A stretch of 64,000 nucleotides of DNA from Glycomyces buryatensis (GTDB lineage: Bacteria > Actinomycetota > Actinomycetes > Mycobacteriales > Micromonosporaceae). Made by a program: the position numbers and the translations under genes. Shown here piece by piece: positions 1-64,000 of this stretch. Where the stretch lies: contig NZ_STGY01000067.1 of assembly GCF_004912275.1 (NCBI RefSeq), positions 183,401-247,400 on the forward strand, in the 5' to 3' direction. Below the pieces are notes generated by a model. That model searched no databases, was not told the origin of the DNA, and saw only the letters and a program-made list of their open reading frames with translations. Position 1 is the first letter of the stretch. Each line of letters begins with the position of its first letter.

Positions 1-926
1 GCTAATGCCTTGGGGTTCCCGGCGCCGTTGAGGTTCTGCCAGACGCGGCGGGTGGACCTGGAGTGGTTGAGCGTCGTGAAGTGCAGGCCCGGCGCGCCCT
101 CGGCCAGCAGGCGCCGGCCCATGTCGGTGGCGACTTCGACTCCGATGTCGCGGATCGCGTCGCGGTCGTCCTCGACGGCGCGCAGTCGCTCGGCCAGTTC
201 GGCGGGGAAGTCCATGCCGGTGAGCACGGCGAACCGCTCGATCTGCTTGATGTTGGTGACCGGCATGATGCCCGGGACGATCGGGATGTCGCAGCCGGCG
301 GCGGCGACGGCATCGCGGAACCGCAGGTAGTCCTCGGGGTCGAAGAAGATCTGGGTGATGGCGAAGTCGGCGCCGGCGCGGCACTTCTCCACGAAGTGGC
401 GCACCCCGGCCTCCCAGTCGACGTCCCGGGGGTGGCCTTCGGGGAAGGCCGCGACTCCGACGCTGAAGTCGCCGGAGGACTTGATGAGTTCGACCAGGTC
501 GCGGGCCTGCTTGAGGCCGTCAGGGTGTTCGATCCACTCGGCCCTGGGGTCGCCCGGCGGGTCGCCGCGCAGGGCGAGGATATTGCGGACGCCGACGTTG
601 GCGAAGTGGCCGATGAGATTGCGCAGTTCGGCGACGGAGTGGTCGACGGCGGTGCAGTGCGCCATCGTGAGCAGCGTCGTGTCGGAGATGATCCGGTCGG
701 TGGTCTCGACGGTCTTTCCCCTGGTCCGGCCGCCGGCGCCGTAGGTGACGGACACGTAGTCGGCCCCGAGTCCCTCCAGCGCGCGGACCGTGCGCCACAG
801 CGTCTCCTCACCCTTCTCGGTACGAGGCGGGAACATCTCGAAGGAGAACCTCGGGGTGCCGGAACGAAGCAGGTCGCCGATCTTGGCGGCCTGCGTCGGC
901 ATCACTGAGGCGACTCCTAGAGTCAT
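1..926 (-). CDS. metF: 5,10-methylenetetrahydrofolate reductase, 3' end cut by window edge
   Basis: Reduces 5,10-methylene-THF to 5-methyl-THF with FAD and NAD(P)H, supplying the methyl group for methionine synthesis in the cytoplasm. The frame is open from the ATG at 926 to base 1 (308 codons), close to the usual family length of about 300, so only a few residues are missing. The N-terminus carries the FEMFPPRTEKGEE segment typical of MetF, followed by VSVTYGAGG, LALRGDPP, QIFFD and PGIMPV, the TIM-barrel signatures. AGGAG lies 9 nt before the ATG; an internal ATG at 902 is less well placed. It is divergent from the polyprenyl synthase gene, a pairing common in Actinobacteria. Confidence 0.95.
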   Translation of the reverse strand, partial: MTLGVASVMPTQAAKIGDLLRSGTPRFSFEMFPPRTEKGEETLWRTVRALEGLGADYVSVTYGAGGRTRGKTVETTDRIISDTTLLTMAHCTAVDHSVAELRNLIGHFANVGVRNILALRGDPPGDPRAEWIEHPDGLKQARDLVELIKSSGDFSVGVAAFPEGHPRDVDWEAGVRHFVEKCRAGADFAITQIFFDPEDYLRFRDAVAAAGCDIPIVPGIMPVTNIKQIERFAVLTGMDFPAELAERLRAVEDDRDAIRDIGVEVATDMGRRLLAEGAPGLHFTTLNHSRSTRRVWQNLNGAGNPKAL

Positions 927-1074
927 ACGCGTTTACTCCTGTTCATGGCGAGCTGTCGGACACGGCGAGTTCTTGGAGTTTCCGAGCGGCGGGGCGCGTA
1001 ATGAGGCGGGCCGCGCACCAACCGTAACCGCTGGGAAACACGTGTTCTGACCTGCACTCGTGACCACCCAATAG

Positions 1075-1102
1075 TTGAGACGGACAGTTGTTCGCCTAGG
1101 GT
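1075..1102 (+). promoter_or_regulatory. leaderless promoter of the polyprenyl synthase gene
   Basis: TTGAGA at 1075-1080 and TAGGGT at 1097-1102 are separated by 16 nt. The -10 box ends 6 nt before the GTG at 1109, so transcription should begin at or near the start codon. A perfect 10-bp palindrome AACACGTGTT at 1037-1046 lies just upstream and could bind a regulator. Inferred from spacing only. Confidence 0.6.
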
Positions 1103-1108
1103 CGGGGC

Positions 1109-2161
1109 GTGGAGCTCAAAGACCGCATTGACGCAGCCCTGACCGACTTTCTGGATCGGCAGGCCGCCGTCATCTGCGGCATCGACGACAATCTCGGCGC
1201 GTACGCCGACGCGGTGCGCGACTTCGTGCTCGGCGGCGGCAAGCGCATCCGCCCCACGTTCGCGTACTGGGGCGCGCGCGGCGCCGGCCTGAACGACTCG
1301 GACGAGCTCGTCGCCTGCGTCTCCTCACTTGAGCTGCTTCAGGCTTCGGCACTGATGCACGACGACCTGATCGACGGTTCGGACACCCGGCGCGGGGCCC
1401 CCTCGATCCACCGGCGCTTCGCGACGCTCCACTCCAGCGAGGGCTGGTCGGGCCGCCCCGACGAGTTCGGGACGGCGGCCGCGATCCTGCTGGGCGACCT
1501 GTGCTTGGCGTGGTCGGACGAGCTGCTGTGCTCTGCCGGAATGCCGTTCGCCTCGGTGGCCGCCGCGCGCCGCGACTTCGACCTCATGCGCACCGAGGTG
1601 AGCGCCGGGCAGTACCTGGACGTGCTCTCCGAGGTGCGCCGCGACGTCTCCGAGGACACGGCCGCGAAGGTCGCCCGCTACAAGTCGGCGAAGTACACGA
1701 TCGAGCGCCCGCTGCTGCTCGGCGCCTCACTGGCGGGGGCGGTCGGAGTCGTGCGGGAGCACTATTCGGCGATCGGCCTGCCGCTGGGCGAGGCGTTCCA
1801 GCTGCGCGACGACGTCCTCGGCGTCTTCGGCGACCCGGCGCAGACCGGGAAGCCCGCCGGCGACGATCTGCGCGAAGGCAAGCACACGTTCCTCGTGGCG
1901 AGGGCCTGGGCCGCCGCCGACGAGGCGCAGCGCGCGGCGCTGGACGCCGGGCTCGGCGATCCGGACCTGGACCGGTCCGGAGTCGAGCGCCTGCGAGCGA
2001 TCCTCATGGACACCGGCGCGCTGGCCGATACCGAGCAGCGGATCGAAGCCCTTGCCTCCCAAGCGGAGGCCGCCTTGGAGGCCTCGCGGCCCGACGTGGA
2101 GCCCGAGGCGCTGCACGTCTTCGCCGATCTGCTGGTCAGCGCCGTCAAGCGCGACTTCTAG
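1109..2161 (+). CDS. polyprenyl (geranylgeranyl/farnesyl-type) diphosphate synthase
   Basis: All-trans isoprenyl diphosphate synthase that condenses isopentenyl diphosphate with an allylic primer. The 350-residue protein has GGGKRIRP near residue 43, the first aspartate-rich motif MHDDLIDGSDTRRG near residue 90, and the second region LRDDVLGVFGD followed by TGKPAGDDLREGKHT near residue 235-260. Length and motif order fit IdsA-like short-chain synthases of Actinobacteria; product chain length cannot be read from sequence. GTG start because the promoter -10 box is only 6 nt upstream and no ribosome binding site is present. Divergent from metF. Confidence 0.93.
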   Translation: MELKDRIDAALTDFLDRQAAVICGIDDNLGAYADAVRDFVLGGGKRIRPTFAYWGARGAGLNDSDELVACVSSLELLQASALMHDDLIDGSDTRRGAPSIHRRFATLHSSEGWSGRPDEFGTAAAILLGDLCLAWSDELLCSAGMPFASVAAARRDFDLMRTEVSAGQYLDVLSEVRRDVSEDTAAKVARYKSAKYTIERPLLLGASLAGAVGVVREHYSAIGLPLGEAFQLRDDVLGVFGDPAQTGKPAGDDLREGKHTFLVARAWAAADEAQRAALDAGLGDPDLDRSGVERLRAILMDTGALADTEQRIEALASQAEAALEASRPDVEPEALHVFADLLVSAVKRDF

Positions 2162-2182
2162 GGGTGTTTAAGAACCCTCTAG
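2158..2182. terminator. CTAG-flanked hairpin overlapping the stop codon
   Basis: CTAGGGG at 2158-2164 pairs with CCCTCTAG at 2175-2182 across a TTTAA-containing loop, with one G-T wobble. The stem includes the TAG stop of the polyprenyl synthase. There is no T-run after it. A very similar hairpin lies at 5172-5196. Confidence 0.5.
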
Positions 2183-2306
2183 GACCCGAGCGGGCCTGAG
2201 TCGGTGCCGGCCGGACTCTAGGCGTTCGGGCCAGTGCGACTCAGCCGAACGTCCGATTTCCACCCCGCTCGAGTGACACAGCGGTTACCCCCGGTCGATT
2301 CGCTCG

Positions 2307-3032
2307 TTGGTACGAGTGAGAGACACGAATCGAACGGTGGGGTTTATTGCTGTGGGACTCTTCGGCGCCATCGGGCGCGAGACCAGGGGCGCGCTGCGCT
2401 CGCTCAGTTACGATTTGCACCAGTCGAAACGGTTCCGCCGGATCGGCGTCATGGCGGTCGCGACCGTCGCCGGCGGCGTTATAGCCACCGGAGCGCTCAT
2501 GCGTGGACCAGTGCCCGAAATGATGGGCATGGGGAGCGACGAGGACGGCTCCGGCATCACCGATAACTGGTTCGGAGCCGGCTCGGACACCACCGGCCAG
2601 GACGCCGAATCCAATTCAGAGTCCGCCGGAGACCAGGCGGCACCGGATGAGCTGGGCCCGAACGACGACCCGGGCGAGTCGTCCGCGAGTCGCAAGGTCG
2701 GCTCCCCGCCCAAATCGCCCACGGGCACGCCGGGACTGAATCCGGTCGGCGACCCGACGTCGAGCGCTCCCGGCGAGGAGGAGAGCGACTCGGCCCCGCC
2801 CACCTCGCCGGGGCCCGACCCGTCGTCCCCCGGCGAGGACCCGACGACGGACGAGCCGACCAGCGACGAGCCCACGAGCGGGGTGCCTTCGGAGGACCCG
2901 ACCTCATCAGAGCCGCCGGCCGACCAGCCGACCTCGGAGGGGCCCACGTCGAGCCAGGACCCCACCGACGAGCCGGAGCTGGGCAAGTCGTCCTCGAGGG
3001 CCCCCGAACCGCAGAAGGCGCCGGCCTCATAG
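2307..3032 (+). CDS. membrane-anchored protein with Pro/Ser/Thr/Asp-rich extracellular tail
   Basis: No family recognised. About 241 residues: a basic N-terminal stretch, one membrane segment (IGVMAVATVAGGVIATGAL, about residues 46-65), then roughly 170 residues of low-complexity acidic sequence with repeated DEPTS, EDPTS and PTSEGPTS units. This looks like a cell-wall-spanning stalk or linker with no folded domain. The start is uncertain: TTG at 2307, GTG at 2316, 2337 or 2352 are all in frame, the last preceded by GGTGGGG. Its stop overlaps the convergent PrsW gene by 6 bp. Confidence 0.6.
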   Translation: MVRVRDTNRTVGFIAVGLFGAIGRETRGALRSLSYDLHQSKRFRRIGVMAVATVAGGVIATGALMRGPVPEMMGMGSDEDGSGITDNWFGAGSDTTGQDAESNSESAGDQAAPDELGPNDDPGESSASRKVGSPPKSPTGTPGLNPVGDPTSSAPGEEESDSAPPTSPGPDPSSPGEDPTTDEPTSDEPTSGVPSEDPTSSEPPADQPTSEGPTSSQDPTDEPELGKSSSRAPEPQKAPAS

Positions 3033-4328
3033 GCCCTCTGGGGCCAAGCGATTCGCGCGGTCGGGCGGGCCGCCGGTTAGGCGGCGGTTCGGCTGGTTCC
3101 TTAAGACGCCGGTGGCGGCCGGTAAGCGCAACTTCGTGGCGCCGACGGAGGACTGCTCGGTCTCGACCTGTGCCAGCTCGGCGCGGATCGCGGCGATATT
3201 GCGCTTTACCGCCGCGACGTCGAGGGGGTCCTCGTCGTCATCGTCGCCGCGACGCTGGTCGCGGGCGACGAGCGCCGCGAGCTTCACCAGCTCCCGCTGC
3301 AACTGTCCGGTCAGGTGCGCGGCGCGCTTGCCCCACCGACTCGCGGCGGCATTGCGGGCCCGCTTGCGGCTCCGCAGCGTCCGCATCGACGTCAGGTCGT
3401 CGGTGGTGATGACCTCCTCGTCCTGGTCGGACATGGTGGTGACGAACCAGTTCCACTCGGCGCGCGCGGCCAGGTGGTAGAGCACGAAGAACAGCGCCAG
3501 GATGATCAGGCCCTTGCCGTACATCAGCGGGATCGACACCAGCGGGCTGAGCTCCGGCGGAAAAGGCAGGTTCCACAACGCGTGCATGGCCATCGCCAGC
3601 ACGAACAGGCCTGCCGCGACGCTGAGCCGGTTCCGCATGGAACGGCGGCTCTGCGTCACCAGGTAGGCGATGCCGAGCCCGGCCGTCCCCGTGTACAGCG
3701 GGTGGGACCACGGCCCGGCGACCAGGACGCGGCTGAAGGTCACGCTCAGCGACCCGACCAGGCTGGAGTTCGGATTGAGGACGGCGAAGTTGATCGCGTA
3801 CGTCAGGTTCTCGACCACCTGGAAGCCGAGGCCCACCAGGGCACCGTAGATGAGGCCGTCGATGGGGCGGTCGAAGTGCTCGCGGACGATGAGCACGAGC
3901 AGGACCACCCCGAGGGCCTTGAGCCACTCCTCGTTCAGCGGCCCGGCGATGGCCGGACCCCAGGTGCGGGCCCATTCGGCGTCGTGGAGTTCCGCGAGGA
4001 CGACCAGCGCCGAGTCGTTGGCGGTCATCGCGAACGCGACGGCTGCCAGTCCGCCCCAGCACATGGCGGCGGCGCGGACAGTGACCGGTTCGCGCTCGAA
4101 CAGGTCGAGGCGGGCGAGGATGGTCAGGAAGATGATGGCGAGGATGCCATTGATGGCGACCGAGGCCCACAGGGCGCTGGCGATATCGGCGTAGTCGGGG
4201 GACAGCACGCGGCCGAGTCCGATGAGTCCGTAGACGAGGCAGGCGCAGTAGAGCCAGTAGGCGGGTCGCCTGACGCGGATGAAGGCGCCCTGGCTCTCGA
4301 CCACGAGTCGTTCGGTTGGGACGCTCAC
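3027..4328 (-). CDS. PrsW-family intramembrane metalloprotease
   Basis: Polytopic membrane protein of 433 residues in the PrsW/CPBP-related glutamic-type protease group; in Bacillus PrsW clips an anti-sigma factor. Visible signature motifs are NEEWLKALG (EExxK-like) near residue 133, GLGFQVVEN near 164, HPLYT near 211 and HALWN near 251, spread over about eight to nine hydrophobic segments in the first 290 residues. The last 140 residues are charged and probably cytosolic. The upstream gene ends inside this gene's start (ATGA overlap), so the two are co-translated. Substrate unknown; the ECF-like sigma system at 18.5 kb is one candidate, but nothing links them directly. Confidence 0.88.
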   Translation of the reverse strand: MSVPTERLVVESQGAFIRVRRPAYWLYCACLVYGLIGLGRVLSPDYADIASALWASVAINGILAIIFLTILARLDLFEREPVTVRAAAMCWGGLAAVAFAMTANDSALVVLAELHDAEWARTWGPAIAGPLNEEWLKALGVVLLVLIVREHFDRPIDGLIYGALVGLGFQVVENLTYAINFAVLNPNSSLVGSLSVTFSRVLVAGPWSHPLYTGTAGLGIAYLVTQSRRSMRNRLSVAAGLFVLAMAMHALWNLPFPPELSPLVSIPLMYGKGLIILALFFVLYHLAARAEWNWFVTTMSDQDEEVITTDDLTSMRTLRSRKRARNAAASRWGKRAAHLTGQLQRELVKLAALVARDQRRGDDDDEDPLDVAAVKRNIAAIRAELAQVETEQSSVGATKLRLPAATGVLRNQPNRRLTGGPPDRANRLAPEGL

Positions 4329-4918
4329 TCGCCCTCCAACTTGAAACTCGCGACGAAGTCGTCGGCGCCCGCCGTGGCGGCCTTCAACTTGTCGGACGGG
4401 GCCAGCACGATCAGGCTCGCGGCGGCCCCCTTGCCGTTGCCGACCACCACTATCGAACCGGCGCTGTCGCGCCCGTACAGGTCGGCCCGGTAGCCCTCGA
4501 GGCCGGACTCCTCGTTCTCGTATTCGCGGACGTTCGTGGCGGCGAGCCCGACCTGGCTCGAGGTGAGGCGGTCGGAGCGCCGGTCGAGCAGCGTCCGCAG
4601 GCTGTCGACATTCGCGTCGACTTCGACGGTGGCGCTGGTGCGACCGTTCGAGAGGGCGCGCTGCTGCGCGGAGAGCCCGACCCCGGTGGTCCAGCCTTCG
4701 CCGGGAACGTGGAACTCGAGGCTGGCGCTGTCCACCGGGAACGACTGGAGCGAGATCGCCTCATCGGGATCGAGCGCCTGGGTGGTGGAGCCGATGAGTC
4801 GTTCGGTTCCGGCCCAGATCGCCATGGGCAGCAGGATCGCGACGGCGGCGAGAACTGCCTGCCACATGCGGCCCTGTTCCAGTCCCGAGCGATTGAGCCG
4901 TATGGTGACCTCGCCCAA
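4325..4918 (-). CDS. single-pass membrane protein of unknown function, coupled to PrsW
   Basis: 197 residues, no family recognised. A short cytosolic head is followed by one membrane segment (about residues 19-37) and an extracytoplasmic domain with mixed alpha/beta character and no cysteines. The TTG start at 4918 gives the longest frame; an internal ATG immediately before the membrane segment is an alternative. It overlaps the PrsW start by 4 nt, so it could be a partner or substrate-presenting subunit of the protease. That role is inference from coupling only. Confidence 0.6.
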   Translation of the reverse strand: MGEVTIRLNRSGLEQGRMWQAVLAAVAILLPMAIWAGTERLIGSTTQALDPDEAISLQSFPVDSASLEFHVPGEGWTTGVGLSAQQRALSNGRTSATVEVDANVDSLRTLLDRRSDRLTSSQVGLAATNVREYENEESGLEGYRADLYGRDSAGSIVVVGNGKGAAASLIVLAPSDKLKAATAGADDFVASFKLEGE

Positions 4919-5110
4919 GTCCCCTCCCCGAGCCTCGACGCGCGAGACGCGGAACCAGTTGCGGCCCCGCGCTTGTGTCCCAAGGTTACGGGGAGAAATC
5001 CAACCTGCGAGGCGGCTTTACCCGATCTCCCCGGCAGCCGCGGCTCGGCACCTCCGGGAACCGGAGCAATGCGGCATTGGCGGAAACCGGAACCAGGGAC
5101 TTTGACGGGC

Positions 5111-5160
5111 ACCGGAACGGGGCGGCGCCCCGACGTTGCGGGTGCCGCCCCGTTTCCGGT
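5111..5160. terminator. strong GC hairpin between ilvE and the PrsW operon
   Basis: ACCGGAACGGGGCGGC at 5111-5126 pairs with GCCGCCCCGTTTCCGGT at 5144-5160 with one bulged T. It lies downstream of ilvE (minus strand). No T-tract follows, as is usual for actinobacterial terminators. Confidence 0.65.
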
Positions 5161-5171
5161 CGCGTGCCTGG

Positions 5172-5196
5172 CTAGGGGTTCTTAATCACCCCCTAG
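5172..5196. terminator. CTAGGGG/CCCCTAG hairpin after ilvE
   Basis: Perfect 7-bp stem CTAGGGG (5172-5178) with CCCCTAG (5190-5196) around an AT-rich loop containing TTAA, 11 nt past the ilvE stop. It is nearly the reverse complement of the hairpin at 2158-2182. Confidence 0.5.
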
Positions 5197-5206
5197 GGCC
5201 TGGACG

Positions 5207-6304
5207 CTAGGCGATTCGCATCGTCCAGTTGTGGGTGTCCTCGGCCCTGCCGTGCTGGATGTCGAGGATGGTCTGGCGCAGCTGCATCGTGAACTTGCCG
5301 GCCTCGCCGCCGTTGACCTGGAACTCGCCCGAGCGGCCCTTGACGGTGCCGACCGGAGTGATGACCGCGGCGGTGCCGCAGGCGAACGCCTCCGTCAACG
5401 CGCCCGACTCGGCGTCCTCGCGCCAGCGGGTCATCGAGTAGTCGGTCTCGCGGACCTCCCAGCCGGCCTCGGTCGCGAGCGTGAAGATCGCGTCGCGGGT
5501 GATGCCGGGAAGGATGGTGCCGAGCTTCGGCGTGTACAGGACCTGGTCGTTCTCGTAGGCGAAGAACAGGTTCATGCCGCCGAGCTCGTCGACGTACTCG
5601 TAGTTGACCGCGTCCAGGAACACCACCTGGTCGCAGCCGTTCTCCATCGCCTCGGACTGGGGCAGCAGGCTGGCGGCGTAGTTGCCTCCGCACTTGGCCG
5701 CGCCAGTCCCGCCCGGTCCGGCCCGGTTGTACTCATCGGAGACCCACAGCGTCAACGGCTTGGGGCCGTGCTTGAAGTAGGCCCCGGCGGGCGAGGCGAT
5801 GACCAGGTACCGGTATTCCTTGGCCGGCCGCACTCCGAGGAACTGCTCGGAGGCGAACATGAACGGCCGCAGGTACAGACTGGTCTCGTCCTCGCCGGGC
5901 ACCCAGCCGCCGTCGACGGCCAGGAGTTCGCGGATGGACTCGATGAACCAGGGTTCGGGAAGCTTCGGCATCGCCATGCGCTCGGCCGACAGGTTCAACC
6001 GGCGCGCGTTGGCCTCGGGCCGGAACAAGCCGATGCCGCCGTCCGGGTAGCGGTAGGCCTTGAGCCCCTCGAAGATCTCCTGCGCGTAGTGCAGCACCGC
6101 CGCGGCCGGGGACATCGTGATCGGGCCGTAGGGCTGGATGCTGGCGTCGTGCCAGCCCTGGCCCTCGGTGTAGGACATCGTGAACATGTGGTCGGTGAAC
6201 AGGGTCCCGAAGCTGGGTGCGGCGACGAGGCGCTCGCGCTCAGCGGTCGGAGTCGGATTCGGGTGCGGTTCGCGCCGCAGATCGGGAAGACCTTCGCTGG
6301 TCAT
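5207..6304 (-). CDS. ilvE: branched-chain amino acid aminotransferase
   Basis: PLP-dependent class IV aminotransferase interconverting Leu, Ile and Val with their 2-oxo acids. 365 residues, normal length. The PLP lysine is K204 in GTGAAKCGGNYAAS; EIFEGLKAYR near residue 76 and the DELGGMNLFF segment line the substrate pocket. A GAAGGA ribosome site precedes the ATG by 8 nt. It is the last gene of a leucine-related cluster with leuB upstream, but a terminator hairpin separates them, so it probably has its own promoter. Confidence 0.95.
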   Translation of the reverse strand: MTSEGLPDLRREPHPNPTPTAERERLVAAPSFGTLFTDHMFTMSYTEGQGWHDASIQPYGPITMSPAAAVLHYAQEIFEGLKAYRYPDGGIGLFRPEANARRLNLSAERMAMPKLPEPWFIESIRELLAVDGGWVPGEDETSLYLRPFMFASEQFLGVRPAKEYRYLVIASPAGAYFKHGPKPLTLWVSDEYNRAGPGGTGAAKCGGNYAASLLPQSEAMENGCDQVVFLDAVNYEYVDELGGMNLFFAYENDQVLYTPKLGTILPGITRDAIFTLATEAGWEVRETDYSMTRWREDAESGALTEAFACGTAAVITPVGTVKGRSGEFQVNGGEAGKFTMQLRQTILDIQHGRAEDTHNWTMRIA

Positions 6305-6409
6305 GGAAAATTCCTTCGGTCAATGCCTTCGATAATGGTTCTTTTGCCTAACTTACCGCTCGTTCAGGTAGTCGGGCAGGTCGTGCTCGGGTCACGGACG
6401 ACACGACAA

Positions 6410-6439
6410 AGCCCGGCAAGGGGGTTCCCTCGCCGGGCT
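6410..6439 (-). terminator. rho-independent terminator of leuB
   Basis: AGCCCGGC pairs with GCCGGGCT around a 14-nt loop. On the minus strand the stem is followed by TTTGTCG, a short T-run. It lies about 20 nt beyond the leuB stop. Confidence 0.75.
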
Positions 6440-6457
6440 GAGAAGCTGTGCTTGGTT

Positions 6458-7495
6458 CTAGCTGAGCTGTCCGGCGACGTCGGCGGCTACTCGGTCGCCT
6501 ACCTCGGACGTGCGAATCGACGCTCCGGCCTCGCGCGAGCCGAGCTCACGCTCGACCGCGGCGTTCACGGCGGCGGCCGCGTCGGCGCGGCCCAGGTGGT
6601 CGAGCAGCAGCGCGGTCGAGGAGATCGCGGCGACCGGGTCGGCGATGCCCTGACCTGCGATGTCGGGGGCCGAGCCGTGGACCGGCTCGAACGTCGACGG
6701 GTGCTGGTGGTCGGGGTTGATCGAACCGGTCGCGGCCAGGCCGATCCCGCCGGTGACGGCGGCGGCGATGTCGGTGAGGATGTCGCCGAACAGGTTGTCG
6801 GTGACGATCACGTCGAAGGTGTGCGGCCGGTTCACCAGGAACATCGCGGCGGCGTCGACGTGCTGGTACTCGGTGGTCACGTCCGGGTATTCGGCGGCGA
6901 CGTCATCGAAGGTGCGCTTCCACAGGCCGCCGGCGTGGATCAGGACGTTGGTCTTGTGGACCAGCGTCAGGTGGCCGCGGCGGCGACGGGCGCGCTCGAA
7001 GGCGTCGCGGATGACCCGCTCGGTGCCGTACCGGGTGTTCAGGCTCTCCTCGGTGGCGACCTCGGCGGCCGAGTTCACGTGGAGGTTGCCGCCGGCGCCG
7101 GTGTACAGGCCCTCGGTGCCCTCTCGGACGACGACGAAGTCGATGTCGCCGGGCTTGACGTCGGCCAGCGGGGTGGCCGCGCCCGGGTAGAGGCGGCTCG
7201 GGCGCAGGTTCACGTACTGGTCGAGCTCGAAGCGGAGCTTGAGCAGCAGACCGCGCTCCAGCACGCCCGGCGGGACGGTCGGGTCGCCGATGGCGCCCAG
7301 CAGGATCGCGTCGTGTTCGTCCAGTTCTGACAGCACGCTGTCGGGGAGGATCTCCCCGTTGCGGTTGTAGCGGCGCGCGCCAAGGTCGTATTCGGTGGCC
7401 TCGTAGCCGGGAAGTGCCAGCGCCAGCACCTTCTGGGCTTCGGCGATGACCTCTTGCCCGATCCCGTCGCCGGGAATGACCGCGATCTTAGTCAT
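6458..7495 (-). CDS. leuB: 3-isopropylmalate dehydrogenase
   Basis: Oxidatively decarboxylates 3-isopropylmalate to 2-oxoisocaproate in leucine synthesis, using NAD and a divalent metal. 345 residues, the length of the short actinobacterial type. Motifs are GDGIGQEV at residue 9, the Arg-rich substrate loop with LRPSRLYPG near 97, [10 protein letters not shown] near 125, [10 protein letters not shown] near 220 (metal aspartates) and HGSAPDIAG near 273. GAGAGG sits 5 nt before the ATG. Strong hairpins bound the gene on both sides, so it seems monocistronic. Confidence 0.95.
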
Positions 7496-7576
7496 GCTGC
7501 CTCTCTGATTTCGATCCTCAGTCGCGAGAGCGAACTGGTGCGCCGCATCCGTTCAGACATTCGCAGTCGAAAACGC

Positions 7577-7623
7577 GGAATGCGGGCGGGTGCGTTCACT
7601 TTAACGCACCCGTCCCGCATTCC
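7577..7623 (-). terminator. long hairpin after serA
   Basis: GGAATGCGGG then GGGTGCGTT pairs with AACGCACCC then CCCGCATTCC, with a small internal mismatch: about 19 paired bases. On the minus strand it is followed by GCGTTTTCG. It lies between serA and leuB and most simply terminates serA. Confidence 0.7.
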
Positions 7624-7682
7624 GACAAACGACTCTCAGCAAGTGGAACCTGGAAGCAGATCTCCAGGCCGCGGAGGGACTG

Positions 7683-9281
7683 CTAGTCCTCCAGCGTTAC
7701 CGCTTTGGCTCCGGTCGCGCCGACCGAGTCCTTGATCCGGCCGAGCACCTCGGACGGCACCGGCGCGTCGAGGGCCATGGCCATGACCGCTTCGCCGCCG
7801 GCCGCCTTGCGGGCCACCTGCATCGCGGCGATGTTGATGTTCAGATCGCCCAAGGTGCCGCCGATGAGGCCGACGACGCCGGGACGGTCGGTGTAGCGCA
7901 GGAACAGCAGCGAGCCGTCCAGCTCGATGTCGAGCTCGAAGCCGTCGATCTCGGTCAGCCGCAGCTCGTGGTGCGGAGTCGGGCTGATCGTGCCGGACAC
8001 GGTCAGGCTCTTGCCATTGACCAGCGCGCCCCGCAGCGTCACGAGGGTCTGGAACTCCGGCGACTCGGCCGAGGTGTACAGGCCCACTTCGACGCCGCGC
8101 TGCTCGGCGACCAGCGGCGCGTTGACGTAGGTGACCGAGTCGGCCACGTCCGCGAACAGGCCCTTGGACGCGGCCAGCTGGAGCACCGAGACGTCGTGGT
8201 TGACGACCTCGCCGCGGACCTCGACGGTCACCGACTGGACGGCGCTGTTGGCCAGCGCGGTGAAGGTCTTGCCCAGTCGCTCGGACAGGGCCAGGAGCGG
8301 ACGGACTTCCTCGTTGACGACCCCGCCGGCCTGGACGTTGGCGGCGTCGGGCACGAACTCGCCCGACAGGGCCAGCTTGACGCTCTTGGCGACCGCGAGT
8401 CCCGCGTTGTCCTGGGCCTCGCGGGTGGAGGCGCCGAGGTGCGGGGTGGCGACGACCTGGTCGAGCTCGAACAGCGGCGAGTCGGTGCACGGCTCGGAGT
8501 CGAAGACGTCGACGCCGGCGCCGGCGACGCGGCCCTCCTTGATGGCCTTGGCGAGCGCGGCCTCATCGATCAGTCCGCCGCGGGCGGCGTTGATGATGCG
8601 CACGTTCGGCTTGACCTTCTTCAGGTTCTCCTCGCCGATGAGGCCCACGGTCTCGGGGGTCTTCGGCAGGTGGATCGTGATGAAGTCGGCGGCCGCCAGG
8701 ACCTCGTCGAGGCTGACGAGTTTGACCCCGAGCTTCGCGGCCAGTGCGGGCTGCGCGTAGGGGTCGTAGGCGACGACGTTCATGTCGAAGGCCTGCATGC
8801 GGGTGGTGACCAGTTGGCCGATCTTGCCGAAGCCGATGACGCCGAGGGTCTTGCCCTGGATCTCCACGCCGGTGAACTTCTTGCGGTCCCAACGGCCTTC
8901 GCGGAGCGAGGCGTCGGCGCGGGCGGTGTGTCGGGCGCTGGCGAGCAGCAGCACGATGGCCTGCTCGGCGGCGGAGACGATGTTGGAGGTCGGCGCGTTG
9001 ACGACCATGACGCCGCGTTCGGTGGCGGCGGGCAGGTCGACATTGTCGAGGCCGACGCCCGCACGGGCGATGACCTTGAGCTTCGGCGCGAATTCCAGCG
9101 CGGCGGCGTTGATGGTGGTGGCGGAGCGGACGATCACGGCATCGGCCTCGACCAGCGCGGCGTGGAGGGACTCCACGTTCGTACCGTCGATCTCCCGGAC
9201 GTCGAAGTCTCCGGAGAGAACCTCGATCGCAGCGGGCGCGAGTGGGTCGGCAATGACCACGACGGGTTTCGGTTCGGTCAT
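7683..9281 (-). CDS. serA: D-3-phosphoglycerate dehydrogenase
   Basis: Catalyses the first step of serine synthesis, 3-phosphoglycerate to 3-phosphohydroxypyruvate with NAD. 532 residues, the long actinobacterial form: N-terminal substrate domain with RAGVGLDNVD near residue 76, Rossmann domain with GVIGFGKIG near 146, the catalytic region RGGLIDEAAL and ATPHLGASTREAQ (active-site His) near 280, then an intervening domain and a C-terminal ACT domain (RYTDRPGVVGLIGGTLGD) that usually senses serine. The ATG at 9281 has GAGG 7 nt upstream; a longer open frame to 9413 lacks such a site. Confidence 0.95.
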   Translation of the reverse strand: MTEPKPVVVIADPLAPAAIEVLSGDFDVREIDGTNVESLHAALVEADAVIVRSATTINAAALEFAPKLKVIARAGVGLDNVDLPAATERGVMVVNAPTSNIVSAAEQAIVLLLASARHTARADASLREGRWDRKKFTGVEIQGKTLGVIGFGKIGQLVTTRMQAFDMNVVAYDPYAQPALAAKLGVKLVSLDEVLAAADFITIHLPKTPETVGLIGEENLKKVKPNVRIINAARGGLIDEAALAKAIKEGRVAGAGVDVFDSEPCTDSPLFELDQVVATPHLGASTREAQDNAGLAVAKSVKLALSGEFVPDAANVQAGGVVNEEVRPLLALSERLGKTFTALANSAVQSVTVEVRGEVVNHDVSVLQLAASKGLFADVADSVTYVNAPLVAEQRGVEVGLYTSAESPEFQTLVTLRGALVNGKSLTVSGTISPTPHHELRLTEIDGFELDIELDGSLLFLRYTDRPGVVGLIGGTLGDLNINIAAMQVARKAAGGEAVMAMALDAPVPSEVLGRIKDSVGATGAKAVTLED

Positions 9282-9440
9282 GGGATACCTCGCAAAGGTA
9301 AGGAAAGACGGAGGACCGGGCGCGGCGCTGCGTCGTCGCGGCCAATGGTATGTCGAACGCGTTAACAGCGACTTACCGACCTGGGGTATTCCGAATCCTG
9401 GAACCCAGATCACACCCCAGCCCCATCCGCCACGCCTGAC

Positions 9441-9951
9441 TCAGTCGAAGTTCGCCTGCTCGTCGAGGAGCTCGGCCGCTTCGTCCTCCGCCTCCGCGAG
9501 GACCTGCTTGACCACCGGGATCGCCACCCCTGACCCGTAGCCCTTTCTGGCCAGCATGCCGACCAGTTTGCGCAGGATCGCGTCCGCCGGCTGTCCGGCC
9601 ATGCTGCGGTAGCGGCGGCGGGCCAGTTCCAGGGCGGCCGCTCGCTCGTCCTCGTCGCTGACCGCCTCGACGGCGGCCTCGACGTAGTCCGGGTCGACGC
9701 CCTTGCGGCGCAGCTCCCCCGCCAGGGCCCGTTTTGACAGGCCCCGGCTGCGGTGGCGCGAGTCGACCCAGGCCCGGGCGAAGACCTCGTCGTCGATCAT
9801 CCCGACCTCGGCGTACCGGTCCAGGATGTCGACGACGATCTCCTCTTCGAAGCCCTTGCGGCGCATTGCGTCGCCGAGCTCCGAGCTGGTGCAGGGCCGG
9901 CCCGACAGCAGCTTCAGGCAGTACTGTCGGGCGGCCTCTGGGTCGTCTGGC

Positions 9952-9977
<26 letters not shown>
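9441..9977 (-). CDS. recX: RecX regulatory protein
   Basis: 178-residue helical RecX repeat protein that binds RecA filaments and limits RecA activity. Recognisable parts are ARQYCLKLL near residue 16, [12 protein letters not shown] near 32, [17 protein letters not shown] near 58 and [14 protein letters not shown] near 80. The start is a TTG inside the recA 3' end, giving a 26-nt overlap; such recA-recX overlap is typical in Actinobacteria and keeps RecX translation tied to recA mRNA. Confidence 0.93.
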
Positions 9978-11004
<1,027 letters not shown>

Positions 11005-11044
11005 CCCGCCTCCCCTGGAATTCGTTTGTTTCGCCATGTCCAAT

Positions 11045-11067
11045 ACGGTAGACGCCACCACCGACAA
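11045..11067 (-). promoter_or_regulatory. PafBC-type (RecA-NDp) DNA-damage promoter of recA
   Basis: On the minus strand TTGTCGGTG (11067-11059), an 8-nt spacer and TACCGT (11050-11045) match the RecA-NDp motif TTGTCRGTG-N8-TAnnnT exactly. In mycobacteria this motif is activated by PafBC independently of LexA. The -10 box ends 7 nt before the ATG at 11037, giving a leader of about 33 nt before the favoured start at 11004. No clear LexA box (GAAC-N4-GTTC) was seen nearby. Confidence 0.85.
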
Positions 11068-11125
11068 CCTAGACCAGCGGCATGTTCGAACAGGGTCCAT
11101 CTCGCAGAGACGAGGAGGGCGCGCG

Positions 11126-11329
11126 TCAGCGGACGAGGCGCTGCGGGACCCGCTCGGGCCAGGTCCGGCAGACCGCCATCCAGACGGTTTTCGCGTTCTC
11201 CCCGTCGGAGAGCGCCTGATCGATCGTGCGACCTTCCAGCATCGAGATGGAATGGTCGGAGGCGACACTGCGGGCGTAGCCGGCACCGAAGGTCTCGGTC
11301 ATGCGGTCCCAGAAATCACTGTGTTTCAC
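11126..11329 (-). CDS. DUF3046 protein downstream-paired with recA
   Basis: Small protein of 67 residues beginning (GTG) with [15 protein letters not shown] and containing [28 protein letters not shown] and PERVP, the pattern of the DUF3046 family found next to recA in many Actinobacteria. Function is unknown. The GTG at 11329 is chosen because family members start with KHSEFW-type sequence; a GTG six codons earlier (11347) is also in frame. It precedes recA on the same strand with about 60 nt between it and the recA promoter. Confidence 0.85.
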
Positions 11330-11337
11330 CCGCCCGT

Positions 11338-11412
11338 CACCCGCCACCGCCCGAACCGGAATGAATGCTGGTTCATCGGGCCACCCGCCGCGTCCCGAAC
11401 TTGAATGAATGC
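11338..11412. repeat. two direct repeats, period 44 bp, between DUF3046 and TetR genes
   Basis: CACCCGCC-N4-CCCGAAC-N2-GAATGAATGC occurs at 11338-11368 and again at 11382-11412. The copies lie 44 bp apart in the region between DUF3046 and the divergent tetR gene. The upstream copy overlaps the start of DUF3046. Possible tandem binding sites or duplicated promoter elements. Confidence 0.6.
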
Positions 11413-11479
11413 AATCTCATTGGAGTAACGGTAGGCGACTAGTTGGCCCGGTACCAAGTCCGGATGGCAAGATTGCCGC

Positions 11480-12052
11480 GTGCCTCGTGTCAGCCAAGAA
11501 CACCTCGACTCCCGCCGTCAGCAGATCCTCGACGGGGCGCGTTCCTGCTTCGCCAAGTACGGGTACGAGGGCGCGACGGTGCGGCGGCTCGAGGAGGCGA
11601 CCGGGCTGTCGCGCGGGGCGATCTTCCATCACTTCCGGGACAAGGACGCCCTGTTCCTGGCGGTGGCCTCGGTCGATGCGGCCGAGATGGCCGCGACGGT
11701 GGCCGAGCGCGGCCTGGTCGGCGTCATGCAGGACCTGACGGCTGGGGCCGACAAACCCGAGATCTCCGGCTGGCTGGGTACCCAGCTGGAGGTGGCGCGG
11801 CGCCTGCGCACGGACCCCGAGTTCGCCGAGGCGTGGGGACGGCGGCGCGAGGCGATCTCCGAGGCCAGCCGCGAGCGGCTGGAGCACCAGCGCGAGATCG
11901 GGGTGCTCCGCACCGACGTCGACATCGAGGTGCTCGGCGGCTTCCTCCAGCTGATGTACGACGGCCTGGTGCGCTACCTGGCGACGGGCCGCGATGACCT
12001 GGACATCACGAGCATTCTGCGACTGATCGAGGACGCCGTCCGCCGCCACTAG
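11480..12052 (+). CDS. TetR-family regulator, AcnR-like
   Basis: 190 residues. The N-terminal DNA-binding domain (RRQQILDGARSCFAKYGYEGATVRRLEEATGLSRGAIFHHFRDKDALFL, shown here in parts: QILDGARSCF, TVRRLEEATG, SRGAIFHHF) closely resembles AcnR of Corynebacterium, the aconitase repressor. The C-terminal ligand domain is ordinary for the family. No aconitase gene is in the window, so the target is unknown. GTG start; no ribosome site is visible. It is divergent from DUF3046 across a pair of direct repeats and upstream of doxX in the same orientation, with about 180 nt between. Confidence 0.85.
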   Translation: MPRVSQEHLDSRRQQILDGARSCFAKYGYEGATVRRLEEATGLSRGAIFHHFRDKDALFLAVASVDAAEMAATVAERGLVGVMQDLTAGADKPEISGWLGTQLEVARRLRTDPEFAEAWGRRREAISEASRERLEHQREIGVLRTDVDIEVLGGFLQLMYDGLVRYLATGRDDLDITSILRLIEDAVRRH

Positions 12053-12102
12053 CCGGCCGAGTCGTTCAGAATCCGCAGACAGATCATATTTATATATTTA
12101 CA

Positions 12103-12149
12103 TATACTAGCGACATTGATATGCTCCAGGGTTAGTTGAATTGTCAACT
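12103..12149 (+). promoter_or_regulatory. doxX promoter with inverted-repeat operator
   Basis: A strikingly AT-rich stretch (about 12085-12112) contains TATACT at 12103-12108 as a -10 candidate. Just downstream, AGTTGA-ATTG-TCAACT at 12134-12149 is a perfect inverted repeat that would sit on the early transcribed region, suited to a MarR- or HxlR-type repressor. No such regulator gene is adjacent. Confidence 0.5.
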
Positions 12150-12234
12150 GACCCCGGTCCCCGAGTCGCGCTTGTCAATGACGACGGCGCGAGTCCGCTC
12201 CCCAGAACAACCCACTGATTCAAGGAGCACCTCA

Positions 12235-12696
12235 ATGATCGACAAACTACAACCGTACGGCCTGCTCATAGGCCGTGTCGTCATCGGTGTCGTCTTCATC
12301 GCCCACGGCTATCAGAAATGGTTCGTCAAGGGCATGGACGCCACCACCCAGGGTTTTGAAGGCCTGGGAATCCCGGCACCCCAGTTGGCGGCGTACTTCA
12401 CCGCCACCGTCGAACTCGTCGGCGGCGTTTTGTTCATCCTCGGTGCGCTGATGCCGATCGTCGGCTTCCTCTTCGCCTTCACCATGGCCGGCGCGTACTA
12501 CTACGTTCACAGCGCCACGTTCTTCAACCAGGAGGGTGGGTACGAGTACGTCCTCGTCCTCGCCGCCGCCTCCATCGCCCTCGGCTTCTCCGGCGGCGGC
12601 GCGTTCGCGGTGGACAAGCTGTTCACCAGGAAGAAGAACCAGGATGAGGACCAGGCCGCCGCGGACGCCACCACGGCGATCCGCACTGCGGTCTGA
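12235..12696 (+). CDS. DoxX-family membrane protein
   Basis: 153-residue protein with four membrane segments: GRVVIGVVFIAHGYQKW (about residues 12-30), a second and third around 55-95, and a fourth around 105-125, then an acidic/Gln-rich cytosolic tail. HGYQKWF and the VELVGG motif are typical of DoxX/SURF4-like proteins, associated with redox stress in Actinobacteria; the biochemical activity is not settled. ATG 12235 has AAGGAG 7 nt upstream, so the longer open frame is not used. Confidence 0.88.
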   Translation: MIDKLQPYGLLIGRVVIGVVFIAHGYQKWFVKGMDATTQGFEGLGIPAPQLAAYFTATVELVGGVLFILGALMPIVGFLFAFTMAGAYYYVHSATFFNQEGGYEYVLVLAAASIALGFSGGGAFAVDKLFTRKKNQDEDQAAADATTAIRTAV

Positions 12697-12751
12697 CCCA
12701 CCCGGCATCCGCTGAAGGCCAGTTGGGAGGTCTTCAGCTGCGACCCTGTTA

Positions 12752-12787
12752 AAAAGGCCCCGAGGAGCAGTGCTCCTCGGGGCCTTT
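12752..12787. terminator. bidirectional terminator between doxX and the helicase gene
   Basis: AAAGGCCCCGAGGAGC pairs with GCTCCTCGGGGCCTTT around a 3-nt loop, flanked by A and T runs on both sides. It serves doxX (plus) and the convergent helicase (minus). Confidence 0.88.
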
Positions 12788-12799
12788 CATGCCTATGCG

Positions 12800-12976
12800 T
12801 TACCAGTTACGACGGGGACGGTCGCTGCCCTCGCGGTTGCCGCGGTAGCCGCCCTCGCGGTCGCCGCCACGGTAGCCGCCACCGCCGCTGCCGCTGCCTT
12901 CGCGGTTGCCACGGTAACCGCCACGGTCACCGCCGCCTTCACGGTTGCCGCGGTAGCCACCCTGGTCGCCGCCGCG
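12800..12976 (-). pseudogene. orphaned in-frame C-terminal tail of the DEAD-box helicase
   Basis: After the TAA at 12979-12977 the helicase reading frame continues without a gap for 58 codons of the same [11 protein letters not shown] repeat and ends with DRPRRNW followed by TAA at 12800-12802, right before the terminator. The stop at 12977 stands where other repeat copies have the Tyr codon TAC (YRG). One G-to-T change on the plus strand explains it. Either the tail is lost, read through at low level, or the base call is wrong. Confidence 0.8.
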
Positions 12977-13425
12977 TTAGCCACCGCCGCTGCCACCTTC
13001 GCGGCTGCCACGGTAACCGCCACGGTCACCGCCGCCTTCACGGTTGCCGCGGTAGCCGCCGCTGGCGCCGCCGCCCTCGCGGTTGCCGCGGTAGCCGCCA
13101 CCAGCGCTGCCGCCCTCGCGGTTGCCGCGGTAACCACCGCTGCTGCCGCCGCCTTCACGGTTGCCACGGTAGCCACCCTGGTCGCCGCCGCGGTAGCCAC
13201 CGCCGCTGCCACCTTCGCGGTTGCCACGGTAACCGCCACGGTCACCGCCGCCCTCGCGGTTCCCGCGGTATCCACCGCGGTCGCCGCCCTCGCGGTTGCC
13301 ACGGTAACCGCCACGGTCACCGCCGCCTTCACGGTTCCCGCGGTAGCCGCCGCTGCGTCCGCCGCCGTTGCCGCCGCGGTAGCCACCGCCGCCATTGCGG
13401 TCGTCACGGTCGCGGCGCGGGCCGC
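12803..13425 (-). repeat. tandem RG-rich coding repeat
   Basis: About a dozen degenerate units encoding [10 protein letters not shown] with variable spacers (GGDR, GGSGGG, GGASG, GGDQ). Unit length is roughly 39-57 bp. The array covers the C-terminus of the helicase and the tail beyond its stop codon. Such arrays expand and contract by recombination. Confidence 0.9.
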
Positions 13426-15028
13426 GGTCCTGACGCTTGGGCGGGTTGACGAGTTCGTCCTCGGCCTGGGCGCGCAGGCGCACGGCCTCGGCCTTCAGTC
13501 CCTCGACGTCCTCGCGCATGCGCTCGATCTGGCGCTCCATGCGCACGATCTCTTCCTCATTGCGAAGCGCCTGGTGGTCGGCCCGGGCGGCGCGCATGTC
13601 GGTGAAGTTGCGCGCGCCGAGCAGTACGGCCAGCTCGGGGTCGAAGTTGTCGTTCACGAAGTGGCGGTTGGCCTCGACGCCGGCCCGCTCGATCAGGCTG
13701 AACATGGAGCGGTTCTGGTGCGGCAGCACCAGGGTCGCCACGTGACCGGACTCGCCGGCGCGGGCGGTGCGCCCGGCGCGGTGCAGGTAGTCCTTGTGGG
13801 TCTTGGGCGGGTCGACGTGGAGGACCATGTCGACGCCGTCGACGTGAATGCCTCGGGCGGCCACGTCGGTGCAGACGAGCGCGTCGAGGCGACCGTTCTT
13901 GAACCGGTCGAGCACCTTGGAGCGGTCGACCTGCGACATGCCTCCGTGGAGGCCCTCGGCGTTGACGCCTTCCTCGCGCAGTTCATCCGCGATGCGGTCC
14001 ACGGCGAGCTGGGTCCGCACGAACACCATCGTCAGACCGGGACGTCCGGCGACTGCGGCCGTCATGGTGGCCTTGTCGCGCGGCCCGATGAGCAGCAGGT
14101 GGTGGGTCATGGTGGTGACCGAACCGGCCGACGGGTCGACCGAGTGCGTAACGGGGTCGATCAGGTACTTCTTGACGAGGACGTCGATCTCGCGCTCCAG
14201 CGTGGCCGAGAACAGCATCCGCTGTCCGCCGGCGGGGAGCATGTCGAACAGCTCCTGGACCTCGGGCAGGAAGCCCATGTCGGCCATCTGGTCGGCCTCG
14301 TCGAGGACGGCGAGCTCGACCGAGTCCAGCGAGCACTCGCCGCGCCGGATCAGGTCGCGCAGGCGGCCGGGGGTGGCGACGAGCATGTCGACCCCGCCGC
14401 GCAGCGCGTCGATCTGACGGGAGAACGCGGTCCCGCCGCAGACGACCTTCATGTCGATGCCGACGGCGTCGCCGTAGGTCTGGAGCGAATCGGCGACCTG
14501 GATCGCCAGCTCACGGGTCGGAGTCAGGATGATCGCGCGAGGGTGTTTGGGCCTGGTGCGTCCGCTCGCGGCGAGGCGAGCCAGGGTCGGCAGACCGAAA
14601 GCGAGCGTCTTGCCCGAGCCGGTCTGGCCGCGGCCGAGGATGTCGCGCCCGGCGAGGGCGTCGGGGATCGTGGCCGCCTGGATCGGGAAGGGCGTGATGA
14701 TGCCCTGCTCGGCCAGCGCGGCGGTGATCTTCTCGGGAAGCCCGAGTTCTTCGAATCGGGGGCCTTCGGCTTCGGGGTTCACTTCGTCGGTCTCGACGGT
14801 GAACGGCGCTGCCTCCGCCTCCGGAGTCGCAACCGGAGCAGCGGCTTCGGCCGGGGCCGCAGCTGCGGTCTCGGTGGCCGGAGCGGCTTCGGTGGTCACG
14901 GTTTCGACAACCTCGACGGCCTCAGTCTGAGTGGCTTCCGCCACTGCGATTTCGGGGGCTTCGGGGGTTTCGGTCGAGTTGTCAGGGGTGCTGATGGCAG
15001 CATCCGACACAGTCGGGTCAAGAGTCAT
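12977..15028 (-). CDS. DEAD-box RNA helicase with RG-rich tail, prematurely terminated
   Basis: 683 residues. N-terminal about 110 residues are Ala/Glu/Thr-rich and disordered. The helicase core follows: Q motif with [36 protein letters not shown], then RecA-like domain 2 with [15 protein letters not shown] and HRAGRTAR. A short coiled segment ([15 protein letters not shown]) precedes a tail of [10 protein letters not shown] repeats that binds RNA nonspecifically in related proteins. Roles in the family are ribosome assembly, mRNA decay and cold adaptation. ATG 15028 has GGAAGG about 6 nt upstream. A TAA inside the repeats at 12977 removes the last 58 residues seen in frame downstream. Confidence 0.93.
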
Positions 15029-15215
15029 GGTTCGCCTTCCGCGAGAACATGTGTGATGCACGTTCCGCGGATACTCTGATTCACCATAAACCGACGGTGA
15101 TGGGGGCGGGACGCGCCTGATCGGGCCACAAAGCGGGCCAGCTATGAACAATAGCCGACCATGAAGTGGTCACGCCACATTCATGGCCGGCTTGTGCCCG
15201 GAGACACTGTCAGCG

Positions 15216-16235
15216 TTAGATTTTGCGCTGCATTTCGGCGAGGGCATCGACGGATTCGAAGCCCATCTTGACGTTGATGTCGATCATGTGGGCGTTGACA
15301 TCGGCGTTGTCGGTCCAGATGCGTCGCACGTGCGGGTGCTGTTCGCGCAGCAGTCGCAGGTTGACGAGCTTGATCAGGGTGCCGAGCCGGTGGCCGCGGT
15401 GGGCCGGGTCCACGATGGTGATCCACTGGAAGCCGTCGGTGTACTCGGTGTCGTCGAATACGCCGAGGATGGTGTTGGCGACGACCTCGCCGCTCGCGCG
15501 GTGACGGGCGACGGTCTGGAGCGGTAGGACGCCGAGGGCCTCATTGCGGACCGCCTTGGCCTCCTTGAGTTCCGGATCGACGACCTCAGGTTCGAGGTTG
15601 AGCTCGCCGAGCGGCACCTCCGAGAGGATCATGGAGTCGATGCGGCACATGGTGTCCACGAGTTCGGGCGGGGTGCGCCCGGTCCAGGAGATGATCTCGT
15701 ACTCGTCGCCCGCGGCGGCGACCGACTTGTCCATGAGGGTCTGCTCGTCCTCGGGGGCCATGGCGTCGGTGAGGCAGCGTCGGTTGACGCTGGTGAGCGC
15801 CAAGGTGAAACCGTGCTTCTTCAGGAACTCGGCGCCGGCCTCGCTGCGAGCGGGGCCGTCCTCCCACGTGACATGGGTGTCGAGCGAGACCTCGGTGCGG
15901 GACTCGGCGCGGGCCAGTTGGAGGAAGCGCTCCAGCATGGACGTGCCGATGCCCTGGCGGCGGTGTTCGGGGTGGACGGTCAGCGATGCCATGCCGAAGT
16001 GCTTGTTCTCCCGGTTGGGGAACATGGTCCGGAAGGTGCCGACGACCTTTCCATCGCGCAGGGCGACGTAGCTGGTGCTGTCCTCGTCGGGCATGGGGTG
16101 AGCGAGAGATTTCTCGAACACACCCCAATGCGGTGGCGGGCCCTCGGGAATATCGAACTCGTGGGCGGCGCGCAATACCTCGAAGGCGCCTGAGACGAGT
16201 TCGCCGTCCTCAGGGCCGAATTCAACGATATCCAT
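15216..16235 (-). CDS. double-GNAT acetyltransferase 1 of 3
   Basis: 339 residues made of two GNAT folds. The N-terminal one has the acetyl-CoA loop motif HPEHRRQGIGTSML near residue 90; the C-terminal one has the weaker DPAHRGHRLGTLIK and ends DNADVNAHMIDINVKMGFE, which is the mycothiol-synthase-like arrangement. Substrate unknown. ATG 16235 fits the N-terminal alignment with the two neighbours (MDIVEFGPEDGELVSGAFEVL against MRIIEFNADDPELIAGAFELL). It is the last of three tandem paralogs on the minus strand, 58 nt after the second. Confidence 0.85.
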   Translation of the reverse strand: MDIVEFGPEDGELVSGAFEVLRAAHEFDIPEGPPPHWGVFEKSLAHPMPDEDSTSYVALRDGKVVGTFRTMFPNRENKHFGMASLTVHPEHRRQGIGTSMLERFLQLARAESRTEVSLDTHVTWEDGPARSEAGAEFLKKHGFTLALTSVNRRCLTDAMAPEDEQTLMDKSVAAAGDEYEIISWTGRTPPELVDTMCRIDSMILSEVPLGELNLEPEVVDPELKEAKAVRNEALGVLPLQTVARHRASGEVVANTILGVFDDTEYTDGFQWITIVDPAHRGHRLGTLIKLVNLRLLREQHPHVRRIWTDNADVNAHMIDINVKMGFESVDALAEMQRKI

Positions 16236-16293
16236 GCGCTCAGTCTGGCCGATGCCTGTGACACCGACAATCGATTTTCGCGCGCCGCCCCAC

Positions 16294-17319
16294 TCAGGCT
16301 TCCTGCTTCCGCTTGTAGCAGATGAGCGCGTCGACCACCTGGTAGCCGAGCCGGTCGTTGATGGAGACCATCTGTGCATTGCTGTCGGCATTGCCGGCCC
16401 AGACGAGTTCGACGTGCGGGAGAGCTTGGCGCAGCAGCCGCAGGTTCGCGAGCTTGGCGCCCAGTCCGAGGCGCCGGCCCCGGTGGTCGGGATCCACAAT
16501 GGTGATCGCCTGGTCCGCATCGGTCTCGCCGGCGAACGTGTAGATGGCGGTGTGCGCGGCGATGTGGCCCGTCTCCCGGTGGACCGCGATGGTGCGGACC
16601 GGTGTGGCGCGGATCAATTCGCTGCGGTCGTCGCGGGCGCGGATCCGCTCGACGTCGAGCGTGCGCGGTTGCAGGACGACATCGCCGAGCGGGATCTCCT
16701 CGAAGATCCTGGAATCGATGCGGGCCAGTCCCTCCAAGTACTCCTCGGGGGCGCGACCGGTCCAGGAGACGAGGTCGTAGTCGCCGCTCGCCGCGGCCGC
16801 TTCGTCCCAAAGCCGCTGCTCGGTCTCGGCGTCGAGGTCGGCGACGGTGAGGCGCCGGTCCACTTCGGTCAGTGCGGCGGCGAGGCCGCGCCGCTCCAGG
16901 AACCTCGCCCCGGTTCCGGAGCGCTCCGCCCCGCCTTCCCAGGCGATGCGGGCGGTCACGATCAGTTCGGTGCGTTCCTCGGCGTTCGCGAACGCCAGCA
17001 GGTAGTCGAGCAGGGCGGAACCGATGCCCCGCTCGCGGCGGTCGGGGTGGACCGCCAGTTCGGCTTCGAGGTACTGCCGATTGTCGGCCGTCGGCATGTA
17101 GGCCGAGATGTAGCCGACGACTTCGCCGCCGGCCTCGGCGTAGTAGAAGCGGGATTCGGAGCCGGGGGGCGGATGTTCGAGTCCGCGGGCGAACCGCTGC
17201 TCTGACACCGAGGCGTTTTCGGGGGTGTCGTGGCGGTCGACGAGGTCCATCACGGCGTGGACCCGCTTGACGGCGGCCTCGTCCCGGGGATCGAGGCGGC
17301 GAATGTCGAGGTCGGTCAC
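16294..17319 (-). CDS. double-GNAT acetyltransferase 2 of 3
   Basis: 341 residues, same two-domain layout. Acetyl-CoA motifs are HPDRRERGIGSALL near residue 93 and DPDHRGRRLGLGAK near 275; the C-terminus has GNADSNAQMVSINDRLGYQ. The middle segment SWTGRAPEEYLEGLARIDS is shared with the other two copies. GTG start lies one nucleotide after the stop of copy 3, so the two are translationally coupled. It is the most diverged of the three. Substrate unknown. Confidence 0.85.
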   Translation of the reverse strand: MTDLDIRRLDPRDEAAVKRVHAVMDLVDRHDTPENASVSEQRFARGLEHPPPGSESRFYYAEAGGEVVGYISAYMPTADNRQYLEAELAVHPDRRERGIGSALLDYLLAFANAEERTELIVTARIAWEGGAERSGTGARFLERRGLAAALTEVDRRLTVADLDAETEQRLWDEAAAASGDYDLVSWTGRAPEEYLEGLARIDSRIFEEIPLGDVVLQPRTLDVERIRARDDRSELIRATPVRTIAVHRETGHIAAHTAIYTFAGETDADQAITIVDPDHRGRRLGLGAKLANLRLLRQALPHVELVWAGNADSNAQMVSINDRLGYQVVDALICYKRKQEA

Positions 17320-17320
17320 G

Positions 17321-18343
17321 TCAGCTCTCCAGTTTGCGTTGGTATTCGCCGTAGGCGTCGACGGTCTCGTATCCGAGCGTGGCGTTGATGGCGATCATGT
17401 GCTCGTTGACGTCGGCATTGTCCGTCCAGATCTCTTCGACGTGGGGGGAGTGCTCGCGCAGCAGTCGGAGGTTGGCGAGCTTGGTGAGCAGTCCGAGCCG
17501 GTGGCCCCGGTGGCCGGGGGCGACGATCGTGATGCCCTGGTGTCCGGCGATGTAGGGGCCGTCGTCCAGGCCGATCTCGCTCCACGCGACGACCTCGCCG
17601 GTGGCGCCCGCGACCGCGACGCTGTGCAGATTGATCCGGCCCTCGGCCAGGTAGACGACCTCCTTGGCGCGGATCTTCTCGGTGTCGACGTCCTCGGGTT
17701 CGATCTCGAGGTCGCCGAGCGGAATCTCACTGATGATCGTGGATTCCATGCGGGCCATGGTCGCGAGGAGGTCCTCGGGGACCGGGCCGACCCACTGGCG
17801 CAAGGTGTAGGTGTCACCGGCGGCGGCCAGCGCGCCGGCGTAGAGCCGCTCCTCCTCGGCCGGGTCGATCGAGGCGACCTTGCTGCGGCGGTTGACGCAG
17901 GTGAGGGCGCGCGAGAAGCCGTGCTTTTCGAGGAGCCTGGCGCCGGCCTCGGTCCGTTTCGGGCCGCCCTCCCAGTACAGCGGTGCCTCGGTGGTCAGGA
18001 TGCTGCGGCCCTTTTCGCGGGCGGTGGTTTCGACCTGGGCGAGCAGCGCCGTGCCGATGCCTTTGCCGCGATGTTCGGGATGGACGGCGGCGTCGAATAT
18101 GGCGAGTTGCGGGTTGGAGTCGGTCCAGAGGTAGACCACGAGGTAGCCGACGACCTTGCCGTTCTCGACCGCGGCGAACCAGTGTTTGACGCGGCCGGGG
18201 AAGAGGTGGGTGTAGGTGGTCTCGTAGTAGCGCCGTACGGGCACCGGGTTCTCGGGGGTGTCCGCCTTGTGGGCGGCGGTGAGGAGTTCGAACGCGCCGG
18301 CGATGAGCTCCGGGTCGTCCGCGTTGAATTCGATGATCCGCAT
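17321..18343 (-). CDS. double-GNAT acetyltransferase 3 of 3
   Basis: 340 residues and the first gene of the tandem set. Acetyl-CoA motifs HPEHRGKGIGTALL near residue 92 and APGHRGHRLGLLTK near 275, C-terminal DNADVNEHMIAINATLGYE. Similarity to copy 1 is clear along the whole length, so the set arose by duplication of a complete two-domain gene. Actinobacteria use this architecture in mycothiol synthase MshD, but the mid-region differs and no other mycothiol genes are near. Substrate cannot be named. Confidence 0.85.
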   Translation of the reverse strand: MRIIEFNADDPELIAGAFELLTAAHKADTPENPVPVRRYYETTYTHLFPGRVKHWFAAVENGKVVGYLVVYLWTDSNPQLAIFDAAVHPEHRGKGIGTALLAQVETTAREKGRSILTTEAPLYWEGGPKRTEAGARLLEKHGFSRALTCVNRRSKVASIDPAEEERLYAGALAAAGDTYTLRQWVGPVPEDLLATMARMESTIISEIPLGDLEIEPEDVDTEKIRAKEVVYLAEGRINLHSVAVAGATGEVVAWSEIGLDDGPYIAGHQGITIVAPGHRGHRLGLLTKLANLRLLREHSPHVEEIWTDNADVNEHMIAINATLGYETVDAYGEYQRKLES

Positions 18344-18464
18344 GGCGGCAAGTATCGCGGCTGCGGCCGATTGCGCTCAAGGGAATTTCCGCACTGGACA
18401 CTCGGCCTGAATGAGTCGTCCGTTCGGTGGAGGCGCGGCGGCGCCGAATCAGCCGTCTGAGTAA

Positions 18465-19085
18465 ATGAACCATCACCCTTCGAGTGAACGGAATCCGATC
18501 GTGAGTGGACCGATTGCCCAATCGGGCGCGCCTCCGGCCGCGCCGCCCGGCGAGTTCGAGGAGTTCGTCAAGGCCAGGTCGGGGGCGCTGTACGCGTCCG
18601 CGTTCCTGCTCACCGGCGATCGCGGGCTCGCCGAGGACCTGTTGCAGGACGCGCTTGCTCGAACGTGGCGTTCGTGGAAGCGCCTGCACCGCAGCGAGAA
18701 CGCCGAGGCCTATACCCGTCGCACCATGTACCACCTCGCGGTCAGCCGTTGGCGCCGCAGGAAGGTCGCCGAAGTCTCAACCGAGGCGTTGCCCGAAGCG
18801 TCCGGGGAGGATCCCGACACCGCACTGCGGCTGGCGATTCACGGCGCGCTGCTGTCGCTGCCGGTCACGCAGCGAGCCGCGATCGTGTTGCGTTACTTCG
18901 AGGACCTGACCGAGGCCGCCGCGGCGGAGACGCTCGGCTGTCCGGTCTCGACGCTGCGGGCCCGGACCCAGCGAGGTCTGAAGCGCCTGCGACAGGGCTT
19001 CCCCGAACTCGTACTCGAAATCGCCGATTCCCCGGCGCGCCTGGAACGCCGGTTCAACCCTCAGAACGGAGAATCCCATGCCTGA
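18465..19085 (+). CDS. ECF-type RNA polymerase sigma factor (SigE-like)
   Basis: 206 residues. Region 2 is FEEFVKARSGALYASAFLLTGDRGLAEDLLQDALARTW with NAEAYTRRTMYHLAVSRWRRRK, region 4 is LPVTQRAAIVLRYFEDLTEAAAAETLGCPVSTLRARTQRGLKRLR (parts quoted: YASAFLLTGD, LLQDAL, LRYFEDLTE, VSTLRARTQRGL). This is the SACE/SigE-like actinobacterial group of ECF factors. ATG 18465 has no ribosome site; GTG 18501 with GGAA upstream is an alternative. The last 8 nt overlap the next gene, which encodes a membrane beta-propeller protein and probably controls it. Confidence 0.88.
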   Translation: MNHHPSSERNPIVSGPIAQSGAPPAAPPGEFEEFVKARSGALYASAFLLTGDRGLAEDLLQDALARTWRSWKRLHRSENAEAYTRRTMYHLAVSRWRRRKVAEVSTEALPEASGEDPDTALRLAIHGALLSLPVTQRAAIVLRYFEDLTEAAAAETLGCPVSTLRARTQRGLKRLRQGFPELVLEIADSPARLERRFNPQNGESHA

Positions 19086-20232
19086 CTCGCTTCGCGAACT
19101 GCTGCAACGCCTCGCGGCCGAGGGCGGCACTCCGCCGCAAGACTTGACCGCCGGTGCGATGAAGAAGGCCCGCGTCATCGGGCGCCGACGGATGGCCGCC
19201 GGTGCGCTCGGGGCGGTAGCCGGACTCGCCTTGACGGGCATCGCGGCCGCCGCGCTCATCACCCCCGGCGACGACTCGCCGCCCCCGCCGACCAATCGGG
19301 AGACGACCGAGGCGCCCACCAACTCGCCGACCGACGATGAGAATGAGGCTGAGGGCGACTGCGGGCGCCCGAGCACGGACTGGACCGGCTGGGGCGACTC
19401 GGCTTCGACGATGGAACTCACCGAACTGCCGGAGGCGCTGTATCTGGAGCTCACCTGGTCCGATGGCACTCTCACGCAGGTCCATCGGTACGCCGGCGGT
19501 GACTCCGAATACGTCCTCGAAGGCGAGTCCATGGGTTTCTCGGTCGCACCGGACGGCAACCGCTACGCGACAACGCCGATGTGCGGCATGGCGATCGCGA
19601 CGATCGGCGAGAACGCCGCGGCGATCACCGGCCTGGGAATCGACTCGCTCTTCTGCAGCCCGACCTGGGCTCCCGACTCGAACTCGGTGGCGATCACGGT
19701 CCCCAGTCCGGAATACGACGAGGGCTACCTGCTCGACCTCGCGACGGGCGAGCAGACCGACCTGCCCGAGGAGGTCTCCTGCTCCCCAAGGTGGTCCGCG
19801 GGCGGCGAGTACCTGGTCAACGGGGAGGGCACGGTCGCGATGCGGACGGACGGCTCGGACCGGACCGAGCTGGCGGGCGCCTCGACCTGGACCTCGGACG
19901 AGACCTTCTCGGGCCTGTCCGCGATCTCGGCGGACCTCGGCCGGGCCTGCCTCCAGTTCGACGACGCGGAGCTTGCATCCTCTGGGCACATCGACCCGTG
20001 GCGATGCGACCGCCTCGTCGACACCGCGTCCGGCGACGCGATCGGCCTGCCGGTCGATACCCAGGAGAACCAGGTGGTCTTCCTGGCCGACGGCGGCATG
20101 ATCGTCTCCGGCCGCTCGGGTGAGGACATCACGGTCTCATTGATGGACGCCGATATGAGCCTGCTCGACAGCCGGACGCTCGACGCTCAGGACGCGAGCA
20201 CGACCCGCCTGATGGGTTACTACACCGGATAA
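19078..20232 (+). CDS. membrane-anchored beta-propeller protein, likely sigma-factor partner
   Basis: 384 residues: a short cytosolic segment (DSLRELLQRLAAEGGTPPQDL), one membrane segment (GALGAVAGLALTGIAAAALI, about residues 41-60), a Pro/Thr/Asp linker, then an extracytoplasmic domain with repeated TolB/WD-like blades (FSVAPDGNRYA, PTWAPDSNSVAI, PRWSAGGEYLV). The first 40 residues resemble the cytosolic tails that accompany SigE-like factors in Actinobacteria. Translational overlap with the sigma gene suggests an anti-sigma or sensor role; no zinc-binding HxxxCxxC is present, so a classical ZAS anti-sigma fold is not seen. Confidence 0.65.
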   Translation: MPDSLRELLQRLAAEGGTPPQDLTAGAMKKARVIGRRRMAAGALGAVAGLALTGIAAAALITPGDDSPPPPTNRETTEAPTNSPTDDENEAEGDCGRPSTDWTGWGDSASTMELTELPEALYLELTWSDGTLTQVHRYAGGDSEYVLEGESMGFSVAPDGNRYATTPMCGMAIATIGENAAAITGLGIDSLFCSPTWAPDSNSVAITVPSPEYDEGYLLDLATGEQTDLPEEVSCSPRWSAGGEYLVNGEGTVAMRTDGSDRTELAGASTWTSDETFSGLSAISADLGRACLQFDDAELASSGHIDPWRCDRLVDTASGDAIGLPVDTQENQVVFLADGGMIVSGRSGEDITVSLMDADMSLLDSRTLDAQDASTTRLMGYYTG

Positions 20233-20248
20233 GGACCCGGACACGTTA

Positions 20249-20283
20249 GAAGCCGCTGTCCCTAATGAGAGGGCAGCGGCTTC
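20249..20283. terminator. bidirectional terminator between propeller gene and cspA
   Basis: GAAGCCGCTG (20249-20258) pairs with CAGCGGCTTC (20274-20283), with an inner CCCT/AGGG extension past a bulged T. It lies between convergent genes. Confidence 0.8.
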
Positions 20284-20301
20284 GTGTTCCTAGAGTTTGA
20301 G

Positions 20302-20505
20302 CTAGAGGACGCGCAGGTTTGCGGCCTGCGGACCCTTCTTGCCCTGCTCGACGTCGAATTCCACCCGCTGCTGCTCCTCCAGGGAGCGGTAACCGGAGCC
20401 GCTGATTGCGGTGAAGTGGACGAAGATGTCCTGGCCGTCGCCGTCCGGGGCGATGAAACCAAAGCCCTTCTCCGCGTTGAACCACTTAACAGTGCCTTGC
20501 GCCAT
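20302..20505 (-). CDS. cold shock protein
   Basis: 67-residue single CSD protein, an RNA chaperone. Begins [20 protein letters not shown] with the RNP1 motif KGFGFI, then RNP2 DIFVHF and ends [10 protein letters not shown], the standard CspA/CspB length in Actinobacteria. AAGGAT lies about 9 nt before the ATG. A long AT-rich leader precedes it. Confidence 0.96.
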
Positions 20506-20664
20506 TTACTACTATCCTTGCGATGTTGAGTTTCAGACCGGCAACCGGTTTTCCCAGGGGGATTAATCACCTAGTCGAACTGGCAGTTGACCCGATCCGA
20601 ATTATTGCCGCCATTACTGACGCTTCTTCACCGAGGCAGGTTGCCCCACGCCGGTGACCCTTGG

Positions 20665-20692
20665 ACTTTACAGCACTTTCGACCGCCCGCAA
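20665..20692 (-). promoter_or_regulatory. candidate cspA promoter with about 150-nt leader
   Basis: On the minus strand TTGCGG (20692-20687), 16 nt, TAAAGT (20670-20665). It would give a 5' untranslated region of about 150 nt before the cspA ATG, like the thermosensitive leaders of other cold shock genes. The leader contains a CTAGGTGATTAATCCCCC segment at about 20556-20573. Inferred from boxes only. Confidence 0.35.
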
Positions 20693-20768
20693 CCGCCTGG
20701 CGGGGAAATTCTGTTCATATTCGCGGTTTTGCGCCAGGACAGTCCACTTCCGCGGGCGTGTGTATGTT

Positions 20769-22682
20769 TCACATCACTGCTTCCGTGGGTTCCGGTGCCG
20801 GCGCGTCCGCTCCGCCGGCGAACTGCGTCCGGTAGAGCTCCGCGTAGAGGCCGTGGCGCGCGACCAGTTCGTCGTGGGTCCCGCTCTCGACGACCTCGCC
20901 CTCTTCCAGCACCAGGATCTTGTCGGCGCGGCGGACCGTCGAGAAGCGGTGGGCGATCACCAGGGAGGTGCGGCCCTCCAGGGCGGTGTCGAGGGCGTGC
21001 TGGACGGCGGCCTCGGATTCGGAGTCGAGGTGGGCGGTGGCCTCGTCCAGGATGACGATCGGCGGGGCCTTGAGCAGGACCCGCGCGATGGCCAGGCGCT
21101 GCTTCTCCCCGCCGGAGAAGCGGTAGCCGCGCTCCCCGACGACGGTGTCGAGCCCGGATTCGAGGCGGCGGACGACGTCGCCGATCTGGGCCCGGTCGAG
21201 CGCCGCCCAGATCTCCTCGTCGCTCGAGCCGGGACGGGCGTAGCGCAGGTTCTCGCGAACGGTGTCGTGGAACAGGTGCGCGTCCTGCGTGACCATGCCG
21301 ATGTGGTCGGCCAGGGAACCGAGCCGGAGTTCGCGCACGTCCACGCCGCCGACCTCGACCGAGCCTCCCGTCACGTCGTACAGGCGCGGGACCAGCGAGG
21401 CCGTGGTGGTCTTGCCGGCGCCGGAGTGGCCGACGAGCGCGACCAGCTCCCCCGGCTCGACGGCGAAGGAGATGCCGTTCAGGACGGTGCGGCTGTTGTC
21501 GGAGCGGTCGGGGCGGGCCAGGTCCTCCAGGCTGGCCAGCGAGACCTCTTCGGCACTGGGGTAACGGAAGTGAACGTCCCGGAAGGCGATCGAGGCGGCC
21601 CCGTCGGGCAGGTCGCGGGCATCGTCGGCTTCGCGGATGAGCGGCCTGAGGTCGAGGATCTCGAAGACGCGCTGGAAGCTCACCAGCGCGCTCATGACGT
21701 CGACGCGCACGTTGGACAGGGCCGTGAGCGGCCCGTAGAGGCGTGTCAGCAGCAGAGCGAGGGTGACGACGGTGCCGGCCGACAGCTCCCCGCCGAAGAC
21801 GAAGGCGCCGCCGAGACCGTAGGCGAGGGCCTGGGAGAGCCCGGCGACGACGGTGAGCGCGACGATGAAGGTGCGGGCGTACATCGCGGTGGTGATGCCG
21901 ATGGAGCGCACCCGGTCGGCCTTGTCGGCGAATTCGGCGGTCTCGGTGGCGGGACGCCCGAACAGCTTGACGAGCATCGCGCCGCCGACGTTGAACCGCT
22001 CGGTCATCTGGGTGTTCATGGCGGCGTTGAGGTCGTAGCTCTCCTTGGTGAGCGCCGCGAGCTTGCGGCCGACCCACTTGGCCGGGATGATGAAGACCGG
22101 CACCAGGACCAGGGACAGCAGGGTGATCTGCCAGGACTGGAAGAACATGACGCCGAGGGTGAGCGCGACGGCGATGCCGTTGGAGACGAGACCCGAGAGG
22201 GTCGTGGTGAAGGCCCGCTGGGCGCCCATGACGTCGTTGTTGAGGCGCGAGACGAGCGCCCCGGTCTGGGAGCGGGTGAAGAACGCGACCGGCATGGACT
22301 GGACGTGGTCGAACACGGCGCGGCGCAGATCGAAGATGATGCCCTCGCCGAGCTTCGCCCCGTACCAGCGCTGGATGAGGGAGATGACGCCCTCGACGAC
22401 GGCCAGGCCCGCTATGATCCCGGCGAGGATGAGGACGCCGCGCTGGGTGCCGCCGGTGCCGGTGAGCTCGTTGACGATGTCGCCGGCCAGCACCGGGGTG
22501 GCCACGCCGATGCCGGCGGTGACGGTGACGACGAGCAGGAAGACGGCGATGTCGCGCGCGTAGGGCCGGCCGAACTCCAGGATGCGCCGCTTGACGCCTC
22601 GCGTGAGCTTGACGCCCTTGAGGTCGTCGCCGCGCCGAAGGGAACGCATCGCGTCCCAGCCGGCAGGTCCCATCGATGCCAC
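20769..22682 (-). CDS. ABC exporter, fused membrane and ATPase domains
   Basis: 637 residues. Six membrane segments in residues 40-340 (type IV/ABC1 exporter fold), then the ATPase with Walker A GHSGAGKTT near residue 423, Q-loop VTQDAHLFHD, signature FSGGEKQR near 528, Walker B VILDEATAHLD and switch HRF. It would act as a homodimer or with another half-transporter; related actinobacterial proteins export lipids or drugs. An insert of about 20 residues (SLASLEDLARPDRSDNSR) precedes the Walker A strand. The substrate is unknown. No partner gene is adjacent. Confidence 0.93.
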   Translation of the reverse strand: MASMGPAGWDAMRSLRRGDDLKGVKLTRGVKRRILEFGRPYARDIAVFLLVVTVTAGIGVATPVLAGDIVNELTGTGGTQRGVLILAGIIAGLAVVEGVISLIQRWYGAKLGEGIIFDLRRAVFDHVQSMPVAFFTRSQTGALVSRLNNDVMGAQRAFTTTLSGLVSNGIAVALTLGVMFFQSWQITLLSLVLVPVFIIPAKWVGRKLAALTKESYDLNAAMNTQMTERFNVGGAMLVKLFGRPATETAEFADKADRVRSIGITTAMYARTFIVALTVVAGLSQALAYGLGGAFVFGGELSAGTVVTLALLLTRLYGPLTALSNVRVDVMSALVSFQRVFEILDLRPLIREADDARDLPDGAASIAFRDVHFRYPSAEEVSLASLEDLARPDRSDNSRTVLNGISFAVEPGELVALVGHSGAGKTTTASLVPRLYDVTGGSVEVGGVDVRELRLGSLADHIGMVTQDAHLFHDTVRENLRYARPGSSDEEIWAALDRAQIGDVVRRLESGLDTVVGERGYRFSGGEKQRLAIARVLLKAPPIVILDEATAHLDSESEAAVQHALDTALEGRTSLVIAHRFSTVRRADKILVLEEGEVVESGTHDELVARHGLYAELYRTQFAGGADAPAPEPTEAVM

Positions 22683-22852
22683 TCAGTGCCTCCCGGGTCG
22701 GGCGCCCAAGGGCCGGAGTCGGTGTGGGGCTTGGGCTGGATCGTGCTCAGGATGTTCTGAGCATGATTATCAACGCAGCCGAGCTCGCGGTTTATTTCAC
22801 GGTGTCCGGAGATGACACTGGCGACTGTGGCCGCCTGAATTCGGCGGACCGA

Positions 22853-23107
22853 TCAGGGTCTGGTGGCTTTGCGCGCGCCTCCCCTGGTGCGGAATTTGAC
22901 GTCGGCCTCGGTGAGGAGCCGGTGCACGAAGCCGTAGGAGCGCCCTATGGTGGAGGCGATGTCCCGAATGCTCCGGCCTTGATCGTAGGCGGTGGCGACG
23001 TATTCGGTCAGCTCGCGGCGCTCGTCGCCGCGGACCTGGCGATTGGGGTCGGTCCTGGCGGAAGCGCCTGCGGTTCCGCCCTGGGGTGCGGGAGTGTCGG
23101 GGCCCAT
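22853..23107 (-). CDS. small helix-turn-helix protein
   Basis: 84 residues: a Gly/Pro/Ala-rich N-terminal third, then a conserved helical domain ELTEYVATAYDQGRSIRDIA, IGRSYGFVHRLLTEADV, ending RGG. The arrangement YDQGxSIRDIAxxIGRSYGFVHRLL is a widespread actinobacterial HTH protein of unknown target. AAGGAAGGA ideally placed before the ATG at 23107 rules out the longer frame. Divergent from the membrane protein at 23212. Confidence 0.8.
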   Translation of the reverse strand: MGPDTPAPQGGTAGASARTDPNRQVRGDERRELTEYVATAYDQGRSIRDIASTIGRSYGFVHRLLTEADVKFRTRGGARKATRP

Positions 23108-23211
23108 TTGTCCTTCCTTGAGCACGGACGGTGATCGAAGTGTCTTGTGAAGTTTGCCGGAGTTCTTACGCCCGGCGGTCAGTTCTGTCGGATACCCGAT
23201 AGTTTCGTGAA

Positions 23212-24441
23212 GTGACCGCACCGCAGACTCCGTTCGCCCGCCCGGTGGACACCCTTGCCCATACCCGGCTGCGACACGATCGCCTGCGCGACATAGCAAT
23301 CTGGCTCTCACTGCTCGTCGTGACGCTGATGCTCGCCTCGGTCGCCGTCTCGACCTCCGAGGTGATCGGACCCGCCACCCTGCCGTGGTGGCCCGCCCAG
23401 AACCTCTCGCTCCACGTCACCGCCGGCATGGTCGTGGCGCCGTTGACGGCGGCCGTCGTCCTCGTGACCGCCTCCCGCCCGGCCGCCGCCCGAATGTCGT
23501 GGCCGGGCCTGCTGGTGCTGTCCTATCTGGCCTCGATCGCCTGGTCGGCGGCGCTGCACACCAATGTCGACCCCCAGACCTCCCCCACCGCCACCGCCGG
23601 GTCGGCCCGCGCGATCGAGCAACTGGTGGCCTACACCGGTTCTCGCGCCGGACTCGCCATCGCGGTGATCGCCCTGTCCTGCCTGGCCGTTCCGCTCACG
23701 CTCGTCGCGGTCCGGTCGGTGTGCGGGCCGGTCGCGGCGCGGGCGCTGTCGCCGGTCGTCATCCTCGGCCCCTGGGCGGCATGGACGACGCTGGGCATCG
23801 ACGGCGTCGCCGCCGCCGCTTGCGCGGGCGTCCTGGCCGCCGGGGCCGTCGCCTCCGAGCGGCGCGTCAAGGGCCACGACGCGTTCTGGGGCGCGGCCGG
23901 GGCCGGGGCGCTGCTGGGGATCGCCTCACTGCTGTCCTATGCGGCCGCGTGGTTCGCGGTCTCGTTGCTGTGCCTGTACTTCGCCCGCCGCCGCCCGGTC
24001 CAGATCATGGTCTCGGCCGCGGCCGCACTGGGGATCCTGGCGTTCGCCGCGGCCCTCGGGACGTCCTGGCCCTACGGGCTGGTCGACACCTACAACGCGG
24101 CCATCGGCGAGATCGCGGCCCATCCGGGCCAGTTGTGGTGGCTGCTGCTCATGCCGGCGCTGGCGCTCATCGCCTGTGGTCCGGCGGTCGTGGAAAGCTT
24201 GCGGCGCTTCGGATCGAGCTCGGCATGGCCGCTCATGATCGGCCCGCTCCTGGCGCTCATGATCGCGCCGCTCTCCGGCTCGAACCCCGAACAGCCCGAA
24301 TACGGCTGGGTGGCCCTGTGCCCGTGGCTCGTCGTGGCCGCCACCGCCCCGGCCGTCCGCTCAGGCCGCTCGGTCAAGGCGCCGTTGATCTCGGCGGCCG
24401 CCGGGGCCTGCGCGGCCGTCGTCCTCATGTTCTCCGGCTGA
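23212..24441 (+). CDS. polytopic membrane protein of unknown function
   Basis: 409 residues, about ten hydrophobic segments and few charged loops. No family is recognised with confidence; the layout and the Trp/Pro-rich periplasmic loop (PATLPWWPAQNL) faintly recall GT-C-type mannosyltransferase-like integral membrane proteins, but the catalytic DE/DD motif expected in their first loop is not seen. GTG start at 23212, no ribosome site. Divergent from the small HTH gene; followed by a hairpin shared with the convergent ABC-F gene. Confidence 0.6.
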   Translation: MTAPQTPFARPVDTLAHTRLRHDRLRDIAIWLSLLVVTLMLASVAVSTSEVIGPATLPWWPAQNLSLHVTAGMVVAPLTAAVVLVTASRPAAARMSWPGLLVLSYLASIAWSAALHTNVDPQTSPTATAGSARAIEQLVAYTGSRAGLAIAVIALSCLAVPLTLVAVRSVCGPVAARALSPVVILGPWAAWTTLGIDGVAAAACAGVLAAGAVASERRVKGHDAFWGAAGAGALLGIASLLSYAAAWFAVSLLCLYFARRRPVQIMVSAAAALGILAFAAALGTSWPYGLVDTYNAAIGEIAAHPGQLWWLLLMPALALIACGPAVVESLRRFGSSSAWPLMIGPLLALMIAPLSGSNPEQPEYGWVALCPWLVVAATAPAVRSGRSVKAPLISAAAGACAAVVLMFSG

Positions 24442-24447
24442 CGCGAA

Positions 24448-24483
24448 ACGGCCCGCAGACCGCCGAAGCGGAATTCGGGCCGT
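24448..24483. terminator. hairpin between convergent genes
   Basis: ACGGCCCG (24448-24455) pairs with CGGGCCGT (24476-24483) around a 20-nt loop that itself can fold. Lies between the membrane protein and the ABC-F gene. Confidence 0.6.
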
Positions 24484-24497
24484 GAACGCGTTGGGGC

Positions 24498-26117
24498 TTA
24501 AGCGAGTTCGACGAGTTCCATTAGATCGTCGGACCAGAGGTCCTCGTCGCCGTCGGGGAGCAGGATCGCCCGCTCGGGACGCAGTGCCTCCACCGCGCCG
24601 GGGTCGTGGGTGACCATGACGATCGCGCCGGAGAAGCCGTCGACCGCGTCGAGCACCTGCTGGCGGCTGGCCGGGTCCAGGTTGTTCGTCGGCTCGTCCA
24701 GCAGCAGCACGTTCGCGCCGGAGCTGACCAGGCTGGCCAGGGCCAGGCGGGTCTTCTCGCCGCCGGAGAGGACTCCGACCGGCTTGTAGACGTCCTCGCC
24801 GGGGAACAGGAAGGCGCCCAGGATCTTGCGCAGGTCGGCGTCGGCCAGGTCCGCGCCGTTCGCCGCGGCGGCCGACTGCATCTGTTCCAGGACCGTCCCG
24901 GTGTGGTCGAGCGTGTCGTGCTCCTGCGCGAAGTAGCCGATGCGCAGGCCGAAGCCCGGCTCGACCTCGCCGGTGTCGGGTTCGAGCGTCCCGGCCAGCA
25001 TGCGCAGCAGGGTGGTCTTGCCCGCGCCGTTGAGGCCCAGGATGACCACGCGCGAGCCGCGGTCGATGGCGAGGTTGACGCCGGTGAAGATCTCCAGCGA
25101 GCCGTAGCTCTTGGACAGCCCGGAGGCGGTGAGCGGGACCTTGCCGCACGGTGCCGGTTCCGGCAGCCGCACGTCGGCCACCTTCTCCTCCATCAGGTCC
25201 TCTTCGAGGTCGTCGATCATGGCCTCGGCGCGGCGCAGCATGCCCTTGGCGGCCTTGGCCTTGGTGGCCTTGGCGCCCAGCTTTGCGGCCTGCTTGGTGA
25301 GGGTCGCGGCCTTCTTCTCGGCGTTCTGGCGCTCGCGGCGGCGGCGCTCGGCGTCCTCGGCGCGCTGGCGCTGGTAGGACTTCCAGCCGAGGTTGTAGGC
25401 GTCGATGACCGAACGGGTCGGGTCGAGGAACCAGACCTTGTTCACGACCTCGCCGAGCAGTTCGACGTCGTGCGTGATGAGCACGAGGCCGCCCTTGTGG
25501 CCGGCGAGGAAGCCGCGGAGCCAGTTGATGGAGTCGGCGTCGAGGTGGTTGGTGGGTTCGTCCAGCAGGAGGATGCCGTCGCCGTCGTCGGCGAAGAGGA
25601 TGCGGGCGAGCTCGACGCGGCGCCGCTGACCGCCGGAGAGCGTCTCCAGGGTCTGGGCGAGGATCCGCTCCTCGAGGCCGAGGTTGGAGCAGATGCGGGC
25701 GGCCTCGGACTCGGCCTGGTAGCCGCCGCGGGCGGAGAACTGCTCTTCGAGGCGGGAGTAGCGGCGCACCAGCTTGTCGCGCTCGGCGTCGTCGGCGGCC
25801 TCGGCCAGCGCGACCTCGGTCTTGGCGAGGTCGGACAGGAGCTGGTCGAGCCCGCGGGCCGAGAGGACGCGGTTGGCGGCGGTCTGTGTGAGGTCGGCGA
25901 AGCGCGGGTCTTGCGGCAGGTAGCCGAAGGGGCCGTTGTTCTCGATCTTGCCCGTGTACGGCTGGGTGAGGCCCGCGAGGACGTTCATGGTGGTGGTCTT
26001 GCCGGCGCCGTTGCGTCCGACGAGTCCGATCCGGTCGCCGGGCTGCACTCGCAGATCGGCCCCGGACAGGAGGATGCGCGAACCGGCGCGCAGCTCAAGG
26101 CCCGTGGCGGTGATCAT
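24498..26117 (-). CDS. ABC-F family ATPase, ribosome-associated
   Basis: 539 residues with two ATPase domains and no membrane part. Domain 1: GRNGAGKTT near residue 35, LSGGQRRRVELA, LLLDEPTNHLD. Linker of about 80 residues rich in Lys/Arg/Glu (RQRAEDAERRRRERQ to ATKAKAAKG), the P-site tRNA-interaction motif. Domain 2: GLNGAGKTT near 350, LSGGEKTRLALA, LLLDEPTNNLD. ABC-F proteins act on ribosomes in translation quality control or antibiotic protection; which role applies cannot be told. ATG 26117. Confidence 0.93.
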   Translation of the reverse strand: MITATGLELRAGSRILLSGADLRVQPGDRIGLVGRNGAGKTTTMNVLAGLTQPYTGKIENNGPFGYLPQDPRFADLTQTAANRVLSARGLDQLLSDLAKTEVALAEAADDAERDKLVRRYSRLEEQFSARGGYQAESEAARICSNLGLEERILAQTLETLSGGQRRRVELARILFADDGDGILLLDEPTNHLDADSINWLRGFLAGHKGGLVLITHDVELLGEVVNKVWFLDPTRSVIDAYNLGWKSYQRQRAEDAERRRRERQNAEKKAATLTKQAAKLGAKATKAKAAKGMLRRAEAMIDDLEEDLMEEKVADVRLPEPAPCGKVPLTASGLSKSYGSLEIFTGVNLAIDRGSRVVILGLNGAGKTTLLRMLAGTLEPDTGEVEPGFGLRIGYFAQEHDTLDHTGTVLEQMQSAAAANGADLADADLRKILGAFLFPGEDVYKPVGVLSGGEKTRLALASLVSSGANVLLLDEPTNNLDPASRQQVLDAVDGFSGAIVMVTHDPGAVEALRPERAILLPDGDEDLWSDDLMELVELA

Positions 26118-26456
26118 GGCACTCCTTCAAGACTGGATCGGTGGTCGAGCGGGTGAGCGCCGACCGGAACGTCTGCCGGACCGGGCGCGTTCCCTGGCGC
26201 GGGCAGACAGAGTCAAGCTTAGGCGGCGGCGTGCGTCACGGTCATCCCGATATCGGGCGTGCGCCGGGCCTCCCCGGTTCACCGGGCGGCTCAATGTGCA
26301 ACCGTACGATCACGATCCGTTATTCCCCTCCTCCTTTCGGGGGAGGCGGCGCGGACCCCGGGTGCCGACCTGCGAAGCAAGGGGACCAGTTCGGACGTTG
26401 TATCACCTGGTCATGGGCCGCTTGTCCGATTCGGACCCTGTAGGTTTCCCGGTTCT
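26118..26456 (+). other. gene-free region before the M23 peptidase, structured
   Basis: No convincing coding frame. It holds several hairpins: CCCGG-TTCA-CCGGG near 26273-26286, CCTCC paired with GGAGG near 26336-26355, and GTCCGA-T-TCGGAC near 26423-26435, the last shortly before the peptidase start. This is compatible with a long structured leader. The conserved blocks of the c-di-AMP (ydaO) riboswitch, which often precedes cell-wall hydrolase genes, were looked for and not found. Confidence 0.35.
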
Positions 26457-27311
26457 ATGGCTAAACACGATGACACTCCCGAGTTCTCCAACCGCCAGCT
26501 CCGCAGCCGCCGCCTCCGGGCCGTACTGCGACTGAGGCGGATCCGTAATGAACGTCACGGCTGGCGCTACGTCACCGCCGGGCTGGTCGGCATCATCGCC
26601 GCCGGTTCCGTGATGTCCGCGGTCTCTGGGCACAGTGCTGCCTCCGAGGCGGCCGAGGCGGACTCGACCGAGCAGGTCGAGTTCGTGCAGGCCTCATGGG
26701 AGGTCGACTCCGTGATCGATGAGATCACCGCCGCGCAGGCGGCCGCAGCCGAGGCTGCCGCGGCCGAAGCCGCCGCTGCCGAAGCCGCCGCCGCTGAGGC
26801 CGCCGCAGCCGAAGCCGCTGCCGCCGAGGCCGCGCAGAAGGAGGCCGAGGAGCAGGCGGCCGCCGAGGCCGAGGCCGAGGCCCAGCGCCTGGCGGAGGAG
26901 GAGGCGGCGGCCGCCGAAGCGGCACGACCGGACTGGATCTCCCCGTCCGACTCCTCGATCACCTCCACCTACGGCGAGCGGTGGGGCAGGCTCCACGCCG
27001 GACTCGACTTCGGCAACAACACGGGCGACGACATCTGGACGATCGCCGACGGGACCGTCACCTACGCGGGCTGGATGGACGGCTACGGCAACTTCGTCGT
27101 GGTCGACCACGGCGACGGCGTCACGACTGCCTACGGCCACGCCACCGAGGTGCTGGTCAGCGTCGGCGACGAGGTGTCGCAGGGCGACGTGGTCTCCCTG
27201 ACCGGTTCGACCGGCAACTCCACCGGCCCGCACCTGCACTTCGAGGTCCGCATCGACGACGAGCAGGTCGACCCGATGGGTTGGCTGGAGGAGCGGGGCG
27301 TCGAGCTCTAG
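26457..27311 (+). CDS. secreted M23-family peptidoglycan endopeptidase with Ala-rich stalk
   Basis: 284 residues. Basic N-terminus, one signal-anchor segment (YVTAGLVGIIAAGSVMSAV, about residues 39-58), then a stalk of seven EAAAA-type repeats and an acidic Ala/Glu coiled region to about residue 155, then the LytM domain: HAGLDFGNN (first zinc His and Asp), GYGNFVVVDHGDG, TAYGHA and HLHFEVR (catalytic and zinc His). All zinc ligands of M23 are present, so it should be active rather than an EnvC-type pseudoenzyme. ATG 26457; ribosome site weak. The 3' end overlaps the convergent methyltransferase by 4 bp. Confidence 0.9.
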   Translation: MAKHDDTPEFSNRQLRSRRLRAVLRLRRIRNERHGWRYVTAGLVGIIAAGSVMSAVSGHSAASEAAEADSTEQVEFVQASWEVDSVIDEITAAQAAAAEAAAAEAAAAEAAAAEAAAAEAAAAEAAQKEAEEQAAAEAEAEAQRLAEEEAAAAEAARPDWISPSDSSITSTYGERWGRLHAGLDFGNNTGDDIWTIADGTVTYAGWMDGYGNFVVVDHGDGVTTAYGHATEVLVSVGDEVSQGDVVSLTGSTGNSTGPHLHFEVRIDDEQVDPMGWLEERGVEL

Positions 27312-28351
27312 CTCGTCAGTTCGTCGAGTCTCCTGGCGATGACCGTGATCTCGTGCCGGTTGTGGCGCAGTTGGCGGGCGTGCAGGATCTCGTAGGCCGT
27401 GCCGAGGTCCTTCAGGCACTCGTCGATGGTGAACAGGGCCGCATTGCTGGTGCCGGTCTTGAGCGTCACGATCGCCAGCGCGCCGGGCTTGAGGTGCGGG
27501 GCGGCCTGGACCATGAGCGAGCAGCTGAGCGCGGGGTCCATGCGCATGTCGTTGACCGCGATGTCGAACTCGGTGCGATTGCTGTGCAGGAAGCGGCCCG
27601 CGGTGAGGTTCAGGTGCTTGATCTGCGGGTCGCCTTCGAGGCGGGCGTCGAGGTCGCCGGGGTCGACGGCCCAGACCTTCATGCCGCGCCCGCGCAGGAT
27701 GCGCGACCAGCCGCCGGGTGCGGCGCCGAAGTCGACGGCCCTGCCGCCCCTGGGGAGCTTCAGGCCGAACTCGCGGATGGCCTCCTCGAGTTTGAATTCG
27801 GCGCGCGAGATCTGGTCCGAGCCCTTGGAGAGGCGGACGCCGCCGCCGGGCCAGTCGCTGAGTGAGTCGCGGGTCTCGTTGATTCCCAACAGGATTCCGC
27901 GTGGGGTGAGGCAGCAGGACAGGACGTGGTCCCGGCCCGACTTGACCACCTTGTACCCGGCCTCACCGAGCTTGTCGGCGATGGCGGAGAAGACCGCGGC
28001 GGGGCCGAATTCGTAGTCGGAGCGGCCGGAGGCCCACACCTGCACGGCGAGGGACTTCTTGATGCCGGATTCCCGCACCGCCGCCAGGGCGGCGTCGGCG
28101 ACGTCGGCGAGCTCGGCCTTGGTCTCCAGCATGGCGACCTCGGTGGTGAGGTGGCGCGGGAAGACCAGCGGGGCGTCCTCGCAGCGGTCGGCGACCTCCT
28201 GCGCGGACAGGCCGGGTGCAACGATCGCGAACAGGTCGGGCCCGATCGGCTCGATCTTCGCGGTGGGGCCGAAGTCGCGCTCCAGTTCCTGCTTCGCCAG
28301 GGACATGGACTCTTCGGCCGCCGATACGACTACTCGCTGCTCACTCAACAC
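27308..28351 (-). CDS. RlmM/FtsJ-like SAM-dependent methyltransferase
   Basis: 347 residues. N-terminal THUMP-like part (AKQELERDFGP, APLVFPRHLT) and C-terminal Rossmann methyltransferase with SRAEFKLEEA, AVDFGAAPGGWSRIL (SAM-binding), VWAVDPGDLD and IVTLKTG. This is the arrangement of RlmM, which methylates 2'-O of 23S rRNA C2498 in E. coli, and the K-D-K-E-type residues are plausible in KLEEA, DPGD and TLK. The exact rRNA target here is inference. GTG at 28351 with GGAGG 8 nt upstream. Confidence 0.85.
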   Translation of the reverse strand: MLSEQRVVVSAAEESMSLAKQELERDFGPTAKIEPIGPDLFAIVAPGLSAQEVADRCEDAPLVFPRHLTTEVAMLETKAELADVADAALAAVRESGIKKSLAVQVWASGRSDYEFGPAAVFSAIADKLGEAGYKVVKSGRDHVLSCCLTPRGILLGINETRDSLSDWPGGGVRLSKGSDQISRAEFKLEEAIREFGLKLPRGGRAVDFGAAPGGWSRILRGRGMKVWAVDPGDLDARLEGDPQIKHLNLTAGRFLHSNRTEFDIAVNDMRMDPALSCSLMVQAAPHLKPGALAIVTLKTGTSNAALFTIDECLKDLGTAYEILHARQLRHNRHEITVIARRLDELTS

Positions 28352-28401
28352 GCGGCCATCCTCCCACACCACCCGCGCCGCTCGGAGCGCGAACGCCCTC
28401 G

Positions 28402-29397
28402 TCAGCGGGTGGTGAGCTGGGGTTCGACCAGGGTCGAGTCCGGGACGTCCTCGCCGTCGAGCTTGCGCATGAGGTGTCTCACGGCGATCTCGGCCAAGCG
28501 CTCGGCCGGGACGAGCACCGAGGGCAGGTGCGGGTGCACCCGCTCGGCGACCTCGTCGGGGCCGATGACGACCACGTGGAAGTCCTCCCCCACGCGCTTT
28601 CCGGCGTCGGCGAGCGCGTGCATCACGTGCCCGACGGCAGGTTCATTGTGGACGGCCAGGCCGGTCAGCTCGGGACGGGCGACCAGGAGCTCTTTCACGG
28701 TGCGCTGCACCGAGACCGCATCGTCGGGGCAGGGCCAGACCTCGGCGTGGGCCCGGCCTGCGGGGCCGCCGAGGAAGCCCTCGCGGACCCGTTCGGCGAA
28801 GCCGGTGCGGCGGGCGTAGACGGCCTCGGAGGCGCCCAGCAGGGCGATGTCGCGGCAGCCGCGCTCGACCAGGTAGTCGGCGCAGACCCGTCCGGCGGCG
28901 GTGAAGTCGAGGTCGACACAGGTCAGCCCCTCCGCGTCGGCCGGGAAGCCGATCAGGACGCTGGGGAGCCCGAGCCGCCGCAGTGTCTCCACTCGGGGGT
29001 CGCGGACCTCCACGTCCATGAGGATGAGTCCGTCCACAATGGCCGAAGCGGCGACGCGGGCGAGCCCGGCCGGTCCCTCGTCGGCGGTCATCAGGAGCAC
29101 GTCCTGGTCCGCGCGGCGGGCCTCGGTGACCGCGCCGGAGGCGAACTGCATCAGCACCGGCAGGTGCATGCCGTCGCGCAGCGGCAGCATCATCGCCACG
29201 ACCCCGGCCCGCCGCGACGCCAGGGAGCGCGCCCCGGCGTGCGGGTGGTAGCCGAGCTCGGCGACCGCGTCCATGACGCGGCGTGCCGTGGCCGGGGAGA
29301 TCGATCGTTTTCCGCTGAGCACGTAAGAGACCGTGCTGGCGGCGACGCCGGCTCGGGCGGCCACCTCGGCGATGGTGACCCCGCGCGGGCCGGCCAT
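28402..29397 (-). CDS. LacI-family sugar repressor
   Basis: About 331 residues. The HTH is VTIAEVAARAGVAASTVSYVLSG near residue 6 followed by the hinge helix ISPATARRVMDAVAELGYHPHAGARSLAS (parts: ATARRVMDA, LGYHPHA). The periplasmic-binding-like ligand domain continues to the end. Its ATG overlaps the TGA of the GH3 gene (TGATG), so enzyme and repressor are one operon. The three identical palindromes upstream of GH3 are the likely operators; binding is probably released by a xylo- or gluco-oligosaccharide. Confidence 0.92.
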   Translation of the reverse strand: MAGPRGVTIAEVAARAGVAASTVSYVLSGKRSISPATARRVMDAVAELGYHPHAGARSLASRRAGVVAMMLPLRDGMHLPVLMQFASGAVTEARRADQDVLLMTADEGPAGLARVAASAIVDGLILMDVEVRDPRVETLRRLGLPSVLIGFPADAEGLTCVDLDFTAAGRVCADYLVERGCRDIALLGASEAVYARRTGFAERVREGFLGGPAGRAHAEVWPCPDDAVSVQRTVKELLVARPELTGLAVHNEPAVGHVMHALADAGKRVGEDFHVVVIGPDEVAERVHPHLPSVLVPAERLAEIAVRHLMRKLDGEDVPDSTLVEPQLTTR

Positions 29398-32276
29398 CAC
29401 TCGGCCCGTCCGAAGCTCAGCGACGCCAGGCGGACCGGGCCGTTCTCGAAGGTCACGTAGAGGTCCTTAACGCCCTCGACGGCGCCGAGTTCCACGCGGG
29501 CGTCCGCGTAGTCGTAGACGCCGGCGGTGGCCGGGGTGTCGATCTTGGCGAGGACGTCGCCGTCGAGCGGGTCGTCCACGCGGAGGGTCAGCTGCGCGCC
29601 GGGACCGGCGACTCGGGCGGTCACGGTGGAGTATCCGGGTTCACTGTGCCCCTGCCCGGCTCCGCCGGCCTGAGGTGTGGTGGCGGAGCCGAAGTCACAG
29701 TCGCCCAGCATGATCCAGCCGCCCGCCTCTTCGGCGGCGATGACGTCGCCACTGGTGCGGTTCTCGTCGCGCCAGTCGACTCCGGAGTACGCGTCGTTCG
29801 CGCTGGCGGCCAAGGGGACCGAGAGGTCGCGGGCGCCGACGGTCTCGCCGTCGATGCGGACCGAGGCCGAGAGCACGATGTCGGTGGCCGAGCGGCCGAT
29901 CATGAGCCGCTGGCGGCTCTTCTCGACGATCATGCGGCCGGTGACATTGTCCCAGTGGGCGAGGTCGTCCACGGCGACGGTGAAGGACACGGTGCGCTGC
30001 TCGCCGGCGGCGAGGCGGATCTTCTCGAAGCCGCGCAGCTGCCGCAGCGGCTGCTTGACGCGCGATCCGCACTGGTGGGAGTAGAGCTGGACGACCTCGA
30101 CGCCGTCGCGGCCGGAGGTGTTGGCGACGTCGACCTGGACGGTCAGCTCGTCACCGGATCCGGCGCGCTCGTGGTCGACCTTCAATGCGCTGTAAGCGAA
30201 GTCGGCGTAGGACAGGCCGTGCCCGAACGGGTAGAGCGGCTGGCCCAGGTAGTACATGTAGGTCGCGTCGGAGGCGATGATGTCGTAGTCGAGCATCGCC
30301 GGGAGCTCGGCGGCGTCGGTGTACCACGTCTGCGGCAGGCGGCCCTCGGCGTCGCGGTCGCCGTAGAGGACGTCGGCCAGGGCATTGCCCCACTCCTGTC
30401 CACCGTGGCCTGACCACACGATCGCGGGCGCGTGCTTGGTCGCCCAGTTCGCGGCGAAGGGGTATGAGGAGGCCATGACCAGAATCGTATTCGGATTGAC
30501 CTCCAGGACCCGCTTCAGCAGCCACTCCTGGGCGCTCGGGATCTTCAGGTCGCGGCGGTCCTCGGTCTCGCGGCCGTTGACCAGCGGGTGGTCGCCGACC
30601 ACGACGATGGCGATGTCGGCCTCGCGAGCCAGGTCCACGGCGACGTCGTGGCCCTTGACCACGATGTCGAGATCGAGGGGGGCCGCGTCGACGATGTCCG
30701 TCACCATGACCAGGCGTCCGTCCTCGATGCCGATCCATTTGCCGGATTCGGCGCCCTCGGCCCGATGGACCTGTTGCAACGCGAACTTTCCGACCTCGAC
30801 GTCGTGGAGGCGAAAGGTCTCATGGACGTCGAACTCGTGCGGACCGACGGAGTCGGCGCCGACGGTGCCGTCGAGCCTGCCGTCCAGGAACTTGGCAGTG
30901 GCGACGTTGCGGATGGTGTATGTCCAGTCGCCCCAATCGATCAGGTCGAACTGGGTGGCCGCTCCGGTGAAGTCGGTCAGGGTCAGTTCGGCGCCGTCGG
31001 ACGAGGCGGTGAGATTGCCGTCCTTGTGGCGCAAGCGAATCCGGTCGACACCCTCACTGGAGACGACCTCGGCGCGCTCGGCGAGCGCGTCCCGCGCAGT
31101 GACCGAGTACGGCAGGGTCCCGGAGTACCAGTCCTGCATGACGGTGTCGGCCAACGGGCCGAGCACGGCGATCTTCTTCGGGGACTTGAGCGGGAGGATG
31201 CCGTCGTTCTTCAGGACGGTGATCGACTGGGTGGCGGCCTCGCGGGCGAGCGCCTGGTGCTCGGGGGAATTGACGGCTTCGTCGCCGATGCCGGCGTACG
31301 GGTCCTCGGGATCGAACTCGCCGAGCCCGAAGCGCACGAACAGGTTCCGGCGCACGGCGGTGTCGATGTCGGCCTCGTCCAGCAGCCCGCGTTCGAGCGC
31401 GGCGTGGAGGTGGCCGAGCACGGCGTCGGGCTTCTCGTCGTCCTGGGTGAAGGAGTCGAGCCCGGCCTTGACGGCGGCGGCGTACGCGGTGGGCAGGTCC
31501 TCGAAGTAGCCCTGAATCTGCGCGAGGTTGTTGGGCGCGTAGGCGTCCGAGACGATGAAGACCTCGTCGGTCGTCCAGGTGCGCAGCTCGGTGTTGACCA
31601 GCGGGGTCACATGCGCGGGGCGGCCGTTGACGAGGTTGTAGGAGAGCATGACGGCGACCGCGTCGCCGCTGGCCAGGGCCGGGCGGTGGGCGGCGAACTC
31701 GTATTCGCGGAGGACGCGCGGCGGCATGTTCGAGGAGGTGATGTAGCGGTCGGCCTCGTTGCCGTAGGCCAGGAAGTGCTTGAGGGTCGGGGCGGTCTTC
31801 CAGACGGTCCCGTTGTCGCTCTTGAGGCCCCGCGAGTACGCGGCGCCCATGACGCCGGTCATCCACGCGTCCTCGGAGTAGCCCTCCTCATTGCGGCCCC
31901 AGCGGGGGTCGCGCAGCGGATTGACCGTCGGCGCCCACACGTTGCGCCCGGCGCCGGCCGAGTCGCGGTGGTGGTAGGCCAGGACCTCGTCGGCGGTCGC
32001 GGCGCCCACGGATTCGACGAGTTCGGGGTTCCAGGTGGCGCCGAGGGCGACGACCTGCGGGAAGACGGTGGCCTCGCCGAGCCAGGCAAGCCCGTGCAGC
32101 GCCTCGGTGCCGGTCTTGAACGGGCCCATGCCGAGTCGGGGAACCGGCCGGTGGTACTGGTGCAGCAGCCCGACCTTCTCGTCCAGAGTGAGACGGTCGA
32201 GCAGATCGGCGATTCGTTCATCGCGGGGGCGGGCGGGGTCGCGGAAGGCGGGGGCCTGGTCAGCTGAGTTCGTCAT
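29397..32276 (-). CDS. GH3 glycoside hydrolase (beta-xylosidase/beta-glucosidase type)
   Basis: 959 residues, no signal peptide, so intracellular. Trims beta-linked oligosaccharides from the non-reducing end. TIM barrel with LHGLAW near residue 60, NPLRDPRWGRNEEGYSED near 119, TLKHFLAYGNE (K166, H167) and the nucleophile D244 in VFIVSDAYA. The alpha/beta sandwich begins near 360 and is split by about 150 residues resembling a beta-rich carbohydrate-binding insert; FNIII-like and CBM6-like regions finish the protein. Retained barrel motifs resemble plant-type beta-xylosidases, which suits the xylose genes nearby. AAGGAAG precedes the ATG at 32276. Confidence 0.92.
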   Translation of the reverse strand: MTNSADQAPAFRDPARPRDERIADLLDRLTLDEKVGLLHQYHRPVPRLGMGPFKTGTEALHGLAWLGEATVFPQVVALGATWNPELVESVGAATADEVLAYHHRDSAGAGRNVWAPTVNPLRDPRWGRNEEGYSEDAWMTGVMGAAYSRGLKSDNGTVWKTAPTLKHFLAYGNEADRYITSSNMPPRVLREYEFAAHRPALASGDAVAVMLSYNLVNGRPAHVTPLVNTELRTWTTDEVFIVSDAYAPNNLAQIQGYFEDLPTAYAAAVKAGLDSFTQDDEKPDAVLGHLHAALERGLLDEADIDTAVRRNLFVRFGLGEFDPEDPYAGIGDEAVNSPEHQALAREAATQSITVLKNDGILPLKSPKKIAVLGPLADTVMQDWYSGTLPYSVTARDALAERAEVVSSEGVDRIRLRHKDGNLTASSDGAELTLTDFTGAATQFDLIDWGDWTYTIRNVATAKFLDGRLDGTVGADSVGPHEFDVHETFRLHDVEVGKFALQQVHRAEGAESGKWIGIEDGRLVMVTDIVDAAPLDLDIVVKGHDVAVDLAREADIAIVVVGDHPLVNGRETEDRRDLKIPSAQEWLLKRVLEVNPNTILVMASSYPFAANWATKHAPAIVWSGHGGQEWGNALADVLYGDRDAEGRLPQTWYTDAAELPAMLDYDIIASDATYMYYLGQPLYPFGHGLSYADFAYSALKVDHERAGSGDELTVQVDVANTSGRDGVEVVQLYSHQCGSRVKQPLRQLRGFEKIRLAAGEQRTVSFTVAVDDLAHWDNVTGRMIVEKSRQRLMIGRSATDIVLSASVRIDGETVGARDLSVPLAASANDAYSGVDWRDENRTSGDVIAAEEAGGWIMLGDCDFGSATTPQAGGAGQGHSEPGYSTVTARVAGPGAQLTLRVDDPLDGDVLAKIDTPATAGVYDYADARVELGAVEGVKDLYVTFENGPVRLASLSFGRAE

Positions 32277-32309
32277 GTGGAGACTTCCTTGGGGACGTCG
32301 CTGTCGTTG

Positions 32310-32428
32310 TCGAAGCGCTTCGACTTTGCAGATGCCGGGACTGCTCACGCGTTTCGAAGCGCTTCGATTCAGGAATGTATGAGTTCTACACCTGCGGGCG
32401 CATGGCAGTCAAGGTCGAAGCGCTTCGA
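32310..32428 (-). promoter_or_regulatory. GH3-lacI promoter with three identical 14-bp operators
   Basis: TCGAAGCGCTTCGA, a perfect palindrome with the central CG typical of LacI-family sites, occurs at 32310-32323, 32354-32367 and 32415-32428. On the minus strand TTGACT (32412-32407), 18 nt, TAGAAC (32388-32383) forms a promoter. One operator abuts the -35 box and two lie downstream of the start point, which allows roadblock and looping repression. Spacings are 44 and 61 bp. Confidence 0.88.
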
Positions 32429-32595
32429 CAGCGGGTGCGTATCGGTCTAAATCGCCGCATCGCAGCTGCGCTACCAGCGGCGACGAATGAAGTAACAGTT
32501 CAGAAACAAATGGCTTGAGAAGCAGGTGGGTGGCCGCTCGCGCGATCATTGAACGGGGGGTTCCCAGATGCCCGATTCGAAGGCAAGCGCCGGAA

Positions 32596-33846
32596 TCATG
32601 TTCCGAGCGGGGTCGGCATGAGGCCGGCGTCGATGTCGTTGAGGATGCCGGTGGCGGCGCCGAGCGCGGGCGCCTCGTGCCCGAGCGTGGAGACCACGAG
32701 CTTCACTCCCCCGGCACCGGAGGCGTGAACGCGTTCGGCCAGTTCGGATTCGGCGGCGGGCACGATCCACTGACTCAGCGCCTGGTAGTGGCCGCCGAGG
32801 ACGACCGCCTCGGGGTTGAGCAGGTCCACGGCCACCGCGATGCCGGCCCCGAGGGCGCGGCCGATGCGGGCCAGGGCCTCGACGACATCGGATTCGCCGG
32901 CGCGGGCTCGGGTGACGATGTCCTCGACCTCGGCCTCGACCTCGGTGCCCGCAATTCTGTCCGATTCGGACAGTTCACTCAGGAGCGTGTGAATGCTGGC
33001 GAAGTCCTCGACTCGTCCGACGCGTCCGTCGACCTCGACGCGGAGGTTGCCGAACTCGCCGGCGAAACCGGTGGCACCGCGCCGCAGTTCGCCGTCGACG
33101 ATGAGGCCCGAACCGAGGCCGATCTCGCCGGTCAGGTAGATCATGTCGGCTATCCCGGCCCAGGCGCCGAAGCGCTGCTCGGCGACGGCGCCGAGGTTGG
33201 CGTCATTGTCGGCGGTGACGGCGTACTTGGGGTCGCGCATGGCGCTCTGGAGGCGCGCGGTGAGGTCGAAGTCGGTCCAGCCGAGCATCGGGGCGCGCTG
33301 GACGACGCCGTCGGTGTCGACCATGCCGGGGACTGCGACGGCCAGACCGAGGATCTGACGACCCTCGGAGTCCATCTTGTCGACGGCTCGCTTGGCGAGC
33401 CCGGCGAGGGCGGAGACGGACTTGCCGGGCGTCGATCCGCTGCCGTCGTGGGCACGGCGCCAGGACAGGAGCCGGTTGCCGGCCAGGTCGACCGCGACGA
33501 GGGTCATGTAGTCGACGTTGACTTCGACGCCGAGGGAGGCGAAGTAGCCGGTGTCGACGCTGAGCAGCACGGCCGGCCGGCCGATATTGCCTATGACGGA
33601 ACCGGATTCGCGCAGCACGCGACGCTCGATGAGCTCGGCGACGAGGCTGGAGACGGTGGCCTTATTGAGCCCTGTCTTGGCCGCCAGGTCGGCGCGGGAG
33701 CACCGGACCTCGGCGCGCACCTGACGCAGGACGTAGCCGAGGTTGTTGGCCCGCACGTCAGTGAAGTCGGCGCGCTTGGCGCGGACGTTCCCGCTCCGGG
33801 GCTCGTCACCGACTCCGGCCGACTTCGCCGCAATGCGCATCGCCAT
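32596..33846 (-). CDS. ROK-family transcriptional repressor, XylR-like
   Basis: 416 residues. Winged HTH (VRANNLGYVLRQVRAEVRCSRADLAAKTGLNKATVSSLVAELIE, seen in parts as SRADLAAKTG and NKATVSSLVAEL) then the sugar-kinase-like ROK domain with VEVNVDY, AVAVPGMVD, NDANLGAVAE, YLTGEIGLGSGLIVDG and GEFGNLRVEV. The CxCGxxGCxE zinc motif usual in ROK repressors is missing: the place reads VDGRVGRVEDF. AGGAGGAG lies 6 nt before the ATG. It is divergent from the sugar ABC importer and a TTAGTT/AACTAA operator covers that promoter, as for XylR of Bacillus. Confidence 0.92.
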   Translation of the reverse strand: MAMRIAAKSAGVGDEPRSGNVRAKRADFTDVRANNLGYVLRQVRAEVRCSRADLAAKTGLNKATVSSLVAELIERRVLRESGSVIGNIGRPAVLLSVDTGYFASLGVEVNVDYMTLVAVDLAGNRLLSWRRAHDGSGSTPGKSVSALAGLAKRAVDKMDSEGRQILGLAVAVPGMVDTDGVVQRAPMLGWTDFDLTARLQSAMRDPKYAVTADNDANLGAVAEQRFGAWAGIADMIYLTGEIGLGSGLIVDGELRRGATGFAGEFGNLRVEVDGRVGRVEDFASIHTLLSELSESDRIAGTEVEAEVEDIVTRARAGESDVVEALARIGRALGAGIAVAVDLLNPEAVVLGGHYQALSQWIVPAAESELAERVHASGAGGVKLVVSTLGHEAPALGAATGILNDIDAGLMPTPLGT

Positions 33847-33932
33847 GTCTGCTCCTCCTGCTGCACTCGTGGCTCATTCTCTTCGATGGCGACAACCGGT
33901 CGGTTACTGCCCCAGGAGGGCCGTCGAGTTCC

Positions 33933-33950
33933 CGAATCGTGATCGATTCG
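33933..33950. promoter_or_regulatory. inverted repeat between xylR-like gene and importer
   Basis: CGAATCG-TGAT-CGATTCG, 7-bp arms with a 4-nt spacer, about 30 bp upstream of the importer -35 box. It may be a second operator, possibly for autoregulation of the ROK gene. Confidence 0.45.
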
Positions 33951-33975
33951 CGATGGTCTCTCGGGACCCCTGGGC

Positions 33976-34027
33976 TTGTACCGGATATCACTGTGCGCTA
34001 CTTTAGTTTATCGAGCAGCCGAACTAA
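33976..34027 (+). promoter_or_regulatory. importer promoter overlapped by XylR-type operator
   Basis: TTGTAC (33976-33981), 17 nt, TACTTT (33999-34004) form a good promoter. TTAGTT (34003-34008) and AACTAA (34022-34027) form an inverted repeat of 25 bp overall that overlaps the -10 box and start point. Its ends match the TTAGTTT-N11-AAACTAA form of the Bacillus xyl operator. The left half TTTAGTTTATCGA recurs at 52484-52496. Confidence 0.75.
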
Positions 34028-34084
34028 TTACCGGCTCTCGAACCTCTCAACCCTCACGAAGAACATGACCGAAAGGACAGCAAC

Positions 34085-35776
34085 GTGGCTACTCCCTCCC
34101 GCAGGTCGCCGTTCAGGCGCCGCTCCCTGTTCAAGGCGGCCGGACTCGGCGCCGCCGGAGCCGCCGGACTGCCCGTGATCGCCGCTTGCAGCGACATCGA
34201 GTCCGGCGGCGGAGGCACCCAGGTCACCGAGGGCCTGGACTTCCTCCCCACCTACAAGGAATGGCCGCTCCCGGTCCAGCCCGACCTCATCGGCGAGCCG
34301 CCGCACCACCCCTCGGGCTTCACCGTCCACCCCGAGGCCGTCCAGGCGATCACCGAGGTGCCGGAGAACAGCGGAACCTATGAGCTCACCGTGCCCAACT
34401 GGGGCGAGGGGCCCAGCGGGGACGACCCGTACTTCCAGGCGGTCTCCAAGGCATGGGGCGGCACGAAGATCAACCTCCGATACGCCGACGGCAACGAGTT
34501 CGCCGAGACCTCGGTCCAGTGGCTCCAGGCCAAGGAATTCGGCGACGCCATCCACATGTTCAGCTGGATGCTGCTGGCCCACACGGACTTCCAGAACACG
34601 GTCCCCAACACCTTCTACGACCTGACCGACATCCTGAAGGGCGACATCTCCGAGCGCTGGCCGCTGCTGGCCGGACTCCCGACCTCCTCCTGGGGCAATT
34701 CGGTCTGGGCGACCGACCCCGAGGACCCGGAGACCTCCCGCATCTTCGGCATCCCCGGCCCGGCCTCCGGCGGTCCCGGCAACGGCATGTTCGTCCGCAC
34801 CGACCTGCTCGCGGACGCCGGTCTGGACAAGCCGACGACCATCGAGGAGTTGCTCGAAGTCGCCCGCGAGTGGACCGACGGATCGGCCGGCAAGTGGGCC
34901 TTCGCGGGTCTCGACTACTACACACCCATGTGGTTCGGGCTCCCCAGCCGCGACAACTGGTGGTTCGACGAGGAGCAGGACAAGCTGCTTCACCGCTCCG
35001 AGATGCCCGAGTACAAGGAATGGCTCGAGTTCCGGCGCACCCTCTGGGACGAAGGGCTCGTCCACCCCGACGCCCCCACCGGGACGTTGGACACCCAGGC
35101 ACTGCACAAAGAGGGAACGATCCTGTTCCAGCAGGACGGCATGTCCTGGTGGGGGGGCTACACCGACCAGGTCAACAGCGGCGAGGCCGAGGGCGACATC
35201 GAGCCGCTCGGGCCGCTGGCCGCCGAAGGGCGCACCCCGCTGGTGCACGTCAACTTCGGCGTCGACGGCTGGACCTTCCTCAGGAAGGACCTCGAAAAGG
35301 AGCAGGTGGAGGAGTTCCTGGACGTCGCGAACTTCTGCGCCGCACCCCTGGGGACCACCGAGTACGAACTGCTCATCTACGGCGTCGAAGGCGAGCACTT
35401 CGAATACGGCGACGACGGCACCCCCGTCTACACCGAGACCGGCACCGCCGTCGTCAACGCACCGGTCAACTTCAAGACGATCGCCCGCGTCCAGAACTTC
35501 CTGGCCGGGGGCGCCGACAGGGTCCAGCGCGTGTTCGACTACAACGCCTCGGTCCTGGAATACGCCGAGGTGGACATCTTCGAAGGGCTCCGGGTCGAGG
35601 GCCCGGCCGCCTTCAAGGACGCCCGCGCCACCCTGGAAGACCAGGAGAACGACGTCTCATACGGACGGGCCGAGCTGTCCGAGATCGATTCGATGGTCGA
35701 GGACTTCCTCGCCGCCGGCGGCGAAGAGGCTCGCGAGCACTACACGGCCGCTTACCGGACGGCCCAAGGCGAGTAA
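34085..35776 (+). CDS. sugar ABC transporter substrate-binding lipoprotein
   Basis: 563 residues. Twin-arginine-like RRRSLF, hydrophobic h-region and the lipobox VIAAC give a lipidated Cys at about residue 36; a flexible Gly-rich linker follows. Length and features (binding-protein fold with TYKEWPLP, long C-terminal helices) match the LplA-type cluster 1 family of oligosaccharide binding proteins. It captures oligosaccharides outside the membrane for the two permeases that follow. GTG start with AAGGA upstream. No ATPase gene is in the operon; a shared MsiK-like ATPase elsewhere is the usual solution in actinomycetes. Confidence 0.92.
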   Translation: MATPSRRSPFRRRSLFKAAGLGAAGAAGLPVIAACSDIESGGGGTQVTEGLDFLPTYKEWPLPVQPDLIGEPPHHPSGFTVHPEAVQAITEVPENSGTYELTVPNWGEGPSGDDPYFQAVSKAWGGTKINLRYADGNEFAETSVQWLQAKEFGDAIHMFSWMLLAHTDFQNTVPNTFYDLTDILKGDISERWPLLAGLPTSSWGNSVWATDPEDPETSRIFGIPGPASGGPGNGMFVRTDLLADAGLDKPTTIEELLEVAREWTDGSAGKWAFAGLDYYTPMWFGLPSRDNWWFDEEQDKLLHRSEMPEYKEWLEFRRTLWDEGLVHPDAPTGTLDTQALHKEGTILFQQDGMSWWGGYTDQVNSGEAEGDIEPLGPLAAEGRTPLVHVNFGVDGWTFLRKDLEKEQVEEFLDVANFCAAPLGTTEYELLIYGVEGEHFEYGDDGTPVYTETGTAVVNAPVNFKTIARVQNFLAGGADRVQRVFDYNASVLEYAEVDIFEGLRVEGPAAFKDARATLEDQENDVSYGRAELSEIDSMVEDFLAAGGEEAREHYTAAYRTAQGE

Positions 35777-35781
35777 TGAAC

Positions 35782-35808
35782 GGCCGGGCGGCGTGACGCC
35801 GCCCGGCC
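35782..35808 (+). other. intercistronic hairpin between binding protein and permease genes
   Basis: GGCCGGGCGGCG pairs with CGCCGCCCGGCC around a 3-nt loop, just after the binding-protein stop. Such hairpins in sugar importer operons stabilise the upstream message or partly terminate, giving more binding protein than permease. Confidence 0.7.
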
Positions 35809-35856
35809 ACGACTCGCTCCCCGTACCCGGACCTCACGACTGGACGCAGACAAGCG

Positions 35857-36840
35857 ATGGCAGCTCTACACACCACAGCACCACCAGCATCGGGGCAAGC
35901 CTCCCGAACAATCCCCATCAGACGCAAGCGAAGCGTCCGGCAGCGCCTCCGGCACGACTGGCCGCTGCTGCTTCTGACGCTTCCCGCACTGCTGCAACTG
36001 GCGGTGTTCTTCTACTGGCCCTCGTCCTGGAACATCATCGCGTTCATGGACTACGACCCGAACCGGGCCTTCTGGGAGAACCCGTTCGTGGGCTTCGCAT
36101 GGTTCGAGCGCCTGTTCTTGAGCCCGTACTTCGTGCCGGCGCTGCTCAACACCCTCAAGTACGCCTTCGCCCAGCTGATGTTCGTGTTCCCGCTGTCGAT
36201 CGCGCTGGCGCTGCTGATGCACAGCGTCGTCTCCACCAAGATCCGCAGCATCTTCCAGTCGGTCGTCTACCTGCCCTACTTCTTCTCCTGGGTCCTGGTC
36301 GTCACCGTCTTCGTCCAGATGCTCGGTTCCGACGGCCTGTTCAGCAACCTCCTGTTGGGCGTCGGCGGCGACCGGCTCACCTTCACGTCCGACCCCGAGA
36401 CCTTCACGCTGCTGGCCTGGATGCAGTGGTCATGGAAGGACGCCGGCTGGGGCATGATCATCTTCCTGGCCGCACTCGCCTCGATCAACCCGAGCCTCTA
36501 CGAGGCGGCCGCGGTCGACGGCGCCAGCCGCTGGCGGCGCCTTTGGCACATCACCCTTCCGGGGATCCGGCCGGTCATCATCCTGCTGCTGATCCTCCAG
36601 ATCGGCGGCATCCTCAGCGTCGGCTTCGAGCAGTACCAGCTCCAGCGCGACGCCATCGGGTACCAGACCACCGAGGTGCTCGACACCTTCGTGTACTACC
36701 GCAGCGTCATCGGCACCGCGGGCGCGTCCTTCGGCACCGCGGCGGGTCTGTTCAAGGGCGTGATCGGCCTGATCCTGGTCCTGGTCGCCAACAACGTCGC
36801 GCACCGCCTCGGAGAGCAAGGGATCTACCAGAAGTCATGA
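35857..36840 (+). CDS. sugar ABC transporter permease (LplB-like)
   Basis: 327 residues with six membrane segments. The coupling EAA motif is YEAAAVDGASRWRRLWHITLP (first residues YEAAAVDGASRW) near residue 210. TLKYAFAQLMFVFPLSIALAL marks the conserved start of the permease domain. It pairs with the next permease to form the channel. Stop overlaps the next ATG (ATGA). Confidence 0.93.
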   Translation: MAALHTTAPPASGQASRTIPIRRKRSVRQRLRHDWPLLLLTLPALLQLAVFFYWPSSWNIIAFMDYDPNRAFWENPFVGFAWFERLFLSPYFVPALLNTLKYAFAQLMFVFPLSIALALLMHSVVSTKIRSIFQSVVYLPYFFSWVLVVTVFVQMLGSDGLFSNLLLGVGGDRLTFTSDPETFTLLAWMQWSWKDAGWGMIIFLAALASINPSLYEAAAVDGASRWRRLWHITLPGIRPVIILLLILQIGGILSVGFEQYQLQRDAIGYQTTEVLDTFVYYRSVIGTAGASFGTAAGLFKGVIGLILVLVANNVAHRLGEQGIYQKS

Positions 36841-37781
36841 GTACCGTCGATCTCCAAGCGCTGAATCGGAAGCGCAAGAAGAACACCCGGCCGGTCTGGG
36901 ACGACGAGCCGTCCCGCCTGGGCAAGCTCTCCAAGGCCGCATTCCTGATCTGCTACGCGGCCGCCATCGTGGTGCCCATCTGGGCGATCGTGGTCACCAG
37001 TCTCGCCAGCGAGGAGGCGATGAACCGCGCCGGCGGCAACCTCCTGCTCGTGCCGACCGACCTGAGCCTCCAGGCCTACCGTGAGATCTTCAGCGGCGGT
37101 GCCCTGACCGAATCGCTGGTCCTGACCATCATCCTGACCGCGGGTGGCACCGCCCTCAGCATGGTGCTCACCATCGGCGCCGCCTACGGACTCTCGCGTC
37201 CCGGAACCCTGATGCACCGGCCACTGCTGATGCTGGTGCTGTTCACCTTCCTGTTCGCGCCGGGCATGTACCCCCAGTTCCTGGTAGTGCAGAAATTGGG
37301 CCTGTTCAACTCCTACCTGTCGCTGGTTCTGCCGATGGCGCTCAACGCCTTCAACCTGATCGTGCTGCGGGCGTTCTTCATGAACAGCGTGCCCGGCGAG
37401 CTCATCGACGCGGCCAAAATGGACGGGGCCGGAGAGTTCCGGCTCCTGTTCAAGATCGTCCTGCCGATGTCGAAGGCGATCCTGGCCGTCATCGCACTCT
37501 TCTACGCGGTCGGGTACTGGAACATCTACTTCTCGGCCGTGCTGTACGTCCCCGCCCAGGACGTCCAGCCGATCCAGGTGGTGCTCCAGCGAATGCTCAT
37601 GTCGACGCAGGGCCTGCCCGGCGCGGCGGGCCAGGCCAGCCAGTACCAGACCGCCGCCGCCCCCGACTCGGCGCTGAAGATGGCCGTCGTGGTCTGCACG
37701 ATCATCCCGATCGTGATCATGTACCCGTTCATCCAGAAACACTTCACCAAGGCCGTCATCACCGGCGCGATCAAGGGCTGA
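36837..37781 (+). CDS. sugar ABC transporter permease (LplC/YtcP-like)
   Basis: 314 residues, six membrane segments. EAA-loop IDAAKMDGAGEFRLLFKIVLP near residue 180 (seen as DAAKMDGAGEF). Begins by ATGA overlap with the partner permease. The C-terminus KHFTKAVITGAIKG is typical of the YtcP group. With the two upstream genes it forms an importer for an oligosaccharide; xylan- or xyloglucan-derived sugars are likely from the XylR-type operator, not proven. Confidence 0.93.
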   Translation: MSTVDLQALNRKRKKNTRPVWDDEPSRLGKLSKAAFLICYAAAIVVPIWAIVVTSLASEEAMNRAGGNLLLVPTDLSLQAYREIFSGGALTESLVLTIILTAGGTALSMVLTIGAAYGLSRPGTLMHRPLLMLVLFTFLFAPGMYPQFLVVQKLGLFNSYLSLVLPMALNAFNLIVLRAFFMNSVPGELIDAAKMDGAGEFRLLFKIVLPMSKAILAVIALFYAVGYWNIYFSAVLYVPAQDVQPIQVVLQRMLMSTQGLPGAAGQASQYQTAAAPDSALKMAVVVCTIIPIVIMYPFIQKHFTKAVITGAIKG

Positions 37782-37799
37782 CGCGCGGAGAGTCTTCCA

Positions 37800-37830
37800 G
37801 GGCCGTCTCCCCTCCGGGAGGCGGCCCTTT
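37800..37830 (+). terminator. terminator of the sugar importer operon
   Basis: GGGCCGTCTCCC pairs with GGGAGGCGGCCC around a short loop (one bulge) and is followed by TTT. Confidence 0.85.
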
Positions 37831-37918
37831 CGCGTGCCGGGCGGGTGCATGCGAAGTGCAAGTGAAGTGAAAGGACCGGCGGCCACCATGGGGGCGTCCT
37901 AACGGAAAGGAACTCCCC

Positions 37919-38881
37919 ATGCAGCATGCGATCGAGGTCAGAGGGTTGAAGAAGGCGTTCGGCGACGTCCGCGCCCTCGACGGCGTCGACCTCTCCGCCC
38001 CCCAGGGCACCGTCCTGGGCGTCCTCGGGCCCAACGGCGCGGGCAAGACCACCGCCGTCCGGTGCCTGACCACTCTCACCGTCCCCGACTCCGGCACCGC
38101 CCGCGTCCTGGGCCTGGACGCGGTCACGCAGGCCGCCGAGGTCCGCGCCCGCATCGGGCTGACCGGCCAGTACGCCGGGCTCGATCCGAACCTCTCCGGC
38201 GAGCAGAACCTCGTCCTCATCGCCCGCCTGCTCGGCGCCTCCCGCTCGCAGGCGAAAAACCGCGCGGCGGAACTGCTCGAACGGTTCGAGCTCGTCCACG
38301 CCGCGACCCGCGCCGCCTCCAAGTACTCCGGCGGCATGCGGCGCCGGCTCGACCTGGCCGCCTCGATCGTCCGCCGCCCCGAGGTCCTGTTCCTGGACGA
38401 ACCGACGACCGGGCTCGACCCGAAGAGCCGCGGCCAGCTGTGGGAGCTCGTCCGGGACCTGGTCGCCGAGGGCACCACGGTCCTGCTCACCACCCAGTAC
38501 CTGGAGGAGGCCGACCAGCTCGCCGACACCATCGCGGTCATCGACTCCGGGCGCGTCATCGCCTCGGGCGTCCCCTCCGAGCTCAAGCGGATGGTCGGCG
38601 GCCTGGTGCTGCGCATGCGGCCGGTCAACGCGGAGGCGCTGCCGAAGCTCATCGACGTGGCGGACTGGACGATCGACGCGAAGGCCCGCGGCGAGGACGG
38701 CGAGGCGATCGTGCCCGTCTCCCACGCCGGCGAGGCGACGGCGGTCATGTCGCGCGTCTCCCAGGCCGGGATCGACCTGGTCGCCTTCGGGCTGGACGAG
38801 CCGACGCTCGACGAAGTGTTCCTCACCCTCACCGGCCACAAGGCCGAAGCCGCCCAGGAGAATCAGGAGGTGGCGGCATGA
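37919..38881 (+). CDS. ABC-2 exporter ATPase (DrrA-like)
   Basis: 320 residues. Walker A GPNGAGKTT near residue 40, signature YSGGMRRRLDLA near 140, Walker B VLFLDEPTTGLD, and the C-terminal extension with LDEPTLDEVFLTLTG characteristic of daunorubicin-type DrrA ATPases. Energises the adjacent ABC-2 permease to export a drug, lipid or natural product. ATG 37919 follows AAAGGAA. Its stop overlaps the permease start. Confidence 0.93.
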   Translation: MQHAIEVRGLKKAFGDVRALDGVDLSAPQGTVLGVLGPNGAGKTTAVRCLTTLTVPDSGTARVLGLDAVTQAAEVRARIGLTGQYAGLDPNLSGEQNLVLIARLLGASRSQAKNRAAELLERFELVHAATRAASKYSGGMRRRLDLAASIVRRPEVLFLDEPTTGLDPKSRGQLWELVRDLVAEGTTVLLTTQYLEEADQLADTIAVIDSGRVIASGVPSELKRMVGGLVLRMRPVNAEALPKLIDVADWTIDAKARGEDGEAIVPVSHAGEATAVMSRVSQAGIDLVAFGLDEPTLDEVFLTLTGHKAEAAQENQEVAA

Positions 38882-39666
38882 GCGTCACGACTTGGACCAC
38901 GCACCGGGGCCCGCTGGCGCAGTCGGCGTCGATGGCCGCCCGCTCACTAGCGTCGATCAAGCACCAGCCCGCCCAGCTCATCGACTTCGTCATGATCCCG
39001 ATGATGATCCTGCTGTCCATCACGTTCTTCATGGGCGGGCAGATGATGGGCTCCTGGCAGGACTTCCTCCAGTACGCCGGGCCGTCGCTCATCGCCATGG
39101 GCCTGTTCTTCGCGATCACCTCCACCGGGCTGAGCCTGTACGGCGACATCAAGGACGGCGTGTTCGACCGGCTCACGGCCATGCCGGTGTCCCGGTTCGC
39201 GCTGCTGGCCGGGCGGGTCGCCGCCGACATGGTCAAGCACGCGTGGGCGCTGCTGGTCGTCGGCGGCGTCGCGTTCGCCATCGGCTACCGCGCCGACGGC
39301 GGCGGGCTCGGCGTCGCCGCGGCCGCCGGTGCGGTGCTGCTGTTCCTGTTCGCCTCCTCCTGGGCGATGGTCCTGGTCGGCCTGACGGCGAAGTCGGAGG
39401 AGCAGATCCAGACGTGGATGGTCGCGCTGCTCATGCCGCTGGCCTACACCTCGTCGATCTTCGTGGAGATCGAGACGCTGCCGACGGCGGTCCAGTGGTG
39501 GGCCGAGATCAATCCCCTGACGGCACTGGGCGACTCGATGCGGGTCTTCCTCGACGGCGGGACTCCCGGCGGCGAGGTCGCGGCGCTCCTGGGCTGGAGC
39601 GCGGCGATCATCGCGGTGTTCGTGCCGCTGTCGCTGCGGGCCTACCGCCGCAAGCTCACAGGGTAA
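38878..39666 (+). CDS. ABC-2 exporter permease (DrrB-like)
   Basis: 262 residues with six membrane segments. DGVFDRLTAMPVSRFALLAGR near residue 98 and WWAEINPLTALGDSMR near 210 are conserved in DrrB-type ABC-2 permeases. AGGAGGTGGCGGC precedes the ATG at 38878, which overlaps the ATPase stop. The 3' end overlaps the convergent regulator gene by 11 bp. Substrate unknown. Confidence 0.92.
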   Translation: MSVTTWTTHRGPLAQSASMAARSLASIKHQPAQLIDFVMIPMMILLSITFFMGGQMMGSWQDFLQYAGPSLIAMGLFFAITSTGLSLYGDIKDGVFDRLTAMPVSRFALLAGRVAADMVKHAWALLVVGGVAFAIGYRADGGGLGVAAAAGAVLLFLFASSWAMVLVGLTAKSEEQIQTWMVALLMPLAYTSSIFVEIETLPTAVQWWAEINPLTALGDSMRVFLDGGTPGGEVAALLGWSAAIIAVFVPLSLRAYRRKLTG

Positions 39667-42523
39667 ACGGCCACAGGCTCCCTTCGGCCTTCTCGGCGGC
39701 CCGGGCTTCCAGCTCGCGGTCGCCGAGTTCGCGCGCCACCTCCGCGAGGTGCCGGTACAGCCGCAGCGAGACCTCGGAGAAATTGATGTACTCGGGCAGT
39801 CCCGCCTCGGCGGCCAGCAGCTCGTCGCGGGCCTCGGTGAGCTTTCCCAAGCGGCGCAGGCACACCGCCGCCGAGGTCCGGGCGCCGATCACGTTCTCGA
39901 AGTTGCCGATCTGCCTCGCCCCCTCTTCCTCGACCCGCATCTGGGCCAGCACGGCCTCGGGGTCCGCGCCGAACTCGGCGTCGATGCGCCACACGTTCTC
40001 CACGATGACCGAGTCGGATCGGTCGGCGCCCAGCTCCGACTCGGCCTCCAAGGCGCTCAGCAGCATCCGGCGGGCCTCGACGTGGTCGCCCTCGGCCGTA
40101 CGGGTGCTGGCCAGCGCCTGGAGCGACATGATGATCCCGAACCGCTCGCCGAGCGCGGTGAAGATCGCATTGGACTCGGTCAGTTCGGCCAGCGCCTGCT
40201 CCGGTTTCCCCGCACGGGCGGAGTATTCGGAGCAGAACAGCAGCACCATGCCCCTGACGTGAGCGTCGCGCTCGCGGTCGAGCCCCGCCCCGACCGCTCG
40301 CAGCGCGGTCTCGTCCCCGGACAGGAGCGCGCGGAGGACCGGCACCATCTTCAGCAGCGGGTCGACCTCGTAGAGATCGTGCTCCTCGATGATCCGCTCG
40401 GCCTCGGCGTATCCGGCGGCCACTTCGTCGGGGTCGAGCAGCCCCGACCACAGGGCCCACATGCCGGCGAGGTGGGCGCCGGCGCGGTGGACGGGCTCGA
40501 CCGGTCCTTCCATGTCGCGGACCTGGAAGGACAGTTCCTGGCCCTCCTTGCGGTATCCGCGCATCCACCAGTACCAGGAGATCGGGACGACGGCCTGGTG
40601 GGCGAGCCGGGCGTTCCCGGCGGCGATCATGCGACGGATCGCGGCGGTGAGGTTCTCGTGGTCGGCGGCGAGGCGATCGAGCCATTCGACCTGTTCGGCG
40701 CGTTGCAGGTACGGCGCGGCGCGCTCGGCCAGGCGCGCGAAGTACTCGGCGTGCGCGAGGTAGGCCCGGGCCGTCTCGCCGAATTCGGCGAGGCGCTCGG
40801 CGGAGTATTCGCGGACGGTCTCCAGCAGCCGGTAGCGGCCTCTGGGCAGGCGCTGCACGAGGGACTTGTCCACCAGACTTCGAATGTCGTCCGCGTCCGC
40901 CGAGCAGACCTCGCAGGCCGCGTCGAGGTCCGCGCCGCCGTTGAAGACCGACAGGCGGGCCAGCACGCGCCGCTCGTGCTCGTCGAGCAGGTCCCAGCTC
41001 CAGTCGACCACCCCGCGCAGGGACCGCTGGCGCGGCGCGGCGGTGCGGTCGCCGCGGTTGAGGAGGGTGAAGCGGTCGTCCAGGCGCGAGGCCAAGTCCT
41101 CCAGGCTCATCGAGCGCAGCCGCGCGGCGGCCAGCTCGATCGACAGCGGCAGTCCGTCGAGTGCGGCGCAGATTCCGACGACGGTGCCCGCGTTGGCCGC
41201 TGAGAGCGCGAAGGACGAATCAGACTGGCGGCCGCGCTCCACGAACAGCCGCACGGCCGAGTGCGAGGCCGCGTCGGCCGCGGTGGCGGAGTCGGGAGTG
41301 GACAGCGGGCCGAGATTGAAGACGGCCTCGCCGGTCAGGCCCAGTGGTTCGCGGCTGGTGGCGAGCATCCGCAGCACCGGCGCGCGGGGCAGCAGGTGCG
41401 CGGCCAATGCGGCGACGGCGTCGATGAGGTGCTCGCAGTTGTCCACGATCAGGACCATCCGGCGGTTGCGCAGGGCCTCCGCCAGCCGTTCGCGCGCGTC
41501 GACATTGCGTTTCGACAGCGCCGGTTCGCTCAGTCCCAGCGCGTCGAGGAACACGTCGTCGAGCCGCCCCGCATCGTTCACCGGCGCGAGTTCGACCAGT
41601 CGGACCCCGGTGCCCTCCTGCTCGATCCGGTGGCCGGCCTCGATGACGAGGCGGGTCTTGCCGGTGCCGCCGGGACCGGTCAGGGTGACCAGCCGGTTCG
41701 CGTCGACGAGGTCCCGCAGCGCCGTCAGATCGTGCTCGCGCCCGATGCAATCGGTGAGCGGGCGCGGCAGGTGGCTCACGGTCTCGGCGGCGGGTGCGGT
41801 CTCGATGCCGCGCAGCACGTCGAGATGCGCCCGGGCCAGCGCGGGCGAGGGGTCGATGCCCAGCTCGTCGGCGAGGCGGGAGCGGAGCTTCTCGTAGACG
41901 TCGAGCGCCTCGGCCTGGCGTCCCGAGGCGGCCAGGGCCCGCATGTAGCGGCCCGCGTCGGGTTCGGAGAGCGGGTCGGCGCCGTGGCGGGCGGCGAGTT
42001 CGGCCAGGACGGCGGCGGCGCCTTCGAGTTCGAGGCGGGCCTCCACGAGCAGGGCGGCCACGGCCTCGCGCCGGGCGGTGAGGCGGGTGGCCTCGGCCTC
42101 GGCGAACGGCAGGTCGGCGACGCCCGCGAGGGCCGGCCCGCGCCACAGTTCCAGTGCGCGGCCCGCCAGGTGCCGGACGGTTCCGGCGTCCTGTTCGCGG
42201 GCGGCGGTCTCGGTCTGGGCGGCGAGTCGTTCGAATTCGGCGGCGTCGGTGGCCGTGTCGGTGAGCCGGTAGCCGCCGGAGTCGGCGGCGAGGCGGTCGC
42301 CGATGCGCCCCCTCAGGCGGGAGACCTGGGTCTGGAGGGCGCCGGGCGCGTTGGCGGGCGGCTCGCCGGGCCAGAGCGCGTCGATGAGGACGGCGGCGGG
42401 GACGAGGCGGCCGGGCTCTTGGGCGAGGCGGATGAGGAGGGCGCGCTGGCGGCCGGCGGGGACGGCGATTTCGGCCCCGGAGTCGTCGCGGACGCGGAGC
42501 GGTCCGAGCAGGTCTACGCGCAT
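39656..42523 (-). CDS. AfsR/SARP-type regulator with BTAD, NB-ARC ATPase and TPR-like tail
   Basis: 955 residues. N-terminal OmpR-like winged helix (MRVDLLGPLRVRDDSGAEI), BTAD domain of TPR-like helices to about residue 240 (ELGIDPSPALARAHLDVLRG), P-loop ATPase with TGPGGTGKTRLVIEAG near 280 and LIVDNCEHL near 365, a winged-helix region (FTLLNRGDRTAAPRQRSLRGVVDWSWDLL, seen as SLRGVVDWSWDLL) and C-terminal helical repeats. SARP-family activators often control secondary metabolite or exporter genes; the adjacent ABC-2 exporter is a possible target. ATG 42523. No ribosome site is clear. Confidence 0.92.
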   Translation of the reverse strand: MRVDLLGPLRVRDDSGAEIAVPAGRQRALLIRLAQEPGRLVPAAVLIDALWPGEPPANAPGALQTQVSRLRGRIGDRLAADSGGYRLTDTATDAAEFERLAAQTETAAREQDAGTVRHLAGRALELWRGPALAGVADLPFAEAEATRLTARREAVAALLVEARLELEGAAAVLAELAARHGADPLSEPDAGRYMRALAASGRQAEALDVYEKLRSRLADELGIDPSPALARAHLDVLRGIETAPAAETVSHLPRPLTDCIGREHDLTALRDLVDANRLVTLTGPGGTGKTRLVIEAGHRIEQEGTGVRLVELAPVNDAGRLDDVFLDALGLSEPALSKRNVDARERLAEALRNRRMVLIVDNCEHLIDAVAALAAHLLPRAPVLRMLATSREPLGLTGEAVFNLGPLSTPDSATAADAASHSAVRLFVERGRQSDSSFALSAANAGTVVGICAALDGLPLSIELAAARLRSMSLEDLASRLDDRFTLLNRGDRTAAPRQRSLRGVVDWSWDLLDEHERRVLARLSVFNGGADLDAACEVCSADADDIRSLVDKSLVQRLPRGRYRLLETVREYSAERLAEFGETARAYLAHAEYFARLAERAAPYLQRAEQVEWLDRLAADHENLTAAIRRMIAAGNARLAHQAVVPISWYWWMRGYRKEGQELSFQVRDMEGPVEPVHRAGAHLAGMWALWSGLLDPDEVAAGYAEAERIIEEHDLYEVDPLLKMVPVLRALLSGDETALRAVGAGLDRERDAHVRGMVLLFCSEYSARAGKPEQALAELTESNAIFTALGERFGIIMSLQALASTRTAEGDHVEARRMLLSALEAESELGADRSDSVIVENVWRIDAEFGADPEAVLAQMRVEEEGARQIGNFENVIGARTSAAVCLRRLGKLTEARDELLAAEAGLPEYINFSEVSLRLYRHLAEVARELGDRELEARAAEKAEGSLWPFTL

Positions 42524-42741
42524 GCCCCAATCTTGCCCGACGAACGGGTCCGGGTTCGGCCGTGTCGCCGCGCACGGCGGGTGACCGATCGCTTTCGCTT
42601 CTGGCCCAACCACATTCCCTGGAGTTCCCTAGTGGAATCTACTAATTGCATAGACAGGTTGTCGCAACCGGCGCTTTTTGTCAATTTCCCGACTGACCGG
42701 CCAAACGGCGCGATGATGCACGTACTGTCGTTCACAAACCT
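42524..42741. other. intergenic region left of the IscB locus, candidate guide and element end
   Basis: No coding frame. Relatively AT-rich for this genome from about 42620 to 42740 and probably contains the promoter of the AfsR-like gene on the minus strand and the left boundary of the IscB element. The 16 or so bases immediately before the first omega-RNA hairpin (about 42726-42741) would be the guide if the scaffold starts there. Confidence 0.35.
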
Positions 42742-43090
42742 CGCCACCTTGAGGTGCGGTGTCCTCCGTAACGGGATCCCCTCCTGCAGGAGTGGGCTTT
42801 CAGTCGCACTGGTTGAGAGCCGCCGTTACCAGACCCAGCCAACAGATCATTTTGGAGGTGAACAAGTTGGCTACGTATCGCGTAGGACAGAAGACCGACC
42901 CTGGGATGCTTCCTCAGCTCCAGGCTCTCGAATTCACGGCAGCAGACAATCCCCGGATCGGGAACGAAACGGGCCGTGGAGGCCTTCAGGCACCCGGCGG
43001 GGTACATGGTCGAGGGGAGATTCGTGATCCTTCACCTGGGATCGCGGGCGTCACCCGCGAAAGCGGAGCCTGTGGTCGTGAGACCGCGCC
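42742..43090 (+). ncRNA. candidate omega-RNA (HEARO-like) of IscB
   Basis: About 350 nt directly upstream of IscB, without a credible protein. It folds into many helices: CACC-TTGA-GGTG (42745-42756); GTAACGG (42768-42774) with CCGTTAC (42823-42829), enclosing CTCC-TGCA-GGAG (42781-42792); GATCC (43026-43030) with GGATC (43039-43043); CGCGGG (43043-43048) with CCCGCG (43054-43059); GGTC-GTGA-GACC with a GNRA loop (43074-43085), which ends 9 nt before IscB. Position, length and fold match the 5'-located omega-RNAs of IscB proteins. The precise ends are inferred. Confidence 0.75.
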
Positions 43091-43094
43091 ATGC

Positions 43095-44399
43095 GTGTTC
43101 GTCCTCGCGAAGGACGGAACACAATTGGACCCGTGCCATCCGGCACGGGCCCGGAAGCTACTCAATAAGGGCCGGGCGGTGGTGGCACGGCATACGCCAT
43201 TCGTGATCCGGTTGCGCGACCGCAGCGCCGCTGAATCCGAGGTACAGGGCGTGGAAGTGGGAATCGACCCCGGGAGTAAGCACACCGGAATCGCGGTGTT
43301 CGCTGATGTCGGTGGTGGCCGACGGCAAGGCTTGTACGCCCTCCAGGTCAACCATCGCGGCGGGAAGATCCGCGACAAACTGACCGCCCGCGCCGCGTAT
43401 CGGCGGGCCAGGCGGGGCCGGAACCTGCGCTACCGTACGCCCCGGTTCGCCAACCGCACCAGGCCGCAAGGCCGACTCGCCCCGAGCCTGCAACACCGGG
43501 TCGACACCACCATGTCGCAGATCGCGCGCCTGCGACGGTGGGCGCCGGTCACCGCCGTGCATGTCGAACGCGTCAGCTTCGACACGCACGCCATGTCGGC
43601 GGGCCAGTCCTTGACTGGCGTGGAGTACCAGCAAGGCACTCTCGCCGGATACGAAGTCCGGCAGTACCTCCTTGAGAAATGGGGGCGGGCCTGCGCCTAC
43701 TGCGGCGCGGGCGACACGCCGTTGCAGGTCGAACATATTCGCCCCAAGGCGCGGGGCGGCTCCCACCGGATCTCGAACCTCACCCTCGCTTGCGGGGCTT
43801 GCAACCAGGCGAAGAACACCACACCTGTGGAAATGTTCCTGGCCGACCGCTCAACGCTTCTGGCGCGCATCCTCAAGCAGGCGAAGGCGCCTTTGAGCGA
43901 TGCCGCGGCGATGAACGCCACCCGCAACGCCCTGTGGGGTTCCCTGACAGGAACGGGCCTGCCCGCCCATTCGAGTTCGGGTGGGCGGACCAAGTACAAC
44001 CGGTTCATCACCGGCGCACCCAAATCGCACACTCTGGACGGGCTCCATGTCGGGGCGCTCAGGGCGGTCCCCTCCTGGCCGGGCCAGGTCCTGGTGGTCA
44101 AGGCGACTGGGCGTGGAACATACTGCCGGACCCGCACCGACGCTTTCGGATTTCCGCGCTTGAAGATGCCCCGCACCAAACAGATCCACGGCTTCCAGAC
44201 CGGGGACCTCGTACGCGCGGTAGTGCTCAGAGGGAAGTACCAAGGCACGCACACCGGCCGGGTCGCGGTGCGTTCCAGCGGCAGCCACACCGTGCAAACC
44301 CCTCAGGGGCCAGTCAAAACCTCATGGAAGAACCTCCACCTGCTGCAACGTGGGGATGGATACACCTATCACCGGCAGGAGGAAACATGCCGACCCTGA
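43095..44399 (+). CDS. iscB: IscB RNA-guided DNA endonuclease
   Basis: 434 residues from the GTG at 43095, the normal IscB size; the longer open frame upstream is omega-RNA. N-terminal PLMP-type domain is VFVLAKDGTQLDPCHPARAR, with the PLMP itself degenerate. RuvC-I is VGIDPGSKHTG (D58), bridge helix RRARRGRNLRYRTPRF, RuvC-II VHVERVSFD (E158), HNH with zinc Cys C200/C203 and C233/C236 and VEHIRP (H214), N228, RuvC-III SHTLDGLHVG (H312, D315). All catalytic residues are intact. C-terminal TAM-interaction region follows. No TnpA is adjacent, so the element is non-autonomous. IscB is the ancestor-type relative of Cas9. Confidence 0.95.
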   Translation: MFVLAKDGTQLDPCHPARARKLLNKGRAVVARHTPFVIRLRDRSAAESEVQGVEVGIDPGSKHTGIAVFADVGGGRRQGLYALQVNHRGGKIRDKLTARAAYRRARRGRNLRYRTPRFANRTRPQGRLAPSLQHRVDTTMSQIARLRRWAPVTAVHVERVSFDTHAMSAGQSLTGVEYQQGTLAGYEVRQYLLEKWGRACAYCGAGDTPLQVEHIRPKARGGSHRISNLTLACGACNQAKNTTPVEMFLADRSTLLARILKQAKAPLSDAAAMNATRNALWGSLTGTGLPAHSSSGGRTKYNRFITGAPKSHTLDGLHVGALRAVPSWPGQVLVVKATGRGTYCRTRTDAFGFPRLKMPRTKQIHGFQTGDLVRAVVLRGKYQGTHTGRVAVRSSGSHTVQTPQGPVKTSWKNLHLLQRGDGYTYHRQEETCRP

Positions 44400-44412
44400 T
44401 ATAGGTTCTCGC

Positions 44413-44453
44413 GAATCGACTGTCCTTGACCCGCTCCTCCGGAGCTTCGATTC
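44413..44453. repeat. imperfect hairpin after IscB, candidate right end
   Basis: GAATCGA (44413-44419) pairs with TCGATTC (44447-44453) and encloses GCTCC-TCC-GGAGC (44433-44445). A further hairpin GACC-TTCC-GGTC lies at about 44460-44474. Subterminal hairpins are typical of IS200/IS605-type ends, which would place the right boundary between here and about 44494. It could instead be a terminator; no T-run follows. Confidence 0.5.
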
Positions 44454-44494
44454 CTCTCCGACCTTCCGGTCAGTGCATTCACGAAGGAAGTCAG

Positions 44495-45058
44495 ATGACG
44501 ATCCGACTTGATTTCCACCACGGTTCCCACTCCCCCACCCCTGTCTCCCCCGCATCGGAAGGAGCACCACCGATGAGCGCCGGACCCATTGGCGCGCACA
44601 TCGCCGGCTACTGTGCCGAATTCAGGCTCGAAACCGGTGACGGGTCGCAGATCCTTCTCGCAAACGACCCGGACGGCGTGGCGGCGGCCGTCGCGACCAT
44701 AATCGCGGCCGACCTGGTGCAGGTCTCGACCGCGCTGGTGCGGGACCGTCCCGGCTACCTGCCGGGCGGACGGCCCGACCACGGCCTGAAGATCGTGGCC
44801 GATAGGGATGCCGAAGTGGGCGCGCTCGCCTATTTCGGACCGGGCGGCGAGGACTACGGTCCGGGCGCCTGGGTGACCTATTCGGGCGAGAATAAGCAAT
44901 CCGAAGTCCGCCTATTCCGCGATATGGACGGGGCGAGCACGTTCCCTTCCGATTCTCATATTCCGTTGAGCACGCTGGCCCGCGCGGTCGAGGACTTCCG
45001 TGCCACCGGCGGACTGCGTCCGACGATCGTGTCGTGGCGGCCCAGCACTGTTTGGTGA
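44495..45058 (+). CDS. Imm1-like immunity protein, orphan
   Basis: 187 residues if started at the ATG 44495 (GAAGGAAG upstream); a second in-frame ATG at 44573 also has a good site (GGAAGGAG) and removes 26 residues. The C-terminal half with GALAYFGPGGEDYGPGAWVTYSG, LFRDMDGASTFP, IPLSTLARAVEDF and RPTIVSWR is the pattern of the Imm1 family, whose members neutralise polymorphic toxins such as deaminases and nucleases. No toxin or secretion gene is next to it. The IscB element sits directly upstream and may have separated it from its partner or promoter. Confidence 0.7.
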   Translation: MTIRLDFHHGSHSPTPVSPASEGAPPMSAGPIGAHIAGYCAEFRLETGDGSQILLANDPDGVAAAVATIIAADLVQVSTALVRDRPGYLPGGRPDHGLKIVADRDAEVGALAYFGPGGEDYGPGAWVTYSGENKQSEVRLFRDMDGASTFPSDSHIPLSTLARAVEDFRATGGLRPTIVSWRPSTVW

Positions 45059-45114
45059 TCCGACTGGTGATCCACTAGGCAAGACGGAACCCGGCCGCCA
45101 CCTGTACACGCGGC

Positions 45115-45120
45115 TAGTCT
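45115..45120 (+). promoter_or_regulatory. -10 box of leaderless pat-like gene
   Basis: TAGTCT ends 8 nt before the ATG at 45129 and no ribosome site is present, so the mRNA probably starts at the ATG. Confidence 0.55.
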
Positions 45121-45128
45121 TGTTCCCC

Positions 45129-45680
45129 ATGAGCCATGACCACGCCATCCAAGTGCGTTTCGCCGGGCCCGACGACGTGAGCGCCATCTGCGCGATCGTC
45201 AATCACTACATCGCCCACGACACCTCGAACCTGCGCACCGAGCCGCAGCGGGAGTCGGAGTGGGCCCATGACTTGGCGACCTACGGCGGGCGATTCCCGT
45301 GGCTGGTGGCCGTCGAGTCCGGTGCGGTGGTGGGCCTGGCCTATGCGAAGCCGTGGAACCCCCGCGGGGCCTACGACTGGACCGCCGAGGCGACGGTCTA
45401 CATCGCTCCAGGGAACACCGGCAAGGGCATCGGCTCCTCGCTCTACGGCCGCCTGTTCAAGCTTCTCGAACAGCAGGGCTTCCGCAGCGTCGTCGCGGGG
45501 GTGACCAGTCCGAACCCCGGCAGCGAGGCGCTCCACCGCGCGTTCGGCTTCAGGTGGGTCGGCAAACTCGACCACGCGGGCTACAAGTTCGGCACCTGGT
45601 ACGACGTGGCCTACTGGCAGAAGGACCTGGCGGAGCTGGCCGATCCGCCTCGGCCGACCACCGCGCCGACCGAGGATTAA
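45129..45680 (+). CDS. phosphinothricin/methionine sulfoximine-type N-acetyltransferase
   Basis: 183-residue GNAT enzyme. IVNHYIAHDTSNLRTEPQ near residue 23, GLAYAKPWNPRGAYDWTAEATVYI near 67 and the acetyl-CoA loop GNTGKGIGSSLYGRL near 98 are hallmarks of the Pat/Bar/MnaT group, which acetylate glutamate-like amino acids such as phosphinothricin and methionine sulfoximine. HAGYKFGTWYDVAYWQKDL closes the fold. True substrate is not determinable; natural members often detoxify methionine sulfoximine. Leaderless start. Confidence 0.9.
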   Translation: MSHDHAIQVRFAGPDDVSAICAIVNHYIAHDTSNLRTEPQRESEWAHDLATYGGRFPWLVAVESGAVVGLAYAKPWNPRGAYDWTAEATVYIAPGNTGKGIGSSLYGRLFKLLEQQGFRSVVAGVTSPNPGSEALHRAFGFRWVGKLDHAGYKFGTWYDVAYWQKDLAELADPPRPTTAPTED

Positions 45681-45759
45681 AGCCGTCGCCCATCGGGCGC
45701 GATCGCTATAGGATATCGGGGTTCCCCACTCCTCCAAGGCAATTGGCTGACCCCGGCAT

Positions 45760-46545
45760 ATGGAACTCTTCGATCAACTCGATCCGAACCACCTCCTCAA
45801 GCAACTCCTCGGCGCCATGGGTGTCGGCTCGGCGATCATCTTCCTGGTCTTCCTGTACATCTTCGCCAAGTCCTGGCTCGACACCGTCAAGACCCTCACC
45901 GAGGCCGGGAAGACCACCCGGCGGGCCCTGCGCACCGCCATCGCGCGGGTCAGGTCCTTCACCCCGAAACAGCGTTGGTCGAAGCTGACGGTGTCGGGCT
46001 TCGCGGTCGGGGCGCAGGTCTTCGTGGTGCTGCTGTGCTTCCTCATCGGCCAGTTCCTGTCGCTCACCGGCGACGTGGACGGCCACTGGGCGGACCTCGA
46101 CACCAAAACCGATGCCGACCCGGCCCACTACGAGGCGAACCTGTGGCGGCTGGTGCCGCTGCTCATCCAGTTCAACTGGCTCACCGCCGGCTACCTGGCG
46201 CTGGTGCTGGCCGCGTACTTCGTGTCCTACCGCTGGACGCCGCAGCGCTGGTGGACCGGGCTGCTGAACGTCAGCCTCGCCTCGGCCCCCTCGGCCATGG
46301 TGGTGCTGCCGGTCATCCTGTGCCTGCCTTGCATCATCCCGATGGGCCTGATCAACCTGGTCGGGAAGCTCAACGGCGGCAACGCGGGCACGGACCCGAC
46401 CCTGGTCCTGATCCTGCTCGGGATCGCCTTGTCGCACATGTTCCTGTGCTGGCTGACGCTGCGCCTCTCGCCGATCGTGCTGAACTGCTGGACGGCGCCG
46501 CGGCCCCAGACGCCGTACGAGTCCTACTACGGCCGGTTCTCATGA
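45760..46545 (+). CDS. integral membrane protein of unknown function
   Basis: 261 residues with about five hydrophobic segments (IIFLVFLYIFAKSW, VFVVLLCFLIGQFL, LTAGYLALVLAAYFVS, AMVVLPVILCLPCIIPMGLI and a C-terminal one). No family is recognised. The basic loop KTTRRALRTAIARVR lies on the cytosolic side. ATG 45760 without a clear ribosome site; TATAGGAT about 50 nt upstream could be the promoter. Followed by a strong terminator. Confidence 0.6.
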   Translation: MELFDQLDPNHLLKQLLGAMGVGSAIIFLVFLYIFAKSWLDTVKTLTEAGKTTRRALRTAIARVRSFTPKQRWSKLTVSGFAVGAQVFVVLLCFLIGQFLSLTGDVDGHWADLDTKTDADPAHYEANLWRLVPLLIQFNWLTAGYLALVLAAYFVSYRWTPQRWWTGLLNVSLASAPSAMVVLPVILCLPCIIPMGLINLVGKLNGGNAGTDPTLVLILLGIALSHMFLCWLTLRLSPIVLNCWTAPRPQTPYESYYGRFS

Positions 46546-46709
46546 ACCTCTAAAGCTTTTCGCCCCCAATACCTAGGGTCCGGTCGTAGATTCACTGATA
46601 CGAGCGAAGCCCGGGCGGCACAGGCCCGGGATCCGTTCTCAGTTCTCTGAGGGGAAACTGTGAAAGAGGAGAGTGGACAACTCGTCTCGAAGTATGGGTG
46701 TGGGGTGTA

Positions 46710-46742
46710 GACAAGGCCCGGAGCATGGCTCCGGGCCTTGTC
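46710..46742. terminator. perfect 15-bp bidirectional terminator
   Basis: GACAAGGCCCGGAGC pairs fully with GCTCCGGGCCTTGTC around ATG. It lies between the membrane protein gene and the convergent vapC. The preceding 46546-46709 holds no gene; it shows a CCCGGG repeat pair near 46610 and 46631. Confidence 0.88.
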
Positions 46743-46754
46743 TCGTTGTCGCTG

Positions 46755-47174
46755 TCAGTCCGCCTCCCCGGCCGGGACCACCCACTCCATCGGCTGCCCG
46801 GTCACGTCCGCGATCCGGTCGAAGTCCTTGTCGTAGTGCAACACGGTGACCCGGTGCCGTTCAGCTGTTGCCGCCACGAGTAGGTCGGGGATCTTGACGC
46901 TGCGGTGCAACGAGCGTTCGACCAGCTCGACTTGCACCTCAATCGCCCTATCCCAGACATCATCGGGCGTTGTCAACCGTTCGAACGTATTGAACGATCG
47001 GCGAAGAAATTCGAGATCCTGCTGGTTCCTAGCGCTGACCTGCATCTCCAGGATGCCGATCCCACACAGAGCCAGCTTTCCTTGCTGCGACAGAGGACCG
47101 AGCCGCGCAGCGACTACGGGCTTGGCCTGGCGTGCAAATACACTGTTGTCTACCAGGTAACCGGCTACCGCCAC
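46755..47174 (-). CDS. vapC: VapC-type PIN-domain ribonuclease toxin
   Basis: 139 residues. PIN fold with acidic residues in YLVDNSVF (Asp 9), GILEMQ (Glu 43), IPDLLVAATAE (Asp near 96) and LHYDKDFDRIA (Asp near 114-117), the usual Mg-binding quartet. Cleaves tRNA or rRNA in known systems. Its start lies inside the antitoxin gene (10-nt overlap), the standard arrangement. Confidence 0.93.
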   Translation of the reverse strand: MAVAGYLVDNSVFARQAKPVVAARLGPLSQQGKLALCGIGILEMQVSARNQQDLEFLRRSFNTFERLTTPDDVWDRAIEVQVELVERSLHRSVKIPDLLVAATAERHRVTVLHYDKDFDRIADVTGQPMEWVVPAGEAD

Positions 47175-47371
47175 ATTTGCTCCCTGAGCCCCTCGTCAGC
47201 GAGATCCGGCAGATTGCCCCCCGCCAGCCAGTCAAGGAACTCCTGCCGGCCACGCCGGTCGACCGCTTCCTTGAGTGCCGCGTGAACCGTTGAGACCTTG
47301 GTTGTGGTTCCAAAGATCTCGCTGGCTTGGGCCAAGAGTTCGTCGTCGAGATTGATCACTGTTCTGGTCAT
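47165..47371 (-). CDS. vapB: VapB-type antitoxin
   Basis: 68 residues from ATG 47371: MTRTVINLDDELLAQASEIFG is the ribbon-helix-helix DNA-binding part, STVHAALKEAVDRRGRQEFLDWL the helix linking to the toxin-binding tail. GGGGGTG lies shortly before the ATG, while the longer frame to 47410 has none. Binds and neutralises VapC and represses the operon. Confidence 0.93.
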   Translation of the reverse strand: MTRTVINLDDELLAQASEIFGTTTKVSTVHAALKEAVDRRGRQEFLDWLAGGNLPDLADEGLREQMWR

Positions 47372-47489
47372 CGTTTTCACCCCCTGACCGTACGTGACAG
47401 GTCTGCTCAATCATAGCTTTTACTTCGGCGCGTCGGCATCCCTGAGCAATTTTTATCGACATCTCATTCTATTCAGACAAGATATCGAA

Positions 47490-47532
47490 AGGGCGGTGGC
47501 CCCGGAGCAGATCTCCGGGGCCACCGCCCTTC
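47490..47532 (-). terminator. terminator of the GH31-xylB-xylA operon
   Basis: Perfect 19-bp stem beginning AAGGGCGGTGGCC and ending GGCCACCGCCCTT around a 5-nt loop, followed by TTTCGATA on the minus strand, 10 nt after xylA. Confidence 0.92.
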
Positions 47533-47542
47533 GTCACTCGGT

Positions 47543-48709
47543 CTAGCGGACACCGTAGAGGTGCTCGAGCGCGAGCTGGTCGAGGCGCTCGAAGCCCATG
47601 CCCTTGGCGGCCAGGCCATCGACGTCGATCTCGACGTGCTTGAGGTCGGCGAAGGTCTCGCCCTCGGCGAGCGTCGGCACGGCGAGCTGGTCGACGCGGG
47701 CGGCCGCCAGCGCCTCCTGGACCTCGGGGTCGGCGCGGAAGGCGCGGACCTTGTCCTGCAGGATCTTGTAGTTGCGCATGCAGGCGGCGGCCGAGACCCA
47801 CACGCCCTCGTCGTCCTCGGTGCGCGGGGGCTTGAAGTCGAAGTGGACGGGCCCGGTGTACTGGCCCTTGGCGATGCCCTCCTCGACCGCGTCGACGGTC
47901 CAGAAGGCCCCGCCGACGTTCCCGGCGCCGAAGCGCAGGTCCTGGTCGTAGCGCGGACCGGTCTGGCCATTGAGGTCGATGTGGTAGAGCTTGCCGTGCC
48001 ACAGCGCCTGGCGGATGCCGGCGGCGTAGTCGAGGCCGGCCATCTCCTCGTGCCCGATCTCGGGGTTGATGCCCACGAGTTCGGGCTGCTCCAGCTCGTT
48101 GATGAACGCCAGGGCGTGGCCGAGGGTCGGCAGCAGGATGTTCCCGCGGGGTTCGTTGGGCTTGGGCTCGATGGCGAAGCGAATGCCGTAGCCCTGCTCG
48201 GTGACGTACTGGCCGAGCGTGTCGTAGGCCTCCTTCATCCGGGCCATGGCGGACTGGACGTCCTTGGAGCCGCCGGACTCGGCGCCCTCGCGACCGCCCC
48301 AGCACACGTAGATCTCGGCGCCGAGCTCGGCGGCGAGGTCCAGGTTGCGCATGACCTTCGAGATCGCGAAGCGGCGGACGTCGCGGTCGTTGTGGGTGAA
48401 GCCGCCGTCCTTGAAGATCGGGTGGCTGAACAGGTTCGTGGTCGCGGTGGTGACCTTCAGGCCCGTCTCGTCCAGGGCCTTGCGGAACGAGGAGATCTTC
48501 TCGTCGCGGTCGGACTCGTCGAACTCGAACACGTCGTTGTCGTGGAAGTTGACCCCGTAAGCGCCGATCTCGGCGAGCTTGCGAACGGCCCGGTCGGCGG
48601 CCATCGGCGCGCGCGTCGCGGAGCCGAACACGTCCTGGGCGGCCCAGCCGACCGTCCAGATACCGAAGGAGAACTTGTCTTCTGGTGTGGGCGCGTACTT
48701 GTCGCTCAT
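47543..48709 (-). CDS. xylA: xylose isomerase
   Basis: Interconverts D-xylose and D-xylulose with two divalent metals. 388 residues, the class I actinobacterial size used for glucose isomerases. FGIWTVGW near residue 15, the catalytic histidine in NFHDNDV (H56), [10 protein letters not shown] near 181 (metal Glu and Lys), GHEEMAG near 219 and [14 protein letters not shown] near 287. Last gene of the operon, 18 nt after xylB. Next step is xylulokinase upstream in the same operon. Confidence 0.97.
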
Positions 48710-48727
48710 AATGCTGTCCTTTGCTGC

Positions 48728-50119
48728 TTACTGGTGCGAGGCCCAGGAGCCGGTTTCGTTCCTGAGCGTCGAATACTGCTCGGACACAGCGGTTGCGGCC
48801 TTGCCGCTCAGCCGCGCCGTGTCTCCTACATTCCACTGTGGCGGTTCTGCCCGGCCCGAGAGGGCCCAGGCCGCCTGCTTGGCGGCGCCGAGGGCCACGT
48901 ACTCGGCCGACGGCGGGATCTCCACGTCGACGCCGAACACCGACGCCGCAATCCGGCGGACCGCCTGCGAGGCCGAGGCTCCCCCGATGAGAAGGACGCG
49001 CTGGGCGTCCAGGCCCTGGTCCGCGAGCGCTGCCAGCCCGTCGGCCTGGGCCGAGAGCATGCCTTCGACGGCGGCGCGGGCAAGTCCGGCGCGGGTGGTG
49101 CCGGTGGTGATCCCGCTAATGACCCCGGTCGCGTTGGGGCGGTTGGGGGTCCGTTCGCCGTCGAGGTACGGGAGGAGGGTGAGCCCGTCGGCTCCCGGTT
49201 CGGCGGCGAGGGCGAGCGCGTCGAATTCGGCGTGGTCCACTCCCAGGAGGTTACGGAACGTGTCGAGGACGCGGGCGGCATTGAGGGTGCACACCAGCGG
49301 CAGGTACCGGCCGGTCGCGTCGGCGAAGCCGGCGACGAGCCCGGAGGCGTCGGCCGCGCGGGTGTCGGAGACGCCGAAGACGGTGCCGGAGGTGCCCAGG
49401 GAGACGACCACGTCGCCCGCCCCGAGGCCGAGCCCGAGGGCGGCGCCGGCATTGTCGCCGGTGCCGGGGGCGACGGCCGCGCCGCTCCGGGTGCGGCCGA
49501 CGATCTCGTTCGGGGCCGCCACCCGCGGCAGCGCTGCTTCGTGTCCGAGGGCCCCGATCACCTTGGCGGGCAGGTATTCCCCGGTGGACGGGGACCAGTA
49601 GCCGGTGCCGGAGGCGTCGGAGCGGTCGGTGGTGGCCTGGTCGAATCCGACGCCGCGCAGCTTCATGGTGAGCCAGTCGTGCGGGAGCATGACCGCGGCC
49701 GTCTTGGCGGCGTTCTCGGGTTCGTGCTCGGCCATCCAGGCGAGCTTGGTGACGGTGAAGGAGGCGGCCAGGACCAGGCCGGTGTCCTCGGCCCAGGCGG
49801 CCGGGCCGCCGTCGGCGGTCAGGCGCTCGGCCTGGGGCGCCGAGCGGGTGTCGTTCCACAGCAGTGCCGGCCGGACGACCCGGCCCTCGGCGTCGAGCGC
49901 GACCATGCCGTGCTGCTGTCCGGAGACGGCGACTGCGTCGGCTCGGTCGAGGAGGCCCTTGCCGGCCTCCTGGAGGGCGTCCCACCAGGCCTCGGGCGGG
50001 CACTCGGTCCCGTCGGGGTGGGGGGCCTTGCCGGAACCGACGATCTCGCCGGTCTCGGACTCGACCAAGAGGACCTTGGTTGACTGCGTTGAGGAATCAA
50101 CACCCGCTACTAGCGCCAT
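48728..50119 (-). CDS. xylB: xylulokinase
   Basis: Phosphorylates D-xylulose to xylulose 5-phosphate with ATP. 463 residues, FGGY family. GVDSSTQSTKVLL near residue 6 (phosphate loop), SGQQHGMVALD near 66, LWNDTR near 87, SDASGTGYWS near 168, GTGDNAGAALGLG (catalytic Asp) near 218, LGTSGTVFG near 240, LLIGGASASQAVRRI near 370. The ATG follows directly on the stop of the GH31 gene (TAG then ATG), so the two are translationally linked. Confidence 0.96.
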   Translation of the reverse strand: MALVAGVDSSTQSTKVLLVESETGEIVGSGKAPHPDGTECPPEAWWDALQEAGKGLLDRADAVAVSGQQHGMVALDAEGRVVRPALLWNDTRSAPQAERLTADGGPAAWAEDTGLVLAASFTVTKLAWMAEHEPENAAKTAAVMLPHDWLTMKLRGVGFDQATTDRSDASGTGYWSPSTGEYLPAKVIGALGHEAALPRVAAPNEIVGRTRSGAAVAPGTGDNAGAALGLGLGAGDVVVSLGTSGTVFGVSDTRAADASGLVAGFADATGRYLPLVCTLNAARVLDTFRNLLGVDHAEFDALALAAEPGADGLTLLPYLDGERTPNRPNATGVISGITTGTTRAGLARAAVEGMLSAQADGLAALADQGLDAQRVLLIGGASASQAVRRIAASVFGVDVEIPPSAEYVALGAAKQAAWALSGRAEPPQWNVGDTARLSGKAATAVSEQYSTLRNETGSWASHQ

Positions 50120-52411
50120 CTACCGCTCCAGTCCGACCTTTTCAGGCTTGCCGTCGACATCGACGACCTCCACCTTACTGATGTCGGCGGGACCCTGCGA
50201 AACCAGGGTCACATAAGTTTCAGAAACAGTTACCGAAACTTTCGTGTCACCGTTTACATCCGAGATGACCAGGTCCCGGTCCGGGGTGCCCCAGACCTGG
50301 AGCGTGATCGCCTCGAACGGCTCGTCGCCGAAGGTCGCGCCGGGCTCGACGCGCGGCAGGATCGCCCCGTAGCGGACGAAGACCGGGAAGGTCTCCAGTT
50401 CGTGCTTGGTGTCGATGTAGCGACCGCCCTCGATGACCTCCTTGGTCCAGAAGTCGATCCACCTGCCCTCGGGCAGGTACACCTTGCGCTCGCCCGACGG
50501 GTCGTTGACCGGGGCGACCAGCAGGTCGGTGCCGAAGCGGTACTCCTGGTCGGCGTTCCACGCGACCGGGTCGCCCGGATTGTCGACGCTCAGCGCGCGC
50601 AGCACCGGCTCGCCGGTGCGCGAGGACTTCACGGCCGCCGAGTAGATGTACGGGGCCAGCGAGTAGCGGAGCTTCAGCGACTCGATCGCCAGGCGCTCGG
50701 CCTCCTCGGAGAACTCCCACAGCTCACGGGTGGTGGTCCCGTGGTAGCGCAGCAGCGGCGACAGCGCGCCGAACTGGGCCCAGCGGATGTACAGGTCGTC
50801 GGTGGGGGTCCCGTTGAAACCGCCCGTGTCGTGCGACCAGAACGGCATCCCCGACAGGCCGTGGGACGCGCCGCCGCGGATGGTGCCGCCCAGGCCGGCC
50901 CAGGTGGTCTGGACGTCGCCCGACCACTGCGCGGGGTGGCGCTGACCGCCGAGGAACGAGGACCGGGCCCACACGAAGTCGTAGCCGTGGATCTCGCGGG
51001 TCACCTCGCACACCGCGTCATTGAACAGCAGGGTGTAGACGTTGTGCAGCTCAGTGCCGCTCATGCCGTTGAACGCGACGGCGTCGGCCGGGACGCCCTC
51101 GGCGAAGTCGGTCTTGTACAGGGCCGCGCCCGCCTGGAGCGGGGGCCGCAGCAGGTCCTGCCACCACGCGGTGGCCTCGGGGTTGGTGAAGTCGACGATG
51201 CCGCAGGCCGGGAAGGTGCCGTGCCACGTGTCGGCCACGTACGTCTCGCCCTTGGCGTTCTTGAGGAAGTACCCCTTCTCGTCGGCCACCTTGAACAGCG
51301 GCGACTTGTAGGAGATGTAGGAGTTCATCCAGAGGCAGACCTTGAAGCCCTGCTCGGCCAGGTCGGCCAGCATGGAATCGGGCTCGGGGAAGTTCTCGGG
51401 GTCCCACTGCATGTCCGACCAGCGCCCGTCGGTCTGCCAGAAGGTGTCGAGGTGGAGCACGTCGCAGGGAATGCCGCGCTCGCGGATCTTCTTGGCCCGC
51501 TCCATGACCTGGCCCCGGCTGTCCTCGAAGAAGCCCGAGGAGATCCAGGTGCCGAAGGCCCACTTCGGCGGCAGGACCGGACGCGAGGAGATCCCGTCGA
51601 AGCGGTCGAGGACCTCCACGGGGGTCCCGGCGAGCACGAAGTACTCCATGACCGAGTCGGGCACGAGGATCTCGACGGCCGCGTGCGTCTGCTGGGCGAC
51701 GTCGAACTCGACGGGGGCGCCGGAGTTGACCACGATGCCGTAACCGCGGCTGGAGACGTAGATCGGGACGTTCTTGTAGGCGCGGATCGACTCCGAGCCG
51801 AACGCGTCGAAGTTCCACATCAGCGGGCGCTGGCCGCGCGCGTTCAGCGGCGCGAACCGCTCGCCGAAGCCGGCGAAGGCCTCGTCGGGGGCGCAGGTGA
51901 AGGACTCGTGGTAGGCGACGGGCTCGCCGTCGACCAGGCTGCGGCCGAACGGGAGGGTGCGCAGGCGCCCGGAGATGTCGACCTCGCCCGGGTTCTGGGC
52001 GACGAGGGTCTTGCCGGCGGCGTCGGTATACAGCAGCGTCCACTCGTCCAGGGTGACGACGGCCTTGACCGAGCCGGCGTCGACAGTGACCGAGGCGCCG
52101 TCGACCGCGATGCGGGCGCCCTCGTACTCGCCGACATTGAGCATCTCGATGACCTTGGCCGAGTCGGGCCGCACGTCGGGGTCGGCCGACAGGCGGGCCC
52201 GGATGACGCCCTCAGCGACGGCGGTGAGGCGGACGTACAGTTCCTCCTCCGCGCTCGTGACGGCCTTCAGCAGGACCGAGGACGGGCCGGTCTCGACGAC
52301 CTCGGCGGACTTGACCGCCGACAGGCCCTGCTCACCGGGGGCGCGCTGCGGCAGCTCCGGCGGATCGGCGACGAAGAATTCGCGTGCGACCAGCGGTGGG
52401 CGGTAAGGCAT
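50120..52411 (-). CDS. GH31 alpha-xylosidase (YicI-like)
   Basis: Releases alpha-linked xylose from isoprimeverose or other xyloglucan oligosaccharides in the cytoplasm (no signal peptide). 763 residues. Nucleophile D435 in YKTDFAEGVP, the KTDF signature that separates alpha-xylosidases from alpha-glucosidases; acid/base D499 in WSGDVQTTW; GFGERFAPLN near residue 181 and SHDTGGF near 520. First gene of the xylose operon, which supports xylose as product. ATG 52411; TTAGT/ACTAA repeat upstream. Confidence 0.95.
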   Translation of the reverse strand: MPYRPPLVAREFFVADPPELPQRAPGEQGLSAVKSAEVVETGPSSVLLKAVTSAEEELYVRLTAVAEGVIRARLSADPDVRPDSAKVIEMLNVGEYEGARIAVDGASVTVDAGSVKAVVTLDEWTLLYTDAAGKTLVAQNPGEVDISGRLRTLPFGRSLVDGEPVAYHESFTCAPDEAFAGFGERFAPLNARGQRPLMWNFDAFGSESIRAYKNVPIYVSSRGYGIVVNSGAPVEFDVAQQTHAAVEILVPDSVMEYFVLAGTPVEVLDRFDGISSRPVLPPKWAFGTWISSGFFEDSRGQVMERAKKIRERGIPCDVLHLDTFWQTDGRWSDMQWDPENFPEPDSMLADLAEQGFKVCLWMNSYISYKSPLFKVADEKGYFLKNAKGETYVADTWHGTFPACGIVDFTNPEATAWWQDLLRPPLQAGAALYKTDFAEGVPADAVAFNGMSGTELHNVYTLLFNDAVCEVTREIHGYDFVWARSSFLGGQRHPAQWSGDVQTTWAGLGGTIRGGASHGLSGMPFWSHDTGGFNGTPTDDLYIRWAQFGALSPLLRYHGTTTRELWEFSEEAERLAIESLKLRYSLAPYIYSAAVKSSRTGEPVLRALSVDNPGDPVAWNADQEYRFGTDLLVAPVNDPSGERKVYLPEGRWIDFWTKEVIEGGRYIDTKHELETFPVFVRYGAILPRVEPGATFGDEPFEAITLQVWGTPDRDLVISDVNGDTKVSVTVSETYVTLVSQGPADISKVEVVDVDGKPEKVGLER

Positions 52412-52481
52412 TCGTGACTCCAGCCGTAGTGTGTGAACGGTTGCGACCGCCCTGCGGATCCGAGAGGAACGCGGACGGCCG

Positions 52482-52509
52482 TATTTAGTTTATCGACTAA
52501 TCCAACAAA
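52482..52509 (-). promoter_or_regulatory. xylose operon promoter and candidate XylR operator
   Basis: On the minus strand TTTGTT (52509-52504), 16 nt, TAAATA (52487-52482). Between the boxes TTAGT (52485-52489) and ACTAA (52496-52500) form an inverted repeat. The plus-strand string TTTAGTTTATCGA is identical to that at the sugar importer promoter 18 kb away, which suggests one repressor (the ROK protein) for both. Confidence 0.65.
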
Positions 52510-52644
52510 CTGCATCACGGGGAGCGGACCGATCCGGAACGTCGAATCGCGCGGACATGCCCGACTTCCCTCCCCGCCGGGCACTCCCCCACTACCCTGA
52601 CCTGAGACACTGGGAATAACGAGAATTCCTTGCGAGGTACCGAG

Positions 52645-53115
52645 ATGTCGACAGTCCGATCCAGCCTTTCCGACGAGAACCGGGACACCACCGCCGAGGC
52701 CCTGCAGGGCGCGCTGGTGGATCTCATCGACCTGTCGCTCGTGGGCAAGCAGGCGCACTGGAACGTGTACGGCCGCAACTTCCGGTCGCTGCACCTGCAG
52801 CTGGACGATATCGTCACCTCGGCCCGAAATGCCGCCGACACCGTCGCCGAACGGGCCATCGCCATCGGCGTGAGCGCCGACGGACGGGCCGCCACGATCG
52901 CGGACAACACCTCGATGCCCAAGATCCGCGAGGGCCAGATCGCCGACTCCGAGGTCGTGACCCTCTTCATCGAGGCCTACACCTCGATCATCGGACGAAT
53001 GCGCGAGCGCATCGCCGCAACGGAGTCCGCCGACCCGGTCAGCCAGGACATCCTCATCGGCATCACCGCCGAGCTCGAAAAGCAGAGCTGGATGTTCCAG
53101 GCCGAACTCAGCTGA
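52645..53115 (+). CDS. dps: Dps-family DNA-binding ferritin
   Basis: 156 residues. Dodecameric iron-storing and DNA-protecting protein of starved cells. The ferroxidase ligands are in GKQAHWNVYG (His near residue 35) and LHLQLDDIV (Asp near 62). A short N-terminal extension precedes helix A; the C-terminal tail is short. ATG 52645 with GAGG 7 nt upstream is preferred over TTG 52630. Confidence 0.94.
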   Translation: MSTVRSSLSDENRDTTAEALQGALVDLIDLSLVGKQAHWNVYGRNFRSLHLQLDDIVTSARNAADTVAERAIAIGVSADGRAATIADNTSMPKIREGQIADSEVVTLFIEAYTSIIGRMRERIAATESADPVSQDILIGITAELEKQSWMFQAELS

Positions 53116-53175
53116 CCAGCCGTCAGCAATACCCATGAACGAGCCGCCGCGATCAGCGACGAGGACATGGGACCG

Positions 53176-53206
53176 GTGGGCCGGAGCGCTTCGCGCTCCG
53201 GCCCAC
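53176..53206. terminator. bidirectional terminator between dps and xylanase gene
   Basis: GTGGGCCGGAGCG pairs with CGCTCCGGCCCAC around CTTCG. Lies between the convergent dps and GH10 genes. Confidence 0.88.
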
Positions 53207-53212
53207 AGTTCG

Positions 53213-54619
53213 TCAGGCGGGCGTGCAGGTCACCGCCGGGAGCGAGGCGGTCGATCCCTCCGACTTGGTGATGTTGAAGCCGAAACTGGTCGACTGCCCG
53301 GCGCTGAGCGTGCCGTTGTAGCCGGCGTTCGAGGCCGTCACCGCCTGGCCCGAGAGGGCCCCCTCGATGCTCCAGGCGTTGGAGATCCGCTCCGATCCCG
53401 GCCAGGTCCACGTCACCTTCCATCCCGAGAGGGACTGCCCCGCGGTCACGGTCGCCGAATACGTCGCTCCGGCGCCCCACTGGCTCGCCACCGACAATGT
53501 GGCGGTGCAGCCGTCGCCCGCGGGCGGCGGGCTGGTGGTCTCGCCCGGGGTCGACGGGTTGCCGCCGCCGGGGGTCCCGCCGAGGGCGGCCAGCACGCCG
53601 TCGTAGGCGGGCTTGGGGTTGTAATTGTCGTCGAACAGCAGCGGCGCGCCCTCGCCGGGGAAGACGTCGGGCACCCAGGAGTCGACGTCCCGCAGGCCCC
53701 AGACCGTGACGCCCGAGCAGTCGACCAGGTCCGCGCACAGCTCGGTGACCCGCTGGAAGTCCGCCTTCTGCTGGGCGAGCTCGTTGCCGTCGGCCGGCAT
53801 CGGAATGCGGATGTCCAGCTCGGTGATGCGCACCTTCAGGCCCAGGTCCACAAAGCGCTGGAGGTTGGCCTCCATGGTGCTCGGCACCTGGCCCAGGATC
53901 AGGTGGGACTGGAGGCCGACCCCGTCGACCAGGTCCTGGTTCGCCAGACCCTGCGCGATCGTGTAGATCCGGTCGGACTTGGCGCCGATGGCCTCGATCG
54001 AATAGTCGTTGATGTACAGGTCCGCGTTCGGATCGGCCGCCCGCGCGTACTGGAAGGCCTGCGCGATGTAGCCCTCGCCGAGCCTCTGGAGCCAGAACGA
54101 ATCGCGAAGCGCCCCATTGGAGTCGCTGACGACCTCATTGACGACGTCCCACGTGGCCACGTCGCCCTCGTAGTGGTCCATCACCGTGGTGATGTGGTTC
54201 TGCATGGCCGACTGCATCTGCGCGGCCGAGAGGTTCTGGACCCAGGACGGGGTCTGGGAGTGCCAGACGAGGGTGTGGCCGTGAACGGACTGGTCGTTCT
54301 GCTGGGCGAAGTCGACGATGGCGTCGCCGCCGGCGAAGGTGAACTGGCCCTGGGAGGGCTCGGTGGCGTTCCACTTCATGGCGTTCTCGGCGGTGAGCGA
54401 GTTGAACTCGGTGGCGACGAGGTTGCGGTAGCTCGCGTCGTTCTGCAGCTTGTTGACATCGACGGCGACACCGATGTCCTTGCCGATCGCGTCGGCCGAA
54501 TCGCGGAGGGTCGTCTGGGCGTGGGCGAACTGGGTCGACATGGCGACGCCCAGCGTCGCCGCGACAACGGTGACGAGCCCCGCGGTCCAGGCTCGACGGC
54601 GGGTGCGGGTGGACAGCAT
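53213..54619 (-). CDS. secreted GH10 endo-beta-1,4-xylanase with CBM2
   Basis: 468 residues. Signal peptide (TRTRRRAWTAGLVTVVAATLGV to AHA, cleavage near residue 34). GH10 barrel to about 330: WNATEP near 83, HTLVWHSQTPSW near 115, acid/base E162 in WDVVNEVV, nucleophile E267 in RITELDIRI, WGLRDVDSW near 305. A Gly/Pro/Ser/Thr linker leads to a CBM2 domain (CTATLSVASQWGAG, WKVTWTWPG, NAGYNGTLSAGQSTSFGF), which binds cellulose or xylan. It releases the xylo-oligosaccharides that the importer and intracellular enzymes then use. ATG 54619. Confidence 0.96.
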   Translation of the reverse strand: MLSTRTRRRAWTAGLVTVVAATLGVAMSTQFAHAQTTLRDSADAIGKDIGVAVDVNKLQNDASYRNLVATEFNSLTAENAMKWNATEPSQGQFTFAGGDAIVDFAQQNDQSVHGHTLVWHSQTPSWVQNLSAAQMQSAMQNHITTVMDHYEGDVATWDVVNEVVSDSNGALRDSFWLQRLGEGYIAQAFQYARAADPNADLYINDYSIEAIGAKSDRIYTIAQGLANQDLVDGVGLQSHLILGQVPSTMEANLQRFVDLGLKVRITELDIRIPMPADGNELAQQKADFQRVTELCADLVDCSGVTVWGLRDVDSWVPDVFPGEGAPLLFDDNYNPKPAYDGVLAALGGTPGGGNPSTPGETTSPPPAGDGCTATLSVASQWGAGATYSATVTAGQSLSGWKVTWTWPGSERISNAWSIEGALSGQAVTASNAGYNGTLSAGQSTSFGFNITKSEGSTASLPAVTCTPA

Positions 54620-54673
54620 GGAATCTCCTCATGCTCGGCCGCGCGTGAGGGGACGTGGCACTGGCGGACGGGA

Positions 54674-54727
54674 GCGGAGCGCTCCCAAAGGTAGGCCCAG
54701 GCTAATCCACGTATCGATTACTGTCAA
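54674..54727 (-). promoter_or_regulatory. xylanase promoter with CebR-like operator
   Basis: Minus strand: TTGACA (54727-54722), 17 nt, TAGCCT (54704-54699), a near-ideal promoter. Just downstream TGGGAGCGCTCCGC (54687-54674) matches 12 of 14 bases of the CebR operator TGGGAGCGCTCCCA, the cello-oligosaccharide repressor site of actinomycetes. Within the spacer, TAATC-N8-GATTA is a further inverted repeat. Confidence 0.7.
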
Positions 54728-54837
54728 TACTGTCCGGCCGCGACGATCCGAGGCCCGCACCCGCCGGTCCCCTTGCGGCCGAACCAAGGCGCCCGTGCCC
54801 GGGACCCCTCCCGCAGTTCGGGCCTTACCGTGCGGGC

Positions 54838-55263
54838 ATGGAACTCGACGAATCGACGCCGCGCACCAGCCCTCCCGGCAAGGTCGTCACGGCACTGGTA
54901 CTGACCTGGATCCTGGGGGCCGGGTCCCTGCTCCTCGCCTTCAGCACCTGGGCGACCTTCGGCGGCATGGACAGCCTTGGGGACTTCCTCTACTACTACC
55001 CGGCCCAGGCGTTGGTGGTCCCGCTCATCGGGTGCGCGCTCATCGCCTCGGCGATCGGCCTGCAGCAGCGGAAGAACTGGGCGAGGGTCACCGCCATGGT
55101 CTTCAGCGCCGTCTTCACCGTCGGCTCGCTCGCCAGTCTGGCCACCGGCGCTGCGGGCTTCATCGCGCTCGCCCTGTGCATCCTCATGTACGCCATGCTC
55201 ATCAGCGCCGACGCGAAGGAATGGTGCGGGCGCCCGCCGAGAAGGCGACGGGCGCGAACCTGA
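54838..55263 (+). CDS. small membrane protein of unknown function
   Basis: 141 residues with four hydrophobic segments (VVTALVLTWILGAGSLLLAF, ALVVPLIGCALIASAIGL, VTAMVFSAVFTVGSLASLA, FIALALCILMYAMLI) and a basic C-terminus. No family recognised. The QQRKNWARVTAMVF loop is common in actinobacterial four-helix proteins with DUF-type names. ATG 54838, no ribosome site. Convergent with leuS. Confidence 0.6.
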   Translation: MELDESTPRTSPPGKVVTALVLTWILGAGSLLLAFSTWATFGGMDSLGDFLYYYPAQALVVPLIGCALIASAIGLQQRKNWARVTAMVFSAVFTVGSLASLATGAAGFIALALCILMYAMLISADAKEWCGRPPRRRRART

Positions 55264-55288
55264 CAGCCCGCGCCCGCTCATCTCGCGC

Positions 55289-58105
55289 TTACTTCGCGAC
55301 GATCGAGACCATCTTGCCGGGGACGACGATGACCTTCTTGACGTCCTTGCCCTCCAGGTTCACCGCGACGTTCTCCTCCGCCAGGGCGGCCTCGCGGACC
55401 ACGTCCTGAGCGGCGTCGGCGGCGACCTCGATGCGGCCGCGCAGCTTCCCGTTGACCTGCACCGGATAGGTGACCGTGTCCGCCACCAGGTAGCGCTCGT
55501 CGGCGCGGGGGAAGTCGGCGTAGGCCACGCTCTCGGTGTGGCCCATGCGCTCCCACAGCTCCTCGGCGATGTGCGGGGCGACCGGCGCGACCATCCGCAC
55601 CGCGGCCTCGGCCGCCTCGCGCGGCACCGAGTCCAGGCCGGTCAGGTGGTTGTTCAGCGTGATCAGCTTGGCGATGGCGGTGTTCATGCGCAGGTGCTCG
55701 TAGTCCTCGCGGACGCCGGCGATGGCCTGGTGCAGCTCGCGCAGCGTGGCCTGACCCGGGGCGTCCTCGGAGATGGTGACCTCGCCGGTCTCCTCGTCGA
55801 TGACGTTGCGCCACAGGCGTTGCAGGAACCGCTGAGAGCCGACGATCGCGCGGGTGTCCCACGGCTTGGAGTCGGCCAGCGGGCCCATCGACATCTCGTA
55901 GACGCGGAAGGTGTCCGCGCCGTACTCGTCGCACACGCCGTCGGGGGTGACGACGTTCTTCAGCGACTTGCCGATCTTCCCGTACTCGCGGTCGACCTTC
56001 TCGCCCTCGTAATAGAAGACGCCGTCTTCCTCGGTGACCTCTTCGGCCGGGACGTAGACGCCCCGCGAGTCGGTGTAGGCGTAGGCCGAGATGTAGCCCT
56101 GATTGAACAGGCGGCGGAAGGGCTCCCGGCTGGAGACGTGCCCCAGGTCGAACAGGACCTTCTGCCAGAAGCGGGCGTACAGCAGGTGCAGGACCGCATG
56201 TTCGACGCCGCCGATGTACAGGTCGACGCCTCCGACGTCGCCTTCGCCCTGCGGACCCATCCAGTAGGCCTCGTTGGCCGGATCGGCCAGCGCCGCGGTC
56301 GAAGTCGGGTCGGTGTAGCGCAGCTCGTACCACGAGGAGCCGGCCCAGTTGGGCATGGTGTTCAGCTCGCGGGTGTACATCTTCGGCCCGTCGCCCAGGT
56401 CCAGTTCGACCTCGACCCATTCCTTGGCGCGGCCCAGCGGCGGCTCGGGCGCGGTGTCGGCGTCCTCGGCTTCGTAGGTCTTGGGCGAGAAGTCGTCCAT
56501 TTGGGGCAGTTCGACGGGCAGGTGGTCGGCGGGCAGCGCGACGGGCAGGCCGGTCTCGTCGTAGACGATGGGGAACGGCTCGCCCCAGTAGCGCTGGCGG
56601 CTGAACAGCCAGTCGCGCAGGCGGAACGTGGTGGCCGCCTCGCCGCGGCCGTGTTCGACCAGCCAGGCGGCGATGCGCTGCTTGGCCTCGGGGACCTTCA
56701 GGCCGTCCAGGAAGCCGGAGTTGACCACCACGCCATTGATGTTGTCGGTGTAGGCGGCCTCGCCGTCCCACTTTTCCGCGCCGGCGACGACCTGGCGGAT
56801 GGGGATGTCGAAGGCGGTCGCGAAGGCGAAGTCGCGCTCGTCGTGGGCGGGCACGGCCATGATCGCGCCGGTGCCGTAGCCGGCCAGGACGTAGTCGGCG
56901 ATGAACACCGGTACGTTCTCGCCGTTGACCGGGTTGGTGGCGTAGCCGCCGGTGAAGACGCCGGTCTTGACCTTGGCGTCGGCCTGGCGCTCCACATCGG
57001 TCTTGGCGGCGGCCTCGGCGCGGTAGGCGGCGACGGCCGCGGCGGGCGAGGCGTGCCCGCCGGTCCAGGACTCGGGCACGCCGGCCGGCCAGGACTCGGC
57101 GGTCAGCGGGTCGACCAGGGCGTGCTCGGGGGCCAGGACCATGTAGGTGGCGCCGAACAGGGTGTCGGGGCGGGTGGTGAACACCCGCACGTCGCCCGCG
57201 TAGGTCGCGAAGTCGGCGTAGGCGCCGGTGGACTTGCCGATCCAGTTGCGCTGCATGGACTTCAGCGACTCGGTCCAGTCCAGGCCGTCCAGGTCCGACA
57301 GCAGCCGGTCGGCGTAGGCGGTGATCCGCATCATCCACTGCTTCAGGGTGCGGGTGTACACGGGGAAGTTGCCGCGCTCGGAGCGGCCCTCGGAGGTGAC
57401 CTCCTCGTTGGACAGCACCGTGCCCAGTCCCGGGCACCAGTTCACGGGCGCCTCGGTGACGTAGGCCAGGCGGTGGTCGTCGACGGCGCGGCGGCGCTCG
57501 ATCGGGCTCAGCTCGGCCCAGGCGCGGCCGTCGCCGGTGGTGCGCTCACCGGACTCGAACTTCGCGATCAGCTCCTCGATCGGGCGCGCCGCGTCGACCT
57601 CCGAGTCGTAGTAGGAGTTGAAGACCTGCAGGAAGATCCACTGCGTCCACTTGAAGAACTCGGGGTCGGTGGTGGCGAACTCGCGGCGCTTGTCATAGCC
57701 CATGCCCAGGCGCTTCAGCTGGTCGCGGTACCGCTCGACATTCTCGGCGGTGATCTCGGCGGGCTGGCGCCCGGTCGCGATCGCGTACTGCTCGGTGGGC
57801 AGACCGAACGCGTCGAACCCCATGGGGTGCAGCACATTGAAGCCGTCCATGCGCAGGAAGCGCGAGTACGCGTCCGTGGCGACGAAGCCCAGCGGGTGGC
57901 CCACGTGCAGCCCCGCCCCCGACGGGTACGGGAACATGTCCATCACGAACTTCTTCGGCGCGCCCGCGCGCGGGTGGCCCGGCTCGGCGAGTTCACCGAC
58001 CGGGTTGGGGGCGCGGAAGGTCTGCTCGGCCTCCCAGCGCTCCTGCCAGCGCGGTTCGATCTCGTTCGCCAGGCGGGCGTCGTAACGGTGTGCGGGTTCG
58101 CTCAT
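55289..58105 (-). CDS. leuS: leucyl-tRNA synthetase
   Basis: 938 residues, bacterial class Ia form. HIGH motif as [13 protein letters not shown] near residue 60, editing domain CP1 with [15 protein letters not shown] and [15 protein letters not shown], leucine-specific [20 protein letters not shown] motif as KIGKSLKN, then the anticodon-binding and C-terminal domains ([11 protein letters not shown] end). ATG 58105 is preceded by GGACAGGACGAG; no need for the longer frame. Expression is controlled by an upstream leucine attenuator. Confidence 0.97.
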
Positions 58106-58173
58106 GACTCGTCCTGTGTCCGGTGTCGCTCGGGTTTGATTCGGCGGGATGCGGGTTCCCGTCCCTGAACAGC

Positions 58174-58224
58174 AAAAAGCCCCTGACCATGCAGGGGCGC
58201 CGTGCCGGTGGGAACCTGCACGGC
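58174..58224 (-). promoter_or_regulatory. leucine transcription attenuator of leuS
   Basis: Minus strand, in order: GCCGTGC (58224-58218) pairs with GCACGGC (58205-58199); TGCAGG (58220-58215) can pair with CCTGCA (58195-58190), which is the antiterminator; GCCCCTG (58198-58192) pairs with CAGGGGC (58185-58179) and is followed by TTTTT (58178-58174), the terminator. Antiterminator and terminator share the CCTG arm and exclude each other. When leucyl-tRNA is scarce a ribosome stalled on the leader Leu codons leaves TGCAGG free, so leuS is read. Confidence 0.88.
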
Positions 58225-58256
58225 TACGTAAGGAGCAGCTCGAAACGCCGAGACAT
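58224..58256 (-). CDS. leuS leader peptide with three consecutive Leu codons
   Basis: ATG TCT CGG CGT TTC GAG CTG CTC CTT ACG TAG encodes [10 protein letters not shown]. Three different Leu codons in a row lie just before the stop, and the stop overlaps the first attenuator arm. No ribosome site: the -10 box TACACT (58268-58263) ends 6 nt before the ATG, so the leader is probably translated from a leaderless mRNA. Confidence 0.88.
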
Positions 58257-58262
58257 GTCGTA

Positions 58263-58268
58263 AGTGTA
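58263..58268 (-). promoter_or_regulatory. -10 box of leuS leader transcript
   Basis: TACACT six nucleotides before the leader ATG. No strong -35 element is visible at the expected distance. Confidence 0.6.
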
Positions 58269-58400
58269 GCCGATCCGGCCCCAGGTCGCGCGGCCCGCCG
58301 CGCGCCCCGGCCCCTTCGCGTCGCCCGAGTACGATTGCCGGGAGCCATTTGTAACGGCGCGGCGATTCCCACCTCACTTTACTTTTCCCCGGGAGGACCA

Positions 58401-59402
<1,002 letters not shown>

Positions 59403-59404
59403 GA

Positions 59405-60655
59405 GTGGAGCTCACCGGGCGCGGCAAGACCCTGCTGGCGGTGAGCGTCGCGGTCGGCGTCACCGCCTTGGCGGTGGGCGAGGGCGACCTGCTGCGGGCG
59501 GCCCTGCTGGCGGCGGTCGCGCCGCTGGGCGGGCTGCTGATCCTGAGGTGGACGCGGCCGAGCCTGGAATCGAACCGGGTGCTCAACCCCCCGCAGGTCG
59601 AGGCCGGGCAGCCGACGCAGGTGCGACTGGGCATTCAGAACACCGGGCGGCGCCGTCCCCCGGCGCTGATGCTGGAGGACCGGATCCCGTACAAGCTGGG
59701 GAACCGCCCCCGCCTGGTGCTGGAGCGGCTGTCCCCCGGCGCGCGCAGCGTCGTCAACTACACCATCAATCCCCCCACCCGCGGCTCATATGAGTTGGGG
59801 CCCTTGACGGTCCGCTGTTCGGACCCGTTCGGTCTGGCGGTGGCGGTGCAGGAGTTCCCGATGACGACGCCCCTGATCGTCACCCCGCGCATCGAGCACC
59901 TGACGCACCTGCGGCTGCCTGGCGGCGCCGGCATGTCCTCGGGCGAGTCGCAGGCGCAGTCCGTGGCGATCTCCGGCAATGACGACATCGCGATCCGCGA
60001 GTACCGCATCGGCGACGACCTGCGCCGCGTCCATTGGAAGGCCAGCGCCCACAAGGGCGAGCTGATGGTGCGGCGCGAGGAGCAGCCGTGGGAGAACACG
60101 GCCGCGATCCTGCTCGACGTGCGACGGTCGGCGCACCGCGGCGAGGGCGACGCGTCCAGTTTCGAGTGGATGGTCGGCGCGGCCGCATCGGCGACGGTGC
60201 GGCTGGCGGGCGACGGCATGGACCCGCGGCTGGTGTCGGCGTTCTCCGAGTTCGAATGCCGCCAAGGCGATTACGGCGAGGCGATGCGGTACCTGGCGAC
60301 GGTGTCGGCCACGACCGGCGCGGAACTGTCGCGCATGGTGGAGAAGACCAAGCGGCACCGTTCGGTGACCGCGATCGTCGCGTTCCTGGGGCACCTGACG
60401 CCCGAGGAGGCCGCGACGCTGGCGCGGATGTCGCGTCGCGGCAGCGACTGCACGGCGCTGCTGCTGGACGCGGCCCGCTGGATCCCGCGCCATCCGAACG
60501 CGCAGCCGGATCAGGCCGATCGGGCGATGGCCGAACAGCACCGGGCCGCCGCCGCGGTCCTGGTGCGGGCCGGCTGGAGGGTGGTCCCGGTGATGTCCGG
60601 TACCGAACTGCGTCGAGTGTGGACCCGACTTGGCTCCTGGAGGGTCGCGGCATGA
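59405..60655 (+). CDS. DUF58 (vWA-like) membrane protein
   Basis: 416 residues. Two N-terminal membrane segments (TLLAVSVAVGVTALAVGEGDLL and the following helix), a beta-rich domain and the DUF58 core GNDDIAIREYRIGDDLRRVHWKASAH near residue 195 (seen as REYRIGDDLRRVHWKASA), then a von Willebrand-like region. GTG 59405 two nucleotides after the MoxR stop; overlaps the next gene by 4 nt. In this three-gene set DUF58 and MoxR are thought to assemble or regulate a cell-envelope complex; the target is unknown. Confidence 0.92.
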   Translation: MELTGRGKTLLAVSVAVGVTALAVGEGDLLRAALLAAVAPLGGLLILRWTRPSLESNRVLNPPQVEAGQPTQVRLGIQNTGRRRPPALMLEDRIPYKLGNRPRLVLERLSPGARSVVNYTINPPTRGSYELGPLTVRCSDPFGLAVAVQEFPMTTPLIVTPRIEHLTHLRLPGGAGMSSGESQAQSVAISGNDDIAIREYRIGDDLRRVHWKASAHKGELMVRREEQPWENTAAILLDVRRSAHRGEGDASSFEWMVGAAASATVRLAGDGMDPRLVSAFSEFECRQGDYGEAMRYLATVSATTGAELSRMVEKTKRHRSVTAIVAFLGHLTPEEAATLARMSRRGSDCTALLLDAARWIPRHPNAQPDQADRAMAEQHRAAAAVLVRAGWRVVPVMSGTELRRVWTRLGSWRVAA

Positions 60656-62985
60656 GCGGACAGCGACACGCGACCCTGGTCGCGGCGGCCAGCCTCGCAC
60701 TGACGATGACGCCGATGTTCGGCCTGTTCGAGGGCATCTCGTGGACGTTCCCGATCCTGCTGACGATCACGGTCGTCGCGGTGACCGGCTCGCTGGTGCG
60801 AGCGGGCGGACGCGGCCAGGGCCTCCAGACGCTGTCGATGATCGCGGCGCTGCTGGTGCTGCTGACCGCGGCGTTCGGGAACGGCACGGCGATCGTGTTC
60901 GTCATCCCCACCCCCGCCACCTTCCAGGAGTTCGCGTACCTCATCAGCGTGGGCGTCGCCGACGTCGTCACCCAGGCGCCGCCGGTCGCGGCGGAGGGCG
61001 GCATCCTGTTCCTGACGATGGCCGGCGTCGGCATCGTCGCGATCCTCCACGACATGTTCGTGGTCGGCCTGCGCACCCCGGCGCTGTCCGGGCTGACGCT
61101 CCTGACCATGTACCTCGTGCCGGTGTCGGTCGCCCCCGATGCGACCTCCTGGTTCTGGTTCATCCTCCCGGCGGCGGCGTACCTGTGGGTCCTCGGCGAC
61201 GACAACCTGCGGCGCGTCTCCCGGTTCGGGCACCGGTTCACCGGGCAGGGACAGCTGGTCGGACCCAGGTTCCCCTCGCCGATGGCGTCCGCCGCCCGGA
61301 TCTCGGCGGTCGTGTTCATCACCGTGACCCTGATGATCCTGGCGGTCATCCCCGCCAATACCTCCGGACTGCTCGACCAGGTCTCCAACGGCGTCGGAGG
61401 CGACGGCGGCGACGCGAACGGCCTGGGCAGCCTCAACCCCTGGGCGCAGCTGTCCGGGTCGCTCCAACGGCCCGACCCGGTCGAGGTCGCCCGGCTCACC
61501 ACCGACGACCCCTCGCCCCGCTACCTGCGGATGCACATCGCCGACCAGCTCTCCAGCGACGGTTTCGAACCCTCCGACTACGCGGACCTGGAGCCGCTCG
61601 ACTCCCTCGATCCCGCCGGCGGCGAGACCTTCACGGCCCAGGTGACCAACCTGGGCCTGTCGGACGAGGTCGTGCCGGTCTACGGGCGGCCCTCGTCGAT
61701 CGAGATCGACGGCGACTGGGGCGTCGAGCCCAACACCGACGTCATCGCCGCCGACGGCACCAGCCTCGCCGACGTCGACTCCTACAGCTTCACCTACTCA
61801 GACCCCTCGCCCGAGGCCGCGAACCTCGCCCGGGAAGGCACGATGGACCCCTCCGATCCGGCCTGGGAACGCAATACCGACCACCCGGACGTCCCGGAAC
61901 TGACCGACCGCGTCGACACCCTCATGGGCGAGGCCGGAGCCACCACCGTGCACGACAAGGTCCTGGCCGTCAAGGACCACCTGTCCTCGGCGAACGGGTT
62001 CACCTACTCGCTCGACACCATCGACGCCGGCAACGACGAGGCGATCCTCGACTTCCTCGACACCAAGCAGGGCTACTGCCAGCAGTACGCCGCCGCGATG
62101 GCGTGGATGCTGCGCGAGGCCGACGTGCCCGCGAGAGTCGCCATCGGACTGTCCCAAGGCACCAAGATCGACGGCGAGTGGAGCTTCTCCACCTCCGACT
62201 TCCACGCCTGGGTCGAGGTCTACTACGAGGACTCCGGCTGGGTCACCTACGACCCCACCCCGTCCGGCGGCGTCGCCGGTTCGGTGGCCTTCCCGTGGGC
62301 GTCGGAGCCGACCGATACGGACGAGCAGCCGAACCCGGACGAGACCGATGAACCCACCGACGAGGCCAGCTCCGCGGCCCCCGACGACCAGGACCCCTCG
62401 GCGAACGCCGACCCGACCGACGGCGTGACGCAGGACGCCGCGCCCGACTCCGAGAGCGGCGGCTTCGGATTCAATCCGGCCTGGCTGGCGCTCCTGCTGC
62501 TGGCCGTCCCGCCGTTCATACCGATGCTGTGGCGAGGGGCCATCCGCCGCTCCCGCCTGTCTCCGGGACGCCTGAGCGCCACCACCGCCTGGGACGAGGC
62601 CCGCGACCTCGCCCGCGACTACGGTGCGCCCCTTGCCGACTCGCTCACGCCCCGGCAGGCGTCGGTGAAGCTCGCCGCCGCCGCCCCGGGCGCCGCGCCC
62701 GCCGCGGAGGCACTCGGTTCGGCGATGGAGGCCCATCGCTACTCACCGCGGGGCGCCGACCCGGCCGGGCTCGGCGACGCCGTCGCCGACCTGCGGACCG
62801 AATTGGACCGCGGGGCCGAGCCGACGCGCCGGTGGCGGGCCCGGCTCTGGCCGGCGTCCCTCGCGACCTGGCTCGTCGCCTGGCGAGAAAGCGCCGCCGA
62901 CCGCCTGTCCGGGGCACAAAGCCGAATGGGGCGAACGCGACGTTCGAACGAACACCCGAACGGGACTGTCACAGGCCGCCCGTAG
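60652..62985 (+). CDS. transglutaminase-like membrane protein (TgpA type)
   Basis: 777 residues. Six or so N-terminal membrane segments to about residue 250, an extracytoplasmic region with the transglutaminase catalytic triad (Cys in KQGYCQQYAAAMAW near 477, His in SDFHAWVEVYY near 520, Asp in VTYDPTPSG near 534), a Pro/Asp/Glu-rich linker, a further membrane helix (PAWLALLLLAVPPFIPML) and a cytosolic tail (DUF4129-like). All three catalytic residues are intact. Operon partner of MoxR and DUF58; TgpA-type proteins are linked to cell-envelope processes. ATG overlaps the DUF58 stop. Confidence 0.93.
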   Translation: MSGQRHATLVAAASLALTMTPMFGLFEGISWTFPILLTITVVAVTGSLVRAGGRGQGLQTLSMIAALLVLLTAAFGNGTAIVFVIPTPATFQEFAYLISVGVADVVTQAPPVAAEGGILFLTMAGVGIVAILHDMFVVGLRTPALSGLTLLTMYLVPVSVAPDATSWFWFILPAAAYLWVLGDDNLRRVSRFGHRFTGQGQLVGPRFPSPMASAARISAVVFITVTLMILAVIPANTSGLLDQVSNGVGGDGGDANGLGSLNPWAQLSGSLQRPDPVEVARLTTDDPSPRYLRMHIADQLSSDGFEPSDYADLEPLDSLDPAGGETFTAQVTNLGLSDEVVPVYGRPSSIEIDGDWGVEPNTDVIAADGTSLADVDSYSFTYSDPSPEAANLAREGTMDPSDPAWERNTDHPDVPELTDRVDTLMGEAGATTVHDKVLAVKDHLSSANGFTYSLDTIDAGNDEAILDFLDTKQGYCQQYAAAMAWMLREADVPARVAIGLSQGTKIDGEWSFSTSDFHAWVEVYYEDSGWVTYDPTPSGGVAGSVAFPWASEPTDTDEQPNPDETDEPTDEASSAAPDDQDPSANADPTDGVTQDAAPDSESGGFGFNPAWLALLLLAVPPFIPMLWRGAIRRSRLSPGRLSATTAWDEARDLARDYGAPLADSLTPRQASVKLAAAAPGAAPAAEALGSAMEAHRYSPRGADPAGLGDAVADLRTELDRGAEPTRRWRARLWPASLATWLVAWRESAADRLSGAQSRMGRTRRSNEHPNGTVTGRP

Positions 62986-62988
62986 TCT
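62983..62988 (+). promoter_or_regulatory. -10 box of leaderless exonuclease gene
   Basis: TAGTCT ends 7 nt before the GTG at 62996. Its bases overlap the stop of the transglutaminase gene, so the promoter lies within the end of that operon. Confidence 0.5.
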
Positions 62989-62995
62989 TTGAGCC

Positions 62996-64000
62996 GTGAT
63001 TGAGAGCGGAGCAACGGGCACCGGATACGAGCAACCGGCTCTGACCGACCTCGGCACCCCGCTGTCCGAGGTCACCTTCTGCGTGGTCGACCTCGAGACC
63101 ACCGGGCTGGCCGCCGACGCCTGCGGCATCACCGAGATCGGGGCCGTCAAGGTCAAGGGCGGACAGGTCCTCGGCGAGTACTCCACCCTGGTCGATCCGG
63201 GCGAGCCGATCGACCCGCGCGTCACCCGCCTGACCGGCATCACCGACGAGATGGTCGCGGGCGCCCCCGCCATCGGCGCCGTCCTGCCCTCGTTCCTCGA
63301 ATTCGCCTCGGGCGCGACCTTGGTAGCGCACAACGCCGGCTTCGACGTCGGATTCCTGCGCAACGCCTGCGAGTTGACCGGTACGCGCTGGCCACGGCCG
63401 CCGATCGTCGACACGGTCGTGCTGGCGCGCAAGCTGACCGAGAAGAGCGAGGTCCCCAACCGGAGGCTCGGGAGCCTGGCGCGGCTGTTCGGTTCTCCGG
63501 TGACCCCGAACCACCGGGCCCTGGACGACGCCCGCGCCACCGTGACCGTCCTGCACGGACTCATCGAGCGGGCCACCGGCCACGGCGTGGTCACCGACAC
63601 CGACCTGGTCGAGTTCTGCCGCGCCATCCCCTCCGAACTCCAGCGGCGCAAGCGGCACCTGGCCGAGGGACTGCCGCACAAACCGGGCGTCTACATCTTC
63701 CGCGACGCCGACGACCGGGCGCTGTACATCGGCGTCTCGGTCGATGTCGCCGCCCGCGTCCGCTCCTACTTCTCGGCGGGCGAGCAGCGGCGCCGGCTGC
63801 GCGACATGATCGCGTCGGCCGAACGCGTCGAGGTCATCGAGTGCGCCCACCGGCTGGAGGCCGGGGTGGCCGAGCTGCGGCTCATCTCCGGCGGCAAGCC
63901 GCCGTACAACCGGGCCGGAAAGAACCTGGAGTTCCGCAGCTGGGTGCGATTGACCGACGAGCCGTACCCGCGCCTCCAGATCTCGCGCAAGCCCCCCGAG
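62996..64000 (+). CDS. DEDD exonuclease/GIY-YIG fusion protein, 3' end cut by window edge
   Basis: 335 codons are in the window with no stop. Residues 20-200 are a DnaQ-type 3'-5' exonuclease: FCVVDLETTG (first Asp-Glu), ALVAHNAGFDVGFL-type motif as LVAHNAGFDVGFLR, and HRALDDARAT (HxxxxD). After a linker comes a UvrC/Cho-like GIY-YIG domain: KPGVYIFRDADDRALYIGVSVDVAARVRSYF, RRLRDMIASAERVE and ELRLISGGKPPYNR (catalytic Glu). In UvrC and Cho this domain cuts 3' to DNA damage. Fusing it with a proofreading-type exonuclease is a known actinobacterial form, probably in repair. GTG start, leaderless. Confidence 0.9.
   Translation, partial: MIESGATGTGYEQPALTDLGTPLSEVTFCVVDLETTGLAADACGITEIGAVKVKGGQVLGEYSTLVDPGEPIDPRVTRLTGITDEMVAGAPAIGAVLPSFLEFASGATLVAHNAGFDVGFLRNACELTGTRWPRPPIVDTVVLARKLTEKSEVPNRRLGSLARLFGSPVTPNHRALDDARATVTVLHGLIERATGHGVVTDTDLVEFCRAIPSELQRRKRHLAEGLPHKPGVYIFRDADDRALYIGVSVDVAARVRSYFSAGEQRRRLRDMIASAERVEVIECAHRLEAGVAELRLISGGKPPYNRAGKNLEFRSWVRLTDEPYPRLQISRKPPE

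Follow-up and report, generated by a model that had tools for sequence, protein, structure and literature searches.

Within the window, as we call the whole 64,000-nt stretch of Glycomyces buryatensis DNA that was analysed, an iscB gene is preceded by a putative omega-RNA and followed by an Imm1-like host gene (Table 1). The iscB ORF runs from a GTG at 43095 to a TGA at 44399 with no internal stops, and its product scores 413.8 bits against the NCBIfam equivalog guided_IscB (NF040563; cut-off, 175). Pfam places both RRXRR and HNH domains in the protein (HNH, 46.9 bits; cut-off, 21.4). Across an alignment of 37 sequences, no variation is seen at H214, N228, N237, C200, C203, and C233, and C236 reaches at least 90% conservation; all of these, which we take to be HNH and zinc residues, are present in the window IscB. 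The RuvC residues D58, E158, H312, and D315 (roles assigned after PMC9640706) are likewise invariant in the alignment and kept in the window, so that the intact nuclease claimed in a preliminary description of this DNA, with RuvC and HNH residues and zinc cysteines in place, is borne out. The same description had called the PLMP motif degenerate: Position 10, a P in at least 90% of the alignment, is indeed Q in the window (QLDP), but the departure is only mild, with L11 and P13 kept.

Table 1. Coordinates of the IscB element, its parts, and its surroundings in the window.
Feature	Position	Strand	Basis
Whole IscB (OMEGA) element, 1727 bp	42768–44494	+	Joined-flank query unbroken across the junction in 18/20 same-genus loci
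Predicted 16-nt guide AGGTGCGGTGTCCTCC, host leader left of the element	42752–42767	+	Empty-site junction 42767/42768
Omega-RNA scaffold, HEARO-like	42768–43056	+	Rfam match 42768–43025, GTCAC block near 43056, covariation; 3′ end inferred
iscB, GTG start, 434 aa	43095–44399	+	NF040563; Pfam RRXRR and HNH; dN/dS; AlphaFold model
Small right-end hairpin GACC-TTCC-GGTC	44460–44471	+	Read from the sequence; relatives have a longer hairpin thereabouts
Shine-Dalgarno–like GAAGGAAG within the element's right end and immediately preceding the host ATG	44483–44490	+	Sequence; putative role
Predicted TAM, ATGA	44495–44498	+	Empty-site boundary
Imm1-like host gene, 187 aa, severed from its leader by the element	44495–45058	+	Pfam Imm1; coding-like variation

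The protein appears to have been maintained by selection. Compared with eight actinobacterial relatives, IscB yields dN/dS values of 0.22 to 0.28 (Nei-Gojobori), averages over long lineages with dS >1 that a recent loss of function could escape; on this evidence the protein is intact and evolves under purifying selection. By sequence, TbaIscB and HfmIscB are its closest relatives with a solved structure, and the ten best PDB matches of the AlphaFold model of the window protein (mean pLDDT, 81.3) are all IscB or IsrB, with TM-scores of about 0.44 to 0.55 by query length. No other full-length IscB copy was found in its own genome. A homologue at L102:5001-6278 carries a stop codon inside the matched frame. 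As to the start, the GTG put forward in the preliminary description coincides with the beginning of RRXRR, even when the longer upstream frame serves as the query, and one annotated relative (L166:1501) uses the same aligned GTG; the annotated start lies 2 or 3 codons upstream of it in 12 of the 13 remaining plasmid copies and much further upstream in L171.

Upstream of this GTG, the Rfam family HEARO (RF02033) matches over its full model (1–211; E = 3.1e-11), the only such match in the genome. The covariance search that had been proposed for this region thus returns a full-length hit, but one whose score of 60.3 bits lies below the gathering score of 83, which we count against our reading of the locus; we call the RNA HEARO-like for this reason, and an Rfam scan of the window at the gathering threshold gave no match. 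Weak matches to CC3552 and D12-methyl, far under cut-off, were taken as chance. Folding energy is also unremarkable (z = −0.63; 55 of 200 shuffles fold as well); it too counts against our reading, and we dropped it as proof of RNA structure.

The strong structure claimed for the upstream RNA, unsupported by folding energy, does find support in covariation among homologues, which is strong over 22 sequences; the preliminary description had named a missing HEARO-like hit and missing covariation as refuting it, and neither outcome is observed. Upon scoring a 59-pair consensus, we found 95.1% of cells paired versus 72.2% in shuffles, both-side changes at 44 of the 59 pairs, and a covariation score of 0.634 versus 0.204 in shuffles, with 0 of 500 shuffles reaching any one of five measures and slid controls at most 46.2% paired; these figures are to be read knowing that the consensus derives from the same alignment, which favours pairing, and that related sequences can exceed shuffles. 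The rows were sampled from a relatives set of 83 elements (80 from genome contigs, two of the genus, and the window), of which 81 had enough upstream sequence and 59 remained after redundancy removal; the 22 chosen are actinobacterial and proteobacterial and were taken as aligning well, while cyanobacterial and other distant forms, L035 (left end beyond the stretch), L041, and L064 were left out, and the omission of distant forms favours clean pairing. The window RNA keeps 54 of the 59 pairs. A first stem, GUAACGG/CCGUUAC in the window and GUCAACG/CGUUGAC in many relatives, was missed by RNAalifold because the 5′ ends are misaligned in the 22-row alignment; in a script count, 17 rows pair 7/7 and 3 pair 6/7, and the outliers L052 and L087 score 2 and 3, as the counting motif had picked up a CCAG lying earlier. 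The last conserved block, GTCAC, lies near 43056 and is preceded in the window by extra sequence able to form a hairpin; this makes it the probable end of the scaffold, some 39 nt upstream of the GTG instead of the 9 nt first proposed. The RNA boundaries of the preliminary description were thus tens of nucleotides off, and the folding strength from which they had been drawn does no better than chance.

Could this stretch be protein instead? The frame from 42759 is open and could be translated as a 546-aa protein, an idea that we regard as most improbable given the covariation and the HEARO match across the upstream stretch, a Pfam domain that begins only at the GTG, and the annotation of L166 from the same aligned GTG. 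By its pattern of change, the stretch behaves as RNA, as the preliminary description had held for the longer frame.

The ends of the element can be taken from genomes of the same genus, in which the two element flanks adjoin each other. Of 20 sister loci, 18 aligned with a joined-flank query in a single piece that spans the junction, and 2 in several pieces; a 21st genome (G018), with a weak match to each flank only, was excluded from the count. These empty sites define the element, whose left end coincides with the start of the HEARO match, and reveal insertion beside a short fixed motif (RTGA on the right) without target duplication. We accordingly find host DNA at the left edge, the predicted guide, and a candidate TAM at the right edge. 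The 5′ guide of the 16-nt class anticipated in the preliminary description is placed by the empty-site junction at 42752–42767; the sister loci L121 and L128 are identical to the window over the 18 nt before the junction (18/18), and 16 nt suffice for OgeuIscB according to PMC9640706. At the junction, ATGG stands in each of the 18 readable sister empty sites, and ATGA at the occupied site in the window. That ATGA is seen only at the occupied site agrees with DtIsrB (Desulfovirgula), which cuts at ATGA but not at ATGG (PMC9581776), although this is a single event that a later change could also account for. The present guide may hence find no cuttable site in the ATGG sister sites, a point that we count against our reading.

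Searching the genome with the guide AGGTGCGGTGTCCTCC, we found a single exact match, the element's own left flank, which is followed by GTAA and not ATGA; matches with up to three mismatches number 84 versus 89 for the reversed control, so no excess is seen. With a guide that equals host leader and has one exact genomic match, one might picture IscB and its omega-RNA as a co-opted regulator that binds the leader and controls the Imm1-like gene without cutting, but a sole match lacking ATGA and an intact set of catalytic residues render this very unlikely. When 300 genomes sampled from the family were searched with the element DNA, 62 gave a match, often a short one, and the best match outside its own genome has 66% identity; we thus see no recent copy among these 300 genomes.

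The ATG of the ATGA is the start codon of the host gene, directly before which the element has inserted. Pfam Imm1 matches the gene product with 43.8 bits (profile 40–125 of 125). The frame from the junction ATG is open in 19 of 19 sequences read, and third codon positions counted from it vary most (0.414 versus 0.264 and 0.224); for these reasons, ATG 44495 is probably the true start, while a second ATG of the same frame (44573), which all 19 sequences share and which follows GGAAGGAG, could also serve. As for subterminal hairpins, the left-end stem belongs to the RNA and the right-end hairpin has only 4 pairs. To the left, the leader 42624–42767 is common to the sister genomes and contains the strongly conserved blocks TGGAATCT, ACGTACTGTCGTT, and TGAGGTGCGGTGTCC. 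We consider this stretch to be probably the promoter and leader of the Imm1-like gene. Two observations count against our reading here: A scan of 42560–43100 for sigma-70-type promoters, one that covers actinobacterial promoters poorly, found none, and the window's guide has no clear Shine-Dalgarno motif. Further downstream, at 46755–47174 on the minus strand, lies an ORF that by eye resembles a PIN-domain (VapC-type) protein.

Overall, we think it likely that the locus holds a transposase-less 1727-bp IscB (OMEGA) element before an Imm1-like start codon, working as follows. The host promoter upstream would give a single transcript that starts in host DNA, its last 16 nt before the element acting as guide and its scaffold binding IscB. 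The complex would then cut a chromosome copy that had lost the element, at a guide match followed by ATGA, and repair of the cut would copy the element back in. Omega-RNA–guided cutting of the empty site is established as favouring such re-copying. With a guide located beyond its own 5′ end, the element depends on a promoter of the host, and landing at a start codon supplies one; the right-end Shine-Dalgarno–like sequence (GAAGGAAG here) would keep the host gene translated, as would, in relatives, an IscB stop overlapping the host start. What can be read directly from the sequence comprises the ends, the guide position, ATGA on the target-adjacent side, the conserved RNA fold, the intact protein, and the start-codon site. 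The interpretation given in the preliminary description (an IscB starting at the GTG, an upstream omega-RNA, and a 5′ guide) is supported and its observation partly confirmed; the ends of the element, its exact guide, the motif ATGA, and the location at a start codon go beyond it.

The element carries no transposase, and this bears on how much of the mechanism still runs. Y1 transposase (PF01797) has no match in its own genome, which we count against our reading and because of which the element contains none, is not classed as an autonomous IS200/IS605 member, and is of doubtful mobility in this genome; the excision and retention role may be idle. The same transposase is present in 7 of 22 genus genomes, including the one with two IscB copies. 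Few HEARO nucleases in general adjoin TnpA (PMC9755519). The element might instead be a stranded, decaying remnant, immobile without Y1 transposase, whose protein and RNA have not yet eroded. The missing PF01797, the single full-length copy, the change of P10 to Q in the PLMP motif, and the loss of 5 of 59 consensus RNA pairs would fit such a history, against which stand the stop-free ORF with its catalytic residues and the low dN/dS, the latter with the limits of a long-lineage average already given; we regard it as possible but less probable than a working element.

Many relatives appear to insert right before host start codons, as the window element does. The genus holds two further IscB copies, L004 and L025, both in one genome. 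L004 (G012:C160) is a 62%-identical IscB element in a sister species, its right end carrying GGGAGG, and has an xseA-like gene on one side and an xseB-like gene on the other (both named by eye), the ATG of the latter following directly. Its left junction is not clean, some leader nucleotides seen in the sisters being absent, and we count this against our reading. Downstream of L025, the adjoining gene has matches in 22 of 22 genomes, the one that carries L025 among them, and these begin at its first codon.

In the relatives set, a right-end HMM matched 60 of 81 regions, several weakly; in a further step, probes read by hand, or a motif plus the first RTGA/TTGA after it, gave the right ends of 62 of 83 elements and left 21 unassigned. 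These ends read ATGA in 52 elements, GTGA in 9, and TTGA in 1, a tally that is partly built in because the ends were partly defined by RTGA/TTGA and that gives no independent TAM estimate. Closed ORFs starting at the junction reach at least 60 aa in 47 of 61 elements versus 22.8 expected (maximum 39) and at least 100 aa in 44 of 61 versus 15.4 expected, the expectation coming from 20,000 draws based on 7052 RTGA sites. As a control by Pfam, we took 45 junction ORFs that reach 60 aa (L004 and L025 are, owing to orientation, outside these 45) and compared the first 30 with 30 of 59 ORFs that reach the same length at random RTGA sites, calling the most N-terminal domain over cut-off complete if its profile start was at most 10. 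The first domain was complete in 19 of 30 junction ORFs versus 7 of 30 random ones, plus one unclear (L039), and incomplete in 3 versus 7, the window's Imm1-like gene being one of the 3; no family passed cut-off in 8 versus 15. Junction genes with complete first domains include, by Pfam, serine dehydratase, homoserine dehydrogenase, undecaprenyl diphosphate synthase, and pyrroline-5-carboxylate reductase; further junction genes are a ParB and, by eye, IspE and XseB.

Annotated plasmids point the same way. Fourteen loci were taken by hand from 40 of 80 matching records, and L166 has no readable end, leaving 13. An annotated CDS start coincides with the element end in 8 of these 13 copies (7 of 12 independent sites, since L169 and L175 share one), compared with 10 of 501 RTGA sites in the background. 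On a Deinococcus plasmid (L179:1492-3771), for example, an IscB element separates a ParA-family gene from a ParB-family gene, and its end coincides with the annotated start of the ParB-family gene. The other five ends (L167, L170, L171, L174, and L178) lie off annotated starts and are counted against our reading.

Among the 75 elements with a left end, 25 predicted guides contain a strong Shine-Dalgarno–like motif versus 4.2 expected (maximum 16 in draws). At the 62 right ends, the IscB stop overlaps the start as ATGA in 17 and as TGATG in 10, a Shine-Dalgarno motif alone is found in 13 (the window included), and 22 show neither; these 22, of which 12 are Vreelandella, are counted against our reading. 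In Vreelandella rituensis, IscB copies of one genome make up 13 of the 80 loci (L039, L040, L042, L043, L045, L049, L056, L075, L078, L080, L084, L092, and L105); where the right end can be read, Shine-Dalgarno motif and stop-start overlap are both absent, and the copies are possibly a recently active family.

Insertions within genes would be selected against, so the association with start codons could be due only to the purging of all others and not to any feature of the elements, which the 22 of 62 right ends with neither signal would suit. Such purging is harder to square with the plasmid ends, 8 of 13 of which lie at starts when a background confined to starts and intergenic RTGA sites, coding interiors excluded, yields 10 of 104, nor does it account for the 40 of 62 right ends with a Shine-Dalgarno motif or an overlap; we consider purging as the sole cause rather unlikely. 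In the account that we put at about even chances, this clade's IscB elements would be start-codon elements: RTGA would be a start codon plus A, the guide would be host leader, often with its Shine-Dalgarno motif, the host promoter would be borrowed, and the right end would restore a Shine-Dalgarno motif or a stop-start overlap, thereby keeping the host gene, often a core gene, translated. If general, this habit would account for the expression of an RNA-guided element with its guide beyond its own 5′ end, for its being tolerated before core genes, and for RTGA as the target motif.

With OgeuIscB, TbaIscB, and HfmIscB (OMEGA systems of the IS200/IS605 type), the window element has in common a PLMP motif in mildly degenerate form, the RuvC, bridge helix, and HNH regions, the predicted 5′ guide, and the upstream HEARO-type RNA; it differs in being actinobacterial, in Q10 of the PLMP motif, in an RNA under the Rfam gathering score, and in having no transposase, with no Y1 transposase in its genome. 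HEARO elements are reported in front of ATGA or GTGA, and AwaIscB has an ATGA TAM. Compared with RF02033 itself, the window RNA matches the full length but scores less and has the extra hairpin-capable sequence before GTCAC. IscB nucleases are relatives of Cas9 carried on mobile DNA. Homology to Cas9d (type II-D) extends over HNH and RuvC, but the window protein is much shorter and stays under the cut-offs of the Cas9 models (NF049971, 30.5 versus 375 bits; a second model, 14.8 versus 100). IsrB shares the layout and a TAM ending in TGA (DtIsrB, NTGA; PMC9581776) but lacks the HNH domain that the window protein has. With the natural guide, the ends, and the target motif read from empty sites, the element is ready for assay. 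The literature on IscB and HEARO covered by our search, outside which key papers lie, yielded no link to start codons, Shine-Dalgarno motifs, or coupling to a downstream gene. The element itself is one more IscB, of a kind already known, and novelty may lie in the association with start codons, in the host Shine-Dalgarno motif inside the guide, and in the Shine-Dalgarno motif or stop-start overlap at the right end.
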